From: an uncultured Pseudomonadota bacterium
GTDB lineage: Bacteria; Pseudomonadota; Gammaproteobacteria; Methylococcales; Methylomonadaceae
DNA length: 64,000 nt
Direction of reading: 5' to 3'
Assembly (NCBI GenBank): GCA_903889445.1
Contig: CAISXF010000064.1
Location: 1 to 64,000 of the forward strand
In this document: positions 1-64,000 of the stretch, in pieces
Position numbering within the stretch: the stretch's first letter is position 1
Layout of the letters: the number at the start of each line of letters is the position of its first letter
Made by a program: the position numbers and the translations under genes
Notes under the pieces: model-generated
The model's database searches: none
What the model saw: the letters and a program-made list of their open reading frames with translations, nothing else
What the model was told of the DNA's origin: nothing

Positions 1-54
1 CTCGCACATCACTTTGAACCAGATACGGGAAGTAATTTTGATATTGAACCTTAA
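1..54 (+). CDS. C-terminal tail of an unidentified reading frame (partial)
   Basis: The frame starting at base 1 is open for 17 codons and stops with TAA; it ends in acidic residues (…SNFDIEP). It lies directly in front of three consecutive hairpins, so it could be the end of an insertion-element gene, but the tail is too short to recognise and the frame may be fortuitous. Confidence 0.2.
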   Translation, partial: LAHHFEPDTGSNFDIEP

Positions 55-56
55 CA

Positions 57-129
57 ACACGTCGTTTAGCCGACGTGTATCCTGAACTTTTAGTTCTTAG
101 CTCACTAACCCACCAGCTTGAGCTGGTGG
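57..129 (+). mobile_element. Three tandem hairpins, possible IS200/IS605-type element end
   Basis: Three inverted repeats follow one another: 8-bp arms at 57-64 and 71-78, 5-bp arms at 84-88 and 92-96, and 9-bp arms at 110-118 and 121-129 (ccaccagct / agctggtgg), all perfect. Subterminal hairpins rather than terminal inverted repeats are typical of IS200/IS605 elements, and TnpB-type elements carry a structured RNA at this end. Just downstream a histidine-kinase frame begins without its N-terminal half, which fits an insertion boundary near base 135. No transposase is visible in the window, so this is an inference. Confidence 0.35.
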
Positions 130-191
130 TTGTTTAGTGCCATCAAGAGGATAACAAAAGCGAACCGGAAGCGATTCAAACTGCCGCTATT

Positions 192-1523
192 ATGGGCGAA
201 GCGTTGAAAATACTGCGTTCCACCGTGGACAGAACCATTGCGATAAACCAATCACTTTGTTCAAATCAACATGTTTTGATTGAAGCGTTTGAGCTGTATC
301 AGATTATTATCAATTTGGTGGTCAATGCGCGAGATGCTATCGGAACGCACGGCGAAATCACGATTTCGTCCGATTTAGTCGAGATTGACGACCACAAGTG
401 CAACGCTTGTTTAGAAAAAATCAGCGGACAATTTGCTCGAGTTTTGGTATCCGACAATGGAATGGGCATCAATGACAAACAAATTGAACGTATTTTTAAG
501 CCTTTTTTCACCACAAAAGGGATTAGCAAAGGAACTGGTTTAGGCTTGTCGATGGTGACAGAAATCGTCCACAAAGTCGGCGGGCATATTGTCGTGAAAT
601 CCTCGTTGGACAGTGAAAAACACGGCACGGAATTTCACTTATTGTTTCCCGTCGCACACCCTGACGATTGTAAAATTTCGACAAAAATCGTCGCAACGCA
701 AGCGGCTGGTTTCAAATACAGCTTAAACGTTTTAGTGGTTGATAACGAAACCAGCGTGACTAAGTTTTTAGAACAAAGATTGATTAAGTCGGACCACACG
801 CCGACGATTTTTAATAATGCTTCGGATGCGTTGTTGGAATTTAAACGGCATCCTGAAAATTTCGATGTGATGATTACCAATCAAATCATGCCGAAAATGA
901 CCGGTTTGGAATTAACACGAGAGTTGTTAAAGATTGAACCGAAATTTCCGGTGTTAATTTACGCAGACGCGAATGACAAACTACGCACGAAAGCAGATTT
1001 GCCTGCCGGTAATGTTGCTTTCTTAAAACGTCCCGCTCCTTTTGAAGAAATCGTTTCGTTTTTGAGCGCGATTGAACCCGAAAAGCGTTATGTCAATGAA
1101 TCAGAACCCATTTTTTGTTTGGTGTACGCCAGTCGAGCGACTGGTAACTTTTCAGAAACCGATTTGATTGATATTTTAAAATTAGCTCGCCTAGAAAATG
1201 AAAAGGCGGGTACTACCGGTGTTCTCATTTATCAAGACGGTTATTTTTTGCAGATGTTAGAAGGCAATTTTTCGACGCTCAACACGTTGTTTCATGAACA
1301 CATTTGTAAAGATTCACGTCACGATAGCATCGTCACGCTGTTTCAAGAATTTAAACCTAAGCGTGATTTTCCAAATTGGAATATGGGATTTTATGGCGAT
1401 GTTGACGCGACAGAATTGAATTTGTTGAAAGGCTATACGAATTTAAATCAGCATCCAGCAGCACAATTTTTCAACGAAAAGTTGGCGGCTGTTCAACACT
1501 TGTTGGGTCAGTTTCAGTTTTAG
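192..1523 (+). CDS. Hybrid histidine kinase remnant: HATPase, degenerate receiver and BLUF photosensor
   Basis: Residues 33-155 form a histidine-kinase ATPase domain with N box (N41, N45), G1 box (DNGMG, 88-92), F box (102-109) and G2 box (GTGLGL, 114-119). Residues 177-292 resemble a response-regulator receiver, but the acidic pair is D184-N185 and the phospho-acceptor position is Asn230 (TNQIMP), so phosphorylation is unlikely; K279 is kept. Residues 305-400 are a BLUF flavin photoreceptor domain with Y312, N336 and Q354 at the spacing known for AppA (24 and 42 residues). The dimerisation/phosphoacceptor-His domain is absent. The frame is open from base 138 and the upstream codons (EPEAIQTAAIM) still read like kinase sequence, so the gene was probably longer and lost its 5' part to an insertion. 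Blue-light-controlled ATPase output is a possibility, not shown. Confidence 0.8.
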   Translation: MGEALKILRSTVDRTIAINQSLCSNQHVLIEAFELYQIIINLVVNARDAIGTHGEITISSDLVEIDDHKCNACLEKISGQFARVLVSDNGMGINDKQIERIFKPFFTTKGISKGTGLGLSMVTEIVHKVGGHIVVKSSLDSEKHGTEFHLLFPVAHPDDCKISTKIVATQAAGFKYSLNVLVVDNETSVTKFLEQRLIKSDHTPTIFNNASDALLEFKRHPENFDVMITNQIMPKMTGLELTRELLKIEPKFPVLIYADANDKLRTKADLPAGNVAFLKRPAPFEEIVSFLSAIEPEKRYVNESEPIFCLVYASRATGNFSETDLIDILKLARLENEKAGTTGVLIYQDGYFLQMLEGNFSTLNTLFHEHICKDSRHDSIVTLFQEFKPKRDFPNWNMGFYGDVDATELNLLKGYTNLNQHPAAQFFNEKLAAVQHLLGQFQF

Positions 1524-1584
1524 TTTTTAAAATTTATTTGGCGGTCAATACATGTTGATCCAGCAAGGAATTTTGGTAAAAGGC

Positions 1585-1618
1585 AAAAAAAAAGCCCCGC
1601 GGATTTAATCAGCGAGGC
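1585..1618 (-). terminator. Rho-independent terminator of the porin gene
   Basis: Read on the minus strand, GCCTCGC and GCGGGGC (one mismatch) form a stem followed by nine T residues. It sits about 30 bases beyond the stop codon of the leftward porin gene. Confidence 0.75.
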
Positions 1619-1649
1619 AATTTAAGCTAATGAAACTTAACTTTTGAGC

Positions 1650-3293
1650 TTACCAATCAAGCTGAACACGAGTTTCAATCATATCCAAATCGGCATTATT
1701 GAACGATTTGTTGCCAGTGCTAGTCGGTGCGCCAGTGTTAATATCTAACGCATGAACATAGTTGGTCATGACGCGAACGTGTGGGTTTGGATACCAGTTC
1801 ACACCCAACTTCGCAGTCGATGCACGACCCCCTTTAATTACGCCATCATTCAAATTCATTGAATCGTAACCTGTTGCCAATTCCCATGCACCCCAGCCGC
1901 CTTTCATATCAAAGTTGCGAGTTGGTTTGATGCGATCCCATGCGCCTGTTGTGGCTTTGTAAGCACGCGATTCACCCGTTAAGAAGTAGGTGGCATAAGT
2001 GTAATAACCGCTTAAAGATTCGTCATGATAGCCAGCACCTGAAACGTCTGTTTGGATATATTCGCCTTGTGTTGAGAAAGGCCCATAAACCAACGCCGAT
2101 TCTGCACCGAAACGTGTAAGGTGGTCAGCTTGACGATATGCAGCAGTTCCTTTTGTGCCAGAAGTTAAGTTTCCTGTGCCTAATATAGCTCCACGATCTA
2201 CGTTACTAGCTAAACCGTTCGCAAAAATCACACCACCATTACTAAACGAACCATCTGATCTGTAATTGTTGTTGATGTCAATGTACGATCCAGATGCGCC
2301 AATGTGTAAGAATTTAGTCTTACTTTCCATCCACGGCATACCCGTAACACGCGCATTCACTTCCCAACTTGTATCACCACCGCCGCCGCTACGGTTTACA
2401 CCACCGTTAGAACCGATTGCGCTGCCTGATGTTGCTGAGTCAAATTTGTTATTTGAACCATAAGCGTTGTTATAACCACCAGCTCCTTCCGTTTGAAAAG
2501 AGGTAGCCGCTTGCCAGCGTTCTTCCGCGTAGTTAGCTCCAACACCTACTTTGTAAGTATTTAAGTTATCAACAAACGTATTGGTCGCCATGTTACGTTC
2601 GATAAACGTGGTGTAACGGTTGCTGGTTGCTTCTTCCATGCTGAATGGTTCTTTAAACGCACCGAATTTAATCGAAAACGGTTTAGAGAAATTCTGACGA
2701 ATATAAGCGTCGGTAATACCACCCGCATTCAAACCATTACCGCGAGTGAAATCGTATTCAAATTTATAATCGGTATTTTTGAAGAAAGTTCCTTCAACAC
2801 CAATTCGAGCGCGACGAAGAGCTGCACCGTTGTTTAATGTCGCTGGCATCGTAGCTGCTGCGCCGCCTGCACCAACATAATTACCTGTTGTGTTAGGCAA
2901 ATCTTGATTGACGTTCATTTGCGAATCAACTTGTAACCGTCCGTTGACTGCCATTTTGAAATTACCGTCACGACTTTTGAATTCGATGCCGCCGTCTTTT
3001 TTGATTTCGACCATTCCTTCTTCTTCAGAGGCTTTGGCGTGTTCTTCTAAGGCTTTAATTTGGTTGTCTTGTAATTCTAATTTACTGCGTAATTCAGAAA
3101 CTTCGCCGCCGTTTTTAACAGGAATACCTTCTCGAACTTGTTCAAACGAACCTAATTTTTGTCTGCCGACACCAGATTCGGTGTAGATTTGTTTGGTTTT
3201 CGTATCGACATACAAATCCATAGCGAAAGCGGATGTCGTAACGCTTGCGGTTAATGCGGCAGCAACCGCGAAGGACAACTTGGATAATTTCAT
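1650..3293 (-). CDS. Phosphate-selective porin (OprO/OprP family)
   Basis: 547 residues. A signal peptide ends at SAFA (about residue 24), followed by a short coiled coil (about 65-95, VSELRSKLELQDNQIKALEE) and then a porin O/P beta-barrel starting with GIEFKSRDGNFKMAVNGRLQ and ending with an aromatic residue (VQLDW), as expected for outer-membrane insertion. The N-terminal coiled coil before the barrel is common in this family and supports trimerisation. A PhoB-type box lies about 50 bases upstream, consistent with induction under phosphate starvation. Glycine- and asparagine-rich stretches in the barrel are probably surface loops. Substrate could be phosphate or polyphosphate; the family assignment is firm, the substrate is inferred. 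Confidence 0.85.
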   Translation of the reverse strand: MKLSKLSFAVAAALTASVTTSAFAMDLYVDTKTKQIYTESGVGRQKLGSFEQVREGIPVKNGGEVSELRSKLELQDNQIKALEEHAKASEEEGMVEIKKDGGIEFKSRDGNFKMAVNGRLQVDSQMNVNQDLPNTTGNYVGAGGAAATMPATLNNGAALRRARIGVEGTFFKNTDYKFEYDFTRGNGLNAGGITDAYIRQNFSKPFSIKFGAFKEPFSMEEATSNRYTTFIERNMATNTFVDNLNTYKVGVGANYAEERWQAATSFQTEGAGGYNNAYGSNNKFDSATSGSAIGSNGGVNRSGGGGDTSWEVNARVTGMPWMESKTKFLHIGASGSYIDINNNYRSDGSFSNGGVIFANGLASNVDRGAILGTGNLTSGTKGTAAYRQADHLTRFGAESALVYGPFSTQGEYIQTDVSGAGYHDESLSGYYTYATYFLTGESRAYKATTGAWDRIKPTRNFDMKGGWGAWELATGYDSMNLNDGVIKGGRASTAKLGVNWYPNPHVRVMTNYVHALDINTGAPTSTGNKSFNNADLDMIETRVQLDW

Positions 3294-3328
3294 GAATTTT
3301 CTCTAAGTAGATTTAAAAAATTTTGCGT

Positions 3329-3362
3329 AGGATAAAAAAATTAAATGACAGTTTAATGACTT
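3329..3362 (-). promoter_or_regulatory. Candidate Pho box and -10 element for the porin gene
   Basis: On the minus strand AAGTCAT-TAAA-CTGTCAT (3362-3345) matches the 7-4-7 direct-repeat PhoB box (consensus CTGTCAT repeated every 11 bases); the second half is perfect and the first matches 5 of 7. A TATCCT hexamer (3334-3329) lies 10 bases downstream, the usual PhoB-activated layout in which the box replaces the -35 element. The rest of the 3294-3563 intergenic region is AT-rich; an AGGAAA ribosome-binding site precedes speA. Confidence 0.6.
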
Positions 3363-3563
3363 TTCAGTGATATTTTGTTACTCAACAACAAAATAAGGCG
3401 GCTGTTGTTAAATCGTAATTTATGTTTCACTTTTACAACAATAGCTTTTTTATCGACTGTCGTCAAAAATTCTTTAATGTTGTGTTATGTTAGAACTCAG
3501 CGTGAAACACGTTATTAAAGATATTCTCAAATAATTAGAAAAAAAATCATAGGAAACCTAAAA

Positions 3564-5393
3564 ATGACCAATGCAACACTCACACAATCCGCTCAAACGT
3601 ACGCCATTGATTCATGGGGCGATGGGTATTTTTCAATCAATCAAAACGGAAATGTGTGCGTTAAACCCTGCGCCAACAAAACGATTGAAATTGATTTGTA
3701 CGAAGTCGCGCAATCGCTGAACGATAAAAATTTATCGTTGCCAGTGTTGGTGCGATTTATCGATATTTTGAAAGATCGCGCCACTCGTTTGGATGACGCA
3801 TTTCAAAATGCCCGCGCCGTTTTCAATTATCAAGGTAGTTACACGCCTGTTTATCCTATTAAAGTGAATCAACAACGCAAAGTGGTTGAAGGCATTTTAG
3901 CGGCGGATAATATCGGTTTGGAAGCGGGAAGTAAGCCCGAATTATTAGCGATTATGGCGTTGTCGAAATCCAAAAATGGCGTGATTATTTGCAACGGTTA
4001 CAAAGACCGCGCTTATATTCGCCTCGCGCTGATTGGTTTGAAAATGGGTTTGAACGTTAATTTAGTGATTGAAAAACCGCTCGAACTCGAATTGATTATT
4101 GATGAAGCGGCGAAACTCAACGTGATTCCACAAATGGGCGTGCGTGTGCGGTTGTCGAGTATCAGCGCGGGGAAATGGCAAAATAGCGGTGGCGAAAAAT
4201 CAAAATTTGGCTTGCACGCGCATGAATTGTTGCAGCTCGTTGAACGCCTGAAACAAGCGGATTTATTGAGTGCGTTAAAATTGATGCACTTTCACATGGG
4301 TTCACAAATCGCCAACATTCACGACATTAAAGTCGCGCTCAAGGAAGCTGGGCAGTTTTACGTTGAATTGCATCGTTTGGGCGCGGCGATTCAAATTGTC
4401 GATGCCGGTGGCGGGCTGGGTGTGGATTATGACGGCAGTAAATCGCGCCGTGAATCGTCCATCAATTACAGTTTGAACGAATATGCGTACAACATTGTGC
4501 GCGGTTTTGCTGAAGTGTGTGCCGAAAAAAATGTGCCGCAACCCGATATTATTACCGAATCGGGACGCGCTTTGACCGCACATCACGCCGTATTGATTAC
4601 CAACGTGACCGACATTGAATCGATTTATCGCAACGAACCTGAATTGCAAAACTTACCTGAAATTCACAATCCTGTCGAAGCCTATCACGACGCGCATTTT
4701 AATTTGGCGCAAGCTCGCACGCAATTTGCCCAAGATCAATGTTCGTTGACAGATTTAGCGAAAGTAGAAAACGTGTATTCATTGTTGTGTCAGCAAATCC
4801 AAACGCAATTGAATCCACAAAATCAAAGTGAAGAAGCGATTTTGGATGAACTCAACGAAAAACTCGCCGACAAAATTTTCTGCAATTTTTCGCTGTTTCA
4901 ATCGTTGCCCGACGTGTGGGGAATCGATCAAGTGTTTCCGATTATGCCGATTCACCGCTTGAATGAAACGCCCACTCGTCGCGCCGTGATTCAAGATTTA
5001 ACCTGTGATTCGGACGGGCGCATTGATTGTTATATTGATGGGCAAAATTTAGAACACACGTTGCCGATTCATGAAATTGATGCAGATGAACCGTATTTGA
5101 TTGGCTTTTTCATGTTGGGTGCGTATCAAGAAATTTTGGGCGATATGCACAATTTGTTTGGTGACACTCATTCGATTAACATCAAACTCGACGAAAACGG
5201 CTACCATTTTGAAGATTTACAAGAAGGCGAAGACGTGTCGGAATTGCTGGATTACGTTCACATTAGCAGCAACGAATTGATGCAAGCGTATCGGGAAAAA
5301 TTAGCCGCCAGCGATTTAATCGACACAGAAAAACAAAGTTATGAAAGCGAGTTGTTGGCGGGTTTGAATTCCTACACTTATTTGGCGAAATAG
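3564..5393 (+). CDS. speA: Biosynthetic arginine decarboxylase
   Basis: Converts arginine to agmatine, the first step of the agmatine route to putrescine, using pyridoxal phosphate in a fold-type III (alanine-racemase-like) barrel. Visible marks are YPIKVNQ with Schiff-base Lys100, GLEAGSKPEL, the FHMGSQI and DAGGGLGVDYDG phosphate/PLP segments, ITESGRALTAHH, and the C-terminal active-site Cys481 in DLTCDSDGRID. At 609 residues it is slightly shorter than the E. coli SpeA (about 630-660). Start ATG has AGGAAA 7 bases upstream. Downstream is a convergent region with a tiny open frame; agmatinase is not in the window. Confidence 0.96.
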   Translation: MTNATLTQSAQTYAIDSWGDGYFSINQNGNVCVKPCANKTIEIDLYEVAQSLNDKNLSLPVLVRFIDILKDRATRLDDAFQNARAVFNYQGSYTPVYPIKVNQQRKVVEGILAADNIGLEAGSKPELLAIMALSKSKNGVIICNGYKDRAYIRLALIGLKMGLNVNLVIEKPLELELIIDEAAKLNVIPQMGVRVRLSSISAGKWQNSGGEKSKFGLHAHELLQLVERLKQADLLSALKLMHFHMGSQIANIHDIKVALKEAGQFYVELHRLGAAIQIVDAGGGLGVDYDGSKSRRESSINYSLNEYAYNIVRGFAEVCAEKNVPQPDIITESGRALTAHHAVLITNVTDIESIYRNEPELQNLPEIHNPVEAYHDAHFNLAQARTQFAQDQCSLTDLAKVENVYSLLCQQIQTQLNPQNQSEEAILDELNEKLADKIFCNFSLFQSLPDVWGIDQVFPIMPIHRLNETPTRRAVIQDLTCDSDGRIDCYIDGQNLEHTLPIHEIDADEPYLIGFFMLGAYQEILGDMHNLFGDTHSINIKLDENGYHFEDLQEGEDVSELLDYVHISSNELMQAYREKLAASDLIDTEKQSYESELLAGLNSYTYLAK

Positions 5394-5447
5394 CATTGGC
5401 TCTAAAACGCTAAATCACTAGAGTTACCAGGTGGCGCGTATTAACTT

Positions 5448-5579
5448 ATGCGTCATTCTCAACTTTTTTCGCACCTTCAAAATCATGTTTATCTACAGCC
5501 CAAAGACCTCAATACTATCGACCCAATTTTAGAGCCGTTGCTTGCACGCGCCAAAAACCAAGCCGCGCAAAATGCGTAA
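5448..5579 (+). CDS. Possible 43-residue ORF, unidentified
   Basis: ATG to TAA encoding 43 residues (MRHSQLFSHLQNH… YLQPKDLNTIDPILEPLLARA…), helix-prone and basic. It fills the gap between convergent speA and the TonB receptor gene. The central YLQPKDL…A..A pattern resembles the N-terminus of larger enzymes (RelA/SpoT-like proteins begin similarly), so it may be a gene fragment. No clear ribosome-binding site; it may not be expressed. Confidence 0.2.
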   Translation: MRHSQLFSHLQNHVYLQPKDLNTIDPILEPLLARAKNQAAQNA

Positions 5580-5592
5580 CTTCTATAGTTAC

Positions 5593-7728
5593 TTAAAAAC
5601 TGGTCGATAACGTCATTCTAAAACTCAACGGTTCAACAGGATGAAAATGAATATCTGGATTTCCACCATCAGGGCAACTCGTATCTGTTTTCAAACAAGA
5701 GTCATAGTAATAATCAATACCGCTGTCTTTTCTGCCCAATAAATTGAACACTTCGGCTTGCAACTTCCAATGTTTATTAAATTCATAACCCATCATCGCA
5801 GAAAGCATTACCGTTTCTTTTGAGCGGACGCTGTTATCTTCAATCAACGCGCGAGGACCAAAATAACGTAATCGCGGGCCACCGTAAAATCCACCCAATA
5901 CATCGTGAAATGTTGCCCCCGACGCAATCACCGTTTCAACCGAGCCTGGAATATAACTCCCTTCTGCTGGATGACCTTGAAAACGTGCTTTTGAAAAACT
6001 TAAATCTGCATCAAATGTGAGCCAATTAGTTGGTGAATAATAGTTTGCCGATTCAATCCCGTAACGACGACTTGGATGACTAGCTTCTGTTGTTCCTGCA
6101 TCACCCACAAATAATAATTCCGAATCAATATCGAGCCACCAAATCGCCAGCGTACTATTTAAGCCTTTAATCCAGTTGCTACGCATTCCGACTTCCGCCC
6201 CGTAAGTGCGCGATAAAGGCACAGCGGGATCTACTTTTTCACCTGATTTTGGATCAACTTTTGTATTCACGCCGCGCCCGTCATTACTGTGAAAACCTAA
6301 ACCCCCGTTTAAATAAAATTCGGTTTCTGCCCACGGCCCAAATACGATACCTGCTTTTGGACTGACCAAGCCATCGTAGACCGTGCCTTCATTTGCCGCT
6401 TGATTACTTTTAGAAACATTAAAACGATAACCATCAAAACGTAATCCCACATCAGTTCGTAACCAATCTGTCCACGTCGTTTTGTTGTCGAAATACGGAC
6501 TTAAACTGCTTACCCAAACGTTATCTTTTCGTGTTGTATCGAGAATTTGTTGCGCTTTCGTTTTCAACAAAGCGTTATTGATATTGTCGTTACGAAATTG
6601 CAAGCCGAACGTACTTTCAGAATCAAATTGCCCTAATTTATGAAAAATCGTGTGTGTTGCTTTTGAACCCGTGACAAATCGCTCATCAGGTTGTCCAAAT
6701 TGGTCGCCGTTAATCGGATCATCCATGAAATAAGTGAAGTTAGAATATAAATCGAGAGACGTATATAAACCATACGCCATGATTTGCGTTTTGCTGTTTT
6801 TGTCCTGACGATGCCATTCACCAGTCACGCTGTAACGGTCACTGCGTCCGCCGTCAGTTGGGTCAACGTTACCAAAACGCCCAATTGAACCATCAGCCAC
6901 CGCACGTTTTGGAATTTGGTCCGTTGAATTCCAATCCGCCGCCATTGCCATTCCCGTGACGCTCCAACCGTGATTTCCGTGTTCTTCGCTGTATTTTAAA
7001 ACGCCGTTAAATTTCAAATACTCGTTGCTCACCGTCCACGGGCCGCCGTTGTGAACGGTTTCGCCTGCATACGCTAAATTACCATCGCCAATTTTTTGTG
7101 AACCCATGACTAAACCACGGTAATAATCAAAACTGCCGCCTGTGAATTTAACAGTGTGTTCGGGCAAATCACTAAAATAATGGATATTCGCTGCTCCCGC
7201 ACTCGAAAAATCGCCATTTTCAGCATAATAATTTCCTTTTTGATAATCCATCGTTTTAATCATTTCGGGAATTAAAAAATTGGTATCCATCCAACCTTGA
7301 CCGTGCGAATGCGAACCTAAATTCACTGGTACACCGTCAACTTGCGTTAAAAAATCGGTGCCGTGATCTAAATTAAAACTGCGTAAATAATACTGACTTG
7401 CTTTGCCTTCGCCACTGTGTTGACTTGAAATTAAACCTGGAACGGTTTCTAAAATTTCGCTGGGACGTGTGACGGGGCGATATTTTAATTCTTCTTGTCC
7501 AATGCTGCCTTGTGATGCACTGCCAGCGATGCCAACCAATGATTCAGCCCGACCTTCGGCTGTTGTTTTAATAACCATTTCATCGAGTTCAACCGCTTTA
7601 TCGGCTTTTTCTTTTTGTGTTTTTTTAGCTGTTTCAGGTTCGGTATATTCGGCGTGCGCGTGAACCGAAAAATTTGCCAAAATTGCCAGTAACAACAGCG
7701 TGAATTTAAAAGGGTGGTTTTTTTTCAT
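5593..7728 (-). CDS. TonB-dependent outer-membrane receptor of the HupE-linked uptake operon
   Basis: 711 residues. Signal peptide (about 1-26), a TonB-box-like segment (LDEMVIKTTAEG, about 48-59), plug domain with RPSEILETVPGL, SQYYLRSFNLDHGTDF and QVDGVPVN, then a long 22-strand-type barrel ending in phenylalanine (LSTSF). The plug carries a histidine-containing loop GSHSHGQGWMDTNFLIPE and the end has DIHFHPVEPLSFRM, both of which recur in a widespread receptor group. It is the last gene of a leftward operon with tonB, exbB, exbD and two HupE/UreJ genes, so uptake of a metal or metal complex is the best inference; nickel or cobalt would fit HupE, but the substrate is unproven. Confidence 0.85.
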   Translation of the reverse strand: MKKNHPFKFTLLLLAILANFSVHAHAEYTEPETAKKTQKEKADKAVELDEMVIKTTAEGRAESLVGIAGSASQGSIGQEELKYRPVTRPSEILETVPGLISSQHSGEGKASQYYLRSFNLDHGTDFLTQVDGVPVNLGSHSHGQGWMDTNFLIPEMIKTMDYQKGNYYAENGDFSSAGAANIHYFSDLPEHTVKFTGGSFDYYRGLVMGSQKIGDGNLAYAGETVHNGGPWTVSNEYLKFNGVLKYSEEHGNHGWSVTGMAMAADWNSTDQIPKRAVADGSIGRFGNVDPTDGGRSDRYSVTGEWHRQDKNSKTQIMAYGLYTSLDLYSNFTYFMDDPINGDQFGQPDERFVTGSKATHTIFHKLGQFDSESTFGLQFRNDNINNALLKTKAQQILDTTRKDNVWVSSLSPYFDNKTTWTDWLRTDVGLRFDGYRFNVSKSNQAANEGTVYDGLVSPKAGIVFGPWAETEFYLNGGLGFHSNDGRGVNTKVDPKSGEKVDPAVPLSRTYGAEVGMRSNWIKGLNSTLAIWWLDIDSELLFVGDAGTTEASHPSRRYGIESANYYSPTNWLTFDADLSFSKARFQGHPAEGSYIPGSVETVIASGATFHDVLGGFYGGPRLRYFGPRALIEDNSVRSKETVMLSAMMGYEFNKHWKLQAEVFNLLGRKDSGIDYYYDSCLKTDTSCPDGGNPDIHFHPVEPLSFRMTLSTSF

Positions 7729-7756
7729 GATTCGCTCATTTATTTTTATTATTTTT

Positions 7757-8812
7757 TTACAGAATAGTCCGTTCGATTAACCAATAACCGCCTGCTAAAC
7801 ACACAAATACTGACGAAACAGGAACGAAGTATTTTTCAATCACTGGTTTGGTGTGCAGCCACCAAATAATTGGCAATGAAATTGTCGTAACAATTAACTG
7901 TCCCGTTTCAACGCCCAAATTGAACGAAAATAGCGGCACTAAAATTCCTGATTCGATGCTGGTGATATTCATTTCTTGCAACACCGCCGCAAAGCCAAAA
8001 CCGTGAATTAACCCAAATGCAAAGGTCAGATATTTTCTGCCTTTCGGTTCTTTGCGAATCAGATTTTCTGCGCCAACATAAACAATCGACGCGGCAATTA
8101 ACGGTTCAACAATCGTGCTGGGAATCGTGACCAAATTCATACCTGCGAGTGCGAGCGTAATCGAATGGGCAATAGTGAAAAACGTGATAATTTCGAATGC
8201 AGACCAAAATCGGTGCGTGACAATTAACAACGCAAACAAAAATAACAAATGGTCGTAACCCGTTAAAATATGCTCAACGCCTAAAACGAAAAAATCTTTG
8301 AACATCGACGAGATTTCGCCATCCGCTAAATTTAATTCGATGACGTTATCTTGTTGCGTAAGCATTTTTTCGCTGAGATTTTTGCCCATTGCGTCTTTAA
8401 TCGTGACGACTTGTTTGTGACCATCAGGCAATTTATTTAAAAACAACAGCTGCATTTTTAAACTCGACGCGGCGGGTTGGTAATGAAATAACAGATGCGC
8501 GTTGTTTTGCGCGTCAAAGGTCACGTTGGCAATTTCAAACGGTTTCACGTTTTGATTGTTTAGCGTGAGTTCCAATTCTTTCGCAATCAACGCCGCCACT
8601 TCGGGTTTTGCCGCTTCGCGTTCGGAAGCTGTAACTTCTGCATCGCCATCTTTATCCATTGGCGCGAAAGATTCTGTATCTTGCAGGGCAAAAGTAATCG
8701 AAATATCAACGCCTTTGTCGTTTAAAACGACTTCGGCTGAACTCAAACCTGGATCGTGTGCAAAACTAAATTGAGTATAAAAAAGTAAAAATAAAAGGGA
8801 AATTAACTTCAT
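7757..8812 (-). CDS. HupE/UreJ-family membrane protein with periplasmic EF-hand domain
   Basis: 351 residues. Signal peptide ending FSFA, so the mature chain would start with His19 (HDPG). The periplasmic domain (about 19-170) carries a canonical EF-hand loop at D53-E64 (DKDGDAEVTASE). The membrane part has family marks GVEHILTGYDHLLFL, the HS in TIAHSITLALA, FGLIHGFGFA and FNLGVETGQ, with about seven membrane segments. These histidines and acids in membrane segments resemble metal-translocating residues of HupE/UreJ permeases. The start overlaps exbD by 4 bases, showing translational coupling. Role is inferred as the inner-membrane metal importer or sensor partner of the adjacent receptor. 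Confidence 0.8.
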   Translation of the reverse strand: MKLISLLFLLFYTQFSFAHDPGLSSAEVVLNDKGVDISITFALQDTESFAPMDKDGDAEVTASEREAAKPEVAALIAKELELTLNNQNVKPFEIANVTFDAQNNAHLLFHYQPAASSLKMQLLFLNKLPDGHKQVVTIKDAMGKNLSEKMLTQQDNVIELNLADGEISSMFKDFFVLGVEHILTGYDHLLFLFALLIVTHRFWSAFEIITFFTIAHSITLALAGMNLVTIPSTIVEPLIAASIVYVGAENLIRKEPKGRKYLTFAFGLIHGFGFAAVLQEMNITSIESGILVPLFSFNLGVETGQLIVTTISLPIIWWLHTKPVIEKYFVPVSSVFVCLAGGYWLIERTIL

Positions 8813-9219
8813 TGCTCAATACTCTCAAAGCCAATTTTAGAAATTCCAGCATGACTAATCGTCGCTATTACTTTCAACACTTTTCCGTAAGTCACTGCTT
8901 CATCACCATAGAAACTAACATTAACTTCTGGGTCTTTCGCAAATTCAGATTTCAACGCAGCTTCTAACGTTGCTAAATCAGAAATCGGATTTTTGTTTAG
9001 CGTAATGGCACCTTGTGCATCGATACCGAGTTGCAAGGGTTGGGCTTGCGTGTCAGCAATGGTTTGGGTGGTTTTGGGTAATTTCACTTGCACTGATTGC
9101 GTCAACAGTGGCGCAGTCACGAGCAAAATAATCACTAACACCAACATCACATCCACAAGTGGAGTGACGTTGATTTCACTCATCGCGCTTTCTTCTTCGG
9201 CTTGGGGTTTGAATGCCAT
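8809..9219 (-). CDS. exbD: Biopolymer transport protein ExbD
   Basis: 136 residues with one N-terminal membrane segment containing the conserved motor aspartate (SEINVTPLVDVMLVLVIILLV) and a periplasmic domain. Together with ExbB it converts the proton gradient into TonB motion. It lies 8 bases after exbB and overlaps the HupE-like gene. It is distinct from TolR at 25228, so the cell has a dedicated motor set for this uptake operon. Confidence 0.9.
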   Translation of the reverse strand: MAFKPQAEEESAMSEINVTPLVDVMLVLVIILLVTAPLLTQSVQVKLPKTTQTIADTQAQPLQLGIDAQGAITLNKNPISDLATLEAALKSEFAKDPEVNVSFYGDEAVTYGKVLKVIATISHAGISKIGFESIEQ

Positions 9220-9227
9220 AAAACCTC

Positions 9228-9878
9228 CTAATCCTTTGACAAATCAGCGACAAGCAAGAAATGCGCGACAAAACTTTCAAGTTGCATCCGTTGTAATTTG
9301 ACCCGACGTAAAAAGAAGTTGTACGCAAGCACCGCAGGAACGGCGACCGCGATACCGATTGCCGTTGCAACCAGTGCGTCACCGATAGGTCCTGCGACAA
9401 CGTCTAAACTCGTCGAACCGCTCGCCGTAATATCGTGCATCGCGTGCATAATTCCCATCACCGTCCCAAACAAACCCACAAACGGCGCGGTGCTGCCAAT
9501 ACTTGCCAACAAAGTCAAACCGCTTTCAAGCGTGTGTTGTTCTTTTTGGAGTTGTCCGCGCAAAGCGTGTTCGAGTAATTCATTCGGATTGCCTGCATAT
9601 TTGAAACTTTTGCCACGCAAACGTTGATATTCGTCCAGCCAAAATAAGCCTTCATACGCTAAATGTGACTGCGTGCCTTTGAAAATTTCATCTGGCAATT
9701 GTTTCGCGTGTTCTAAATTGCGTGTGTTCCAAAACGCTTCGTTAAACACGTTGTTTTGACGATTATTCGACATGAATTGCCAAATTTTGTAAAAAATCAT
9801 CGTCCACGTCAGCACTGAAAAAATCATCAACGTGTAAAACGTCACGTCGATAACGTAATGGGTAATTGAATCCGTCAT
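9228..9878 (-). CDS. exbB: MotA/TolQ/ExbB proton channel protein ExbB
   Basis: 216 residues with an N-terminal membrane helix (about 10-33) and two C-terminal helices carrying GSTAPFVGLFGTVMGIMHAM and GDALVATAIGIAVAVPAVLAYN, the conserved pore segments of the ExbB/TolQ family. Forms the stator channel with ExbD to energise TonB. Located between tonB and exbD in the leftward operon; about 28 bases separate it from tonB. Confidence 0.92.
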   Translation of the reverse strand: MTDSITHYVIDVTFYTLMIFSVLTWTMIFYKIWQFMSNNRQNNVFNEAFWNTRNLEHAKQLPDEIFKGTQSHLAYEGLFWLDEYQRLRGKSFKYAGNPNELLEHALRGQLQKEQHTLESGLTLLASIGSTAPFVGLFGTVMGIMHAMHDITASGSTSLDVVAGPIGDALVATAIGIAVAVPAVLAYNFFLRRVKLQRMQLESFVAHFLLVADLSKD

Positions 9879-9906
9879 TTTTGTTCCTTATTTTTGATTT
9901 CTAAAT

Positions 9907-10710
9907 TTATTTAGGTGATTGAAATTTAATTGTTTTATTGCCTTTGAAACTTACAGCTTTGCCATTCACTATTTTTGGCTCGAATTCCATTTCCATTAGG
10001 CTTTCTTTGATTTCAGAAAGTACGTCATCATCAAACATTTCAGCAGGTTCAGCATTTTTAACGGTGGCGTTTTGCACTTTTCCATCTTCGCCAATAGTGA
10101 ACATAAACGAAACTGAACCCGAAAAATTGCGCCGTGCGTAGCGGCGTTGCAAACGTTTTTCGATGCTGTCGCAGTTTTCACATGTTCCGCCTGAACTTGC
10201 CGAACTTTCAACGCTCGTTGTTGAAGTGGTTTCAACTGGTTTGCTCACCGCTTTGGCAATTTGAACAGGTGCAGCAGGTGTGAAAGTGGGTGCGGCTTCA
10301 AATTTTGGAATACTGACCTCGGCTGTTTCGGAAGCGGTCGTTAACATTTTTGGTTGTAAAACGGGTTTGGGTGGTGTGATGTGTTTCACAGGCACAGGTT
10401 TTACAATCGGTTTTGGTTTCGCAATTTCTTTTTTTACCACAGGTTTGACAATCTGCGGCGCAGGCGGCGGCTCTTTAATTATCGGTTTGGGTGGTTCAGG
10501 TTTCGGCAAAACAATCATCGCCACTTCCATAATTACGGGCGATTTTTTAGGTGTATCTTTTGACGAAGATAGTAAATGAAACGCTAATACACCATGTAAA
10601 GCAACAACGAATATGAATAAAATTGTTGCGATTCGACGTGGTTTTTTACATTTATTGTTTCGAGAGGCAAAAACAAAATCGCTTGAAGATGTCATAGTTA
10701 TTGCTGTCAT
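9907..10710 (-). CDS. tonB: TonB-family energy transducer
   Basis: 267 residues: cytoplasmic basic head, one membrane helix (about 25-47), a proline/lysine-rich periplasmic spacer (about 60-120, KPEPPKPIIKEPP…), and a TonB C-terminal domain (about 180-267, RRYARRNFSGSVSFMFTIGEDGKVQNATV…). An unusual CENC pair sits just before the C-terminal domain and could form a disulfide. The start overlaps the stop of the preceding HupE-like gene by 4 bases. It transmits ExbB/ExbD motion to the receptor encoded at 5593-7728. Confidence 0.9.
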   Translation of the reverse strand: MTAITMTSSSDFVFASRNNKCKKPRRIATILFIFVVALHGVLAFHLLSSSKDTPKKSPVIMEVAMIVLPKPEPPKPIIKEPPPAPQIVKPVVKKEIAKPKPIVKPVPVKHITPPKPVLQPKMLTTASETAEVSIPKFEAAPTFTPAAPVQIAKAVSKPVETTSTTSVESSASSGGTCENCDSIEKRLQRRYARRNFSGSVSFMFTIGEDGKVQNATVKNAEPAEMFDDDVLSEIKESLMEMEFEPKIVNGKAVSFKGNKTIKFQSPK

Positions 10711-11678
10711 AAAATTATTTTAGGGATTTTGGGCGCACGAAAATAACCACCTAAAAATAGTGGATTGAGTAGATTAAATTTGGAAAGTTGAAACACGGAA
10801 CATATTGAGAGATAAAGCGAATTTTTAAAATAACAAGCGAGGAATGATGCGGAATCACGTCGTTTTTTTGGGTAAAAAACGTAGCAAATGAATTGCGAAA
10901 TAGTAAAAACAAACAACAAAGCGCACGAAGCGAAATACGTTTTGATTAGCGTTAACAAATGCAAAATTGGTTCGAGTTGCGACGATAAATTTAGCCATTG
11001 CAGCAAATTTATCATCGGAGGTTTTTCAATCGATTTTGTTTCGATTTGTTGAATATCGCTTAGTTCAATTTGTGAATAAGTTGCCGTAACAATCCCTGTT
11101 GATTCCGTTGGAACAGTGACATTTAATGCTTGTGCAATAAAAAATGTAATGGAAAGTAAAATGACTTTCGCCACTAAAATTCCCGCGCCGTGTAATAGCA
11201 GCGTGGCAACCATAAACCCTAGCGTGTAAGAAATTAAGCTGGCCGATGCTGAAATTTCTTGTCCGTGAGCGTAACCATGAAAAAAAGCAAAAAATGCCAC
11301 GATTAACACGTTAATTTTGGTGTCGAAACGGATTTTACGAATAATTAACACGCTAAAAACTAAACCGGATAAAACGATTAAAATTTCCGCGCTTGGTACG
11401 ACTAAATATTTTGCCGCGCCAGAAATACCGCCTAAACTCATGACGCTGACAAAGGTCAATGGTAATAACCAAATCGCCTTACCGCGTAATTGCGCTGCCC
11501 AAATGCCAACAGCCAACATGGTAACAAGATGATCCCAGCCATCTAGTGGGTGTGAAAAACCGCTGGTCAAATCGACCATTGTTATATCAGTTAAACGCCC
11601 ACAAAACCACGCTATCGCAAGCAGCAATAGAGCCGCAGGTAATAATAATCGTTTTATAAAGGTCGTTTTTAATGGCAT
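10707..11678 (-). CDS. HupE/UreJ-family metal permease with C-terminal extension
   Basis: 323 residues. Residues about 35-190 carry the HupE/UreJ core: GFSHPLDGWDHLVTMLAVGIWAAQL, WLLPLTFVSVMSLGGISG, and FFAFFHGYAHGQE, with His residues in membrane segments typical of nickel/cobalt permeases. Family members usually end near residue 200; here another 120 residues follow, with two more membrane segments and a basic, low-complexity tail (…GGYFRAPKIPKIIL) that resembles read-through into formerly non-coding DNA. First gene of the leftward uptake operon. Nickel is the usual HupE substrate, but no hydrogenase or urease gene is near. Confidence 0.75.
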   Translation of the reverse strand: MPLKTTFIKRLLLPAALLLLAIAWFCGRLTDITMVDLTSGFSHPLDGWDHLVTMLAVGIWAAQLRGKAIWLLPLTFVSVMSLGGISGAAKYLVVPSAEILIVLSGLVFSVLIIRKIRFDTKINVLIVAFFAFFHGYAHGQEISASASLISYTLGFMVATLLLHGAGILVAKVILLSITFFIAQALNVTVPTESTGIVTATYSQIELSDIQQIETKSIEKPPMINLLQWLNLSSQLEPILHLLTLIKTYFASCALLFVFTISQFICYVFYPKKRRDSASFLACYFKNSLYLSICSVFQLSKFNLLNPLFLGGYFRAPKIPKIIL

Positions 11679-11719
11679 AACAAAATGAGATAGCTCCGTT
11701 ACAGTTTTGAATTATGGGC

Positions 11720-11748
11720 ATTCTACGCGGCTTTTTTAGTTTCTCCAA
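11720..11748 (-). promoter_or_regulatory. Sigma70-type promoter of the HupE-TonB uptake operon
   Basis: On the minus strand TTGGAG (11748-11743), a 17-base spacer and TAGAAT (11725-11720) stand about 42 bases before the first start codon of the operon. No Fur- or NikR-type operator was recognised by eye around it. Confidence 0.45.
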
Positions 11749-11804
11749 TTGTCGATAACGTAGATAAACCTTGAAACAACGCTTTTTTTTCTGTGGTGGT
11801 TGCG

Positions 11805-11845
11805 TATAATGCGAGTTTCCTTAACCTAGTTTAAAAGTAGGTTAA
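11805..11845 (+). promoter_or_regulatory. TATAAT element and 8-bp inverted repeat in the leader of the small periplasmic gene
   Basis: A perfect TATAAT (11805-11810) is followed by a perfect inverted repeat, TTAACCTA (11821-11828) and TAGGTTAA (11838-11845), 38 bases before the start codon at 11883. The repeat would overlap or just follow the transcription start, a typical place for a repressor operator or a leader hairpin. No good -35 hexamer is visible. Confidence 0.4.
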
Positions 11846-11882
11846 AGAAAAACCCACGTCTTTTCACATTTAAAGGAATCCA

Positions 11883-12278
11883 ATGAACATTTTTAAAAAA
11901 ATCGTTTTATCAACCGCTATTCTTGCTGCATTTGCAGCAGTTTCTGCTCCTGCGTTTGCAGCTGAAGAACACAAAGACAAAAATGCTGAAGTAAAATTAG
12001 CAGCAACTAATACGGCTGCAAAAATCGAAGAAGCTATTGCGATTGCTGACAAAGGGGACAAAGCAGCGTTCATGACTGCGGTTTCTGAAGCGCGTCAGTT
12101 ACAAAAAGAATTCCGTTATGAACAAACGGAACGTTTACGTCAAAAATTGAACGATAAATTGAGTGCAGCTCGTGAGGCAGCAACTCAAGATAACATGTCA
12201 GAAGCTAGCGTTGCGATTAAAGCGGCATTAGTTTATGTAAAAGAAATGAGAGAAATTTACGACGCAGCGCACAAATAA
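11883..12278 (+). CDS. Small secreted helical protein, function unknown
   Basis: 131 residues. A clear signal peptide ends at PAFA (about residue 26). The mature part is charged, alanine-rich and predicted fully helical, with a repeating pattern (AIADKGDKAAFMTAVSEARQLQKEF… and KLSAAREAATQDNMSEASVAIKAAL) suggesting a helical bundle built from two similar halves. Strong AAAGGA ribosome-binding site. It has its own promoter region and terminator, so it is a single-gene unit. No family is recognised; small periplasmic metal-binding bundles have a similar build but this one has few histidines. Confidence 0.7.
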   Translation: MNIFKKIVLSTAILAAFAAVSAPAFAAEEHKDKNAEVKLAATNTAAKIEEAIAIADKGDKAAFMTAVSEARQLQKEFRYEQTERLRQKLNDKLSAAREAATQDNMSEASVAIKAALVYVKEMREIYDAAHK

Positions 12279-12307
12279 GTCTGTTTTAAAAAATCTTTAA
12301 AATATTC

Positions 12308-12345
12308 CGCCGTGCTAGTTGTTGAAATTAGCGCGGCGTAATTTT
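12308..12345 (+). terminator. Terminator between convergent genes
   Basis: CGCCGTGCTA (12308-12317) and TAGCGCGGCG (12329-12338) pair over 10 bases with one G-T wobble and are followed by TAATTTT. It lies 30 bases after the small periplasmic gene and 39 before the end of the convergent asparaginase gene. Confidence 0.6.
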
Positions 12346-12376
12346 GACAATTTAATTTTCAGCTTTCAAAGTTGGG

Positions 12377-13348
12377 TTAAATGTGTTCTCTTGCCAAATT
12401 TTGCTGCATGAATGAAACAACCTTTGTTTCATCCATAAAGTTACCATAAGCTAATGATAATTTCACATAAGATGCTTCAATTGTCATATTCCAAAGCATC
12501 GTCGCGCCACTATTTACTAATTCCAGTGTTGATTGATAAGCGTCATTTGATTTAAAAATAGGCGCAAGATAAATCGCCACATTGTGCATTTGACAGCGTG
12601 TTATAAACGTTAATAATGAACGATTTTTGCCCCATTCCAGTGTCGTACAAGCCGTGCCAGAATGATACAAATCGTGTAAAACGGCATCAACATTTGTTAA
12701 ATCAAAATAATCGTAATTCAATGCAGGATACGGTTTAATCATTAAAATTCGTTCTGAAAATTGGGGTTTGAGAGCAGCGTTAAAAAGGGTTTTCGGAACT
12801 AAATTCACATTTTCCACGCTAAAAAAATTACTGCTCAATTGCGGTGAACACGTCAATCGTGCCGCAGAATGTAATGTCACAAATTCTTCCGACGGATTTC
12901 GATAAGGCACAAAAACACCGGTTAAATTTTCAGTCGTCATTTTTTCAATCGCAAAACTAAAATTATCCAAGCCATTCGCGTTTATATTGCTCAATGGAAA
13001 TTGGCTTGAAACGAGAAAAATCGGCACGTTCAGCGCGTGAAAATAAAACGCTAATGCCGCCGACGTGTACGCTAACGTGTCTGTTCCATGCGTGACAATA
13101 ATACCGTCGTAGTTTTCTGGAGTCGCGTTTTCAATCGTAGTAATTAACGTTGTCCACACTTTCGGGGAAAGATTTTCGCTCAGAATTTGATACGGTTGCA
13201 ACGTCGTAAACGTCACATCAGCATTCGGATAGCGTTGTTTAAATTGCGTTAATAACAGAAAAGACGTGTTTTCGTCGGTGTTAATTGCGCCATTATGAAT
13301 GCTTGAACCAATCGTGCCGCCCGTCAATATCACTAGAATTTTTTTCAT
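12377..13348 (-). CDS. L-asparaginase/glutaminase-family amidohydrolase
   Basis: Hydrolyses asparagine to aspartate and ammonia. From the chosen start (MKKILVILTGGTIGS) the nucleophile Thr12 lies in TGGTI and the second catalytic element is THGTDT (about residue 86-91), followed by SAALAFYF. The N-terminal domain is standard; the C-terminal half is divergent from typical asparaginases. No signal peptide, so it is probably cytoplasmic. An in-frame ATG 33 bases upstream exists, but GGTAATGA just before the second ATG serves as ribosome-binding site and makes the shorter form likelier. It is divergent from folA with only about 60 bases between starts. Confidence 0.85.
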   Translation of the reverse strand: MKKILVILTGGTIGSSIHNGAINTDENTSFLLLTQFKQRYPNADVTFTTLQPYQILSENLSPKVWTTLITTIENATPENYDGIIVTHGTDTLAYTSAALAFYFHALNVPIFLVSSQFPLSNINANGLDNFSFAIEKMTTENLTGVFVPYRNPSEEFVTLHSAARLTCSPQLSSNFFSVENVNLVPKTLFNAALKPQFSERILMIKPYPALNYDYFDLTNVDAVLHDLYHSGTACTTLEWGKNRSLLTFITRCQMHNVAIYLAPIFKSNDAYQSTLELVNSGATMLWNMTIEASYVKLSLAYGNFMDETKVVSFMQQNLAREHI

Positions 13349-13410
13349 TATCATTACCTTTTTTGCATTAAAATTAGCCATTCTTAAAGCATAACAAGCG
13401 TTGTATCAAA

Positions 13411-13905
13411 TTGAAAATATCACTTATTGTCGCCATGTCGGCAAACCGCGTTATCGGACGTAATAACAAAATGCCGTGGCATTTATCCGCTGATTTAAAA
13501 CGTTTTCGCGCCATTACGATGAACGCGCCGATTTTAATGGGGCGCAAAACGTTTGAATCGATTGGCAAACCGTTAATTGGGCGCACCAATATGATTTTAA
13601 GTCATAATTTGGATTATCAGCCCGAAGGGTGTTTAGTTTTTAATTCGCTTGAAACGGCGTTAAATGCCGCGCAAAATGTGAGCGAAGAATTATTTATTAT
13701 CGGTGGCTCGACACTTTATGAAATGGCGTTGCCGTTGGCGGAGCGACTTTATTTAACCGACATTCAAGCCGAATTTGAAGGTGACACCTTTTTTCCTGAG
13801 ATTGATTTTAATGATTGGAATGAAATAGCGTGTGAGCGCGTGACGGACGATGAAAATGTTGATTTTACTTACCAGTTTTTAACGTTGGAGAAACGTGAAT
13901 GTTAA
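13411..13905 (+). CDS. folA: Dihydrofolate reductase
   Basis: Reduces dihydrofolate to tetrahydrofolate with NADPH. 164 residues, the normal size, with the N-terminal SLIVAMSANRVIG, the active-site segment MPWHLSADLKRF (W23, D28), GRKTFESIGKPLIGRTN and IIGGSTLYEMALP for NADPH binding. The start is TTG at 13411, which aligns with the family N-terminus. The end overlaps ygfZ by 7 bases, so folA-ygfZ-ctaA are translationally coupled. Confidence 0.96.
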   Translation: MKISLIVAMSANRVIGRNNKMPWHLSADLKRFRAITMNAPILMGRKTFESIGKPLIGRTNMILSHNLDYQPEGCLVFNSLETALNAAQNVSEELFIIGGSTLYEMALPLAERLYLTDIQAEFEGDTFFPEIDFNDWNEIACERVTDDENVDFTYQFLTLEKREC

Positions 13906-14549
13906 ACAATTTAAGTGTGTTAGCTGTAATCGGTGACGATGCCGCCGCGTTTTTACAAGGTCAGACGACGTGCGATGTAAACGAAATTAACGAAAATAAA
14001 ACGGGTTGTGGCGCGTTTTGTAATCCCAAAGGGCGCGTTATTTCAACGTTTATTTTGCTTAAATCTGAAAATGGTTTTTTGTTGGTGTTGCCGAAATCAC
14101 TTTTGCCCACGATTCAAGAGTGTTTGCAACGTCATAAATTACGCGCCAAAGTTGAAATGACTGAAACTGATTTACCCACGTTTGATTTGCCTGAAAATAT
14201 GCCGTGGCTTTGCCCTGAAACCAGCGAACAATTTATTCCGCAATGGTTGAATTTAGACACATTGGGCGGAATCGGCTTCACGAAAGGTTGTTACACGGGA
14301 CAGGAAATTGTAGCGCGGACGCATTATTTGGGCGAAGTGAAACGGCGTTTATTTGCGGCACATTGCAAAACAAAATTGGAAATTGCGCCAAATTGTTCAA
14401 TTTTTGACGAAAATGGCGCAACGGTTGGCAATGTTTTAGTCGCACAAAATGGATTGGTTCAATGTGTGTTGCACGTCGAAGCGCAAAATTCGGCGTTGCG
14501 ATTGAATCTGCCAACGCAAGATATTTTAACTCTCGTGAGTATTTTATGA
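13899..14549 (+). CDS. ygfZ: Folate-binding Fe-S cluster repair protein YgfZ
   Basis: 216 residues, a GcvT-like tetrahydrofolate-binding protein that supports Fe-S enzymes such as MiaB. The diagnostic motif KGCYTGQE with Cys131 is present, followed by IVARTHYLGEVKRRL. The N-terminal part (DAAAFLQGQTTCDVNEI… GCGAFCNPKGRVIST) is also typical. It is much shorter than the E. coli protein (about 326 residues), so it is a compact form. Coupled to folA upstream, whose product makes its cofactor, and ATGA-overlapping with ctaA downstream. Confidence 0.9.
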   Translation: MLNNLSVLAVIGDDAAAFLQGQTTCDVNEINENKTGCGAFCNPKGRVISTFILLKSENGFLLVLPKSLLPTIQECLQRHKLRAKVEMTETDLPTFDLPENMPWLCPETSEQFIPQWLNLDTLGGIGFTKGCYTGQEIVARTHYLGEVKRRLFAAHCKTKLEIAPNCSIFDENGATVGNVLVAQNGLVQCVLHVEAQNSALRLNLPTQDILTLVSIL

Positions 14550-15520
14550 ACGACGCGGCAGCCTTGCGTTTTCGGCGATTAGGAATGTTGACGATTTGCG
14601 CGGTTTATCTGGTAATTTTAGCGGGCGGCATTGTGAGAGCTTCGGGCGCGGGAATGGGTTGTCCAGATTGGCCCACTTGTTTTGGGCAATGGATTCCCCC
14701 AACTTCGGAAGCGCAATTGCCCGCGAATTATCACGAAATTTACGCGCAACGAGGTTATGAAAATACGCAATTTAATCCGATTAAAACGTGGACGGAATAC
14801 GCTAATCGGCTGGTTGGAATGACGATTGGTTTTTTGATTTTCTTGACGGCATGGTCGTCGCGGATTTATTTGAAAACGGATAAACCTGTTTTTTATTTGG
14901 CGATAACGGCGTTTTTATTGGTGGGTTTTCAAGGCTGGCTCGGTTCAACGGTAGTTTCCAGCAATTTAAATCCGCTTAAAATCACGATTCACATGATTGT
15001 CGCGCTCATCATTGTCGCGCTGTTGATTTACACGATTACGCGCTCGCAACGTGATTCATTTGCGCCGATTGATTTAATCAATTTGCCGCCAAAATTTAAA
15101 ACAGTTTTGCTGATTGTCATCGGAATGACGTTGGTGCAAATCGCGATGGGAACACAGGTGCGTCAAGCGGTGGATTTTATTTCGCATGACCTTGTTTCGG
15201 TTGATCGGCAATTTTGGCGTGACGATTTTCCGATTATTTTTTATGTACATCGGTCGTTTTCGTCGCTGATTTTATTTACCAACGCTTGGCTGGTGTGGCA
15301 ACTTCGGAAAAATGTGGCGAAAAATCACCCGTTAGTTCGCGCTGGATTTTTGCTATTTGGGTTGATTGTGACGGCGATTTTAGCGGGCGTGAGTTTAGAC
15401 CGTTTGGGAATGCCGCCTGTCGCGCAACCGATTCATTTATTGATGGCGAATTTAATTTTGGGAACGCAATTTTTCATGTGGATGGCGTTGCGTTATAGCA
15501 CGCCAAAAATCGCGATTTAA
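14546..15520 (+). CDS. ctaA: Heme A synthase (CtaA/COX15)
   Basis: Oxidises heme O to heme A for cytochrome c oxidase. 324 residues with about eight membrane helices; marks include GGIVRASGAGMGCPDWPTCFGQWIPP with the cysteine pair of the first loop, EYANRLVGM, FQGWLGSTVVSSNL, HMIVALIIVALL, GTQVRQAVD, FYVHRSFSSLI and the late PIHLLMANLILGTQFFM histidine. The start at 14546 forms ATGA with the ygfZ stop; a longer frame back to 14462 would run through ygfZ and is less likely. It implies an aa3-type oxidase elsewhere in the genome. Confidence 0.92.
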   Translation: MNDAAALRFRRLGMLTICAVYLVILAGGIVRASGAGMGCPDWPTCFGQWIPPTSEAQLPANYHEIYAQRGYENTQFNPIKTWTEYANRLVGMTIGFLIFLTAWSSRIYLKTDKPVFYLAITAFLLVGFQGWLGSTVVSSNLNPLKITIHMIVALIIVALLIYTITRSQRDSFAPIDLINLPPKFKTVLLIVIGMTLVQIAMGTQVRQAVDFISHDLVSVDRQFWRDDFPIIFYVHRSFSSLILFTNAWLVWQLRKNVAKNHPLVRAGFLLFGLIVTAILAGVSLDRLGMPPVAQPIHLLMANLILGTQFFMWMALRYSTPKIAI

Positions 15521-16195
15521 ATGGCAAATTTCAATATGCACCTTTCCGTTGCCGCAAGCAGCAGCAGTGTCGTTGCGGTGTTGGGCGTAAATTTAAACGT
15601 GCTGGATTTCTCGCACGCGCCGTGGTTAATTTTTCTCGGAATTGTGGGGGGAATGTTGCCAGATGTCGATGCGGTGAATTCCAAACCGGTGCGATTATTG
15701 TTTAACGTGTTGGCATTATTGTCGGCAACGGCGGTTTTATCAGCGTTAAAAAGTTACGTCGCTGCATATCAAGCGTTGTTGTTGGCGGGTGGAATTTATT
15801 GGCTCACGCGCTATTTAGTATTAGCCTCAATTAAACGATTTACTGTGCATCGCGGCATTTTCCATTCTGTTTTGGCGTTGATATTTTTTGCCTTATTGAT
15901 GGTTTGCATAAGCGATTATGCGTTTAAACAAACGGCAAATTATGCGTGGTTAAACGGATTTTTTCTGGGATTTGGGTTTTTGGTGCATTTGTTATTGGAT
16001 GAAATGTACAGCGTGGATTTGTCGAATCGCCGCATGAAAAAATCCTTCGGCACAGCATTAAAATTGTTCAATTATAAAAATATTCCGTCGTCAGCGTTAA
16101 TGTCCTTATTGACGATTTTTTTGTATTGGGCAACGCCGTCACCGTCAGTATTATTAAGCATCGGTTTACATGGTTTGGATTTTTTGTCGTTTTAA
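15521..16195 (+). CDS. YdjM/DUF457-family membrane-bound metal-dependent hydrolase
   Basis: 224 residues with several membrane helices. Conserved motifs of the family are all present: the N-terminal FNMHL, GGMLPDVDA, the HRGIFHS histidine pair and FLVHLLLDEMYSVD. The E. coli relative YdjM is LexA-regulated. The start codon follows the ctaA stop directly. The substrate is unknown for the whole family. Confidence 0.82.
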   Translation: MANFNMHLSVAASSSSVVAVLGVNLNVLDFSHAPWLIFLGIVGGMLPDVDAVNSKPVRLLFNVLALLSATAVLSALKSYVAAYQALLLAGGIYWLTRYLVLASIKRFTVHRGIFHSVLALIFFALLMVCISDYAFKQTANYAWLNGFFLGFGFLVHLLLDEMYSVDLSNRRMKKSFGTALKLFNYKNIPSSALMSLLTIFLYWATPSPSVLLSIGLHGLDFLSF

Positions 16196-16298
16196 TTTCA
16201 CGAAATTACGCCGTTTAAAGTTAAGACGCGACCTGTTTTTATTGCTAAAATGCTCTAAGTTTTTTAATTATCCCTTTGTTTATTGAGTTTTTATTTTA

Positions 16299-17474
16299 AT
16301 GAAAATCCGCGTTCTTGTTAGTTTTTTAGCCTTAGTTTTTTTGAATCAATCCAGCTTTGCGACTGTTTATAATTTGCCAGCCACTAAACACGAAACGGTG
16401 GTATCCGAGTATCCCAATGAAATTGCCGTGACACGCGCTGACCAAAACGAAACCTTGCTCGACGTAGCAAGACGTTTTTCGTTGGGGCAAGTTGAAATTA
16501 TCCGCTTGAATCAAGAGTTAGATCGCTGGTTAATTAAAAAAGATCAAGTTATTACGCTGCCAAATAAGCGCATTTTGCCTGATTCGCCGCACGATGGCAT
16601 TACGTTGAACATTGCTGAATATCGTATGTATTTTTATCCTGAAAATGGCTCGAAAGTGTATTCTTTCGCGCACGGAGTTGGGCGACAAGATTGGAAAACA
16701 CCGCTTGGAAAAACAAGTGTTCAAAAGAAAGTAAAAGATCCCGTTTGGCGACCACCGGAATCGATTCGTCGTGAACACGCGGCAAATGGCGATCCATTGC
16801 CAGAAGTTGTGCCGGCGGGCATTCATAATCCGCTCGGAGCTTACGCGCTGTATTTGAATTTGCCTGGTGATTATCGAATTCACGGCACTGATATTGATAA
16901 AATTTTTGGTATTGGAATGCAAATTACGCACGGTTGCGTACGAATGTATCCTGAAGATATTGACCAACTCTATCATTTGGTCAGTGAAGGAACGCCCGTT
17001 TATATTGTGAAACAACCGATAAAAGTAGGTTGGCTCGATAACGTACTTTATGTCGAATCGCATCCTGATTTGGAAGGCGAAGAAACCACGTTAGACCAAC
17101 GTTTATCGAGCGCAATCGCGTTGATTGAAAAAGCCAATAACAATGAATTACCCGAATTTAATCAAACCGCTTTGAAAGAAGCGTTAGAAAAACAAAACGG
17201 CAATCCAACGGCTATTTACGAGCGCGTTATTTCACCTGAAGAAGAAGCCGCCGAAGCCTTAGCCGCGCAGGAAAAACCTGCAATCCCTGTTATTCCACCC
17301 GTTAAAACGATTGCGCCAGTGGAAAAAAAATTGGTGGTGAAAGCTCCAAAAATTGCGACAAAAACAAAAGGAAATGTGACAAAAAAATCGGCTATTTCAG
17401 CTAAAGTTAAAGCGGTAAAATCCATCGTAAAACCTGCGACAAAACCCGCATCAACGGGTTATTATCACGGTTAA
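16299..17474 (+). CDS. L,D-transpeptidase (YkuD domain) with N-terminal LysM-like segment
   Basis: 391 residues, exported by a signal peptide ending near SSFA. Residues 45-90 (QNETLLDVARRFSLGQVEIIRLNQ) look like a LysM-type peptidoglycan-binding repeat. The YkuD domain (about 98-235) carries the catalytic ITHGCVRMYPED motif with His211 and Cys213, and the preceding YRIHGT histidine. It forms 3-3 crosslinks or attaches lipoproteins to peptidoglycan in the periplasm. The final 120 residues are Lys/Ala/Pro-rich with no visible fold and would bind the wall or DNA-like polyanions non-specifically. Confidence 0.92.
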   Translation: MKIRVLVSFLALVFLNQSSFATVYNLPATKHETVVSEYPNEIAVTRADQNETLLDVARRFSLGQVEIIRLNQELDRWLIKKDQVITLPNKRILPDSPHDGITLNIAEYRMYFYPENGSKVYSFAHGVGRQDWKTPLGKTSVQKKVKDPVWRPPESIRREHAANGDPLPEVVPAGIHNPLGAYALYLNLPGDYRIHGTDIDKIFGIGMQITHGCVRMYPEDIDQLYHLVSEGTPVYIVKQPIKVGWLDNVLYVESHPDLEGEETTLDQRLSSAIALIEKANNNELPEFNQTALKEALEKQNGNPTAIYERVISPEEEAAEALAAQEKPAIPVIPPVKTIAPVEKKLVVKAPKIATKTKGNVTKKSAISAKVKAVKSIVKPATKPASTGYYHG

Positions 17475-17507
17475 TAATTTTTTAAACTCACTCAATTAAA
17501 ATTTTCT

Positions 17508-19091
17508 ATGAAAAAAATCCTGATTTCAGACAAGCTCGCAACCGACGGCATTAACTATTTAAAAGAACAAGCCGATATTCAAATTCACTTTGAAGTGGGA
17601 TTAAGCGAAGATGCTTTATGTGAAATAATTGGTGATTTTGACGCGCTGTTAATTCGTAGTGATACCGTCGTCACGCCAAAAGTGTTGCAAGCGGCGAAAA
17701 ATTTGAAATTGATTGGGCGTGCCGGAATTGGCGTGGATAACGTGGATATTCCAGCGGCAACCGAAATGGGCGTAATTGTGATGAATACGCCTGATGCAAA
17801 CGCGACGACGACCGCAGAATTAGCGATTGCACATATAATGTCGTTGAGTCGTCATTTGCCTATGGCGGATAAATCAGTCCGCGCTGGAAAATGGGAACGT
17901 TCAAAATTAACCGGTTCAGAAGTGGCGCGTAAAACGTTGGGAATTGTCGGTTTTGGTACGATTGGGCGTTTGGTTTCACAGCGTGCGGCAGGTTTGCAAA
18001 TGCACGTTATCGCGTTCGACCCGTTTGTTGCGCCCGAAATTTACGCGGATTTGGGAGTGGAATCGGTGAGTTTGGATGATTTAATTTCACGTTCCGATTA
18101 TGTGACGCTGCATTGCCCGTTAATTGAAAAAACAAAAAACATTATTAACGCCGCGCAACTCGAAAAAATGAAATCGACGGCGATGCTGATTAACTGCGCT
18201 CGCGGCGGTTTGATTGACGAAACGGCACTTTATGAAGCGTTAAAAACTAAAAAAATCGCGGGCGCGGCGTTGGACGTTTATGAAAATGAACCGCCAGCAA
18301 ATTCGCCGCTGTTTGAATTAGAAAATATCGTTTTCACGCCGCATTTAGGCGCATCGACAAATGAAGCGCAATTAGCGGTGAGCGTTGAAATTGCTCAACA
18401 GGCGGTGACTTTTTTACGCACCGGCGAAGCTGTCAATGCGTTGAATTTGCCGCGTGTTTCAGCGGAAGAATTGAAAAAATCCAATGATTACATGAATCTC
18501 GCTACGCAACTTGGCAAAGTATTAGCCGGTTTGAGTTTGCAACCGTTGACGAAATTAGACGTCGCTTTATTTGGCAAAGCGGCAGAAGTTGCGTCACGTC
18601 CCGTTTCGGTTGCTGCGTTAATTGGTGTTTTGAGTGGGCAAGTTTCAACGCCCGTGAATCGTGTCAATGCTGAAAATATCGCAAAACGTCAAGGTTTGGT
18701 GTTGGTTGAATCGGTGTCGCAAGAAATGCTGGATTACGTTTCGCTTATTAAACTAACAGGTCATAGTGCAGGCAACACGATTACATTATCAGGTGTTTTA
18801 TTGGGTGGTCGTCACCCGCGTTTAGTTTCGATTAACGAGATGGACATCGAAGTGGTACCAGAAGGCACGTTGTTGGTCACGCGCCACGACGACAAACCCG
18901 GTGTAATTTCGGCGATTAGTTCGGTGTTGGGCGAAGCGGCGATTAACATTTCCAGAATGCAAGTCAGTACCGCCGATAATCAACAGCAAGCAATCGCGGT
19001 AATTAGCATTCCAGAGCCGTTGAGCGCAGATTTATTGGCGCAAATTGGCGCGATTTCTGCCGTGAATCAAGCGACGCAAATCACGTTATGA
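17508..19091 (+). CDS. serA: D-3-phosphoglycerate dehydrogenase
   Basis: First enzyme of serine synthesis. 527 residues, the long type with an intervening (ASB) domain and a C-terminal ACT domain. Seen are the substrate segment [12 protein letters not shown], the NAD-binding [21 protein letters not shown], the catalytic [13 protein letters not shown] and the ACT-type [27 protein letters not shown]. Serine feedback through the ACT domain is expected. It overlaps serB by 4 bases, so two of the three pathway enzymes are made together. Confidence 0.96.
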
Positions 19092-19756
19092 GTTTCGATG
19101 TCGTCTGTTTTGATTGCGATAGCACGTTAAGCAAAATCGAAGGCATCGACGAATTGGCGCGGCAGGTGGGTTTAGGTGAAGAACTCGCCAAACTCACCGA
19201 CGCGGCAATGAATGGCGAAGTCGCTTTAGAAGATATTTACGGCAAACGTTTAGATTTAATTAGACCAAATCGTGCGGCGATTGATTGGGTGGCAGATTTA
19301 TATATTGCCGAATTAGTTGATGGCGTTGCCGAGGTTTTTGCCGAACTTCAAAAACAAAATAAAACTGTTCACATTATCAGCGGTGGCTTGTTGCCAGCGA
19401 TTTTACCGTTGGCGAAACTTTTAAATGTTCCCATTGAACATATTCACGCAGTTGACATTTATTTTGCGGAAAATGGCGATTATTTAGGTTATGAAACAGA
19501 TTCACCTTTGGCGAAAAATGGCGGCAAAGCGGCGATTATTAAATTATTGCTTAAAGCACACCCCCCCCGCCCCCCTTCAAAGGGGGGAGAGCTTTTGGTT
19601 ATGATTGGTGACGGCAAAACCGATTTAGAAGCGCAACAAGCTGGCGCGAAAGTCATTGGTTTTGGTGGTGTGGTGAATCGAAAATTAGTGCGTGAAAACG
19701 CCGATTTTTTTGTAGCTGACAAAAATTTAACAGCGGTTTTACCGTATATTATTTAA
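19088..19756 (+). CDS. serB: Phosphoserine phosphatase with an in-frame repeat insertion
   Basis: 222 residues, a HAD-superfamily phosphatase without the N-terminal ACT-like region of E. coli SerB. Motif I is FDCDST (nucleophile Asp9 or the second Asp as acid-base), motif II IISGGLLPAI, the motif III lysine in AKNGGKAAI and the Mg-binding GDGKTDLEAQ. Between the lysine and GDGKTD an unusual stretch HPPRPPSKGGE is encoded by a C-run/G-run palindrome, apparently a dispersed repeat that inserted in frame into a surface loop. The catalytic motifs are intact, so the enzyme may still work. Overlaps serA. Confidence 0.9.
   Translation: MSFDVVCFDCDSTLSKIEGIDELARQVGLGEELAKLTDAAMNGEVALEDIYGKRLDLIRPNRAAIDWVADLYIAELVDGVAEVFAELQKQNKTVHIISGGLLPAILPLAKLLNVPIEHIHAVDIYFAENGDYLGYETDSPLAKNGGKAAIIKLLLKAHPPRPPSKGGELLVMIGDGKTDLEAQQAGAKVIGFGGVVNRKLVRENADFFVADKNLTAVLPYII
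19558..19587. repeat. C-run/G-run palindromic element inside serB
   Basis: CCCCCCTT (19570-19577) pairs with AAGGGGGG (19580-19587), preceded by a further C-run from 19560. Composition is unlike the AT-leaning surroundings, and the peptide PPRPPSKGG is characteristic of coding-region insertions of such palindromes. It could fold as a hairpin in DNA or mRNA. Confidence 0.6.
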
Positions 19757-19776
19757 AAAATTAGAGAGTAAATAGC

Positions 19777-20523
19777 ATGGCTGGTCACAGTAAATGGGCA
19801 AACATTAAACATCGTAAAGCGGGTCAAGATGCGTTACGCGGCAAGATTTTCACCAAAATTTTGCGCGAAATTACCGTTGCAGTAAAAACGAGTGGCACCG
19901 ATCCAGCGAGTAACGCGGCGTTACGTTCGGCAGTTGATAAAGCGTTGGGGGCAAATATGCGCCGCGACACCATCGATACCGCCATCAAAAAAGCGTCGGG
20001 AACATTGGAAGGCGTGCATTATGAAGCTATTCGTTATGAAGGTTACGGCGCAGGCGGCGTGGCGGTCATCGTCGATTGTTTGACGGACAACAAACAACGC
20101 ACCGTTGGCGAAGTGCGTCATGCGTTTAGCAAATCGGGCGGCAATTTAGGCACAGACGGTTCGGTTGCTTATATGTTTAGCACCGTTGGGATTATTAGTT
20201 ATGGCGCCGAAACTGACGAAGATGCGTTGATGGAAGCCGCGATTGAAGCTGGTGCGGACGACGTGGTAACGAATGAAGACGGCTCGAAAGATGTTATGAC
20301 GACGCTTGAAAATTATTTGAACGTGAAAGAAGCATTAGTTGCGGCAGGTTTTACGCCAGAAAATTCTGAAATTACCATGCAAGCGGCGACCAATGCCGAA
20401 TTAGACGCTGAAAATGCCGAAAAAATGATATTGCTAATTGAGCGTTTGGAAGATTTGGACGACGTGCAAAATGTTTATTCAAATGGCGACATTAGCGACG
20501 AAATTATGGCGACGATGGGTTGA
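19777..20523 (+). CDS. yebC: YebC/PmpR-family regulator or translation factor
   Basis: 248 residues with the hallmark N-terminus [23 protein letters not shown] and three-domain length. Family members are described as transcription regulators and, more recently, as factors that relieve ribosome stalling at proline stretches. The location immediately before ruvC is conserved in many gammaproteobacteria. The stop overlaps the TTG start of ruvC (TTGA). Confidence 0.95.
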
Positions 20524-21017
20524 AAATTCTCGGCATCGACCCAGGTTCGCGCTTGACGGGTTACGGAATTATTGAAATCGTGCCGAACGGTTATCGATAC
20601 ATTGCGAGTGGCGCGTTGAAAATTCAAGCCGATGATTTTCCGCGCAAACTCAAACAAGTTTTTGACGGCATTTTGCAACTGGTTGAAATATATCAGCCCG
20701 AACAAATGGCAATCGAACAAGTGTTTATGAGCAGAAATGCGGATTCCGCGTTGAAATTGGGACAAGCGCGTGGCGCGGCGATTTGTGCCGTTCAAACGCA
20801 CGATATTCCTATTTTTGAATACGCCGCGCGGCAAGTCAAACAAGCAATTGTCGGCAAAGGCAGCGCGGATAAATTACAAGTTCAGCAAATGGTCAAACTG
20901 CTGCTAAACATTCAAGGTAATTTACAAATCGACGCGAGCGACGCGCTGGGGATTGCGATTTGTCACGCGCATTTCGCGCAAACCGCGCAACGTCTACAAA
21001 CGGGAATGAAAACATGA
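20520..21017 (+). CDS. ruvC: Holliday junction resolvase RuvC
   Basis: 165 residues, RNase-H-like endonuclease that cuts Holliday junctions after RuvAB branch migration. The first acid lies in [13 protein letters not shown], the second in IEQVFMSRN, and the C-terminal pair in [15 protein letters not shown] start at 20520, fixed by the family N-terminus (MKILGIDPG) and by overlap with yebC. Ends within the ruvA start. Confidence 0.95.
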
Positions 21018-21601
21018 TTGGGTTTTTGCGCGGTAAAATTGCTTTGAAAGCTCCGCCGCTTATCGTTTTAGACGTAAATGGCGTGGGTTATGAAATCGAA
21101 GCTCCGATGACGGTGTTTTACGATTTGCCCGAAATTGGCGCGGAAATTACGTTGCAAACGCATTTGGTGGTTCGTGAAGACGCGCACAGTTTGTTTGGTT
21201 TTTCGACTGAAACCGATAAAACCATGTTTAAAACGTTGATTAAAATTAGCGGCGTTGGGGCAAAATTAGCGTTGGTAATTTTATCGGGTCAAAGCGCGGA
21301 ACAATTTCAAACGTGCATTCAAAATAATGACGTAACGGCATTGGTAAAATTACCAGGTGTGGGCAAAAAGACCGCTGAACGTTTGGTGATGGAATTGCGC
21401 GATAAATTGCCGCAGTCTGACGACGCGCCACAACTTGAAAACGTTGGAAATTTCGGTAATGCGCGTGCCGAAGCAATTAGCGCGTTGTGTTCGTTGGGAT
21501 ATAAACCGCTCGATGCGAGCCGCATGGTTTCTGCGATTCAACCCGAAGGCAAAACGTGCGAAACGATTATTCGTTTGGCGTTGCAAAGTGCCGCGAAATG
21601 A
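21014..21601 (+). CDS. ruvA: Holliday junction branch migration protein RuvA
   Basis: 195 residues from MIGFLRGKI. Three domains: an N-terminal OB fold, two helix-hairpin-helix motifs ([15 protein letters not shown] and [16 protein letters not shown]) that bind junction DNA, and a C-terminal RuvB-binding domain ([20 protein letters not shown]). An upstream in-frame ATG at 20960 lies inside ruvC and is not used in the family; the chosen ATG overlaps the ruvC stop. Confidence 0.95.
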
Positions 21602-22632
21602 TTGAAGAAGACCGTTTAATTACTGCAAATGCAGGGCAGGGCGAAGAAGGTCACGACCGTGCGATGCGTCCAAAACGTTTGGCGGATTACGTTGGACAAG
21701 AAGAATGCCGCACGCAAATGGCTATTTTTATTGAAGCGACGTTGGCGCGAAAAGAAGCTCTCGACCACACGTTAATTTTCGGGCCGCCAGGTTTAGGAAA
21801 AACCACGTTAGCGTTGATTATCGCCAACGAAATGGGTGTGAATTTACGACAAACCGCTGCACCCGTTTTGGAAAAAGCAGGCGATTTAGCGGCATTGCTG
21901 ACGAATTTAGAAAAACACGACGTGCTTTTTATTGACGAAATTCACCGTTTAAGTCCCGCAGTTGAAGAAATTTTATATCCTGCGATGGAAGATTATCAGC
22001 TAGATTTGATGATTGGTGAAGGTGCGTCGGCGCGGTCGATTAAAATTGATTTACCACCTTTTACGTTAATTGGCGCAACGACTCGCGCAGGTTTGTTGAC
22101 TTCGCCTTTGCGCGATAGATTCGGAATTGTGCAACGCTTGGTTTTTTACACGGTCGAAGAATTAACGCATATCGTCACCCGTTCGGCGCAGGTTTTAAAA
22201 ATGGGCATCGAACCAAAAGGCGCAATCGAAATCGCCAAACGTTCACGCGGCACGCCTCGCATCGCAAACCGATTATTACGGCGCGTGCGGGATTTCGCAC
22301 AAGTCAAAAGCAACGGCATCATCACCGAACACGTTGCGGCGGAAGCCTTAACCATGTTAAAAGTGGACGGCAACGGCTTTGATAGTTTGGACAGAAAATT
22401 TTTATTAACGTTGATTGAAAATTTCTCTGGCGGGCCTGTCGGTTTAGACACGATGGCGGCGGCAATTAGCGAAGAACGCGGCACGATTGAAGATGTTTTA
22501 GAACCGTATTTGTTGCAACAAGGTTTTATTATGCGAACGCCTCGCGGACGAGTTGCCACGGCGGCGGCTTATTTGCATTTTGGTTTAACCGCCCCAAAAG
22601 TTGCGGCGAATGTCGATTTATTTACATCCTGA
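21598..22632 (+). CDS. ruvB: Holliday junction helicase RuvB
   Basis: 344 residues from [13 protein letters not shown]+ motor of branch migration: Walker [12 protein letters not shown], Walker [10 protein letters not shown], sensor 1 [18 protein letters not shown] with the arginine finger region, sensor 2 [17 protein letters not shown], and a C-terminal winged-helix domain ([21 protein letters not shown]). The start overlaps ruvA (ATGA); a longer frame from 21556 runs in ruvA. The operon yebC-ruvC-ruvA-ruvB is compact with four successive overlaps. Confidence 0.96.
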
Positions 22633-22652
22633 AAAATTACTGAGATAAAAAT

Positions 22653-23531
22653 ATGAAAAAATATATCGCGCCATTCTTTTTAATTGCAGTTATCGGCAAT
22701 GTTCAAGCGACTGAAATCACTGAAACGCACGTCACAGGAACACATTTTAAATTCACAGCGAAATTAGACGCGCCTTTAATCGCAGGCAATAAAGTCAAAA
22801 TTGAATTCGGCAAAAATTTAGTGCCAATGACGTGTGTTGAAACAACGTGTACTTTGTTTCGGACGATGAACAGTGACGTGATGCCAGCTTATAAAATCGG
22901 CATTTACAATTCAAAAAACGTTTTGCAGATTGCAGAAACTCACACAGCTACGAAGTCCTACACAAAAATTGCTAACGATGGTTCTGAATTGCTAGACAGC
23001 GCACAGCTTGGAACAAATCCAAAAGATTGGGCTTGTACGAAAGACAATAAAACTGGCTTGATTTGGGAAGTTAAAACCACTGACGGCGGTTTGCGTGATT
23101 CGACTAAAAAGTACACCAATTACACGCCCGCTTATCCAAAATGTAGCGGTTATAGTTGGTGTGATTCTTACACTGGCAAATACGGCGATAGCACCAACAC
23201 CGATGGGTTTGTCACGGCAGTGAATTCACAAAGTTTGTGTGGCAAAAATGATTGGCGGTTGCCAACTCGTGATGAATTGAGGGCTTTGGTTTATTGCTTC
23301 GATGGCAAAACGAAAACGCTGGACAAATACGGCTGGGGTGATATTTGCGGTTTACCCACCATTGCGCCAACCATTAACACGACCTATTTTCCTGATATAA
23401 AAGATAATTATTGGTTCTGGTCGGTCTCGAATTCAGATGACGTATGGGTTGTGAACTTCGATTTTGGTAATGATAACAGCAATCGCAAGGACGACGACAA
23501 CGCAGTCCGTCTCGTGCGCGGAGGACAGTAA
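22653..23531 (+). CDS. Secreted DUF1566 (Lcl C-terminal, C-type-lectin-like) protein
   Basis: 292 residues. Signal peptide (about 1-19), an N-terminal beta-rich region (20-110), then a DUF1566 domain from KDWACTKDNKTGLIWEV, with CGKNDWRLPTRDELRALV and final AVRLVRGG. The last 35 residues (FWSVSNSDDVWVVNFDFGNDNSNRKDDDNAVRLVRGGQ in part) have the arrangement of diversity-generating-retroelement variable regions: scattered Asn/Asp/Ser codons rich in A followed by a GC-rich, invariant VRLVRGG end. No reverse transcriptase or template repeat was seen in this window. Six or more cysteines suggest disulfides. A surface ligand-binding role is inferred from the fold. Confidence 0.75.
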   Translation: MKKYIAPFFLIAVIGNVQATEITETHVTGTHFKFTAKLDAPLIAGNKVKIEFGKNLVPMTCVETTCTLFRTMNSDVMPAYKIGIYNSKNVLQIAETHTATKSYTKIANDGSELLDSAQLGTNPKDWACTKDNKTGLIWEVKTTDGGLRDSTKKYTNYTPAYPKCSGYSWCDSYTGKYGDSTNTDGFVTAVNSQSLCGKNDWRLPTRDELRALVYCFDGKTKTLDKYGWGDICGLPTIAPTINTTYFPDIKDNYWFWSVSNSDDVWVVNFDFGNDNSNRKDDDNAVRLVRGGQ

Positions 23532-23555
23532 TTTCACATTTTTGTTTTGTTGATT
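23526..23555 (+). repeat. 30-bp direct repeat, left copy, flanking a toxin-antitoxin cassette
   Basis: Begins cagtaatttcacatttttg and matches 24112-24141 with a single mismatch (29 of 30). It includes the last Gln codon and stop codon of the DUF1566 gene. Confidence 0.85.
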
Positions 23556-23594
23556 GATTTGGCTTTGTGGGTTTTGATTTTTTGGGAGTGATTT

Positions 23595-23840
23595 ATGGAA
23601 AAAATTTTTTCAGAGTTAAGCGTTAGTGTTGGCGAATTGAAACGGAATTTTAGCGGTATAATCAAACAAGCTGACGACGAAGCCGTTGCGATTTTGAATC
23701 ACAATCGCCCCGAAGCCTATTTATTATCGGCGCGACATTACGAGCAACTTTTGTCGTATGTGGAAGATTTAGAAGACGAAAAATTAGTTCGTGAGCGTTC
23801 CAACGGTGTTTTTATTGAGGTCAATATCGATGACTTATAA
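23595..23840 (+). CDS. Phd/YefM-family antitoxin
   Basis: 81 residues. The N-terminal DNA-binding part has the family pattern VSVGELKRNFSGIIKQADDEAVAILNHNRPEAYLLS; the acidic C-terminus (EDLEDEKLVRER…) would wrap the toxin. It would neutralise the RelE-type toxin encoded immediately downstream and repress its own promoter. GGAGTGATTT supplies the ribosome-binding site. The toxin start overlaps its last 11 bases. Confidence 0.88.
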   Translation: MEKIFSELSVSVGELKRNFSGIIKQADDEAVAILNHNRPEAYLLSARHYEQLLSYVEDLEDEKLVRERSNGVFIEVNIDDL

Positions 23841-24117
23841 ATTACGTTTTCAAGAATTGGCGTTGGCAGAATGGGAAAAACTCGACGCAACAATTCGTGA
23901 ACGTTTTAAGTCAAAATTACAGGAACGCTTGCAAAATCCGCGTGTACCGACGGCAGCACTTTCTGGAATGCCGAATTGCTACAAAATTAAATTGCGAAGT
24001 TTAGGCTATCGTTTAATTTACAAAGTGGAAGATGACATTATTTTTGTGTCGGTTATTGCAATCGGCAAGCGTGAAAAAGACAAGGTTTATAAATTAGCGA
24101 AGTCGCGTTTGCAGTAA
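23830..24117 (+). CDS. RelE/ParE-superfamily toxin
   Basis: 95 residues from MTYKLRFQELALAEWEKLD. The pattern YKIKLRSLGYRLIYKVEDDIIFVSVIAIGKREKDKVYKLA is typical of RelE mRNA interferases, with the basic and aromatic residues needed for ribosome-dependent cleavage (R and Y/K near the C-terminus). A longer frame from 23791 runs inside the antitoxin and is unlikely. The toxin ends with CAG TAA inside the right direct repeat, mirroring the end of the DUF1566 gene. Confidence 0.88.
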   Translation: MTYKLRFQELALAEWEKLDATIRERFKSKLQERLQNPRVPTAALSGMPNCYKIKLRSLGYRLIYKVEDDIIFVSVIAIGKREKDKVYKLAKSRLQ

Positions 24118-24141
24118 TTTCACATTTTTGTTTTGGTGATT
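24112..24141 (+). repeat. 30-bp direct repeat, right copy, flanking a toxin-antitoxin cassette
   Basis: Matches 23526-23555 except for one base. It covers the final Gln codon and stop of the toxin gene and ends 6 bases before the ybgC start. Confidence 0.85.
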
Positions 24142-24147
24142 TAATTC

Positions 24148-24564
24148 ATGAAAGCGTCTTTTGTTTTACCCGTTAGAATTTATTACGAAGACACCGACGC
24201 AGGCGGCGTGGTGTATCATTCAAATTATTTAAACTTTTTTGAACGCGCTCGAACCGAAATGTTGCGTGATTTAGGTTTTGAACAAAATGAATTACGCGAA
24301 CAAAGTGGCGTTATTTTTGCTGTAAGAACGATGCAAATTGACTATTTACGTCCCGCGAAATTCAACGATTTAGTACATGTTAGTGCGACGATTTCACAAT
24401 TGAAAAAAGCCAGTTTAACCTTTGAACAAACCATAAAGTGTGGCGAGATGATGCTTTGCACTTGTAGCTGTCGGATTGTTTGCCTCAACGCTGACAATTT
24501 GAAACCGACCGCTATTCCTGATTTTTTATTTGACGCATTTTTAACTAAAAACAATGAACACTGA
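24148..24564 (+). CDS. ybgC: Tol-Pal-associated acyl-CoA thioesterase YbgC
   Basis: 138 residues, hotdog-fold thioesterase. The active-site motif YYEDTDAGGVVYHSNYLNFFERAR is intact. It hydrolyses acyl-CoA or acyl-ACP and is the standard first gene of the tol-pal cluster. Overlaps tolQ by 11 bases. Its immediate upstream region is the direct repeat, so the native promoter may have been displaced by the toxin-antitoxin insertion. Confidence 0.93.
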   Translation: MKASFVLPVRIYYEDTDAGGVVYHSNYLNFFERARTEMLRDLGFEQNELREQSGVIFAVRTMQIDYLRPAKFNDLVHVSATISQLKKASLTFEQTIKCGEMMLCTCSCRIVCLNADNLKPTAIPDFLFDAFLTKNNEH

Positions 24565-25231
24565 TTTATCGATTTTCCATTTAGTCACCGAAGCCAGCTT
24601 TGTCGTGCAGTTTGTGATGTTAATTTTATTCACGGCATCGTTGGTGTCATGGACATTTATTTTTTCCAAACGCAAAGAACTCAATCGTTCCATCGAAATT
24701 ACCGACGAATTTGAAGAACAATTTTGGTCAGGCGTTTCGTTATCGGAACTTTATCGCAAACTCGCGGCGAAGGATTTTGAACCCGAAGGCATCGAAAAAA
24801 TCTTTTTAGCAGGTTATAAAGAATTTTCTCGAATGCGTTTAAGCGGCAATGTCGAACCCGCAGTGCAAGTCGAAAGCGCACAGCGTGTGATGCGAATTGA
24901 ATTATTGCGTGAACTTGACCGATTAGATGAACATTTGGCATTTTTAGCAACGGTCGGTTCAACCAGTCCTTACGTTGGTTTATTCGGCACAGTTTGGGGG
25001 ATTATGAATTCATTTATGGGATTAGGAAACGTCAAACAAGCGACACTGGCAACCGTCGCGCCTGGGATTGCCGAAGCGTTGATTGCCACCGCGATTGGTT
25101 TATTTGCCGCGATTCCAGCCGTTGTTGCGTACAACCGTTTTTCAACTCGTTTGGATAGATTAACGGGACGTTATGAATTATTCGTTGAAGAATTCATCGT
25201 GTTATTACAAAGACAGGCGCACAGTAAATGA
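24554..25231 (+). CDS. tolQ: Tol-Pal inner-membrane motor protein TolQ
   Basis: 225 residues with three membrane helices: one at 17-38 and two in the C-terminal half (ATVGSTSPYVGLFGTVWGIMNSF and APGIAEALIATAIGLFAAIPAVVAYNRF). It forms the proton-driven stator with TolR that powers TolA during cell constriction. Homologous to ExbB at 9228 but clearly the Tol type by context. Confidence 0.95.
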   Translation: MNTDLSIFHLVTEASFVVQFVMLILFTASLVSWTFIFSKRKELNRSIEITDEFEEQFWSGVSLSELYRKLAAKDFEPEGIEKIFLAGYKEFSRMRLSGNVEPAVQVESAQRVMRIELLRELDRLDEHLAFLATVGSTSPYVGLFGTVWGIMNSFMGLGNVKQATLATVAPGIAEALIATAIGLFAAIPAVVAYNRFSTRLDRLTGRYELFVEEFIVLLQRQAHSK

Positions 25232-25671
25232 ATGTAAATAACAAAAAAGCGGGTCGTCGTCGCCCGATGGCAGAAATTAACGTGGTGCCGTATATCGACG
25301 TAACGTTGGTGTTATTGATTATTTTCATGATTACCACGCCAATGTTGCAATCGGGCGTGGAAGTGGATTTGCCCAGAGCGCAAGCTGCGATGATTGATCA
25401 AAAAGACGATACGCCGCCGTTTATTATTTCGATTCAAAACGCAGACGGGGCGGGCAAGTATTTTATTAACGTCGGCAATGGGGAAGATGAACCGGTTACG
25501 TTGGAAGAAATTTATCCGCGTATTGATGCTGTTTTGAAAAACAAACCCACCACGCAAATTTTGATTAACGCTGACAAAAATATCGATTACGGCACGGTTG
25601 TCGTGACAATGGCGGCATTGAAAAAAGCTGGCGTGCCGACGGTTGGTTTAATGACTAAATCAGATGATTAA
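25228..25671 (+). CDS. tolR: Tol-Pal motor protein TolR
   Basis: 147 residues with one membrane helix carrying the motor aspartate (MAEINVVPYIDVTLVLLIIFMITTPML) and a periplasmic dimerisation domain. Start overlaps the tolQ stop (ATGA). Works with TolQ as proton channel and peptidoglycan-binding element. Confidence 0.95.
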   Translation: MNVNNKKAGRRRPMAEINVVPYIDVTLVLLIIFMITTPMLQSGVEVDLPRAQAAMIDQKDDTPPFIISIQNADGAGKYFINVGNGEDEPVTLEEIYPRIDAVLKNKPTTQILINADKNIDYGTVVVTMAALKKAGVPTVGLMTKSDD

Positions 25672-25679
25672 CGGCTTCA

Positions 25680-27086
25680 ATGTCTAATCAAAAATTTTCA
25701 AAACCATTTTTATTGGCATTAGCGTTTCATTTAACGCTTTTGGCGTTGTTTGCGTTGAGCGCGTTGTATAAACCCGCCCCTCCACCGCCACCGCCTGAAC
25801 CTGAAATTATTCATGCCACGATGGTTGAGTTGAACGCGCCAGTCGTAAAACCAGTGCCGCCCGTAGAAAAGCCTGCGCCCATTCCAGAACCACCAAAACC
25901 GGTTGAACTACCGAAAAAAGTAGAGCCACCTAAACCGGTTGAGCCGCCAAAAAAAGCAGAACCACCTAAGCCGGTTGAGCCACCAAAAAAAGTAGAACCA
26001 CCAAAACCGGTTGAGCCACCAAAAAAAGTAGAACCACCTAAGCCGGTTGAGCCACCAAAAAAAGTAGAACCACCTAAACCGGTTGAGCTACCAAAAGAAG
26101 ATTTGGCGAAAAAAGCGGAAGAAACGAAGAAATTGGCGAATGAAAAAATTGTCAAAGAGGAGGCTGCGGTGAAAGCTGAAAAAATTGCCACAGAAAAAGC
26201 CGAAGCTCAAAAAGTTGAAGATGCGAAAAAAGCGATTGAGCGCGTTGAATCTAAAAAAGCCGAAGACGCTAAAAAATCAGAACACGAAAAAGAAGCTGCG
26301 GCTGAAAAGTTAGCGAACGAAAAAGCGGAGGCAAAAAAAGCAGATACCGAGGCGAAAAAGACTGAGGAAAAAGCAAACGCAAAAGAAGCAGCTGAAAAAG
26401 AAAAATCTGAAAAATTAGCCGCCGAAAAAGCCGAAGCGAAAAAATCCGAAGCGGATGCGAAAAAATCTGCTGCAAAAGAAGCGGCCGAAAAAGCCGAAGC
26501 AAAGAAAGCAGAAGCTGAATCTAAAAAATTGGCTGATAAAGCCGCAAAAGCGGAAGCCGAAAAAGCTGAAAAATTAGCTGCCGATAAATCGGCAAAACAA
26601 GCCACTGAAAAAGCGGAAGCATCCGCTAAACAAGCCGCTGATAAAGCCGCGAAAGATGCCGCCACAAAAGCAGATTCAGAACGCGCCGCAAATGAAAAAG
26701 CGCGAGCCGATGCTTTAGCAAAACAAGCGGCTGAACGTGCCGCAGCGGATGCTGCCAGAATTGAAGCCGCTCGCCAAGAGGCAGCAGCAGCAAATGCTAA
26801 AGCCGCTGCTTCCGCAGCGGCGGCAAATAATGCAGATTCCGCCATCAAAGGTGAAATTAAGAAAAAAATTGAAAGTCATCATCATCGCCCACCAGGTTCT
26901 GAGGAATTGACCTGCGTGGTTGAATTTAGGCTCAGTGCAACAGGCGATATTATTGGTGATGTTAATGTGACAAAAAGTAGCGGGGATTCAACATTTGATG
27001 ATTCAGTTGTTAATGCCGTTAATTCATCTGTTCCGTTTCCAGTGCCTAGTGACAGAAAAATTAAGATAACAATAAGCAGAAAATAG
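25680..27086 (+). CDS. tolA: Tol-Pal energy transducer TolA
   Basis: 468 residues. N-terminal membrane helix (about 9-28), a proline/lysine repeat section (about 60-145) built of 12-residue units VEPPKPVEPPKK, a long Ala/Lys/Glu-rich helical domain II (about 145-385) and a C-terminal TolA domain III (about 390-468, EELTCVVEFRLSATGDIIGDVNV… FPVPSDRKIKITI). TolA spans the periplasm to reach Pal and TolB. The Pro-rich section is TonB-like and is longer than usual for TolA, encoded by a near-perfect tandem repeat that could vary in copy number. Confidence 0.93.
   Translation: MSNQKFSKPFLLALAFHLTLLALFALSALYKPAPPPPPPEPEIIHATMVELNAPVVKPVPPVEKPAPIPEPPKPVELPKKVEPPKPVEPPKKAEPPKPVEPPKKVEPPKPVEPPKKVEPPKPVEPPKKVEPPKPVELPKEDLAKKAEETKKLANEKIVKEEAAVKAEKIATEKAEAQKVEDAKKAIERVESKKAEDAKKSEHEKEAAAEKLANEKAEAKKADTEAKKTEEKANAKEAAEKEKSEKLAAEKAEAKKSEADAKKSAAKEAAEKAEAKKAEAESKKLADKAAKAEAEKAEKLAADKSAKQATEKAEASAKQAADKAAKDAATKADSERAANEKARADALAKQAAERAAADAARIEAARQEAAAANAKAAASAAAANNADSAIKGEIKKKIESHHHRPPGSEELTCVVEFRLSATGDIIGDVNVTKSSGDSTFDDSVVNAVNSSVPFPVPSDRKIKITISRK
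25884..26099 (+). repeat. Six 36-bp tandem units within tolA
   Basis: Units begin at 25884, 25920, 25956, 25992, 26028 and 26064; the core ccggttgagccaccaaaaaa recurs with a few substitutions. Each encodes 12 residues (VEPPKPVEPPKK). The first and last units are more diverged than the middle four, the usual sign of unequal recombination inside the array. Confidence 0.9.
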
Positions 27087-27096
27087 AAGGTATCCC

Positions 27097-28377
27097 ATGA
27101 ATTTATTTAAAAAACTGGTTTTAGCTTCCACGATTGGAATGTGTTTCGCGCCCATTGTGAACGCTGAAATGTCGATTGAAATTACCGAGGGTATCGAAAG
27201 TGCGATGCCGATTGCGATTGTGCCGTTTGCGTCACAAGATGCGCCACTCGATGTGAGTAGCGTTGTCGATTCAGATTTGCAACGCAGCGGGTATTTTAAA
27301 ACGTTACCGCCGCCACAAATGCCAGCCAAACCATCAACGGCGGAAGCGATTAACTTCCCTGATTGGCAAGCAGCTAGGCAAAATTACGTTGTGATTGGGC
27401 GAGTGATACCGAATGGCGGTCAATATACGGTTGAATTTCAATTGTACGACGTGGCAAATGGGTCGCAATTATTGGGCTATCGCATGTCTTCACCGGCAAA
27501 TGGTTTGCGTGCCGTCGCGCATCATATTAGTGATATGATTTACGAAAAATTGCTCGGTAAAAAAGGGGTGTTCAGCGGTCAAATTGCCTACATTACCACC
27601 ACGCACCAAGGCACGCAGAGTAATCATAAATTGATGGTTGCCGATGCCGACGGCGCAAATGCCAAAGCAATTGCTACATCGATTGAACCGTTAATGTCGC
27701 CTGCGTGGTCGCCCGATGCCAAACGCATTGCGTATGTTTCGTTTGAACACAAAACGGCTTCCGTCATTACACAAACTTTAGCGACGGGGCAGCGTGAATC
27801 GGTTGCCGAATTTCCTGGAATTAACGGCGCACCAGCTTGGTCACCAGATGGTTCAAAATTGGCTGTGACTTTATCGAAAGATGGAAATCCTGACATTTAT
27901 ATTTTGGATTTGGGTTCGCGTAACGTATCTAAATTAACGAAAAATCGTGCCATCGATACGGAACCAGCATGGTCGCCAGACGGTAGAAATATCGTGTTCA
28001 CTTCTGATCGGGGTGGCAAACCGCAGTTGTATTCGATTCCCGCGCAAGGGGGCGAAGAAAAACGCATTACGTTTAGCGGCAGTTATAATGCGCGTGCCAG
28101 TTTTTCACCAGATGGAAAATACATTACGATGGTACATGCGGACGGCGGAAATTATCGCATCGGTGTGATGGATGTGAATTCAAAAGCCATTAGTGTTCTG
28201 ACCTCGGGGCCTCTCGATGAGTCCCCGAGTTTCGCGCCAAATGGTAGTATGGTTTTGTACGCGTCACGAAAAGGCAACACGGGTTATTTATCTGCGGTTT
28301 CTATCGATGGTAAAATGCAGCAAAGGCTGGTTTTTGACAGCTCTGAAGTTCGCGAGCCAGCTTGGTCGCCTAAATAA
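27097..28377 (+). CDS. tolB: Periplasmic Tol-Pal protein TolB
   Basis: 426 residues. Signal peptide ends near VNA; an N-terminal alpha/beta domain (about 25-165, MPIAIVPFAS… SDLQRSGYFKTL) is followed by a six-bladed beta-propeller with repeated WSPDGSK/FSPDGKYI strands (about 185-426). It binds Pal and TolA. Ten bases after tolA. Confidence 0.96.
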   Translation: MNLFKKLVLASTIGMCFAPIVNAEMSIEITEGIESAMPIAIVPFASQDAPLDVSSVVDSDLQRSGYFKTLPPPQMPAKPSTAEAINFPDWQAARQNYVVIGRVIPNGGQYTVEFQLYDVANGSQLLGYRMSSPANGLRAVAHHISDMIYEKLLGKKGVFSGQIAYITTTHQGTQSNHKLMVADADGANAKAIATSIEPLMSPAWSPDAKRIAYVSFEHKTASVITQTLATGQRESVAEFPGINGAPAWSPDGSKLAVTLSKDGNPDIYILDLGSRNVSKLTKNRAIDTEPAWSPDGRNIVFTSDRGGKPQLYSIPAQGGEEKRITFSGSYNARASFSPDGKYITMVHADGGNYRIGVMDVNSKAISVLTSGPLDESPSFAPNGSMVLYASRKGNTGYLSAVSIDGKMQQRLVFDSSEVREPAWSPK

Positions 28378-28412
28378 CAACTTTTTAATCCCTCTCTTTT
28401 TGGAAATGAAAC

Positions 28413-29009
28413 ATGAAATTGACTAAAACACTGGCGATAGTCGCCATGATAAGTGCGTTGACTTTAGCTGGCTGTAGTTCTGACGACGAAAAAGACGCAA
28501 GTTTGACCGACGGCAGTTTGAACGGTGCAAGCGGCATGAACGATGCGTCGGTAAATGGTTTGGGGGATGGCTCTGGCATGAACGGTTCTGGAATGGGCGG
28601 GGGGGGGCGTTATGGCAATGGAAAATACGGTGCGAAAGGAGCAAACGGTTTGCCGCCAGAATTTAGCGATCCGAACAATCCTCTGTCAAAACGCACGATT
28701 TATTTCATGCTTGATAGCAGTCAAGTTCAACAAGATTTTGTGTCTGTGATTTCGGCACACGCGCGTTATTTATTGGCAAATCCGAGTCAACATATTGTTT
28801 TGGAAGGAAATGCCGATGAACGCGGTTCACGCGAATACAACATTGCGTTGGCAGAACAACGCTCAAAAACGGTTGCAGGAATGTTAAAAGCGCAAGGGGT
28901 TTCCGAAAGCCAACTCGGCATCGTCAGTTATGGCGAAGAAAAACCTGTCGCTATGGGGCATGATGAATCGTCTTGGGAATTAAACCGTCGGGTCGAACTT
29001 GCATACTAA
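28413..29009 (+). CDS. pal: Peptidoglycan-associated lipoprotein Pal
   Basis: 198 residues. Lipobox LAGC with Cys21 marks an outer-membrane lipoprotein. A Gly/Ser/Asn-rich linker (about 30-75, with LNGASGMNDASVNGLGDGSG) leads to an OmpA-type peptidoglycan-binding domain with the NADERGSREYNIALAEQR motif. The linker is longer and more glycine-rich than in E. coli Pal (173 residues) and contains a run of eight G residues at the DNA level, a potential slippage site. Confidence 0.95.
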   Translation: MKLTKTLAIVAMISALTLAGCSSDDEKDASLTDGSLNGASGMNDASVNGLGDGSGMNGSGMGGGGRYGNGKYGAKGANGLPPEFSDPNNPLSKRTIYFMLDSSQVQQDFVSVISAHARYLLANPSQHIVLEGNADERGSREYNIALAEQRSKTVAGMLKAQGVSESQLGIVSYGEEKPVAMGHDESSWELNRRVELAY

Positions 29010-29010
29010 A

Positions 29011-29823
29011 ATGAAAAAATTACCTGCGCTTTTACTTTTCAGTGCCAGTCATTTAGCGTTGGCGGATTCGCTTGCGCCGGTGATTGATAATTCAGCTTAT
29101 CCAAACGGTGCGCCAGCTGCAATGCCTATTTCGGTCAGCGCACCAATGAATAGTACGTTTGAAATGATGACTCGTTTGGATGAAGCTCAGGTTGAAATTC
29201 AACAACTGAACGGCAAAATCGAAGAACAAGCTAATTTGATTGCCGAAATGAAAAAGAAACAATCGGCAATGTATGCTGATTTTGATGATCGTTTGCAGCA
29301 AGTTGAAACGAAATTGGGTGGCGCGAAAACATCGGCTGTAACGGAAACGCCAGCGGCAAAAGACCCCGAACCCGCTGAAGTCGCGCCACCGCCTAAACCA
29401 GCGGTTTCTGTTGTTCCGCCTGCCGCTACGCCTGCTGACGAAAAAAAGCAGCAGTATTTGCAAGCGTTCGAAGCATTTCGTAACGGTCAAGTTCCCGAAG
29501 CGATTGCCCAATTCAATACGTTGTTAAGCAAAGACCCAACGAATTTGTACGCAAATAACGCGCAATTTTGGTTAGGCAAAGCGTATCGTGTAAATAAAGA
29601 TATTGGCGCGGCAAAGAAGGCGTTTAACGTCGTTTTGGAAAAATATCCAACGAGTCAGAAAGTACCCGAAGCCTTGGTTGAATTGGGGATTATCGAAATG
29701 GAAGCGAGAAATTCCGCGAAAGCAAAAGAGGATTTTATGCGCGTGATGACCGATTTTCCGACCTCAAAATCTGCCACCGTTGCCGCGAAAAAATTGCAGC
29801 AACTCAATGAAACGCCAAACTAA
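29011..29823 (+). CDS. cpoB: Cell division coordinator CpoB (YbgF)
   Basis: 270 residues from ATG at 29011 (a TTG 12 bases upstream inside pal is a weaker choice). Signal peptide, an N-terminal trimerising coiled coil (about 50-95, EAQVEIQQLNGKIEEQANLIAEM), a Pro/Ala linker, and C-terminal TPR repeats (about 150-265: LQAFEAFRNGQVPEAIAQFN, NAQFWLGKAYR, PEALVELGII). It links Tol-Pal with PBP1B-LpoB activity, and lpoB is also present in this window. Confidence 0.92.
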   Translation: MKKLPALLLFSASHLALADSLAPVIDNSAYPNGAPAAMPISVSAPMNSTFEMMTRLDEAQVEIQQLNGKIEEQANLIAEMKKKQSAMYADFDDRLQQVETKLGGAKTSAVTETPAAKDPEPAEVAPPPKPAVSVVPPAATPADEKKQQYLQAFEAFRNGQVPEAIAQFNTLLSKDPTNLYANNAQFWLGKAYRVNKDIGAAKKAFNVVLEKYPTSQKVPEALVELGIIEMEARNSAKAKEDFMRVMTDFPTSKSATVAAKKLQQLNETPN

Positions 29824-30467
29824 TGTCAGTTGAATTACGCATTAGCGAAATTTTTTATTCGTTGCAAGGCGAATCCAACGCCGTCGGTTTGCCCACGGTT
29901 TTTGTACGTTTAACGGGTTGTCCGTTGCGTTGTAATTATTGCGACACGAGTTACGCATTTTCGGGCGGCGTGAAAATGTCGCTCGTTGATATTCTTGCCG
30001 ATGTTAAACAATATAATTGCCATTATGTTTGCGTGACAGGTGGTGAACCGCTCGCGCAACCCGCTTGCTTGCTATTATTGACGCAATTAGCAGCCGCAGG
30101 ATTTAACGTTTCACTCGAAACCAGTGGCGCGTTAGATGTGTCGAACGTGGACAGTCGAATTGTCAAAGTGATGGATTTAAAAACACCGAGTTCGAGCGAA
30201 TGTGAAAAAAATCGTTACGAAAACATCGAATTTTTAACCGCGCAAGATCAAGTAAAATTCGTGATTGCGGACGACGAAGATTACAATTGGTCGAAAAAGA
30301 TTATGGAAGATTATAATTTGTTGGCGCGTTGCCAAGTGTTATTTTCGCCCGTTGTGCCTCAACAAAATCTAGCTGAATTGGCAGACAAAATTTTGGCTGA
30401 CCGATTACCGGTGCGTTTTCAAATTCAACTTCACAAATTTTTGTGGCAAGACGTGCAGGGGAAATAA
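29823..30467 (+). CDS. queE: 7-carboxy-7-deazaguanine synthase QueE
   Basis: 214 residues, a radical-SAM enzyme converting carboxy-tetrahydropterin to 7-carboxy-7-deazaguanine in queuosine synthesis. The cluster cysteines C33, C37 and C40 sit in [26 protein letters not shown] and ETSGA bind SAM. The start shares one base with the cpoB stop (TAATG), so queE is coupled to the tol-pal cluster, as in several gammaproteobacteria. Confidence 0.95.
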
Positions 30468-30472
30468 TTTTT

Positions 30473-31147
30473 ATGTCGAAAAAAGCAGTCGTTTTACTTT
30501 CAGGCGGTTTAGATTCCGTGACCGTTTTGGCAATGGCGCAAGCGCAAGGCTACGAATGCTACGCGCTGAGTTTCGATTACGGGCAACGCAATAAAGCGGA
30601 ATTACAAGCAGGTGAAAAAATTGCCGCCGATTATGGCGTAACGCGCAAAGTCGTGAATTTAGGCTTGGGAGCCATTGGCGGAAGTGCGTTGACGGATGCC
30701 GATATTGCCGTTCCACAAACGTTGGAAACGGGTATTCCAGTCACTTATGTTCCAGCCCGAAATACAGTTTTTTTGTCGTTAGCACTGGGCTGGGCGGAAG
30801 TTTTACACGCGCAAGATATTTTTATTGGCGTGAATGCGGTAGATTATTCGGGCTATCCCGATTGTCGTCCCGAGTTTATCGCTGCATTTGAAACGTTGGC
30901 GAATTTAGCGACGAAAGCCAGTGTTGAGGGCGAACCGTTTAAAATTCACACGCCGCTTATTCATTTGAGTAAAGCGGAAATTATTGAACACGGGACACGT
31001 TTGAATGTGGATTATCGACAAACCGTTTCGTGTTATTCTGCCAACGAAAACGGCGAAGCGTGCGGAACGTGTGATGCGTGCCGATTACGCAAAGCGGGAT
31101 TTTTAGCCGCTGGAATTGACGATTCAACCCGTTACGCACAAAACTAA
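30473..31147 (+). CDS. queC: 7-cyano-7-deazaguanine synthase QueC
   Basis: 224 residues from [16 protein letters not shown], the PP-loop ATP site. Makes preQ0 from the QueE product, ATP and ammonia. The C-terminal zinc site is [21 protein letters not shown] longer frame from 30443 lies in queE and is unlikely. With queE it gives two successive steps of queuosine synthesis; queD and queF are not in the window. Confidence 0.95.
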
Positions 31148-31182
31148 TTTTTTATTTTTTAACTTAACCAAGAGGCAAAACC

Positions 31183-31440
31183 ATGAGTAAAGAACTTTCC
31201 AGTACCACATTGATGTATTCGATTTTATCTGTCGAAGAAGGCGTAAACGTTCAAAAAGATTATCTTGAATCCGGCGAAATTCCAGAAGGCGAAGTCGAAT
31301 ACGAAGAAGAAATTTTGGGTGATTTAGAACAAGCGTTGATGGAACTTATCGATGTTTACAAAATTCGTTGCAAATCAGAACCTGAATTACCATCAATTGA
31401 AGATTTGCTCGGTGGCGATTCTGACGAAGATGAAGAGTAA
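31183..31440 (+). CDS. Small acidic protein of unknown function
   Basis: 85 residues, strongly acidic, with Glu/Asp clusters in the middle (EGEVEYEEEILGDLEQ) and at the end (GGDSDEDEE). No signal peptide, membrane segment or known motif; predicted helical. AAGAGGC ribosome-binding site 8 bases before ATG. It sits between queC and the yffB-like gene, 3 bases from the latter, so it is likely co-transcribed. A protein-binding or charge-buffer role is only a guess. Confidence 0.6.
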   Translation: MSKELSSTTLMYSILSVEEGVNVQKDYLESGEIPEGEVEYEEEILGDLEQALMELIDVYKIRCKSEPELPSIEDLLGGDSDEDEE

Positions 31441-31443
31441 AAT

Positions 31444-31794
31444 ATGATTATCCTGTACGGTTTAGCGACGTGTGGTTCCGTAAAAAAAGCCCGTGATTGG
31501 TTGAAATCGCACGGGTTAGAATACCGTTTTTATGAGTTGCGCCGTGAAGGTTTGTCGTTAGCGTTATTACAAGAATTTGCTGAACGACTTGCTGACTGGC
31601 AAATTTTGGTAAATCGTAAAAGTATGACGTGGAAAAATTTTTCACCCGAACAACGATTGCTTGCGGACGTACTTGATACCGCTTTGCCGCTAATTATGGA
31701 ATATCCGACGTTAATTAAACGTCCGGTACTCGACGCGGGCGAGGCGATATTGATTGGTTTTGATGCCGATAATTACGAACGCACGTTGCTATGA
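31444..31794 (+). CDS. ArsC/Spx-family thioredoxin-fold protein, YffB-like
   Basis: 116 residues. YGLATCGSVKKARDWLKSHGLEYRFYELRREG matches the Spx/ArsC family; it has a single cysteine (Cys10) in the CxxxKK position and a RPVLD segment (LIKRPVLDAG) near the cis-proline. YffB precedes dapE in E. coli as here, and it overlaps dapE by 4 bases. Probably a glutathione-dependent reductase; the true substrate is unknown. Confidence 0.88.
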   Translation: MIILYGLATCGSVKKARDWLKSHGLEYRFYELRREGLSLALLQEFAERLADWQILVNRKSMTWKNFSPEQRLLADVLDTALPLIMEYPTLIKRPVLDAGEAILIGFDADNYERTLL

Positions 31795-32924
31795 CTGACA
31801 CGCTAGACCTTTTAAGAGATTTAATTCGGCGTGAATCTGTCACGCCGAACGACGCGGGTTGCCTTGATTTATTGGCGCATCGATTAACACCTTTAGGGTT
31901 TGTCGATGAGCGTTTAAATTTTGGCGACACGGAAAACATTTGGTTGCGTCGTGGAACGGAAAAACCGTTGTTTGTGTTTTTAGGACACACCGACGTTGTT
32001 CCCGTTGGCGCGTTAAATTTGTGGGAGTCGCCGCCGTTTGAGCCAACCATTCGTGATGGTAATTTATACGGACGTGGCGCGGCAGATATGAAAGGCGGCA
32101 TTGCGTGTTTTTTCACAGCAGTGGCGCGTTTTGTTGCGAATCACCCGAATCACGCTGGATCGATTGCTATTATGTTGACTAGTGATGAAGAAGGCGCAGG
32201 AATAAATGGTGTAGTAAAAGTCGTTGAAATCTTAGAGAATCGGGGCGATAAAATCGATTGGTGTTTAGTCGGTGAACCGTCGAGCGATAAAAAAATTGGT
32301 GACGTTATTCGAGTGGGGCGACGCGGTTCATTGTGTGCAAACTTAACGATTCATGGCATTCAAGGTCATGTTGCTTATCCCGAATTAGCAGACAATCCGA
32401 TTCATAAAATCACGCCTGCGTTAAACGATTTAATCAGCGAAGTTTGGGATAATGGCAACGAATTTTTTCCTGCCACCAGTTTACAAATTTCAAATTTCAA
32501 CAGCGGCATGGGTGCAGAAAATGTGATTCCCGCGAATGCAAATGTGCAGTTTAATTTGCGTTTTAGCACCGAATTAACCGCTGAAATTATCAAGCAACGC
32601 ACGGCGGAAATTTTAAATCGTCACGGTTTGAACTACGACATTGTGTGGCGTTTGTCGGGAAATCCGTTTTTAACGTCAAACGGCGCGTTGATTGATGCCG
32701 CTCACAGCGCGATTAAAAAAGTAACCAATTTTGAAACGCTTGATGATACAGGTGGTGGCACGTCTGATGGACGTTTTATCGCACCAACGGGCGCGGAAGT
32801 GATTGAGCTAGGCGCGTTAAATATCAGTATTCACAAAGTCAATGAACACATTGGCGTGGCTGATTTAGAAATTTTGAGCCAAATTTACGAGCAGATGTTA
32901 ATCGATTTGTTAGCGACAAAATAA
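31791..32924 (+). CDS. dapE: Succinyl-diaminopimelate desuccinylase
   Basis: 377 residues, di-zinc M20-family amidohydrolase of lysine/DAP synthesis. Metal and catalytic segments: FLGHTDVVPVG, GRGAADMKGGIACF, LTSDEEGAGINGV, GEPSS and the late GGTSDGRFIAP with NEHIGVADLE. Together with dapF at 34478 it supplies meso-DAP for peptidoglycan. Followed by an inverted repeat rather than by tldD directly. Confidence 0.95.
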   Translation: MTDTLDLLRDLIRRESVTPNDAGCLDLLAHRLTPLGFVDERLNFGDTENIWLRRGTEKPLFVFLGHTDVVPVGALNLWESPPFEPTIRDGNLYGRGAADMKGGIACFFTAVARFVANHPNHAGSIAIMLTSDEEGAGINGVVKVVEILENRGDKIDWCLVGEPSSDKKIGDVIRVGRRGSLCANLTIHGIQGHVAYPELADNPIHKITPALNDLISEVWDNGNEFFPATSLQISNFNSGMGAENVIPANANVQFNLRFSTELTAEIIKQRTAEILNRHGLNYDIVWRLSGNPFLTSNGALIDAAHSAIKKVTNFETLDDTGGGTSDGRFIAPTGAEVIELGALNISIHKVNEHIGVADLEILSQIYEQMLIDLLATK

Positions 32925-32928
32925 CAGA

Positions 32929-32989
32929 TACAAACCAAGGTTTGTACTCCGAATGAGTTTAATTTTTGGAGTGCAAACCTTGGTTTGTA
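32929..32989. repeat. Long inverted repeat between dapE and tldD
   Basis: Two 22-base arms (32929-32950 and 32968-32989) are complementary with one mismatch around a 17-base AT-rich loop. Each arm is itself partly palindromic (CAAACC AA GGTTTG). It may act as a terminator or attenuator after dapE, or be a small dispersed repeat. Confidence 0.75.
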
Positions 32990-33020
32990 CCAATTCCCAC
33001 ATTTTTAATAATCAGGTTTT

Positions 33021-34463
33021 ATGCACTTACTCGAACTCGCACGACAAGCCATTCTCATCCCAGCGGGCATTCAAGATTCCGATATTGAAAAATTGATGAA
33101 TCAACTTTTGAGTGCCGAAGTGGACGCAGCGGATATTTATTTTCAATCGAGTCATTCAGAATCGTGGGTACTCGAAAGCGGCATTGTGAAAGAAGGTCAT
33201 CACAGCATCGAACAAGGTGCTGGCGTGCGGGCGGTTTCGGGTGAAAAAACAGGTTTTGCCTACAGCGACCGTTTAGAAATTCCCGTTTTGCTCGCGGCGA
33301 TAAACAATGTCAAAGCGATTACGCGCCAAGCACAACACGCGCAAGTTAATTTGAAAGCGATTGATAAAAATGCGCGGTTACTTTATCCAACATTGAATCC
33401 GCTGAAATCACTCAACGATCAACAAAAAATCGATTTTCTAAAACAACTCGACACCCAAACTCGTGCGTTAGATTCACGCATCGAAGAAGTGATTATCAGT
33501 TTATCAGGCGTACACGAACATATTTTAGTGGCGAATCAAGACAGACACTTATTGGCAGACGTTCGCCCATTAGTGCGTTTGAATGTTACGGTTATCGTTG
33601 TCGAAAATGGCAAACGCGAACAAGGCAGCATGGGCGGTGGCGGACGCTGTGATTACGCCATGTTTTTTGAACAAGATACGGCATTGAATTACGCGAAAGA
33701 ATCCGTGCGCCAAGCTCTTGTAAATTTAGAAGCAGACGAAGCTCCCGCTGGGAATATGACGGTTGTTTTGGGTTCGGGTTGGCCTGGAATTTTGTTACAC
33801 GAAGCGATTGGACACGGTTTAGAAGGCGATTTTAATCGCAAAGGCACCTCGGCATTTAGCGGACGAATCGGCGAACGAGTTGCGTCTTCATTATGTACGG
33901 TTGTGGACGATGGCACATTGCACGGAAGACGCGGTTCATTAAGCATCGACGATGAAGGCACGCAAACCGAAAATACCGTGTTAATCGAAAACGGCATTTT
34001 AAAAGGTTATATGCAAGACCGATTGAACGCACGATTGATGGGCGTTTCACCGACGGGCAACGGTCGCCGCGAATCTTACGCGCATTTACCCATGCCGCGC
34101 ATGACCAACACTTATATGTTGGCGGGACAACATCCCCCCGAAGAAATCATTAAATCCGTCAAAAATGGGTTATACGCGAAAAATTTTGCGGGCGGACAAG
34201 TCGATATTACGTCGGGCAAATTCGTATTTTCAGCCAGCGAAGCCTATTTAATCGAAAATGGAAAAATCACGCGACCTGTAAAAGGTGCAACGTTAATCGG
34301 CAATGGTCCCGACGTGTTGACGAAAGTTTCAATGGTTGGCAACGATTTAGAATTTGACAGCGGCGTGGGAACGTGTGGCAAAGACGGTCAAAGCGTGCCG
34401 GTCGGAGTCGGACAACCTACTTTGAAAATTGACGGGTTAACCGTCGGCGGAACACAGATTTAA
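33021..34463 (+). CDS. tldD: Metalloprotease TldD
   Basis: 480 residues, partner of TldE/PmbA in degrading unfolded peptides such as microcin precursors and CcdA. The zinc motif HEAIGH (H260, E261, H264) lies in [29 protein letters not shown]; the third ligand Cys is in the C-terminal [14 protein letters not shown] segment. pmbA is not in the window. Cytoplasmic; no signal peptide. Confidence 0.95.
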
Positions 34464-34477
34464 AGACAGAAAAACTC

Positions 34478-35302
34478 ATGAAATTTACCAAAATGCACGG
34501 TCTCGGCAATGATTTTGTCGTTGTCGATGCGATAAATCAACGTATTGCCATTACGCCGACAAAAATTCGTTTTATGGCGAATCGACACACAGGAATTGGC
34601 TTTGACCAACTTTTAGTAGTTGAAAAAACCAATCAGCCAAATGCGGATTTTAAATATCGAATTTTCAATGCAGACGGCAGCGAAGTTGGGCAATGTGGTA
34701 ACGGTGCTCGCTGTTTTGCACGGTTTGTACGCGATAAAAAGTTAACAGATAAAGACGAAATCGTTGTCGAAACAAAATCGGGGCAGCTTGTTTTGAGTTT
34801 TACGGATAACGACTTAATTACCGTTAACATGGGCATTCCACGTCATTTGCCTGCCGAAATCCCTGTCATTTCAGAACAAGAATCGCGATTTTATACCGTG
34901 AATGTGAATGGCTCAGAAAAAGCGTTTGGCGCGGTTTCGATGGGAAATCCGCACGCCGTTTTGCAAGTAAACGATATTAAAACCGCTCCCGTTGAAACGA
35001 TTGGTGCCGCTCTCGAATGTCACAAAATTTTCCCAGAACGCGCCAACATCGGTTTTATGCAAGTGGTCGATAAAAATGCAATTAAATTGCGGGTTTACGA
35101 ACGCGGAGCGGGCGAAACGCAAGCCTGCGGAAGTGGCGCGTGTGCGGCGGTCGTGATTGGCATCGAACAAAATTTATTAAACGGCACCGTGCGTGTCGAA
35201 TTGCCAGGTGGTGAATTAAATATCAGTTGGGCTGGACGCGGCGAACCTGTTTTTATGACGGGTGCAGCAATTTCTGTCTTTGAAGGATTTATTGCTTTAT
35301 GA
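34478..35302 (+). CDS. dapF: Diaminopimelate epimerase
   Basis: 274 residues. Cofactor-free epimerase that converts LL-DAP to meso-DAP with two active-site cysteines, C73 in [11 protein letters not shown] and C217 in [13 protein letters not shown]. The N-terminal [13 protein letters not shown] is typical. Overlaps the DUF484 gene by 4 bases, the conserved dapF-DUF484-xerC order of gammaproteobacteria. Confidence 0.96.
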
Positions 35303-36084
35303 GTGAAGAATTAGAAAAAATAGTAAACAAACCACGCAAGCCGCGTGTTGTAAAATTAAAAGAAACTGTCGAAAAAATCGTCAAGCCGAAAGTCGTTAAA
35401 ATCAAACCCGAAAAAATAACTGAAATAACTGCTGAACAGGTTACTCATTATTTACAAGCGCATCCTAATTTTTTTATTGAACACATTCATTTACTCGAAC
35501 ATCTCAGCATTCCACATGCAACCGTCGGCACCGTTTCGTTGATTTCAAAACAGCTCGAATTGTTTCGTTCGCGTTCGCAAGAAATGGAAAATAAACTAGT
35601 TGAATTAGTTGATATTGCGCGAGGCAACGACATGACGGTGAATCGAATGCACAAATTAAATTTGGCATTACTCGACGCGCTAACATTAGAAGATGTCATA
35701 ACGAATTTAAATATCGTGTTATCGGACTATTTTTTGACGGATTTTGTCGCCATTCGTTTAATTCAAGCCGAGCCACATCGGGATTTAAAAGGGCTTTTTC
35801 TGGCACCCGATAGCAAAGATTTAAAACCGTTTGAAAATGAACTCCGTTCAGGCATTCCCAGTTGCGGAAAACCCACGTTGACGCAAGCCCGCGTTCTGTT
35901 CGGCTTTCAAGCCAACGAAGTTAAATCTTGCGCGATTGTGCCAATGCTATTCACAGATTTAGAAGGTTTATTTGTCATCGGAAGTCGTGACGAAAATCGT
36001 TTTCATGCTGGCATGGGAAATCTATTTCTAACGCAAATGAGCGAAGTTATCGCCACCTGCTTAATCACATTATCACAGCAATAA
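35299..36084 (+). CDS. DUF484 (YigA-like) GAF-fold protein
   Basis: 261 residues. A lysine-rich N-terminal extension (about 1-45, [21 protein letters not shown]) precedes the DUF484 core: the [15 protein letters not shown] segment, [21 protein letters not shown] and a GAF-like half. The core usually starts near the N-terminus, so the basic extension is unusual. In relatives the next gene is xerC; here two other genes and a decayed xerC follow. Function unknown. Confidence 0.88.
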
Positions 36085-36151
36085 AAATAAAAAGTAGGCG
36101 TAAATTTATCCACGTCCATTTTCTCTAATTTAAATTTTTAATATAAAAATC

Positions 36152-36664
36152 ATGTTGTTACTTATTTCATATCTCAAACTTTGCTGGTTTAAAAGCGATC
36201 CAATCGACTTATTACCAAGTCGTACTTTTTCACGCAACTGCATTATTTTCTACTTAATTTCAGGCATTATTGTCGAAGGTTTAATTGCTGATCCTGCCGA
36301 TGGCACATTGGAAGTGTCATTGCGTGCGGTGATGGCGTTTTCATCCGTCGCGACATTTTTATTTTTCCACAAAAATATTTTACTTTTTCAACGTATTTTC
36401 ACCGCGATTTTCGTGTGTGAAAACTTCATTATGGTGTTGGCGATTTTGTGCGAAGTGTTAGATTTTGCGTTGGTCAGAATGCACTTTGAATACCGAGCAG
36501 AAGTCGGAATTAGTTTAGCTGTATTTTTAGTGAGTTGGTATTTGGCCATTGTCGCGTACATTTTGCGCCGCTTTTTTGCGTTTAATGTCGGCAAAAGTTT
36601 GTCGTTAGCATTCGGCTATTTTATCTTAACCTACGGCATTCCAATGCTGTTCATGGATATTTAA
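36152..36664 (+). CDS. Polytopic membrane protein of unknown function
   Basis: 170 residues with about five hydrophobic segments (FYLISGIIVEGLI, AVMAFSSVATFLFF, AIFVCENFIMVLAILCEVL, ISLAVFLVSWYLAIVAYIL, LAFGYFILTYGIPMLFM). An N-terminal cytoplasmic segment FKSDPIDLLPSRTFS resembles the start of Yip1-like domains but the match is too weak to name. It ends 3 bases before the sulfatase gene, so the two are probably co-expressed and may act together at the inner membrane. Confidence 0.7.
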   Translation: MLLLISYLKLCWFKSDPIDLLPSRTFSRNCIIFYLISGIIVEGLIADPADGTLEVSLRAVMAFSSVATFLFFHKNILLFQRIFTAIFVCENFIMVLAILCEVLDFALVRMHFEYRAEVGISLAVFLVSWYLAIVAYILRRFFAFNVGKSLSLAFGYFILTYGIPMLFMDI

Positions 36665-36667
36665 ATT

Positions 36668-38572
36668 ATGCGTTTAGCCTTGTTTTCGCGATCACGGTTT
36701 TGTATTTTAGGGTTGTTTTTACTGATTAACTTAGTGGCATTTTCCCTGTTGCGCGTGGCGTTATTGGCGAAACAATGGGCTGACATCGACACACCGTTTT
36801 ATCAAATTACCTTCGCTTTTGTCATGGGCGCGATTCACGATCTGGCGTTTTACAGCTACTTTTTAATTCCGTTTACGCTCTATTTATTGGTAATTTCGAA
36901 TCGTTGGTATCAAAGCAAACCGCACAAATGGTTTGTGTTTTCAGGCTTTTTGCTGAACTTGTACGGCTTATTTTTTCTGATTCTTTCTGAATGGACATTC
37001 TGGGATGAATTCGGCGTGCGTTTCAATTTCATTGCGGTCGATTATTTAATTTACACGCACGAAGTCGTTCAAAATATCATCGAATCGTATCCGCTCGGCA
37101 AATTATTGACGGGGATTTTAATTATTACGATTGGCTGTTTTTGGTTGGTGAAAAATACGTTAGCCGTCACATTTTATGCAACAGAAAATTTTAAACGCCG
37201 CGCAAAAATTGCGGGCAGTTTGTGTTTATTGCCAGTGATAAGTTATTTTGCGATTGGTCGCACGACGTATCAATTCTCGCAAAACACTTATTTAAACGAA
37301 GTCGCAGCAAATGGCGCGTATCAATTTTTCTCAGCGTTTCGCAATAACGAACTGGATTATCATCGCTTTTATCGTTTGGCAGACGACGCGCAATTATCAG
37401 CAAAAATTAAAGCGGAACTCGGTGCGAAAAATGACGGTTTGTACAACATCAAACACCAAATCAAAGGGCAAGGCGCAGAAAAACGTTTGAACATTATTTT
37501 GATTACAGTCGAAAGTTTGAGCGCGGATTATTTGACTAAATTCGGCAACACCCAAAAAATTACGCCGTTTATGGATAATTGGTTTAAAGAAGGTGCGTTA
37601 TTCACCAACTTTTATGCGACGGGAACGCGCACCATTCGAGGCTTGGAAGCCTTAACGTTATCGATTCCACCGACGGCGGGACAATCGATTGTGAAACGCC
37701 CCGACAATGGAAAATTATTTAATTTGGGTCACGTTTTACAAGAACGCGGCTACGATACGGCGTTTTTATACGGTGGGCGCGGCTATTTCGACAACATGAA
37801 TGAATTTTATTCGGGCAATGGTTATCGCATTGTTGATGAAACTGAATTTACCAACGAGGAAATGACGTTTAAAAATGCGTGGGGCGTGTCAGATGACGTG
37901 ATTTTTAATCGCACCATGAAAGAAGCCGATAAGGATTTCGCCGAAAATAAACCGTTTTTCTTTCAAATTATGACGACCACAAATCATCGTCCGTATTCCT
38001 ATCCTGAAGGAAAAATCGATATTCCGTCAGGTCAAAGTCGTGAAGGCGCGGTGAAATATACCGATTACGCGATTCAAGAATTTATTAAAACGGCAAAAAC
38101 GAAACCGTGGTTTAACGATACGATTTTTGTGATGGTCGCGGATCATTGTGCGGGCAGTGCGCGAAAAACCGAATTGCCCGTTGATAAATATCATATTCCA
38201 CTGTTTATTTACGCGCCAAAACACGTTCCAGCGGTTGAAAATGCCACGCTTTCAAGTCAAATCGACGTTGCGCCAACTGTTTTGGGTTTGCTCAATTTGA
38301 ATTATGAAAGCCAATTTTATGGGCAGGATATTTTTAAAATGTCGCCGAAAAATGGACGTGCGTTGATCAGTAATTATCAGAAATTGGGCTTGTTCAAAGA
38401 CAATAAATTGGTGTATTTATCGCCGCAACAAAAAGTCGATATGGTGGACGATCCACTGGGTGAACATCAAATTTTGAATCCCGAAACACAACCCGATTTA
38501 ATCAATGACGTGATGGGTTATTATCAATCGGCGGATTATATTTGGACGCATCGATTGAGTCGCTATCCTTAA
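36668..38572 (+). CDS. LTA-synthase-type membrane sulfatase/phosphotransferase
   Basis: 634 residues: about five N-terminal membrane helices (1-200) and a periplasmic alkaline-phosphatase-like domain (about 270-600). Metal and nucleophile segments are ILITVESLSADYL, TGTRTIRGLEAL (nucleophile Thr320 or Thr322), WGVSDDVIF, FQIMTTTNHRPYSYP and VADHCAGSARK with YHIPLFIYAPK. Relatives transfer glycerophosphate or phosphoethanolamine (LtaS, MdoB/OpgB) onto envelope glycans. In a gram-negative cell a periplasmic-glucan or LPS modification is likelier than lipoteichoic acid. Inserted where xerC normally follows DUF484. Confidence 0.85.
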   Translation: MRLALFSRSRFCILGLFLLINLVAFSLLRVALLAKQWADIDTPFYQITFAFVMGAIHDLAFYSYFLIPFTLYLLVISNRWYQSKPHKWFVFSGFLLNLYGLFFLILSEWTFWDEFGVRFNFIAVDYLIYTHEVVQNIIESYPLGKLLTGILIITIGCFWLVKNTLAVTFYATENFKRRAKIAGSLCLLPVISYFAIGRTTYQFSQNTYLNEVAANGAYQFFSAFRNNELDYHRFYRLADDAQLSAKIKAELGAKNDGLYNIKHQIKGQGAEKRLNIILITVESLSADYLTKFGNTQKITPFMDNWFKEGALFTNFYATGTRTIRGLEALTLSIPPTAGQSIVKRPDNGKLFNLGHVLQERGYDTAFLYGGRGYFDNMNEFYSGNGYRIVDETEFTNEEMTFKNAWGVSDDVIFNRTMKEADKDFAENKPFFFQIMTTTNHRPYSYPEGKIDIPSGQSREGAVKYTDYAIQEFIKTAKTKPWFNDTIFVMVADHCAGSARKTELPVDKYHIPLFIYAPKHVPAVENATLSSQIDVAPTVLGLLNLNYESQFYGQDIFKMSPKNGRALISNYQKLGLFKDNKLVYLSPQQKVDMVDDPLGEHQILNPETQPDLINDVMGYYQSADYIWTHRLSRYP

Positions 38573-38575
38573 ATT

Positions 38576-38959
38576 ATGAAAGCACTTGCCGCAAAGCAAC
38601 TTACTGATTTTTTCACGCAATTAGAAATTGAATAGCGCGTATCGCTCCACACGCTGACCAATTGCCAACGGGATTTACACCACTTGACTGATTTTTGCTA
38701 CAAACAAAAGTTTGAACATTGGTCACGAACGATATTCGTCAACATGTCGCAAATCGGCAGCGGCAAGGTTTGGGCAGCGCGAGTTTACATTTGCAAGTGA
38801 ATTGTCAGCAATGCGGAGTTTTTATTACAATCCAGTCAAGATTTACGCGCAGTTCAAGAATTGCTCGGACACAACAGCATTAGCACCACGCAAATTTACA
38901 CGCATTTAGATTTCGATCATTTGGAGAAGACTCGCATCCACGGGCGAAAAAAAAGCTAG
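38576..38959 (+). pseudogene. xerC: Decayed xerC with frameshifts and an internal deletion
   Basis: Pieces of a tyrosine recombinase appear in order over 384 bases, compared with about 900 for a full gene. Frame 1 gives MKALAAKQLTDFFTQLEIE, an in-frame TAG, then VSLHTLTNCQRDLHHLTDF. A frameshift leads to DIRQHVANRQRQGLGSASL, another to [10 protein letters not shown], and the last to [24 protein letters not shown], ending in TAG. The region between LSAMRSFYY and [10 protein letters not shown], which holds the first catalytic Arg, Lys and HxR motif, is gone; the final His and catalytic Tyr remain recognisable. The site after DUF484 is the native xerC position. The rest of 38960-39053 is AT-rich leader for the next gene with a TACTAT -10-like hexamer. 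Confidence 0.88.
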
Positions 38960-39053
38960 TTTAGCTGCGCCAAAAACAGTAAAAATCTGCTACTATGCGC
39001 CTTACTTTTAAAACACAATCACGCAAAATATATTTCCTTTAAAGGTTCAAATT

Positions 39054-40133
39054 ATGGCGGCAAGCGAAAAAATAACAGACATAAAATCAAAAGGTACATT
39101 TTGGATACTCGGCGTATTAGCGTCGATTAGTGTTCTAGTGCTGTTTGTGTTTAGTCAGTGGTGGGGGCGAGAACCTCAACAATTTAACATTTTGGAATCA
39201 GCTATCTCACAGGCAAATCCTGACGCTGTCAAAGTTGAAAGTGCGGTCGACGAACACGGTGGCGCAATCGAAGCACAAAGCTACGAATTATTAGCAGCGG
39301 ATTTGCCTTTGGGTTACACCTACACGGCGACTTTGGCGCATATCGCCGATACATTATTGAATAAAAGTGGCGGCTATATTACCAACGACGTTGCACCGCC
39401 AGGCGTGTTGCTCGATAACATTACTAGCTGGGAATTTGGCGCGTTAGTCATGTTGCGCGATGCAACCACCGCGTTACGAAACCATTTTGCTCGCGACCAA
39501 TCTCAATCAGAACAAGATCCCGATTTGGCCATTGCTGAACCGTATTTCTATTATGAGCCGAATTCGTGGGCATTACCGGCAACCGAAGCGGAATATGAAA
39601 AAGGGATTCAAGCGTTGCACAAATACATGGGGCGTTTGCAAGATCCAAACGCGACCAAAAAAGCGCAATTTTATTCACGCGCCGATAACTTGTGGCAATA
39701 CACCGAGGTTGTAATTAAGCGTTTGGGCGATTTATCCACGCGATTAAGCTCGAATGCGTCGAGTAGTAACTTTGCCCCAGGTTTGACCAATTTAGAATTG
39801 GAAGAAGCAAGCGGTAAAACGGCAGCAAAAGTAACGTGGTTTGAAATCGATAACGTATTTTATGAAGCACGCGGCGCAAGTTGGGCGTTATTGCACATTT
39901 TGCGGGCGATTAAACACGATTTTCGCGATATTTTGCTTGATAAACGCGCCATGCGAACTGTCGATGTCATGATTCGCGAATTGGAAAACAGTTTAACGCC
40001 AACGTTAAGCCCAATGGTTTTAGACGGTAGTGGTTACGGTTTATTTGCCAATTATTCGTTATCAATGGCGAACTATATTGCGCGTGCAAACGCAGCAGCT
40101 CTCGATTTACGCGACATTATGAACAGAGGTTAA
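39054..40133 (+). CDS. DUF2333 family protein
   Basis: 359 residues with one N-terminal membrane helix (about 17-36) and a periplasmic or exposed helical domain. Family marks are LPLGYTYTATLAHIADTLLNKSGGYITNDVAPPG, DNITSWEFGALVMLRDATTALRN, FARDQSQSEQDPDL and AEYEKGIQALHKYMGRLQD. Function unknown; the family is common in gammaproteobacteria. AAAGG ribosome-binding site. Co-directional with DUF4389 4 bases downstream. Confidence 0.88.
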   Translation: MAASEKITDIKSKGTFWILGVLASISVLVLFVFSQWWGREPQQFNILESAISQANPDAVKVESAVDEHGGAIEAQSYELLAADLPLGYTYTATLAHIADTLLNKSGGYITNDVAPPGVLLDNITSWEFGALVMLRDATTALRNHFARDQSQSEQDPDLAIAEPYFYYEPNSWALPATEAEYEKGIQALHKYMGRLQDPNATKKAQFYSRADNLWQYTEVVIKRLGDLSTRLSSNASSSNFAPGLTNLELEEASGKTAAKVTWFEIDNVFYEARGASWALLHILRAIKHDFRDILLDKRAMRTVDVMIRELENSLTPTLSPMVLDGSGYGLFANYSLSMANYIARANAAALDLRDIMNRG

Positions 40134-40137
40134 AACA

Positions 40138-40440
40138 ATGGAAGAACAAATCAACATTCATTTATCGCAAGCGCAAACCTGGAAACGTATTTTTTTCATG
40201 TTACTTTTTGCCGTCATCGTGACGTTGGTACGTTGGCTGGCGTGGGCGGTGATTGTGTTACAGCTAATTTTTGTCTTATTAACAGGCGAAAAAAATAGTA
40301 ACACCTTAAATTTTGGGCGGAGTTTGGCAACGTATGCGTATCATATTTTGTTATTTTTAACCTTCAGTACCGAAACATTGCCGTTCCCCTTTTCACCGTG
40401 GAATATGTCGGCAGAACTAAAATTTCCTGACGAAAAGTAA
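40138..40440 (+). CDS. DUF4389 family small membrane protein
   Basis: 100 residues with two hydrophobic segments (about 17-50, and around 67-77) and the characteristic end HILLFLTFSTETLPFPFSPWN. The family is of unknown function and is often found next to lipase or DUF2333 genes. The gene ends 20 bases before a terminator, closing the DUF2333-DUF4389 unit. Confidence 0.82.
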   Translation: MEEQINIHLSQAQTWKRIFFMLLFAVIVTLVRWLAWAVIVLQLIFVLLTGEKNSNTLNFGRSLATYAYHILLFLTFSTETLPFPFSPWNMSAELKFPDEK

Positions 40441-40460
40441 CTCTTTCACGCATCAAAAAT

Positions 40461-40492
40461 GCCCTAGAATTTTTTGAGTTCTGGGGCTTTTT
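40461..40492 (+). terminator. Rho-independent terminator after DUF4389
   Basis: GCCCTAGAA (40461-40469) and TTCTGGGGC (40479-40487) pair with one mismatch and are followed by TTTTT. Confidence 0.8.
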
Positions 40493-40530
40493 AATGGAAC
40501 ATTTTTTCAAATTGAACGAGCAAAAATGCT

Positions 40531-41331
40531 ATGATTTTTTCACGAACTTTTTCACGCAAACAAATTCGATTTGCTTTGTTATCCAGTTTATTCAGTTTTT
40601 CATCGTTAGCGAATGCTGATTTTTTTGAATGGACGAACACCGAAATTCAATACCTTCACGGTGACAGTTATCGAATGCCGGCGAATCCTCGCAGTATCAG
40701 CCAATCTATTATCACCTTTACGCACGCAGATGGTTGGAAATTTGGACGTAATTTTATGTTTATGGACACGCTAATTACCGAAGATGGACAACCTTCGCAA
40801 ACGAGCGTTTATGGCGAAGCGTACAGTTATTTCAGTGCCGGAAAAATACTCGGCAAAGATTTGTCATTCAGCATTTTTAAAGATATTAACGCGACGATTG
40901 GCGTAAATGCTGGGGAAAATTTCGATAGTCCAAAAAGTGGTACACGCATTGCGTTGTATGGTTTTACCGTCGATTTTAATTTACCAGGCTTTAAACTTTT
41001 CTCCGTTGATGTTCTCCGCCATCAAATTCTGGAACCTTCCCTCACTGTACAAAATTCCTCTTGGCAATTTACGCCCGTGTGGAAACTGCCTTTTTCCATC
41101 TCCGATACAAAATGGAGTTTAGAAGGTTTTACCGATTTTATCGGTTCAAAAGGGGGCAATTATCACTACAACATATTGGCGCAACCGCAATTACGCTTAG
41201 ATGTGGGGGATTTGTGGGGCGACAGCAATCATCTTTTTGTGGGCGTTGAATACCAGTATTTTTATAACAAATACGGCATCAAAGGATTAAGCGAAAGTTT
41301 GCCGCAAGCGTTAATTTTGTGGAAATTTTAA
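40531..41331 (+). CDS. Tsx-like nucleoside-specific outer-membrane channel
   Basis: 266 residues. Signal peptide ends at ANA (about residue 30), followed directly by DFFEWTNTEIQYLHGDSY, the usual N-terminus of mature Tsx-like channels. The remainder alternates amphipathic strands and ends in phenylalanine (ILWKF), as expected for a 12-stranded barrel. Family members admit nucleosides; here the substrate is inferred by family only. Encoded alone after a terminator. Confidence 0.82.
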   Translation: MIFSRTFSRKQIRFALLSSLFSFSSLANADFFEWTNTEIQYLHGDSYRMPANPRSISQSIITFTHADGWKFGRNFMFMDTLITEDGQPSQTSVYGEAYSYFSAGKILGKDLSFSIFKDINATIGVNAGENFDSPKSGTRIALYGFTVDFNLPGFKLFSVDVLRHQILEPSLTVQNSSWQFTPVWKLPFSISDTKWSLEGFTDFIGSKGGNYHYNILAQPQLRLDVGDLWGDSNHLFVGVEYQYFYNKYGIKGLSESLPQALILWKF

Positions 41332-41357
41332 TTCAAATTTAAAACGGCATACTTAAA

Positions 41358-43190
41358 ATGATTTTAAAAAATGTTTCGCAACGTTCCACTTTTGTGTTTT
41401 TACTGCAACTTATTAGTTTGGCTGCCGCTTATTTTGTGACGGGGAAATTGGGAAATCTACTCGCCATTCCACCAGGTTATGCGTCTGCGGTGTTTCCAGC
41501 CTCTGGTATTGCTTTGGCTGGATTTTTACTTTGCGGAAATCGTGCTTTCTGGGGCACATTACTAGGTTCGTTTCTGTTTAATATCTCAATTTCTCTCATG
41601 GGAATCGATTTTTCAGAAAGTTTAAATCCTATTCTGATTTCACTGGCGATTGCTATCGGTTCAGGTGTACAAGCTATCGTTGGCGCGTATTTAGTCCGAC
41701 GATTTGCTGGATTTCCTAACGAATTCGCTGACGAAAAAAGTGTCTTATTATTTTTATTTTATGGCGGCATTATTAGCGCGTTAGTGAATTCGACGTTTTC
41801 CGTTTCGTTACTTGTCGCCACCGGACGAATTCCACTAGAAAATTCTTTTGTTAATTGGTTAACGTGGTGGGGGGGCGATGCGTTAGGCATTATGATTTTT
41901 ACGCCAGTATTTTTGGTTTGGGTGTCACGTTTTTCTGTTTTTAGTGGCAGACGATTGGCCATCACGCTGCCGATTTTAACAATGTTTTTGATGACGGTTA
42001 TCGCTGTTTTTTATGAAATCAAAAGCAGTAATGAGCGCATAACAACCTCATTTGAAAAAACCACCGAAGCGATGAATGTCGAATTAAAGAATTCATTGAC
42101 GACCCATTTGAATGTTTTAAAATCACTGAAAAGTTTTTATTCAGCATCCAAAACAGTGAGTTCAAAAGAATTTGAAACTTTCGTGACGCAATCGTTAGAC
42201 GATTTTAAAGGTGTACAAGCATTAGGTTTCAATCGTCGTGTGTTTGATTCTGAAAGAGAAGTATTAGAACAAAGTATGCGGTTAGAAGGTTATTCTAATT
42301 TCAAAATAACCGAGCGCGATGAAAATAAAAAATTGGTACGCTCAGGCAATCGTCCCGAATACTATCCCGTGACAATTATTGAGCCTTTCAAGACTAATGA
42401 AAAAGCGGTCGGTTACGATGTGTATTCTGATGCGGTTCGGCATGAAGCAATTGACAGAGCTGTGGCTACTGACGCACTTGCGCTAACAGCAAAAATTATT
42501 TTGGTTCAAGAGAAAGAAAAACAAAATGGTTTTCTCGCTTTTATTCCTATTTATCGTAATGACTTGCCACACGAAACATTGGAAGAGCGTCGCAAAGCCG
42601 TTTCAAGTGTTGTCACAGCGGTACTTCGTGGCACTGATATTATTACAGCTGCACTCCATTCGCATGATTTAACAGAATTTTCCTATCGATTAGTAGATAC
42701 AACCACACCTGGCACGGAAGAATTGATTTTTGCTAGTGACGAAAAAGAATTCGTACCGTTTGTTTTGCAAAGGAAGGGCATTTTTGGAGAGCAAAAAACG
42801 CTTATTGACAGCACTGTCATACCTATTGGTGGAAGAGATTGGCGGTTTGACATCGTCCCGACTTCAAGTTATTTCGCCCAGAATCGTTCTGCCAATGCCT
42901 GGTTAATTTTATTGGGTGGCATCGCATTAACAGTTTTAACGAGCTTAGTTTCGCTGGTATCGTCAGGTCGTCAACACAAACTTCAAGAACTTTTGGATAA
43001 GGTCGTCGTGGCAAATGAAGAGCTGACGGGTATGATGCGTTATAACGACATGAATGAACATATCAGCGAAGGTATTACGAATGAAACCTTAAAAGCCGAA
43101 CTCGAAAATAATACAAAGCAAATCAATGATGCAGGGCAGCGTGCGGTGGTGTTAATTAACAAAATGTTGATTGCCGCTAAACCTAAGTAA
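41358..43190 (+). CDS. MASE1-CHASE sensor protein lacking an output domain
   Basis: 610 residues. Residues about 10-215 are a MASE1 integral-membrane sensor (ISLAAAYFVTGKLGNLLAIPPGYASAVFPASGIALA… WWGGDALGIMIFTPVFL). A CHASE periplasmic ligand domain follows (about 240-430, HLNVLKSLKSFYSASKTVSSKEFETF… QALGFNRRVF… GFLAFIPIYRN), then a last membrane helix (about 513-533) and only some 70 cytoplasmic residues predicted to be helical. The usual histidine-kinase or GGDEF/EAL output is absent although the stop codon is clean and a terminator follows. It might signal through a partner, or be a truncated kinase. Confidence 0.83.
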   Translation: MILKNVSQRSTFVFLLQLISLAAAYFVTGKLGNLLAIPPGYASAVFPASGIALAGFLLCGNRAFWGTLLGSFLFNISISLMGIDFSESLNPILISLAIAIGSGVQAIVGAYLVRRFAGFPNEFADEKSVLLFLFYGGIISALVNSTFSVSLLVATGRIPLENSFVNWLTWWGGDALGIMIFTPVFLVWVSRFSVFSGRRLAITLPILTMFLMTVIAVFYEIKSSNERITTSFEKTTEAMNVELKNSLTTHLNVLKSLKSFYSASKTVSSKEFETFVTQSLDDFKGVQALGFNRRVFDSEREVLEQSMRLEGYSNFKITERDENKKLVRSGNRPEYYPVTIIEPFKTNEKAVGYDVYSDAVRHEAIDRAVATDALALTAKIILVQEKEKQNGFLAFIPIYRNDLPHETLEERRKAVSSVVTAVLRGTDIITAALHSHDLTEFSYRLVDTTTPGTEELIFASDEKEFVPFVLQRKGIFGEQKTLIDSTVIPIGGRDWRFDIVPTSSYFAQNRSANAWLILLGGIALTVLTSLVSLVSSGRQHKLQELLDKVVVANEELTGMMRYNDMNEHISEGITNETLKAELENNTKQINDAGQRAVVLINKMLIAAKPK

Positions 43191-43291
43191 CGGATAATGT
43201 GCAAGCAGGCATATTTGCATTGATTCCAATTTGACTAAACCTAACCAAGGCAAGATGCTTAGATTGTTGTTTCCTTGGTTTCAAATCAATA

Positions 43292-43331
43292 AAAAATTAG
43301 GGCGTTCAAAATTTTGAACGCCCTAATTTTT
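43292..43331. terminator. Perfect 40-bp palindromic bidirectional terminator
   Basis: Two 20-base arms (43292-43311, 43312-43331) are exactly complementary, with an A-run and a T-run at the outer ends, so it works for both the rightward sensor gene and the leftward CsgG-like gene. Confidence 0.9.
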
Positions 43332-43341
43332 CCGAAAAGAT

Positions 43342-44217
43342 TTATTCAAAAACCGTCACGCCTTGTAGCTTTTGTGGTGGCGGTTCAATTGCATTATTTT
43401 GGCGCGAATCGACGTTTGAGCTTCTGCCCGTCGCTTCACCGGAAACTTGATCAAAAACTTGTTCTTCGATTTGCCTGAAAACATCTTGCCCTAAACTTTT
43501 TGACACTTGCGAAACTACCGCGCCACGATTAGGTGTTGCCTGAGTACCAGGCGATAAAACTTTCGTATCTTGCCCGTCACCTGTCGCGCTAAAACTTGCC
43601 GTGATTTCGTAGGTTTTAGTGTTAATCAAACTAAATTCCGCCACCAACGTCAAACTCAAAATAGAATTCATCATGCTGTCATTGACTTGATAAGTGCTGT
43701 TGTTAAAGCTCATTTCGCTAACTCTGCCAAACAAAACGTAATCCGCGTGGGAAAAATCGCCTTTTTTGATTCGAGCAATGATGTTGTAAACCGATTCATT
43801 TTTTTTAGTTGGCGCGGGTTTGGCTTGCGTCAATTTAAATTGGCGCGAGTTAATCAATGCGCCTTTAATATCACCCGTAAATTTTTTCAATTCACCGTAT
43901 TCTACATACGAAAAATTGTGTTCGTGTTCATGAAAATCAGTGTTGCTGCTCGCGTTCAATTTACTTTTAGAAGACGACGAAGATTTATGTTTTGCCACTG
44001 CAACAGAACCATAATCATCTTCAGCTACGCCAGCATAACCGCTAGAAGCCGCAGCGGAACTTGAGGACGCAGAAAGTTTTTCAGTATTGTGATAATCAAC
44101 ATCGTGAATATATTCTTGAATCGTTTCGGAATAAGCCAAATCTGTCACTGCAATGGATTTCGCCATCACAGGACTTACAAAAACTAATCCCGCAAAAAAC
44201 GTCGCTAAAATTTTCAT
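43342..44217 (-). CDS. CsgG-like periplasmic protein with serine-rich insert
   Basis: 291 residues. Signal peptide ends at VMA (about 19). SIAVTDLAYSETIQEYI and the later YVLFGRVSEMSFNNSTYQVN… LVAEFSLINTKTYEI are typical of the CsgG/LpoB fold, with a Ser/Ala/Lys-rich insert (about 50-95: SASSSSAAASSG, KHKSSSSSKSK) and an acidic-histidine patch (FHEHEHNF). No lipobox cysteine, unlike LpoB next to it. Last gene of the leftward COG3014-YcfL-lpoB unit, 9 bases from lpoB; a helper in peptidoglycan synthase activation is an inference. Confidence 0.7.
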   Translation of the reverse strand: MKILATFFAGLVFVSPVMAKSIAVTDLAYSETIQEYIHDVDYHNTEKLSASSSSAAASSGYAGVAEDDYGSVAVAKHKSSSSSKSKLNASSNTDFHEHEHNFSYVEYGELKKFTGDIKGALINSRQFKLTQAKPAPTKKNESVYNIIARIKKGDFSHADYVLFGRVSEMSFNNSTYQVNDSMMNSILSLTLVAEFSLINTKTYEITASFSATGDGQDTKVLSPGTQATPNRGAVVSQVSKSLGQDVFRQIEEQVFDQVSGEATGRSSNVDSRQNNAIEPPPQKLQGVTVFE

Positions 44218-44226
44218 TGTGACGAC

Positions 44227-44847
44227 CTAAAATAGGGGACGTTCAGAGGTTTTGCGGATTTCTTTTTCTTCCGTCCAAACAATTTCGCTCGAATCTAAAT
44301 CCTCAAGCGTTAAATTCAGAATGTAATCGATGTTTTTAATGTCATCGGCGCGTTTCACAATTGAGGTGATTTCACCGTAAAGCGAGTATTTTGCCCCTTC
44401 GGCATTGCCCATTTTCACCGATTTTGACGCTTTGTAACGCCCTGATTGTCCTTGTCTTTGTAATTCCGTTAAAGCGTGTGTTTCATCGGCTTTATCGCCC
44501 ATAAATCGAACGGCTTGTGATTTTGAAAGTTGCGTTCTGATTTTTAACGCAATCGCACGAGTGTCAATGTGTTCGCTGGTTTTGTTTTTGATGTCTGAAA
44601 TGGTGATGGTTGGTTTTTGTCTGCTGCCAGCAATCAACGTGCTGGTTAAAAGCGACGTGGTCATCTTTTCTGCCATCATTTGAAAATCAGTTAAACCGAT
44701 TTCGTTGGTCAATGATTCGACGGCTTTTGTATCGCCATAAGCGACATTACCAGAAGAAAAAGCGGGTTGATTTGATGCACAACCTGAAACGCCGAGCGTT
44801 GCGGTTAATGCGATTGCCAAGCCTAAAACTTTTATGTGAGTTGCCAT
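44227..44847 (-). CDS. lpoB: Penicillin-binding protein activator LpoB
   Basis: 206 residues. Lipobox GVSGC (Cys about 23) places it in the outer membrane. The domain PTITISDIKNKTSEHIDTRAIALKIRTQLSKSQAVRF… YSLYGEITSIVKRADDIKNIDYILNLTLEDLDSSEIVWTEEKEIRK matches LpoB, which reaches through peptidoglycan to stimulate PBP1B. The YcfL-lpoB pairing is conserved in E. coli and relatives. Confidence 0.9.
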   Translation of the reverse strand: MATHIKVLGLAIALTATLGVSGCASNQPAFSSGNVAYGDTKAVESLTNEIGLTDFQMMAEKMTTSLLTSTLIAGSRQKPTITISDIKNKTSEHIDTRAIALKIRTQLSKSQAVRFMGDKADETHALTELQRQGQSGRYKASKSVKMGNAEGAKYSLYGEITSIVKRADDIKNIDYILNLTLEDLDSSEIVWTEEKEIRKTSERPLF

Positions 44848-44855
44848 GATTTTTC

Positions 44856-45257
44856 CTAATTGTTATTTTTAAGTTCGAGTTTAAAATCTACTGCGTATTT
44901 TGACGTTGCAATGCCTTTAATTCGTTGCGATTGCGTGGGACTGAAATTTAACACTTTCCAGTTTTCTTCGCTGCCAACGTCCATGCCATTTTTATCGCGC
45001 CACTGAAAACGGTATTGGATTGCGTTGTAATTATTGTCGCTGTTCGTAATTTCAGCTTCAACCACCAACAAATTATTAACAGAAATCATGCGTAAATCAC
45101 TGACGTTAATGGCGGGTAACTCTGCCAGAAAAACCAATTTTGCCGCCATTGAATTAGGCGCAGGTGGCGAAAGTGGTTGCGTCGCACAACCTGCAAATAA
45201 AACGGGAATTAGTGCAAAAATGCAGCACGACTTCCAAAAAGCGTTTTTATTTTTCAT
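44856..45257 (-). CDS. YcfL-like lipoprotein (DUF1425)
   Basis: 133 residues from MKNKNAFWKSCC. Lipobox LFAGC near residue 21. The rest forms a small beta-sandwich-type domain with RMISVNNLLVVEAEITNSDN… YRFQWRDKNGMDVGSEENWK, the DUF1425 pattern. A longer frame from 45314 would remove the signal sequence from the N-terminus and is unlikely. Lies 8 bases before lpoB. Confidence 0.86.
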   Translation of the reverse strand: MKNKNAFWKSCCIFALIPVLFAGCATQPLSPPAPNSMAAKLVFLAELPAINVSDLRMISVNNLLVVEAEITNSDNNYNAIQYRFQWRDKNGMDVGSEENWKVLNFSPTQSQRIKGIATSKYAVDFKLELKNNN

Positions 45258-45320
45258 GATAAATTTGCTCGAAAAGATAAAAAAACGAAGCGATTTCAAC
45301 AAACCGCCTCGCATTAGATT

Positions 45321-46826
45321 TTATAAACTTGCTTGCAAGTTATAAATTGAGCTGCCAATTAAACGAATTGGAATCACGACGTGTTTACCCGAAACATTTA
45401 CCGTAACTTCTTTCACGCCTTGCGACGTTTGAATTTTCACGGTTGATTGACCTTGTGGTAATTTCACTCGTGCAATCGTAATTTCAGCGGGTAATAAGCC
45501 CCAAGTGCGTTCATCGGCTTGTTCAGTCGCAACATTCACGGCATTCACGACTAAACCTGCTAATAGGTTTTGTTTATAAACCGCTGTTTGCGCTCCGCCT
45601 TTAACTGCTGCACGAATTGCTGCGCGAACCATAATCCAAGGCAGATTATCTTTCAATGAGCGACGCGATAAGTTTTCAATGCTTGTGATGGTGGTTAATG
45701 GCATTGTTGAATTATTTGGCAAGCTAATCGAAATCGCTTTATTGGCTGAAATCGGATTCGTTTCTAAAACAGGAAATGAAATTGGCACAACGCCCGCATA
45801 AGGAATTGGCAACGGAATCATGATTGATTTTTTGAACGGTGCAACACCTGTTTCAACGACAAACAACACATCACTTTCGTTAGATTGTGCGATAAATGGT
45901 GACGTTTGCACAGGGACGGGTGCAGCAATCGGCGCAGCAGCAATTTGTTGTACTGATTTTCCTTTTTTGCCTTTCTTTTTAGATTTTTTCGCAGACGATT
46001 TTGTTAAAGGCAATGCCGCTTTTTCTTGTTGAGAAATTACAGGTATTGCGGGTTTTGCCAAACGATTATCCATGCCCGTTAAGCCTTCTTTTAAAACTTT
46101 CAAAGAGGGCTGTAGCTCAATAGCGGTAAGATAACTGGCGGTTGCTAAACTGGTTTCCCCCGCCGCTTCGTACAAAAATCCCGATAAATAATGACTAAAC
46201 GCATTTTGGTAGCCATTTTTTAAACTGGTGACATCGGGACTGTTAAGCGTAGCAATCGGATAACCTTTTAAATCTTCCGATTTTGTTGTGTAGCCTTTTT
46301 CTTTGGCAGTATTTTCGGCTTCGTCAACGTCTTTTTCATGCAGCCTTTTAATCAAATTTTCGCGTTCCCACGTTTTTTTAATTTCAACCAATGCGTTTTC
46401 TGTTTTGCCAGCGGCTAAATAAGCCAGCGCAAGACGAGTTGAAAGCATGACTTTTTCGTAATCTTCGCCATCGTAACGGCGTAATTTATCATTCACGACA
46501 ACAGAGCCAACCGCTTGACCGACTTTTGCGCCGCTGATTTTTGCTTCACTTTCCCATTGCGCGATGATTTTATCGGCTTCTGTCCACGTTGCAATCGTGT
46601 CTGGATAAAGTTTTTTCAAACGCTGCAATTCGCCTTTTTCCATGAAATAAAGCAAATCTTTATCTGAACCTGTTTTAGCTTCATGTTCAGTAATAGCTTG
46701 ATCAACTTGCCCAGTCGCAATGCTTGAAACAAGCGTTTGCGTTTCTGAATTGTAAGATCTAAATGTCGCGCAACCATTTAAAGTTAAAAATGCAGCAAAT
46801 AGAGCATAACTTCTTTTTTGTTTCAT
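45321..46826 (-). CDS. COG3014-family lipoprotein with TPR-like repeats
   Basis: 501 residues. Lipobox LNGC near residue 19. The N-terminal half contains tetratricopeptide-like helices (YFMEKGELQRLKKLYPDTIATW, TRLALAYLAAGKTENALVEI, HYLSGFLYEAAGETSLATASYLTAIEL), a Lys-rich linker (about 275-290), then a beta-rich C-terminal domain of COG3014 type (GVAPFKKSIMIPLPIPYAGVVPISFPVL). First gene of the leftward lpoB cluster; its place there suggests a role in peptidoglycan or outer-membrane lipoprotein assembly. Confidence 0.83.
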   Translation of the reverse strand: MKQKRSYALFAAFLTLNGCATFRSYNSETQTLVSSIATGQVDQAITEHEAKTGSDKDLLYFMEKGELQRLKKLYPDTIATWTEADKIIAQWESEAKISGAKVGQAVGSVVVNDKLRRYDGEDYEKVMLSTRLALAYLAAGKTENALVEIKKTWERENLIKRLHEKDVDEAENTAKEKGYTTKSEDLKGYPIATLNSPDVTSLKNGYQNAFSHYLSGFLYEAAGETSLATASYLTAIELQPSLKVLKEGLTGMDNRLAKPAIPVISQQEKAALPLTKSSAKKSKKKGKKGKSVQQIAAAPIAAPVPVQTSPFIAQSNESDVLFVVETGVAPFKKSIMIPLPIPYAGVVPISFPVLETNPISANKAISISLPNNSTMPLTTITSIENLSRRSLKDNLPWIMVRAAIRAAVKGGAQTAVYKQNLLAGLVVNAVNVATEQADERTWGLLPAEITIARVKLPQGQSTVKIQTSQGVKEVTVNVSGKHVVIPIRLIGSSIYNLQASL

Positions 46827-46901
46827 AAGCGTTACCTAAAAATTATTTTGTAAGGGTGGCGATTATGTTCTTGCAAATGAGCAAACTCAAGCTAATTCAA
46901 G

Positions 46902-48461
46902 TTAAATTCTGGCATAGCGTTCAAACTTTTTCTTGCCATAAAAATTGACCAATTCAACAGTGATATTATCTTCGGCAGCAGATTCTAAAAATTCTTCAAT
47001 CACTTCTAAAATATCGTAATCGACAAAATCCGTTTTCGAGGCATCAATAATCACAGTGCTGTTTTCAGGGATTTGTAAAATGAATTTGCGAAGCAACGCT
47101 TTGTTTAAAAATGACACGTCTTTGTTAAAAGATAATAGATAATTCAAATTGTCTTTTGAAAGCGTAATCGCGGCTTGATAATTGGCTTTTATGACAAAAA
47201 ATAAACCAATCACGACACCAATTACCATACCTTTTAGCAAATCCGTTACTAGAATTGCCACAATTGTTATGGCAAATGGTAAAAACTGACTCATTCCTTT
47301 TTTGTAGAAACGTTTGAAGACGCTAGGATTTGCAAGTTTATAGCCCGTGTGCAATAAAATTGCCGACAAACACGCTAATGGGATCATGTTTAAAAATGTC
47401 GCCAAAAACATCACACTCAACAGTAACCACATTCCGTGTAAAAAACATGAAACGTATGTTCGTCCACCCGAGTTAATGTTTGCCGCACTTCGCACGATGA
47501 CTGCCGTCATGGGCAATCCGCCTAACAAACCACTGACGATATTGCCCACGCCTTGTGCTTTAAGTTCCCGATTTGTTGGGGAAATACGTTTGAGCGGATC
47601 AAGTTTATCTGTTGCTTCCAAACTCAATAACGTTTCCAAACTGGCAATAATGGCAATGGTCGCGGCGACAACATAAGTGTGTGGATTGGTTAAATACTGA
47701 AAATCAGGAAAAATGAAATTATCGAAAAATTCTTTTGGACTATTTGTAATCGGTAGGCTGACTAAATGTTTTGCACTAACGGCAAAGTCTGGCGCGAATT
47801 GCATCGCCCATTCATTAAAACCAACACCCCAAATAACAGCAATTAACGGCGCAGGAATAAATTTTAGAATGGGGTGGCTTTTAAAAAATCCCCAACCGAT
47901 TAAAATCAACAATGCCACGCTACTAATAATGACTGCACCTAATGAAATGGCACTAAATGAATCGAATAATTCTAAAAAACTCGATTCAGCCGTTTCTTGC
48001 ATATAACTTTCGTCGCCTTCATAACTGGTGTCATAACCTGTCGCGTGCGGAATTTGTTTAATAATTAAAATTAAACCAATTGCGGCAAGCATCCCTTCAA
48101 TCACTGCGGAAGGAAAAAATGCGCCGATAATACCAGCGCGTAAATAACCCAATGCCAGTTGAAAAATACCTGCTAAAACCACAGCCACCAATAAACCTTG
48201 AAAACTGCCCAGTTTTTCAATAGCAGTAAAAACAATCACCGTTAAACCCGCAGCAGGTCCAGAAACACAAAGTTGCGAACCACTTAACATTGAAACCAAA
48301 AGTCCACCAACTAATCCTGCAATGAGTCCAGAAAATAACGGCGCACCCGAAGCTAATGCAATGCCTAAACATAATGGTAAGGCGACTAAAAAAACCACTA
48401 ATGACGCAGGTGCATCATCTTTAAAATGCTTACTGTAATACTGAATGTGTTTGTGAATCAT
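46902..48461 (-). CDS. SulP-family anion transporter with STAS domain
   Basis: 519 residues: about 10-14 membrane segments with the family signature ASLVVFLVALPLCLGIALASGAPLFSGLIAGLVGG, CVSGPAAGLTVIV and NRELKAQGVGNIVSGLLGGLPMTAVIVRSAANINSGGRT, and a C-terminal STAS domain (about 425-519, NSTVIIDASKTDFVDYDILEVIEEF). SulP members carry sulfate, bicarbonate or other anions; bicarbonate transport is plausible but the sequence does not decide. GGAG lies 10 bases before ATG. Coupled 20 bases after an NTF2-like secreted protein. Confidence 0.9.
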   Translation of the reverse strand: MIHKHIQYYSKHFKDDAPASLVVFLVALPLCLGIALASGAPLFSGLIAGLVGGLLVSMLSGSQLCVSGPAAGLTVIVFTAIEKLGSFQGLLVAVVLAGIFQLALGYLRAGIIGAFFPSAVIEGMLAAIGLILIIKQIPHATGYDTSYEGDESYMQETAESSFLELFDSFSAISLGAVIISSVALLILIGWGFFKSHPILKFIPAPLIAVIWGVGFNEWAMQFAPDFAVSAKHLVSLPITNSPKEFFDNFIFPDFQYLTNPHTYVVAATIAIIASLETLLSLEATDKLDPLKRISPTNRELKAQGVGNIVSGLLGGLPMTAVIVRSAANINSGGRTYVSCFLHGMWLLLSVMFLATFLNMIPLACLSAILLHTGYKLANPSVFKRFYKKGMSQFLPFAITIVAILVTDLLKGMVIGVVIGLFFVIKANYQAAITLSKDNLNYLLSFNKDVSFLNKALLRKFILQIPENSTVIIDASKTDFVDYDILEVIEEFLESAAEDNITVELVNFYGKKKFERYARI

Positions 48462-48480
48462 GGTGGCAAGACTCCGTTAT

Positions 48481-48999
48481 TTAGTGGTTTTTTTGTTTTT
48501 TAACGCTTTCTGGCATCAATGAAGAATGATGATGCTCAATTAACCACTGGTCATCATCGTATTCATAAACGAACGAGTAACGCGCAGGCACTTCTTTGAT
48601 TTTGCCATTTTTTTCGTGAAGTGTGAAAGTGTAAAGTCCTGTATCTGACGCAGTATTGCAACCAATACTGATGCTGCGCGAATCAATTTTCCCTTGAGGC
48701 TTTTTTTCTAAGAAATGCACAAAATAATCTTCGATTTTTTCGTGTGTTGGACGCACTTCGTTTGAAAGTGTCGCTAATAAAACCGCATCATGCGCGTATA
48801 AAGAAGCAACATTTTCGGCATTTAATGTCGCAAGTGCGGCATTCCAAAGATCGAATAAAGCGGCAATTTCGGCTTCGGTTGTTTTTACACAAGTTATGGT
48901 GTTATGTGTTTCAGCGTGGGGGTGTACAAAAGCTGGTTCTGCTTGAACTGAAAATGAAGTCGCGGAGAAAATAGCTAAAACAGTAAATATCTTTTTCAT
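48481..48999 (-). CDS. Secreted NTF2-like protein (SgcJ/EcaC, CaMKII-association-domain type)
   Basis: 172 residues with a signal peptide ending VQA. The mature part is an NTF2/SnoaL-like fold: AEIAALFDLWNAALATLNAENVASLYAHDAVLLATLSNEVRPTHEKIEDYFVHFLEKKPQGKI… and the closing WLIEHHHSSLMP. Proteins of this kind are often encoded beside carbonic anhydrases or SulP transporters. First gene of the two-gene leftward unit with SulP; substrate unknown. Confidence 0.8.
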   Translation of the reverse strand: MKKIFTVLAIFSATSFSVQAEPAFVHPHAETHNTITCVKTTEAEIAALFDLWNAALATLNAENVASLYAHDAVLLATLSNEVRPTHEKIEDYFVHFLEKKPQGKIDSRSISIGCNTASDTGLYTFTLHEKNGKIKEVPARYSFVYEYDDDQWLIEHHHSSLMPESVKKQKNH

Positions 49000-49022
49000 A
49001 ATAATTCCAAATTGGTGGGTAG

Positions 49023-49046
49023 AAAAAAGGCGATTTAAAAATCGCC
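49023..49046 (-). terminator. Terminator of the aminotransferase gene
   Basis: GGCGATTT (49029-49036) and AAATCGCC (49039-49046) form an 8-bp perfect stem; on the minus strand the following bases are six T residues. Confidence 0.85.
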
Positions 49047-49053
49047 TTGTGTT

Positions 49054-50235
49054 TTAAATTGCTTGCTTGATTCTATCAAGAGCCGTTTTTAGATTTTCCA
49101 TACTGGTCGCAATCGAAAGCCGAATATGTCCCGCCGTTCCAAATGCCGAGCCAGGAACAAGTGCCACACCTGCTTTTTCAATCAAATAATCCGAAAACGC
49201 TAAATCGTCATCAATGCCATCTAAACGTTCAAGTAATTTTTCAATGTTCGGAAAAACGTAAAATGTGCCGTCTGTTTCAACACATTCCACGCCGTCAATT
49301 GTGTTCAATTCAGCAACAACGAAATCGTGACGTTTTTTGAATTCTTTGTTCATTTCAGCAATAAAACTTTGATCGCCAGTCAATGCAGCAAGTGCTGCAT
49401 ATTGTGAAATTGACGTTGGATTCGAGGTGCTTTGTGATTGAATCGTACACATGGCTTCAATCAATTTTTCATTTCCCGCCGCATAACCAATGCGCCAGCC
49501 CGTCATCGAATAGGCTTTTGACACGCCATTCATCACAACCGTGCGATCGTAAAATTCAGGATGCGCGTTCAAAATGTTCACAAATTGTTTGCCTTCCCAC
49601 AAAATATGCTCGTACATATCGTCGGTTGCGATAATGATATTTGGAAAATCCGTTAACACATCGCCTAACGCTTTTAATTCATCTAGCGAATATGCCGAAC
49701 CCGAAGGATTTGATGGGCTATTGATGAAAATCAAACGAGTTTTATCCGTAATCGCTGCACGAAGTTGTTCAGGTGAAATTTTGAAATTCTGCGCTTGTGT
49801 GGTTTCAATAATGACGGGAACGCCGTCTGCCAACAAAACCATATCAGGATATGAAACCCAATATGGCGCAGGAATAATCACTTCATCGCCAGCATTTAAA
49901 AGGGCTTGCGTTAAATTAAACGAGCTTTGTTTGCCGCCACAGGAAACTAAAATTTGTTTCGGGTTGTAGTCTAAACCGTTGTCTTTTTTGAACTTGTCGA
50001 TAATCGCTTTTTTCAACGGCGCAATGCCATCAACAGCGGTGTATTTCGTGAAACCCTTGTTAATCGCTTCAATCGCGGCGTGTTTGATAAAATCAGGCGT
50101 GTCGAAATCGGGTTCGCCCGCACCCAAACCAATAATATCGTGACCTGCGGCTCGCATTTGAGCAGCTCTAGCGGTAATGGCTAAAGTTGGGGAAGGTTTT
50201 ACTGCATTAACGCGATTAGAAAGTGTGATGCTCAT
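49054..50235 (-). CDS. Aspartate aminotransferase-type PLP enzyme (class Ib)
   Basis: 393 residues from MSITLSNRVNAVKPSPTLAITARA. Fold-type I aminotransferase: IGLGAGEPDFDTPDFIKHAA, TDGIAPLKKAI-like KYTAVDGIAPL, FINSPSNPSGS, and the PLP-lysine motif NGVSKAYSMTGWRIGYAAG. It interconverts aspartate and oxaloacetate with glutamate, possibly with prephenate activity as in class Ib relatives. An upstream in-frame ATG at 50268 is less consistent with the family N-terminus. Encoded alone between terminator and a palindromic repeat. Confidence 0.92.
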   Translation of the reverse strand: MSITLSNRVNAVKPSPTLAITARAAQMRAAGHDIIGLGAGEPDFDTPDFIKHAAIEAINKGFTKYTAVDGIAPLKKAIIDKFKKDNGLDYNPKQILVSCGGKQSSFNLTQALLNAGDEVIIPAPYWVSYPDMVLLADGVPVIIETTQAQNFKISPEQLRAAITDKTRLIFINSPSNPSGSAYSLDELKALGDVLTDFPNIIIATDDMYEHILWEGKQFVNILNAHPEFYDRTVVMNGVSKAYSMTGWRIGYAAGNEKLIEAMCTIQSQSTSNPTSISQYAALAALTGDQSFIAEMNKEFKKRHDFVVAELNTIDGVECVETDGTFYVFPNIEKLLERLDGIDDDLAFSDYLIEKAGVALVPGSAFGTAGHIRLSIATSMENLKTALDRIKQAI

Positions 50236-50251
50236 ATTTTTGAAATGTCGT

Positions 50252-50317
50252 TGTGGGCGCGAATTCATTCGCGCTTTTTAAAAGGTCAAAAGCAAGCGCG
50301 AATTTGTCGCGCCCACA
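50252..50317. repeat. Long palindromic repeat between the aminotransferase and htpX
   Basis: TGTGGGCGCGA (50252-50262) and TCGCGCCCACA (50307-50317) pair exactly, and inside them ATTCGCGCTT pairs with AAGCGCGAAT. The element is far more GC-rich than its surroundings, as for dispersed intergenic palindromes. Related in style to 54143-54164. Confidence 0.75.
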
Positions 50318-50343
50318 TTATGAAATACCGAATTTTCGGTCGA

Positions 50344-51222
50344 TTAACGTAAGTTTTGTAACGCCGCGATGCGTTCTTCAAGCGGCGGATGCGTCATGAA
50401 TAACCGCATCGTACCACCGCCGTTAATACCGAATGCTGCGAGTTGTCCGGGTAACGCTTCGGGTTCGTGCGAACGTTGCAAAGCCCGCAATGCGGAAATC
50501 ATTTTTTCGCGTCCGGCTAAATTCGCGCCACCTGCGTCGGCTCTGAATTCGCGGTAACGTGAAAACCACATCGTCAACATTGAAGCTAAAATACCGAGGG
50601 CGATTTGTGCGACCATTTGCGTGACGTAATACGCCCAACCGTAGCCACTTTCTTCATTTTTCAAAATTACTTTATCGACAAAGTGACCGATAATCGTCGC
50701 GAAAAAATACACAAACGTATTGATTACACCTTGCATTAACGCCATCGTAATCATGTCGCCATTCGCAACGTGACTGATTTCATGTCCGACAACGGCTTCG
50801 ACTTCGTCCGCACTCATGCTATGCAATAACCCCGTGCTGACGGCGACTAATGCGCTGTTGCGATTTGCACCGGTGGCAAAGGCATTGGGTTCGAGCGATT
50901 CAAAAATACCGACTTCTGGCATGCCAATTCCCGCTTGTTGCGCTTGACGCGCCACAATATCGACCAACCATCTTTCAGTTTGGTTTTGTGGCGATTCAAT
51001 AACCACCACTCCCATGCCTCTTTTCGCCGACCATTTCGACATGAACAACGAAATCACCGAACCCGCTGAACCGATAATGGCGGACATCACCAGCAATTTT
51101 GGCAAATCCAAATCCATGCCATTTGCCTTCAATGAACTGTGCAAACCTAACAGGTTAAAAATAGTGCCAATCACCACCATTACAGCAAGGTTAGTGACTA
51201 AAAATAGAAAGATGCGTTTCAT
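50344..51222 (-). CDS. htpX: Membrane protease HtpX
   Basis: 292 residues from MKRIFLFLVTNLAVMVV, with GAGGATAA as ribosome-binding site. Zinc metalloprotease of the inner membrane acting with FtsH in membrane-protein quality control. Motif VVGHEISHVANGD carries the zinc ligands, and the third ligand Glu lies in YREFRADAGGANLAGREKMI. Four hydrophobic segments as in E. coli. A longer frame to 51285 is not supported. Confidence 0.95.
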   Translation of the reverse strand: MKRIFLFLVTNLAVMVVIGTIFNLLGLHSSLKANGMDLDLPKLLVMSAIIGSAGSVISLFMSKWSAKRGMGVVVIESPQNQTERWLVDIVARQAQQAGIGMPEVGIFESLEPNAFATGANRNSALVAVSTGLLHSMSADEVEAVVGHEISHVANGDMITMALMQGVINTFVYFFATIIGHFVDKVILKNEESGYGWAYYVTQMVAQIALGILASMLTMWFSRYREFRADAGGANLAGREKMISALRALQRSHEPEALPGQLAAFGINGGGTMRLFMTHPPLEERIAALQNLR

Positions 51223-51340
51223 AAAATTATCCTCTCGATTAAATAACGTAAAGTGATAACTTAACGTTTTTACTATAAAAAGCAAGTATTGTCGCGCTAG
51301 ATTTTTTCACAAAAGATTCGGATTTGTTAACGCAATAGCA

Positions 51341-51775
51341 TTACTCCAATTCATTTTTGAGCAACGCATTAAATTCATGGGTTTTTTCTAGTAGCGTGTT
51401 GTATTTTATTTCGACTTTATCCATGATTTCGCTTAAAAAACGGATTAAATCTTCGTCGTCTAATTGTTTGGCGAATGACAAAATGTAATCTTCTAATTCA
51501 CTCATCGTGTCCGCGTCAACGACTTCTTCTAAAAATAGCACGGATATTGACGATTCAAGTGCGTCCAATGCCTCTTCTCTGGAATCACTTTTTTTTAATT
51601 CGGTTTGCACTAAATCGACGGCTTGGATAATTTTCACTGCGACGCGATGAACCATTTTTAACAACGTCAATTTGTCGGTAAATCGATAAAGTTCTGCGGC
51701 GGCTTTTTGAATTTCTACCAGCGCGGCGTTGAGTTCTGTGGGAATAACAGCTGGATTTTGCATAAAATTACTCAT
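51341..51775 (-). CDS. Helical protein of unknown function downstream of recD
   Basis: 144 residues from ATG at 51775, predicted almost entirely helical, with acidic stretches (FLEEVVDADTMSELEDYILSFAKQLDDEDL). No signal peptide, membrane segment or recognisable motif. 22 bases after recD on the same strand, so probably co-transcribed. A second ATG at 51763 is possible. I cannot assign a function; an accessory role to RecBCD is only a contextual guess. Confidence 0.65.
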   Translation of the reverse strand: MSNFMQNPAVIPTELNAALVEIQKAAAELYRFTDKLTLLKMVHRVAVKIIQAVDLVQTELKKSDSREEALDALESSISVLFLEEVVDADTMSELEDYILSFAKQLDDEDLIRFLSEIMDKVEIKYNTLLEKTHEFNALLKNELE

Positions 51776-51797
51776 TATCAATTTTAGAATTTGCCAA

Positions 51798-53441
51798 TTA
51801 TAGGGCAATTTTGAATTGTTCGACCAATCCTGTTACTCGTGCCACATTTGCTTGCACGGTTGCGGTAAAAATGGTCTCCGTTGTGACTAATTTAATACGT
51901 TCTTTTGCACGAGTAATGGCGGTATAAAGCAATTCTTTAGTCAAAATAGTTTGCATTTTTTCTGGCAAACACACACAGACCTCTTCAAATTCCGAGCCTT
52001 GGCTTTTGTGAATGGTCATCGCAAAAACGGTTTCACAATTGGGCAATCTCGCAGCTGAATAACCTTGTTTCTTGCCATCTGGACGCGGAAAAAATACTTT
52101 TATATCGCCGTGTTCATCCGGTAAACATAAACCAATATCGCCGTTGTACAATTGCAACGCGGCGTTATTTTGCGTCACCATTACAGGTCGCCCGACGTAC
52201 CACACGGTTGATAAATTGATTAGTTTTCGGTCACGCAAGACTTTTTCTAAACGAAAATTTAAATCTGAAACGCTATTTCTGCCTTCACGATGAGCGCATA
52301 AAATTTGAAAGCGGTTGAAGGCATCGTAAATGTCTTTGAAATTCGCTCTCGATTTAATCAATTCAAAATAATCGCTGTGTTGATTTGCTAAATACACCAA
52401 ATAATCATCGCCCAACTGTTCAATGACGGCGTTTTTTTGCTGTGTCATTGTCCATGCTAATTTTGCGTCTTGTTGATTGATTGCCGCCGCAAAGGCTTTG
52501 ATTTCATCTTTAAAACGATAGGTTTTTTTGAGTTTGATGGTGTTTTGCGGCAAGGCTTGCGTTAAATCGGCTAGAACCGTTCCAGATTCGACGGACGCGA
52601 GTTGTTCTTTATCGCCCAATAAAATTAACCGTGCAGCGGGTTTTATTGCTTCGACGAGTTTGCTCATCATGGCTAAATCAATCATTGACGCTTCATCGAT
52701 GACGATTAAATCGTAAGGCAATAAATTTTTTTCGTTATAGCGAAAATAGGGTGACGGAGGTTTTGCACCCAGTAAACGATGAATGGTTGTGACCGTTTCG
52801 GGTAAAACGTCGTTGATTATTTGTTCAAGTTTTAACGATTTTTTACTGTTTGTAATCGATTCTTGCAAGCGCATCGCTGCTTTGCCAGTCGGTGCAGCGA
52901 GTGCGATGTGTAAGGGTTTTTCGGAATGGAGTGTTTGTAATAATGCCAGAATTTTAACGACGGTGGTTGTTTTACCAGTTCCAGGACCGCCAGTGACAAT
53001 CGTAAATGCTTGGTTAATGGCGCATTTTGCGGCTTCACGTTGATCATTTTTTTCTGATTCGATTGAGGTTTCAAAAAAAGTATCGAGTAATTTTTCTAAA
53101 TTTGAAATTGGCAAATCGGTTTTGTGCATTGCCCGTAGTTTTGCAATGAGGCGTTGCTCGTAATCCCAATAGCGGCGCAAATAAAGATGGTTATGTTCGT
53201 CAATATGAAGGGGGCAAGTGATAGAATTTTCGTTGGGGGAAGTCGTTAAACCTGAAATCAGCAATAATTGCCGTTGTGGTTCAGTTAATTTGAGGCAAGT
53301 ATTGCCTTGATATTGAGTGAACGATAAGTGTGCTAGTAAAGTTTCTAAGGATTTTTTTTCATCATTTGAAAAATTTGTTAATGCACTGAAAAATTGTGCG
53401 AAGGCGACATCGAGACGAGAAAACAGGAGTGATTCAAGCAT
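51798..53441 (-). CDS. recD: Exodeoxyribonuclease V subunit alpha RecD
   Basis: 547 residues from MLESLLFSRLDVAFAQFF. Superfamily 1B 5'-3' helicase of RecBCD: Walker A TGGPGTGKTTTVVKIL, APTGKAAMRLQESI, Walker B LIVIDEASMIDLAMM, LILLGDKEQLASVESG, and late TIHKSQGSEFEEVCV with LYTAITRAKERIKLV. An upstream in-frame ATG at 53474 sits inside the T-run of the tRNA terminator, so the inner start is preferred. recB and recC are not in the window, unlike the usual recC-recB-recD clusters. Confidence 0.93.
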   Translation of the reverse strand: MLESLLFSRLDVAFAQFFSALTNFSNDEKKSLETLLAHLSFTQYQGNTCLKLTEPQRQLLLISGLTTSPNENSITCPLHIDEHNHLYLRRYWDYEQRLIAKLRAMHKTDLPISNLEKLLDTFFETSIESEKNDQREAAKCAINQAFTIVTGGPGTGKTTTVVKILALLQTLHSEKPLHIALAAPTGKAAMRLQESITNSKKSLKLEQIINDVLPETVTTIHRLLGAKPPSPYFRYNEKNLLPYDLIVIDEASMIDLAMMSKLVEAIKPAARLILLGDKEQLASVESGTVLADLTQALPQNTIKLKKTYRFKDEIKAFAAAINQQDAKLAWTMTQQKNAVIEQLGDDYLVYLANQHSDYFELIKSRANFKDIYDAFNRFQILCAHREGRNSVSDLNFRLEKVLRDRKLINLSTVWYVGRPVMVTQNNAALQLYNGDIGLCLPDEHGDIKVFFPRPDGKKQGYSAARLPNCETVFAMTIHKSQGSEFEEVCVCLPEKMQTILTKELLYTAITRAKERIKLVTTETIFTATVQANVARVTGLVEQFKIAL

Positions 53442-53473
53442 AAAAGGTGTGTGCGTTGAAAAAGTGATACCCA

Positions 53474-53508
53474 TAAAAAAAGTCTTAATAGGATTAACTA
53501 TTAAGACT
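53474..53508 (-). terminator. Terminator of tRNA-Leu
   Basis: AGTCTTAATAG (53481-53491) and CTATTAAGACT (53498-53508) form an 11-bp perfect stem, and on the minus strand T residues follow (53480-53474). Confidence 0.88.
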
Positions 53509-53517
53509 TTTTACTTT

Positions 53518-53603
53518 GGTACCGAGGGCCGGAATCGAACCGGCACGGAGTTTCCCCCACCGGATTTTGAATCCGGCGCGTCTACCAGTTCCGCCACCCC
53601 GGC
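53518..53603 (-). tRNA. tRNA-Leu (anticodon CAA)
   Basis: The minus strand from 53603 starts GCCGGGGTGGCGGAACTGG, has the anticodon stem CCGGAT with loop TTCAAAA (anticodon CAA), a long variable arm as in class II tRNAs, the T-loop GGTTCGATTCC, and ends with encoded CCA at 53518. Length 86 bases. It reads UUG codons. Confidence 0.97.
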
Positions 53604-53724
53604 AAAGTACAGAAATTATAACAATCTTTTTATAAAAAACCAGTTTTTTATAATTTTATTTTGTTCTAAGTTAAAATATGCGTTCTTACCATAACTTTTA
53701 TTTTTGTTTTATAAGGGAAATTAA

Positions 53725-54135
53725 ATGACTCAACAAGCGACGCTTTCTTTAATTGAAAACTACTACGCCGCATTTAACAACGGCGATATGGACACTTTTT
53801 TAAATTTACTGACTGACGATGTCATTCACGACATCAATCAAGGAAAGCGTGATGTAGGCAAAGAAGCCTTCACACAATTTATGTCCTGCATGAATTTTAA
53901 CTACAAAGAACAGCTCGTTGACATGGTGATTATGGCTTCCGCTGATGGCAAACGAGCGGCTGCTGAATTCATCGTTGTTGGCGAGTATTTGAAAACCGAC
54001 GAAGGATTGCCCGAAGCTGACGGGCAAAAATATCGTTTGCCAGCGGGCGCATTTTTTGAAATCCGTGACAATAAAGTCGCTCGAATCACTAACTATTACA
54101 ATCTTCAAGATTGGATTGCACAAGTTAGCGCGTAA
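53725..54135 (+). CDS. SnoaL-like/ketosteroid-isomerase-related protein
   Basis: 136 residues, cytoplasmic. NTF2-like cone fold: ATLSLIENYYAAFNNGDMDTFLNLLTDDVIHDINQGKRDVGKEAFTQFM… RLPAGAFFEIRDNKVARITNYYNLQDWIAQV. The substrate cannot be predicted from sequence for this family. Rightward gene with AAGGGAAA ribosome-binding site, starting opposite the tRNA. Ends before a GC-rich palindrome that could terminate it. Confidence 0.82.
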   Translation: MTQQATLSLIENYYAAFNNGDMDTFLNLLTDDVIHDINQGKRDVGKEAFTQFMSCMNFNYKEQLVDMVIMASADGKRAAAEFIVVGEYLKTDEGLPEADGQKYRLPAGAFFEIRDNKVARITNYYNLQDWIAQVSA

Positions 54136-54139
54136 ATGT

Positions 54140-54170
54140 GTAGGGGCGGGTTCTAAATCCGCCCTGTTTT
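54140..54170. repeat. Palindromic GC-rich repeat, possible terminator
   Basis: GGGCGG (54144-54149) and CCGCCC (54159-54164) pair around TTCTAAAT-type loop bases, followed by TGTTTT. It lies between convergent genes. The sequence style (gtaggggcgggttctaaat) matches a common class of dispersed intergenic palindromes. Confidence 0.6.
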
Positions 54171-54598
54171 CAAAATGGTTTCACCACCGCTAAAATGATT
54201 ATCGCCACCAAAAACAAAACTGGCACTTCATTCATCCAACGATAAAAAACGTGGTCGCGCCTATTCGCACCGTTCCGAAAATCCTTCAACCATTGCCAGC
54301 AAAAATAATGGTAAATCACCAAAATCAGCAACAACAAAAATTTAACGTGCAACCAACCTGCGTGCGAATACATCTGCCACGCGCCCGCGATTAACAACCA
54401 AATCCCGAACACAAATGTCGCAATCATCGACGGAGTCATAATGCCAAAAAATAATTTTCGCTCCATGATTTTAAAGCGTTCGTCGCTCGCTTCATCGTCG
54501 CTCATCGCATGATAAACATATAAGCGTGGCAAATAAAACAGTCCCGCAAACCAACACACCATCGCAATTAAATGTAACGCTTTCAACCAGAGCATCAT
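54170..54598 (-). CDS. hemJ: Protoporphyrinogen oxidase HemJ
   Basis: 142 residues with four membrane segments. Family marks are LWLKALHLIAMVCWFAGLFYLPRLYVYH with the conserved histidine, ERKLFFGIMTPSMIATFVFG, GWLHVKFLLLLILVIYHYFCWQW and RWMNEVPVLFLVAIIILAVVKPF. HemJ converts protoporphyrinogen IX to protoporphyrin IX in heme synthesis. Overlaps the TlpA-like gene by 4 bases on the leftward strand. Confidence 0.92.
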   Translation of the reverse strand: MMLWLKALHLIAMVCWFAGLFYLPRLYVYHAMSDDEASDERFKIMERKLFFGIMTPSMIATFVFGIWLLIAGAWQMYSHAGWLHVKFLLLLILVIYHYFCWQWLKDFRNGANRRDHVFYRWMNEVPVLFLVAIIILAVVKPF

Positions 54599-55080
54599 TT
54601 TTCCTTCAAAAAAGTTTTCACAATTGGCTGCAATTCAGCCAATTCAAACAAACCGACTTTTTGCCATACGATTTCACCTTTCGGATTCAACAAAAACGTC
54701 GTCGGCGTAACGCTGACATCACCAAATTCTTTCGCTAATTTTGCCTCAATATCCAACGTAATCGGGTAGGGCAGGGCGCGTGATTTATTAAATTCAATAA
54801 CGTGATTCGGCAGATCGTAATACATAGATACGCCAATAATTTCCAAACCTTGCGCGTGATAACGTGAGTACAAATCCAGCCAAAGCGGAATTTCTTTCAG
54901 GCAACTTTCACAATCTGTCGCCCAAAATGTCACAATCACAGGTTTGCCGCGCAAATTTTCAAGCGACATTTGTTCGCTGTTCAACGCAGTAAAAGTCGCA
55001 TTCGGAACGGTTTTATTCAAGCTAAAAAAAATGCCTGCAATCAATGCAAGCAATGCGGTAACGATTATAAGTGGTTTCAT
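54595..55080 (-). CDS. TlpA/ResA-like thioredoxin-fold protein
   Basis: 161 residues, anchored by an N-terminal membrane helix (about 4-22) with a periplasmic thioredoxin domain. Active-site CESC lies in VTFWATDCESCLKEIPLW, and VTPTTFLLNPKGEIVW carries the cis-Pro segment. CxxC with Glu-Ser in the middle is typical for TlpA-type thiol reductases that reduce apocytochromes or metal sites. Coupled to hemJ, which hints at a link to heme or cytochrome maturation, not shown directly. Confidence 0.85.
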   Translation of the reverse strand: MKPLIIVTALLALIAGIFFSLNKTVPNATFTALNSEQMSLENLRGKPVIVTFWATDCESCLKEIPLWLDLYSRYHAQGLEIIGVSMYYDLPNHVIEFNKSRALPYPITLDIEAKLAKEFGDVSVTPTTFLLNPKGEIVWQKVGLFELAELQPIVKTFLKEK

Positions 55081-55135
55081 TGAGATAATTTGAAAGTGCG
55101 ATGCAAAAATTCACATCGCACAATTTGGAGAGAAA

Positions 55136-56713
55136 TTACAGCTGAGGACCCGCTTGCGTGAAATCAAAATTACTATTGTCGCTGGTGTATTTTTTGAAAT
55201 TCGCCACAAACATTCCCGCTAATTTTTGCGCGGTTTCATCGAAATTCGCTTTGTCTTCCCACGCATTTCGCGGGTTCAATAAATTAGTTTCAACGCCTTC
55301 CAAGGTTGTTGGAATGCTCAAATTAAAATACGGCATCGTTTCAAAATCAGCATTATTGATGCTGCCGTCCAAAATGGCGTTCACACACGCGCGAGTGCCT
55401 TTGATACTCATCCGTTTGCCCACGCCATAACCGCCGCCTGTCCAACCCGTGTTAACCAAATACGCATTCACGCCGTTTTGTTCCATTTTTTTGCCAAGCA
55501 ACGTCGCATAAACGGTTGGATGCAGCGGCAAAAATGCTTCGCCAAAACACGCCGAAAAAGTCGCTTGCGGTTCCGTTACGCCACGTTCTGTACCCGCCAC
55601 TTTCGCCGTGTAACCCGACAAGAAATAATACATCGCTTGTTCTTTCGACAATTTTGAAACAGGCGGCAAAATGCCAAACGCATCGCAGGTTAAGAAAATA
55701 ATATTTTGGGGTTGTCCCGCACGCAAATCCGGTTCGTGATTTTCAATATGTTCAATCGGATACGAAACGCGCGTATTTTCCGTTTTCGAGCTGTCGTGAT
55801 AATCAACTTCGCCGTTATCGTCATAAACCACGTTTTCTAATAATGCGTGACGACGAATCGCTGCAAAAATTTCAGGTTCATTTTCTTGTGATAAACCGAT
55901 ACATTTTGCGTAACAGCCGCCTTCGAAATTGAATACGCCTTTATCGTCCCAACCGTGTTCATCGTCGCCGATTAACTTGCGTGACGCATCAGTTGAAAGC
56001 GTGGTTTTGCCTGTTCCCGATAAACCGAAAAATAATGCCACATCGCCGTCTTTGCCGACATTCGCGCTGCAGTGCATCGACAAAATTCCTTCCAGCGGCA
56101 ACCAGTAATTCATCATGGTGAAAATGCCTTTTTTCATTTCGCCACCGTACCAAGTGCCGCCAATGATGGCGACATTCTTTTCGACGTTAAAAATACAAAA
56201 AACTTCGGAATTTAAACCGTGATTTTGCCATTTTTCATTGGTGAAATTACTGGCGTTATAGACGCGAAAATTCGGAGAAAAATCAGTTAATTCATCGCCT
56301 TCTGGACGAATAAACATATTTTTTACAAAATGCGCTTGCCACGCAAATTCGGTAATAAAACGCACGGATTTACGGGTTTCGCCATCGCCACTAAACCCGT
56401 CAGTGACATAAATATCTTTGTCCGATAAATAAGTAATCACGTCAGCGTACAAATCGTCGAAAATTTCCGCTGAAACGGGCTTATTTGCATTGCCCCATGC
56501 GATATGTTGGCATGATGGTTCTTGTTGAACGAAGAACTTATCTTTTGGCGATCGCCCTGTGAATTTCCCTGTGTCTACAGTCATCGTGTCATTACTTAAC
56601 ACCTGTCCTTCGTTATTAGCGACTTCGTGGTCAAACAGTTTATCATAGCTTAAATTATGATAAACCTGACCTACGCTGTGAAGTCCTAATTTTTCTGCAC
56701 TTAATCCACTCAT
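55136..56713 (-). CDS. pckA: Phosphoenolpyruvate carboxykinase (ATP)
   Basis: 525 residues from [12 protein letters not shown]. Converts oxaloacetate plus ATP to PEP, the entry to gluconeogenesis. Marks are [28 protein letters not shown], the P-loop [33 protein letters not shown] and [24 protein letters not shown] lies 7 bases before the ATG; a GTG at 56719 is only one base from that site and less likely. Single gene. Confidence 0.96.
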
Positions 56714-56834
56714 TATCACGCCTCCTAAGATTTTATAATCGTTCTTTTCAACGGTTTTTAACCGGTTCTATAAATGTAGCCTAAAAATTATTTTTAGACA
56801 AGGATTTGCGCGTTATTTGGTGATTTATCACGGT

Positions 56835-56863
56835 TTGGCACGAGTGCTGTAATTATGTTATCT
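56835..56863 (+). promoter_or_regulatory. Sigma70-type promoter upstream of trpE
   Basis: TTGGCA (56835-56840), a 17-base spacer and TTATCT (56858-56863) stand about 40 bases before the preferred trpE start. No leader peptide with tandem Trp codons or attenuator hairpin was seen. Confidence 0.45.
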
Positions 56864-56902
56864 TTTCGCCCATCATTTGCCTTTCGACCAATTAAAAAAC
56901 GC

Positions 56903-58390
56903 ATGACTTCAGAACAATTTAATCAGTACGCCAAACAAGGCTATAACCGCATTCCCGTTAGCTGCGAAATTCTCGCCGATGTTTACACGCCGTTAAGTGC
57001 ATATTTAAAACTCGCTGCTGGCGCGTATTCCTATTTGTTTGAATCGGTTCACGGCGGCGAACAATGGGGGCGTTATTCCATCATTGGTTTACCCTGTAAA
57101 ACGATTGTCAAAGTATTTGGTTCACAAATCACGGTAACGTTTGAAAACAAAATTATTGAAAGTGTGACGCACGAAAATCCGTTGCACTGGATTGAAGAAT
57201 TTAAAGCGCGTTATCGTGTGCCAGATATTGAAAAATTACCGCGTTTTAACGGTGGGTTAGTCGGTTATTTTGGTTATGAAACGATTGGTTATATTGAACC
57301 GCGCGTTTGTAAAATCGAAAAACCAGACGAAATTGGTGCGCCCGATATTCTGTTAATGGTGTCGGAAGAATTGCTTGTTTTTGATAATTTATCGGGCAAA
57401 ATGTTGTTGCTCACGCACGCCAATCCTGAAGAACCAAACGCTTACGAACGTGCCATAACACGCTTGCAAGACACGCAAAATAAATTGTACGAATCTCAAA
57501 CTAAACCCGAACGTCTCGCGAATCCCAAAACTGTTCACGAAAACGATTTTGTGTCGGGTTTTACCGAATCAGGTTTCAAAAAAGCCGTCGAAAAAGCCAA
57601 AGAATACATCACGAATGGCGACATTATGCAGGTGGTTTTGTCGCAACGGCTGTCGATTCCGTTCACTGCCGCGCCGCTGAATTTATATCGGGCGTTGCGT
57701 TGTTTAAATCCGTCACCGTATATGTTTTATTTAGATTTGGACGATTTTCAGATTGTCGGTTCGTCGCCTGAAATTTTGGTGCGTTTGGAAGATGAAACCG
57801 TCACAGTTCGCCCGATTGCGGGAACTCGTCGGCGTGGCGCGACGACTGAACAGGATTTAGAACTCGAAAAAGAATTGCTCGCCGATCCGAAAGAACTTGC
57901 GGAGCATTTGATGTTGATTGATTTGGGGCGCAACGATGCGGGGCGTGTCGCTGAAATCGGCACAGTTCAATTGACCGACAAAATGATTGTCGAACGTTAT
58001 TCACACGTCATGCACATTGTGTCGAACGTCACGGGAACGTTGCAAAAAGGCAAAAATGCGTTTGATGTTTTGGCGGCAACGTTTCCCGCTGGAACAGTTA
58101 GCGGTGCGCCAAAAATTCGGGCAATGGAAATTATTGACGAACTCGAACCTGTGAAACGTGGCGTATATTCTGGCGCAGTCGGTTACATCGGCTGGACGGG
58201 GAATTTAGACACCGCCATTGCGATTAGAACCGCCGTTATTAAAGATGGGAAATTACATATTCAAGCGGGCGCAGGCATTGTCTACGATTCCGTGCCGCAA
58301 AATGAATGGGATGAAACAATGAATAAAGCACGCGCTGTTTTCCGCGCTGTCGCTATGGCAGAAGCGGGTTTGGAAGGCGAGCAAGCATGA
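56903..58390 (+). CDS. trpE: Anthranilate synthase component I
   Basis: 495 residues from [15 protein letters not shown]. Forms anthranilate from chorismate with ammonia delivered by TrpG. Feedback site SYLFESV near the start; catalytic segments [72 protein letters not shown] and [22 protein letters not shown]. An ATG at 56855 would lie inside the promoter, so the second start is favoured. The next gene overlaps the stop by 4 bases; trpG follows only about 1.2 kb later, after inserted genes. Confidence 0.95.
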
Positions 58391-58929
58391 AAGGTTTTGG
58401 GAATTTACTGTTGATTTTTGGCATTATTCTTGGAGCTATTGCCATTACAATGGATACGTCTGTTTCAACAGGTTTTGGACGCGTTAACAATCTTGGTTTA
58501 ATGAATCAACAATCTAATCTTTTGATTGGAGCAGGAATTGCGTTTATTTCAGGAATACTACTTACGGTATTAACCCCAAAGAATGAAAATTCGCAAAACA
58601 AGGAAGAGTTAAGCAGTGGCAGTAAAAAATGTCCATACTGTGCAGAAACTATAAAGATGGAAGCGGTGATTTGTAGATTTTGCAAAAATGATTTGCCTGT
58701 TTTAGAACCAGATTCGCCAAACCTAGCTACCATATCCTATTCATCTTCAGTTGTTCAATGTTGTTTAAAAAAACCAAAAATGCTTCTTGTAAGTGGAATT
58801 GTGATTTTATTCATTTCAGTATTGCTTGCTAGCGTCCCTATTCTAGCTGTAAGCCTAATTTTGCTGGGAGTCTGGACAAACAACGCAATAAAAATTAAGT
58901 TGCAAAAAGGAAAGTCAAATAAACCCTAG
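58387..58929 (+). CDS. Membrane protein with a zinc ribbon
   Basis: 180 residues. Hydrophobic segments at about 5-22, 45-62 and 132-165 surround a cytoplasmic zinc ribbon [24 protein letters not shown] (two CxxC pairs). Such ribbons occur in many small envelope-associated proteins of unknown function. ATGA overlap with trpE suggests co-expression with tryptophan genes, but the content gives no link to the pathway; it looks like an insertion. The following 190 bases up to 59120 show no gene. Confidence 0.7.
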
Positions 58930-59120
58930 CATTTCGGTCTTGCTGGAGCATATTTAGCCTAACATTTCGATAAAAAGGATGTGACACTAATTTTGGTTTT
59001 TATCTATTCTTATTTTGTTTGGTGTTTTTGAAAATGATGAGAACGAAGGCACGGCGCATTCGTCTTTGGGGTGTGGCATTTAAATGTTGCTTTTTTATTT
59101 TTTGATTTGAGAGTTAATGC

Positions 59121-59393
59121 ATGCACTATCCAATTAGTTATCCTTTTGCGAAATTTTTCCAACATTTTGGCGCGACGTTAATCGTGCGAATTGATGTGAT
59201 TTTCGATGATGAAGCAAAAGTGTATGTAGCGACAAGCAAAGATATTTCAGGGTTAGTTTTGGAAGCTGAAACATTTCAAACGTTAGAATCCGAAGTGCGC
59301 GAGGCAATTATCAATTTAGCGGAATTTGATAAAACGATTTGGGCGAATACCAATGCGGATTTAATTTATCGTGACCATATTGCGATTGCGTAA
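59121..59393 (+). CDS. DUF1902-family antitoxin
   Basis: 90 residues. MHYPISYPFAKFFQHFG leads into VRIDVIFDDEAKVYVATSKDISGLVLEAETFQTLESEVREAI, the DUF1902 fold related to HicB. The family is paired with HicA-type mRNA interferases. Seven bases separate it from the toxin remnant. As the toxin is interrupted, the antitoxin may be a relic still translated between trpE and trpG. Confidence 0.82.
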   Translation: MHYPISYPFAKFFQHFGATLIVRIDVIFDDEAKVYVATSKDISGLVLEAETFQTLESEVREAIINLAEFDKTIWANTNADLIYRDHIAIA

Positions 59394-59399
59394 TTTGAA

Positions 59400-59591
59400 A
59401 TGGAAGGCTACGAAAAATTAGTGAAAAAAATACTTTCTGAACATGGCTGGATGTTTTTACGTTCAGCCAAAGGTTCACACGAGTATTAGGGCAAAGAAGG
59501 TTTTAAGCCTGTTACCGTTACACATCATTGCAAATCTCGTCATACGGCGAATGGCGTTATGAAAGAAGCCAAAATTAACTATAAATTTTAG
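59400..59591 (+). pseudogene. HicA-type toxin with a nonsense codon
   Basis: The frame from ATG 59400 reads MEGYEKLVKKILSEHGWMFLRSAKGSHEY, then TAG at codon 30 (59487-59489), then [33 protein letters not shown] to a normal TAG at 59589-59591. GSHE and the later TVTHHCKSRHTANGVMKEA are the HicA double-stranded-RNA-binding-like toxin pattern, and Trp (TGG) is the usual residue at codon 30, so one base change (TGG to TAG) explains the stop. The catalytic His of the GSH motif is before the stop, but the fold would be truncated. Confidence 0.85.
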
Positions 59592-59605
59592 GAGAAAATA
59601 TAAAC

Positions 59606-60187
59606 ATGAAAATCGTCATGGTCGATAATTACGATTCATTCACTTATAACTTGGTGCAATACTTTGGCGAATTGGGCGCAGAAGTTATCGTCGTTCGGAA
59701 TGACCAAGTTTCGGTTGCCGATATTGCGGCGTTAAATCCCGACAAAATTGTCATTTCACCAGGGCCTTGCACGCCAAAAGAAGCCGGTGTTTCAGTCGAA
59801 ACAATTTTGCATTTTGCCGGAAAAATTCCGTTGTTGGGCGTGTGTTTAGGGCATCAAAGTATCGGTTATGCGTTTGGCGGCAATGTGATTCACGCGAAAC
59901 AAATTATGCACGGTAAAACGTCGCTGGTTTATCACGCCGATTCGTGTGTTTTCAAAGGCTTGAATAATCCATTTATCGCAACGCGCTATCATTCGTTGGT
60001 CATTGAACAAAGTAGTTTGCCCGATTGTTTAGAAGTTACCGCGTGGACGCAAAATGAACACGGTGAAATCGACGAAATCATGGGCGTGCGCCACAAAACG
60101 CTCGATATTGAAGGTGTGCAATTTCATCCTGAATCGATTTTGACCGAACACGGACACGATTTGTTGCGGAATTTTTTGCAGCGTTAA
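59606..60187 (+). CDS. trpG: Anthranilate synthase component II (glutamine amidotransferase)
   Basis: 193 residues, class I glutaminase that feeds ammonia to Trp[32 protein letters not shown], the nucleophile Cys in [17 protein letters not shown], and the catalytic [13 protein letters not shown] triad end. Preceded by GGAGAAAA ribosome-binding site. trpD and trpC, which usually follow, are absent here; the gene can also serve p-aminobenzoate synthesis as PabA. Confidence 0.95.
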
Positions 60188-60210
60188 TTGATAAAATTTA
60201 TACGCCTAAA

Positions 60211-60561
60211 ATGACGCAATATATTTTAAAAATTTTGGTTTCAGCCACGCTGTTGGTGGTTATTTCTGAAATCGCAAAACGCAGTTCTTTTTGGGCGGCG
60301 GCTCTCGCTTCTTTGCCACTTACGTCTTTACTGGCTTTTGTTTGGCTGTATTTAGATTCGGGCGAAACGGAGAAAGTCGTCCAACTTTCTTACGGTATTT
60401 TCTGGCTGGTGTTGCCGTCGCTGGTGTTATTTATCGTATTTCCGATGTTGCTTCGTGGCGGGTTGAACTTTTGGTTGAGTTTAATTGCCGCTTGTTTTGT
60501 CACGGCTTGCGCGTATTTTGGCATGGTGAAATGTTTGGCGTGGTTTGATATACAAATTTAG
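60211..60561 (+). CDS. DUF3147 family small membrane protein
   Basis: 116 residues with four membrane segments (YILKILVSATLLVVISEI, SSFWAAALASLPLTSLLAFVWLYL, LVLPSLVLFIVFPMLL, FWLSLIAACFVTACAYFGM). The pattern RSSFWAAALASLPLTSLL is typical of DUF3147. Function unknown. Follows trpG by 23 bases. Confidence 0.82.
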   Translation: MTQYILKILVSATLLVVISEIAKRSSFWAAALASLPLTSLLAFVWLYLDSGETEKVVQLSYGIFWLVLPSLVLFIVFPMLLRGGLNFWLSLIAACFVTACAYFGMVKCLAWFDIQI

Positions 60562-60579
60562 TTTGCCATAAACGGCTCG

Positions 60580-61341
60580 TTAATTTTTCAAATACACATC
60601 GTAACGCAACAATTTCCCCGAAAAACTTTCGTTCGGTTTGCCGCCCAACGGTTCGGCATAATCGGGACTTTTCACCACCACGCGCTTCGCCGTTGCCGCA
60701 AAAGCGGCTTCAAAAAGTTCGATTTTGTCCACATCTTCACCGACTAATTCTTGCAAAATCGTCATGGATTTTTTACTCAATGCCGATTTTTTGCGTTTGG
60801 GCGGAAACATCGGATCCAAATAAATGCAATCGGGCGGCGTTTCTACTGTTTTTAAAATATCAATCGCGTTGCCGGTCATTAAAATCGGCGGCGAAAGTTG
60901 GCACTTTTGCACCCACGATTCACGCGCCAACCGTTCAAACGCATCGGTTAATAATTCCGCCATCATCGGTGAACGTTCGATGCAGCACACGTCATAACCC
61001 ATCCGGAATAAACACAAACTGTCTTGCGCCCAACCCGTTGTCGCATCGATAACGGTTTTCGTTTTACGTCCAATGGCTTGTGCAAATGCGCCTTCTTTTG
61101 GCGCGGGATACGAACGCTGTTCACCATTTCGCGGTTCAATATCGACGCTCAAACCGCCTTTTTTCAACAATTCTTTGTCCAATAATTTCAAACAACCGTC
61201 GCGCCACGTTAAAAAAAACGCTTCGGAATTTTGATCCGTCGATTGTCGAAGTGGCAAATTTAAACGTTCGGCGAGTTCCTCAAATTTTGAAACGTCGCCG
61301 CTGCCTTCAAAAAGTACGGCAAGTTTATTTTGATGCGACAT
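60580..61341 (-). CDS. rsmJ: 16S rRNA m2G1516 methyltransferase RsmJ
   Basis: 253 residues. SAM-binding segment VIDATTGWAQDSLCLFRMGYDVCCIERSPMMAELL and the catalytic DPMFPPKRKKSALSKK identify RsmJ (YhiQ), which methylates G1516 of 16S rRNA. Its start shares a base with the sufU stop (TAATG), so it is translated behind the suf genes, an unusual association with no evident functional link. Confidence 0.93.
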   Translation of the reverse strand: MSHQNKLAVLFEGSGDVSKFEELAERLNLPLRQSTDQNSEAFFLTWRDGCLKLLDKELLKKGGLSVDIEPRNGEQRSYPAPKEGAFAQAIGRKTKTVIDATTGWAQDSLCLFRMGYDVCCIERSPMMAELLTDAFERLARESWVQKCQLSPPILMTGNAIDILKTVETPPDCIYLDPMFPPKRKKSALSKKSMTILQELVGEDVDKIELFEAAFAATAKRVVVKSPDYAEPLGGKPNESFSGKLLRYDVYLKN

Positions 61342-61793
61342 TATTCAGTCGAAATGGATTGTTGTTCATTTTTCAACGCCGCATCCAACGTGTGCCACGC
61401 CAACGTCGCGCATTTTACGCGAGCTGGATATTCACGAACACCGGCTAAAACCGCCAGTTTTCCAACCGCTTCAAAATTAATATTTTCGTCTTTTCCCGTG
61501 GTCATTTCGTGAAACGTTTTAAATAACGCTTCGGCTTCCGCTTCGGTTTTACCTTTCACAATTTCAGTCATCAACGAAACCGAAGCCGTCGAAATAGCGC
61601 AACCTGAACCTTGAAAACTCGCGTCAGTAATTATGTCGCCGTCCATTTTTAAAAATAACGTTAAACGGTCGCCGCAAAGCGGATTGAAACCTTCAACCAT
61701 ACGGTCGTAATTTTCCATAATGTAGAAATTGCGCGGGTTGCGGTTGTGGTCAAATATGACTTCTTGGTATAAATCGCGTAAATCTTCAAACAT
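61341..61793 (-). CDS. sufU: SUF-system sulfur relay/scaffold protein SufU
   Basis: 150 residues. IscU-like fold with cysteines in FNPLCGDRLTLF, GSGCAISTASVS and ARVKCATLAWHTL. SufU acts as zinc-dependent sulfurtransferase partner of SufS in Gram-positive bacteria and several others, instead of SufE. TAATG-coupled to sufS upstream and to rsmJ downstream. Confidence 0.92.
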   Translation of the reverse strand: MFEDLRDLYQEVIFDHNRNPRNFYIMENYDRMVEGFNPLCGDRLTLFLKMDGDIITDASFQGSGCAISTASVSLMTEIVKGKTEAEAEALFKTFHEMTTGKDENINFEAVGKLAVLAGVREYPARVKCATLAWHTLDAALKNEQQSISTE

Positions 61794-63013
61794 TAGCCAA
61801 ACATCTCAATTAAATTTTTAATTCCCAAAATCAACACATCGATTTCAGCTTTCGTGTTGTACATCGCAAACGACGCACGCGCCGTCGCAGGCACTTTGTA
61901 AAAATCCATCACGGGCATCGCACAATGATGACCTGCACGAATCGCAATGCCTAAACTATCCAACATTGTGCCAATATCGTGCGGATGAATTTTGCCAAGT
62001 GTGAAAGACAAAATCGCGCCTTTCTCTTTCGCTTCGCCGATGATTTTTAAACCGTCTATTTGCAAGGCTTGCTCAGTCGCATAAACCAGCAATTCTGCTT
62101 CATGCGCGGCAACCGCTTCCATGCCAATCGTATTTAAATAATCAATCGCCGCGCCCAAACCAATCACTTCGGCAATACTCGGCGAGCCTGCTTCAAATTT
62201 ATGCGGCAAACCTGCGTAAGTGCTTTTTTCAAAGGTCACGGTGCGAATCATATCGCCGCCACCTTGATACGGCGGCATCGCTTCTAACAAAGATTGTTTG
62301 CCATACAAAACGCCCACGCCCGTTGGAGCGTAAAGTTTGTGACCCGAAAAAACATAAAAATCACAATCCAATTTCTGCACATTCACAGGCGTATGCGGAA
62401 TGGCTTGTGCGCCGTCTAATAAAACAGGAATGTTTTGCGCGTGTGCGAGTTCAATAATTTTTTCGACAGGGTTAATCGTTCCGAGCGCGTTCGACATGTG
62501 AACGACGGAAACCAATTTTGTTTTGGAATTCAGTAACGCCTCAAATTCTGGCATCAATAATTCGCCTGCCAAATTCATTGGCGCGATTTTCAAAATCGCG
62601 CCTTTTTCTTCGCACAACATTTGCCACGGCACGATGTTTGAGTGATGCTCCATTGCGGTAATGATAATCTCGTCACCTGCGTGGATATTGGCTTTGCCGT
62701 AAGTTTGCGCGACTAAATTTATCGCATCGGTCGCGCCACGCACAAAAATAACTTCTTTTTCACTCGCGGCATTAATGAACGTTTTCACCTTTTCACGCGC
62801 GGCTTCAAATAAATCGGTCGAACGCATGCTCAACGTATGAACGCCGCGATGTACATTCGCATAATCGTGGCTGTAAAGTTTGACGAGGCTATCAATCACG
62901 GCTTGCGGCTTTTGGCAACTCGCGGCGTTGTCTAAATAAACGAGCGGCTTGTTGCGAATTTTTTCGTTGAGAATCGGAAAATCAGCGCGGATTTTTTCAA
63001 TCGGATAAGTCAT
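61793..63013 (-). CDS. sufS: Cysteine desulfurase SufS
   Basis: 406 residues, group II desulfurase delivering persulfide sulfur. VYLDNAASCQKPQAVIDSL, YANVHRGVHTLSMRSTDLFE, EHHSNIVPWQ, DGAQAIPHTPVNVQKLDCDFYVFSGHKLYAPTGVGVLYG with PLP-Lys after SGH, and the catalytic Cys in RAGHHCAMPVMDF. Coupled by TAATG with sufD and sufU. Confidence 0.96.
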   Translation of the reverse strand: MTYPIEKIRADFPILNEKIRNKPLVYLDNAASCQKPQAVIDSLVKLYSHDYANVHRGVHTLSMRSTDLFEAAREKVKTFINAASEKEVIFVRGATDAINLVAQTYGKANIHAGDEIIITAMEHHSNIVPWQMLCEEKGAILKIAPMNLAGELLMPEFEALLNSKTKLVSVVHMSNALGTINPVEKIIELAHAQNIPVLLDGAQAIPHTPVNVQKLDCDFYVFSGHKLYAPTGVGVLYGKQSLLEAMPPYQGGGDMIRTVTFEKSTYAGLPHKFEAGSPSIAEVIGLGAAIDYLNTIGMEAVAAHEAELLVYATEQALQIDGLKIIGEAKEKGAILSFTLGKIHPHDIGTMLDSLGIAIRAGHHCAMPVMDFYKVPATARASFAMYNTKAEIDVLILGIKNLIEMFG

Positions 63014-64000
63014 TAACGTTCTGCTCCTTCAGGGAATCGCGCTAATAATAGGTTAAAAACAGATTCGCGCAAACTGGGAACGGTGATTTTATCGACCATT
63101 TCGTTGGCAAAGGCGAACGTTAAAATGTGCTTGGCGGTGGCTTCATCGATGCCGCGAGATTGCAAATAGAAAATCGATTTTTCATCTAACTGCCCAACCG
63201 TGACACCGTGAGCGCATTTCACGTCGTCGGCGTAAATTTCTAATTGCGGTTTCGTGTCGATTTCGGCTTCATTCGATAACAACAAATTGCAGTTGTTCAT
63301 TTTGGAGTCAATTTTTTGTGCGTTTTCAGCGACGACAATTCGCCCTTGAAAAACGCCTTTTGCTTGGTCGTTCAAAATGCCTTTGTAAAATTCGCGGCTA
63401 ATTCCGTGTGATTCAACATGATTGATTCGCGTGAAATTATCGAGATGTTGTTTTTGCGAACCCAAATATAAACCGTTCAATTCACATTCTGCCGCCGTCG
63501 CCAAATCGCAAATAATATCGCTTCGCGCCAACACACTTCCTAACGCAAAATTATGATGCGTAAAACGGGCGTTATCGGCTTGTTGAACGTAAGTGCCGCC
63601 AAAATGATAAGCGGTTTCGCTTTCTTGTTGCACTTTATAAAGCGTTAAATCAGCATTTTCACCGACAAAAATTTCAGCCACCGAATTCGTCAAATACCCG
63701 TTATTTTCTGAACTACTGAACGTTTCAATTAGCGTGGCTTTCGCATTTTTTTCCAAAATGACAACGTGGCGCGTCGGCAAAATCGCTTCTTGCGTGGCGA
63801 CGTGAATAATTTGCAACGGTTTGTCTAAAACCCCGTTTTCGGCAATATGAATAAACAACCCGTCGGTAAAATTTGCGGTATTGAAATCAATAAAACCGTG
63901 GGTTTGTGTAATCGCTTGATTGAATTTCGATTGCAATAAATCCGCGTGATTTTTAATCGCATTGTTGATTGAACAAACCGTAATGGTTTTGGGCAAATTC
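63013..64000 (-). CDS. sufD: Fe-S assembly protein SufD, 5' end beyond the window
   Basis: About 328 residues are visible; the reading frame is open to the right edge and family members have about 430, so about 100 N-terminal residues lie outside. The visible part has the beta-helix pattern of SufB/SufD: RHVVILEKNAKATLIETFSSSENNGYLTNSVAEIFVGENADLTLYKVQQES…, SREFYKGILNDQAKGVFQGRIVVAENAQKIDSKMNNCNLLLSNEAEIDTKPQLEIYADDVKCAHGVTVGQLDEKSIFYLQSRGI. It joins SufB and SufC as the SufBCD scaffold; those genes are presumably upstream, beyond the edge. Confidence 0.93.
   Translation of the reverse strand, partial: NLPKTITVCSINNAIKNHADLLQSKFNQAITQTHGFIDFNTANFTDGLFIHIAENGVLDKPLQIIHVATQEAILPTRHVVILEKNAKATLIETFSSSENNGYLTNSVAEIFVGENADLTLYKVQQESETAYHFGGTYVQQADNARFTHHNFALGSVLARSDIICDLATAAECELNGLYLGSQKQHLDNFTRINHVESHGISREFYKGILNDQAKGVFQGRIVVAENAQKIDSKMNNCNLLLSNEAEIDTKPQLEIYADDVKCAHGVTVGQLDEKSIFYLQSRGIDEATAKHILTFAFANEMVDKITVPSLRESVFNLLLARFPEGAER

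Follow-up and report, generated by a model that had tools for sequence, protein, structure and literature searches.

We find that the window, the whole stretch of 64,000 nucleotides that was analysed, carries at its start one end of an IS200/IS605-type insertion sequence, followed by what we infer to be the 3′ part of a photoreceptor kinase gene that this element has split. The family to which this gene belongs is a rare variant of the photoreceptor hybrid kinase, with the light sensor, a BLUF domain, placed C-terminally behind what is mostly a pseudo-receiver. As an account of the whole, we favour, with fair but not high confidence, an IS-split HisKA-HATPase-pseudo-receiver-BLUF gene whose product would be controlled by light in the direction BLUF to receiver to kinase.

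Domain composition of the window ORF

The ORF at 192–1523 (+ strand, 443 aa) described in an earlier sequence-only reading is present in the window. The frame is also open upstream of ATG192, back to the first bases after a repeat, and the Pfam scan was run on the open frame 138–1520. The features of this region are:

1–138, + strand: right end of the IS200/IS605-type element, identified from its repeat copies at contig ends; folds into strong hairpins (DNA folding z = −4.9)
1–54, + strand: last codons of a TnpA-like ORF, LAHHFEPDTGSNFDIEP*, within the element right end
110–129, + strand: terminal hairpin, terminator-like
139–1523, + strand: putative 3′ portion of the split HisKA-HATPase-REC-BLUF gene, reading in frame onward from the insertion site
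291–656, + strand: HATPase_c domain (PF02518, 1.7e-19)
729–1058, + strand: pseudo-receiver domain (PF00072 Response_reg, 2e-12, 47.7 bits)
1113–1388, + strand: BLUF domain (PF04940, 3.9e-24, 85 bits, cut-off 25)
1389–1520, + strand: extension C-terminal to BLUF, in which the alignment shows a conserved HPA..FF..KL..Q motif

All three domain matches lie above the Pfam gathering cut-offs and are therefore not due to chance, and the order HATPase, receiver, BLUF proposed in the sequence-only reading is borne out. Within the C-terminal extension, a helix is predicted with low confidence (residues 536–555 in the model of the orthologue from genome G010).

The residue table, in the numbering of that reading, showed that D184 and K279 of the receiver are retained, that the second acid is replaced by N185 (744–746) and that the phospho-acceptor Asp is replaced by N230 (879–881). 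The earlier claim that the receiver has lost its acceptor and one pocket acid is thus accurate, and its list can be extended by the Thr/Ser position, which is A258 (963–965). A pseudo-receiver has been defined as a receiver without any of the residues DD, D, T and K, and is termed aspartate-less if the D is missing (PMC12632262). The window receiver falls under this definition, since the second acid, the acceptor Asp and the Thr/Ser are gone and one acid and the Lys remain.

The flavin hydrogen-bond residues of the BLUF domain, Y312, N336 and Q354, were also named correctly, together with their Y–N/Y–Q spacing of 24/42, and W396 and M398 are present as well. The domain aligns to the solved BLUF proteins Tll0078 (1x0p), AppA (2bun) and PixD. 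From these sequence features, the BLUF domain of this family is predicted to bind FAD and to respond to blue light. HisKA is absent from the window ORF, which by itself is therefore not a hybrid histidine kinase.

An insertion element at the contig ends

Contig C64 starts at window base 1, already inside the element, and it is only for this reason that the ORF starts at 192. ATG192 is an internal Met rather than the original start; the protein is 90% identical to its orthologue in G010, whose frame continues 96 residues upstream. Eleven copies of the right end of the element, 99–100% identical, occur in this genome; each lies at a contig end, and their 3′ flanks differ. Where left ends are known (n = 8), all are preceded by TTTAT. 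The left end carries the CCAGCTTTAGCTGG palindrome/hairpin, and on contig C66 it holds a Y1-like transposase start, MDYRYGSHTVFKIEY. Only the first 15 and the last 17 codons of the transposase gene are assembled, and by eye these resemble TnpA. No whole copy of the element was seen on any contig of this genome, and its two Y1_Tnp matches, on C19 and C5, are not linked to these element ends. The element is also a main cause of assembly breaks in the genome, standing with its right side at no fewer than 11 contig ends and with its left side at 8 or more.

The 5′ part that C64 lacks, with HisKA, its His and the HDFNN box, ends contig C66 and was located using the DNA of a relative. There it adjoins an upstream GH17-glycosyltransferase gene, starting inside the last codons of that gene. 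The frame on C66 breaks at ...VKQILVY and is followed by the element left end; C64 resumes at the same codon with CHQED. Joining the two flanks produces a 557-aa frame without stops, HisKA included. Elements of the IS200/IS605 type have subterminal hairpins and insert 3′ of a fixed short target without target duplication. The same pattern is seen here, with hairpins at both ends, insertion after the target TTTAT and no duplication at the C66/C64 site.

The two contigs are not assembled together and the pairing of element ends is not provable from the contigs, but the codon-exact continuity makes it very likely that the left end on C66 pairs with the right end on C64. The window ORF would then be the 3′ part of the split gene, which agrees with the ‘gene fragment’ option of the sequence-only reading, and since the gene is split by the insertion, the copy in this genome is most likely a pseudogene. 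No sigma-70-like promoter was found on the + strand of 1–1700, where the scan gave fewer sites than chance, and no clear ribosome site was read by eye before ATG192. A product from the split gene is therefore doubtful.

HisKA is present in the orthologues

Orthologues were found in four metagenome-assembled genomes of the same genus: G010, G004 (83% identity), G011 (81%) and G014 (69%), the window's own genome being G000. In G010, G004 and G014 the open frames are 552–557 aa long, have the order HisKA-HATPase-REC-BLUF and include the HDFNN box; the HisKA match is 4.8e-6 in G014 and 2.3e-5, just under the cut-off, in G004. The combination that defines a hybrid histidine kinase (HisKA with its His, HATPase and a receiver) was found in all three and also in the joined flanks of G000. 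As the orthologues carry HisKA with the phospho-acceptor His, the ancestral product was a hybrid histidine kinase. The three-domain order described earlier thus recurs in the homologues, but is preceded there by HisKA, and the idea of a free-standing HATPase-REC-BLUF protein controlling ATPase activity has to be given up.

The ~557-aa protein consists of a short N-terminal helix, HisKA, HATPase, pseudo-receiver and BLUF, and no N-terminal sensor or transmembrane domain was recognised in it. In all orthologues and on C66 the start of the gene runs into the 3′ end of the same glycosyltransferase gene; the overlap is only a few bases long (8 bp in G004) and is suggestive of co-transcription.

At the acceptor position of the receiver, four of the five orthologues (G000, G010, G004 and G011) have Asn and G014 has Asp. 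Asn also replaces the second acid in G000, G010 and G004; G011 and G014 have Asp there. All five have Ala at the Thr/Ser position. The sequence-only reading had considered that this copy might be the sole degenerate one among homologues with a normal Asp and an unbroken kinase. Homologues with an unbroken kinase do exist and G014 does keep the Asp, but the Asn is not unique to this copy, and its conservation, which that reading had proposed to check, holds for all orthologues except G014.

Lesions were seen in two relatives. In G011 the BLUF domain has a 1-nt frameshift, and in G004 a 12-nt in-frame deletion removes four residues of the ATP-lid FxPFFTTK motif; G011, which is near-identical to G004, keeps these residues, and either lesion is possibly an assembly error. 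The G004 deletion sits between short TTTTCAC repeats and removes part of FTPFFTTK (L048, HATPase part of 5716–7374). Given these lesions, the function of the gene may be dispensable.

Selection on the individual domains was estimated as dN/dS by the Nei-Gojobori method, using our own script. Between G000 and G010 the values were 0.12 for the DHp part, 0.19 for HATPase, 0.35 for REC and 0.06 for BLUF; between G010 and G004 they were 0.21, 0.07, 0.20 and 0.08, respectively. For REC in the comparison of G000 with G010, the Fisher p was 0.012, with approximate site counts. In some domains, the values for pairs involving G014 come close to saturation or exceed it. All domains are under purifying selection, with dN/dS below 1 throughout and well below 1 across dS values from 0.2 to above 1, and constraint is weakest, or close to weakest, in the receiver.

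Proposed signal path and alternative explanations

In the mechanism that we propose, blue light acting on FAD would switch the Tyr/Gln hydrogen bonds of BLUF, and this change would pass into the adjoining receiver. Being non-phosphorylatable in most orthologues, the receiver would serve as a docking or transmission domain that restrains or frees the DHp-CA kinase core, so changing the flow of phosphate to a separate response regulator. BLUF is the only sensor recognised and hence the probable input, and a receiver that lacks the acceptor Asp, as in four orthologues, is unable to accept phosphate. Taken together, these two points make it most likely that the signal runs from BLUF through the receiver to the kinase core.

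The lesions described above could instead reflect decay of the whole family, in which a dispensable gene is failing in several species and the pseudo-receiver is the first domain to go. The IS split in G000, the G011 frameshift, the G004 ATP-lid deletion, the high dN/dS of the receiver among the domains and the absence of BLUF from 6 of the 18 genomes of the genus all fit this explanation. We nevertheless regard it as rather doubtful, as dN/dS stays low over the whole range of dS, the G010 and G014 genes are whole, and the four orthologues that share the acceptor loss still show constraint in their other domains.

It is unlikely that the direction is reversed and BLUF is the output, with the kinase and receiver controlling a BLUF-linked activity, or that BLUF is a redox or structural flavin binder. 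In response regulators the domain after the receiver is usually the output, BLUF proteins of the PixD/AppA type act by protein partners, the G014 receiver keeps its Asp, and the related protein of G007 (below) has a canonical receiver. However, the acceptor has been lost in most orthologues while all BLUF photocycle residues were kept, and between G000 and G010 no domain is under stronger constraint than BLUF.

The sequence-only reading suggested a non-phosphorylatable adaptor, and the 3′ fragment could in principle still be expressed and act by itself as an adaptor, either as HATPase-pseudo-receiver-BLUF without the His or as pseudo-receiver-BLUF. Stand-alone REC-BLUF proteins do exist in the genus and the frame of the fragment is still open, but the lack of a + strand promoter and of a clear ribosome site, the hairpin at 110–129 and the beginning of the fragment in mid-kinase make this quite improbable. 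Finally, a whole gene with a chimaeric contig end is scarcely credible: the assembly is fragmented (121 contigs) and the same repeat stands on 11 contig ends, but the correct opposite element ends lie at the same codon with no target duplication, as an IS200/IS605 insertion requires, and the locus in the relatives is without the element.

If the proposed BLUF to receiver to kinase path is correct, the fusion of BLUF to a pseudo-receiver would provide a lamp-switchable signal, and the control of a kinase by a pseudo-receiver could then be tested directly. The change from Asp to Asn in the orthologue series provides matched proteins with and without the phospho-acceptor, and the rare layout, with the sensor behind the pseudo-receiver, could show how such receivers are controlled.

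Repeated pairing of receiver and BLUF in the genus

BLUF matches were found in 12 of the 18 genomes of the genus, and the pairing of a receiver with BLUF occurs repeatedly among them. The key BLUF residues are identical in every REC-BLUF protein covering them. G007 has a PAS-HisKA-HATPase-REC-BLUF protein with a fully canonical receiver. In G016, a REC-BLUF gene lies 33 bp after a PAS-HAMP-HisKA-HATPase gene. G012, G013, G014 and other loci of G016 have a weakly receiver-like domain ahead of BLUF, with scores under the cut-off, and in G012 and G016 such a gene is one short gene away from a receiver-like-HisKA-HATPase gene. In G014 (C144, L134 291–1331) a REC-HD-GYP gene ends 29 bp before a REC-like-BLUF gene, an arrangement that suggests light control of c-di-GMP breakdown. 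Stand-alone REC-BLUF proteins of 259–281 aa occur in G013, G016, G005 and G014, and some REC-BLUF proteins have no kinase gene within the stretch read.

Two further G016 loci differ from these. At C44 (L130 326–2611), a BLUF-PAS-PAS-HisKA-HATPase protein has BLUF at 164–255, the opposite order to the window gene; the region ahead of BLUF gave no Pfam receiver match, and a receiver there is only presumed. At C144 (L125 2005–2460), the gene next to a REC-like-BLUF gene encodes a short PAS protein whose GFNCRFLQ motif is LOV-like, placing two blue-light sensors side by side.

In the BLUF tree, the module forms a group of 15 BLUF domains with support of 95/66, and of 96/88 when the NDH-BLUF group is included. 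The G007 BLUF falls outside the module group, among short BLUF proteins, and the starred branches force two changes. In the kinase tree, G007 groups with a kinase without BLUF (99/98), apart from the clade of the window gene (99/99); the long-branch warning for this tree applies to rows other than these. Both trees taken together indicate that HK-REC probably acquired a C-terminal BLUF on two occasions, the G007 fusion being probably independent of that in the window clade.

A joint reading of these observations is possible, and we offer it tentatively. REC-BLUF may be a lineage-specific light-input module, in which BLUF drives a non-phosphorylatable receiver and which serves different kinases within one genus and perhaps a c-di-GMP phosphodiesterase. 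C-terminal BLUF would have joined HK-REC independently at least twice, and loss of the acceptor Asp would have followed because light replaced phosphorylation.

BLUF proteins in the wider family and the host

BLUF was found in 128 of the 237 genomes of the taxonomic family, and the proteins examined were short BLUF, BLUF-PsiE or GGDEF-EAL-BLUF proteins. Many more BLUF proteins of ~300 aa occur in its other genera. These were considered as REC-BLUF candidates and rejected, as BLUF was near the N terminus in all those extracted; the four that were scanned are BLUF-PsiE proteins with the PsiE-type membrane domain PF06146 (L094–L141). Elsewhere in the family, both of the long BLUF proteins that were scanned have the order GGDEF-EAL-BLUF. 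The frames at L137 2873–6463 and L138 1491–4832 encode periplasmic-binding-protein-PAS-GGDEF-EAL-BLUF proteins of about 1100–1200 aa. A REC-BLUF profile run on 399 genomes of the phylum gave only BLUF-only or REC-only proteins among the matches listed outside the window's own genome. In a tblastn search of plasmids, the ten best matches, as listed, were all confined to the kinase-receiver part; six records reached a coverage of at least 80%.

The window's own genome also contains, on C16 (L063 1481–5125), a 1215-aa open frame combining DoxX, NAD(P)H-dehydrogenase-like, cNMP-binding and BLUF domains. Its relative in G017 also scores as a C-terminal class III cyclase, and similar frames occur in G004 and G011. 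This combination of light, redox and cyclic nucleotides was not met in the published work searched.

The genome has one AMO/pmoA-family gene (E 2.9e-130), and from this sequence evidence the host is likely a methanotroph. Our literature search for BLUF domains in methanotrophs found no paper linking them. The present gene family would add blue-light signalling to bacteria with a particulate methane monooxygenase-type gene, probably methanotrophs.

Comparison with known systems

The 557-aa orthologue from G010 was modelled with AlphaFold on an alignment of 14 sequences, and the model is of modest confidence (pLDDT 66.8, pTM 0.37). The domains fold separately; their mutual arrangement is unreliable and says nothing on interfaces. 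The receiver has receiver-like strands and helices, with helix 4 reduced. Foldseek with this model returned mainly histidine kinases, including ShkA (6qrj, E 3.3e-12, 429 columns).

CikA of cyanobacteria is a histidine kinase with a C-terminal pseudo-receiver that modulates the kinase core and with an N-terminal GAF input. It shares with the window family the kinase core followed by a pseudo-receiver, but has the N-terminal GAF and no BLUF.

By analogy, the closest working parallel for the mechanism of the BLUF kinase is ShkA, a cytosolic hybrid histidine kinase of Caulobacter crescentus, in which a pseudo-receiver takes the input and frees the kinase (PMC8534201). The likeness lies in the pseudo-receiver within a hybrid histidine kinase and in the fold match of the orthologue model. 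In ShkA, however, the input is c-di-GMP bound to the pseudo-receiver, which is then followed by a canonical second receiver, whereas in the window family the pseudo-receiver is followed by BLUF and a second receiver is absent.

Short BLUF and BLUF-EAL proteins such as PixD, AppA, BlrP1 and YcgF have the same BLUF fold and photocycle residues, but neither a kinase nor a receiver. A survey from 2014 classed 64% of BLUF proteins as short and 34% as carrying EAL (PMC4844311). BLUF units do occur in sensor kinases, where structural and mechanistic work lags, and the LOV and phytochrome histidine kinases described in the same review have an N-terminal sensor joined by coiled coils (PMC6798134). The window family likewise combines a light sensor with a histidine kinase core, but carries its sensor at the C terminus, behind the receiver.
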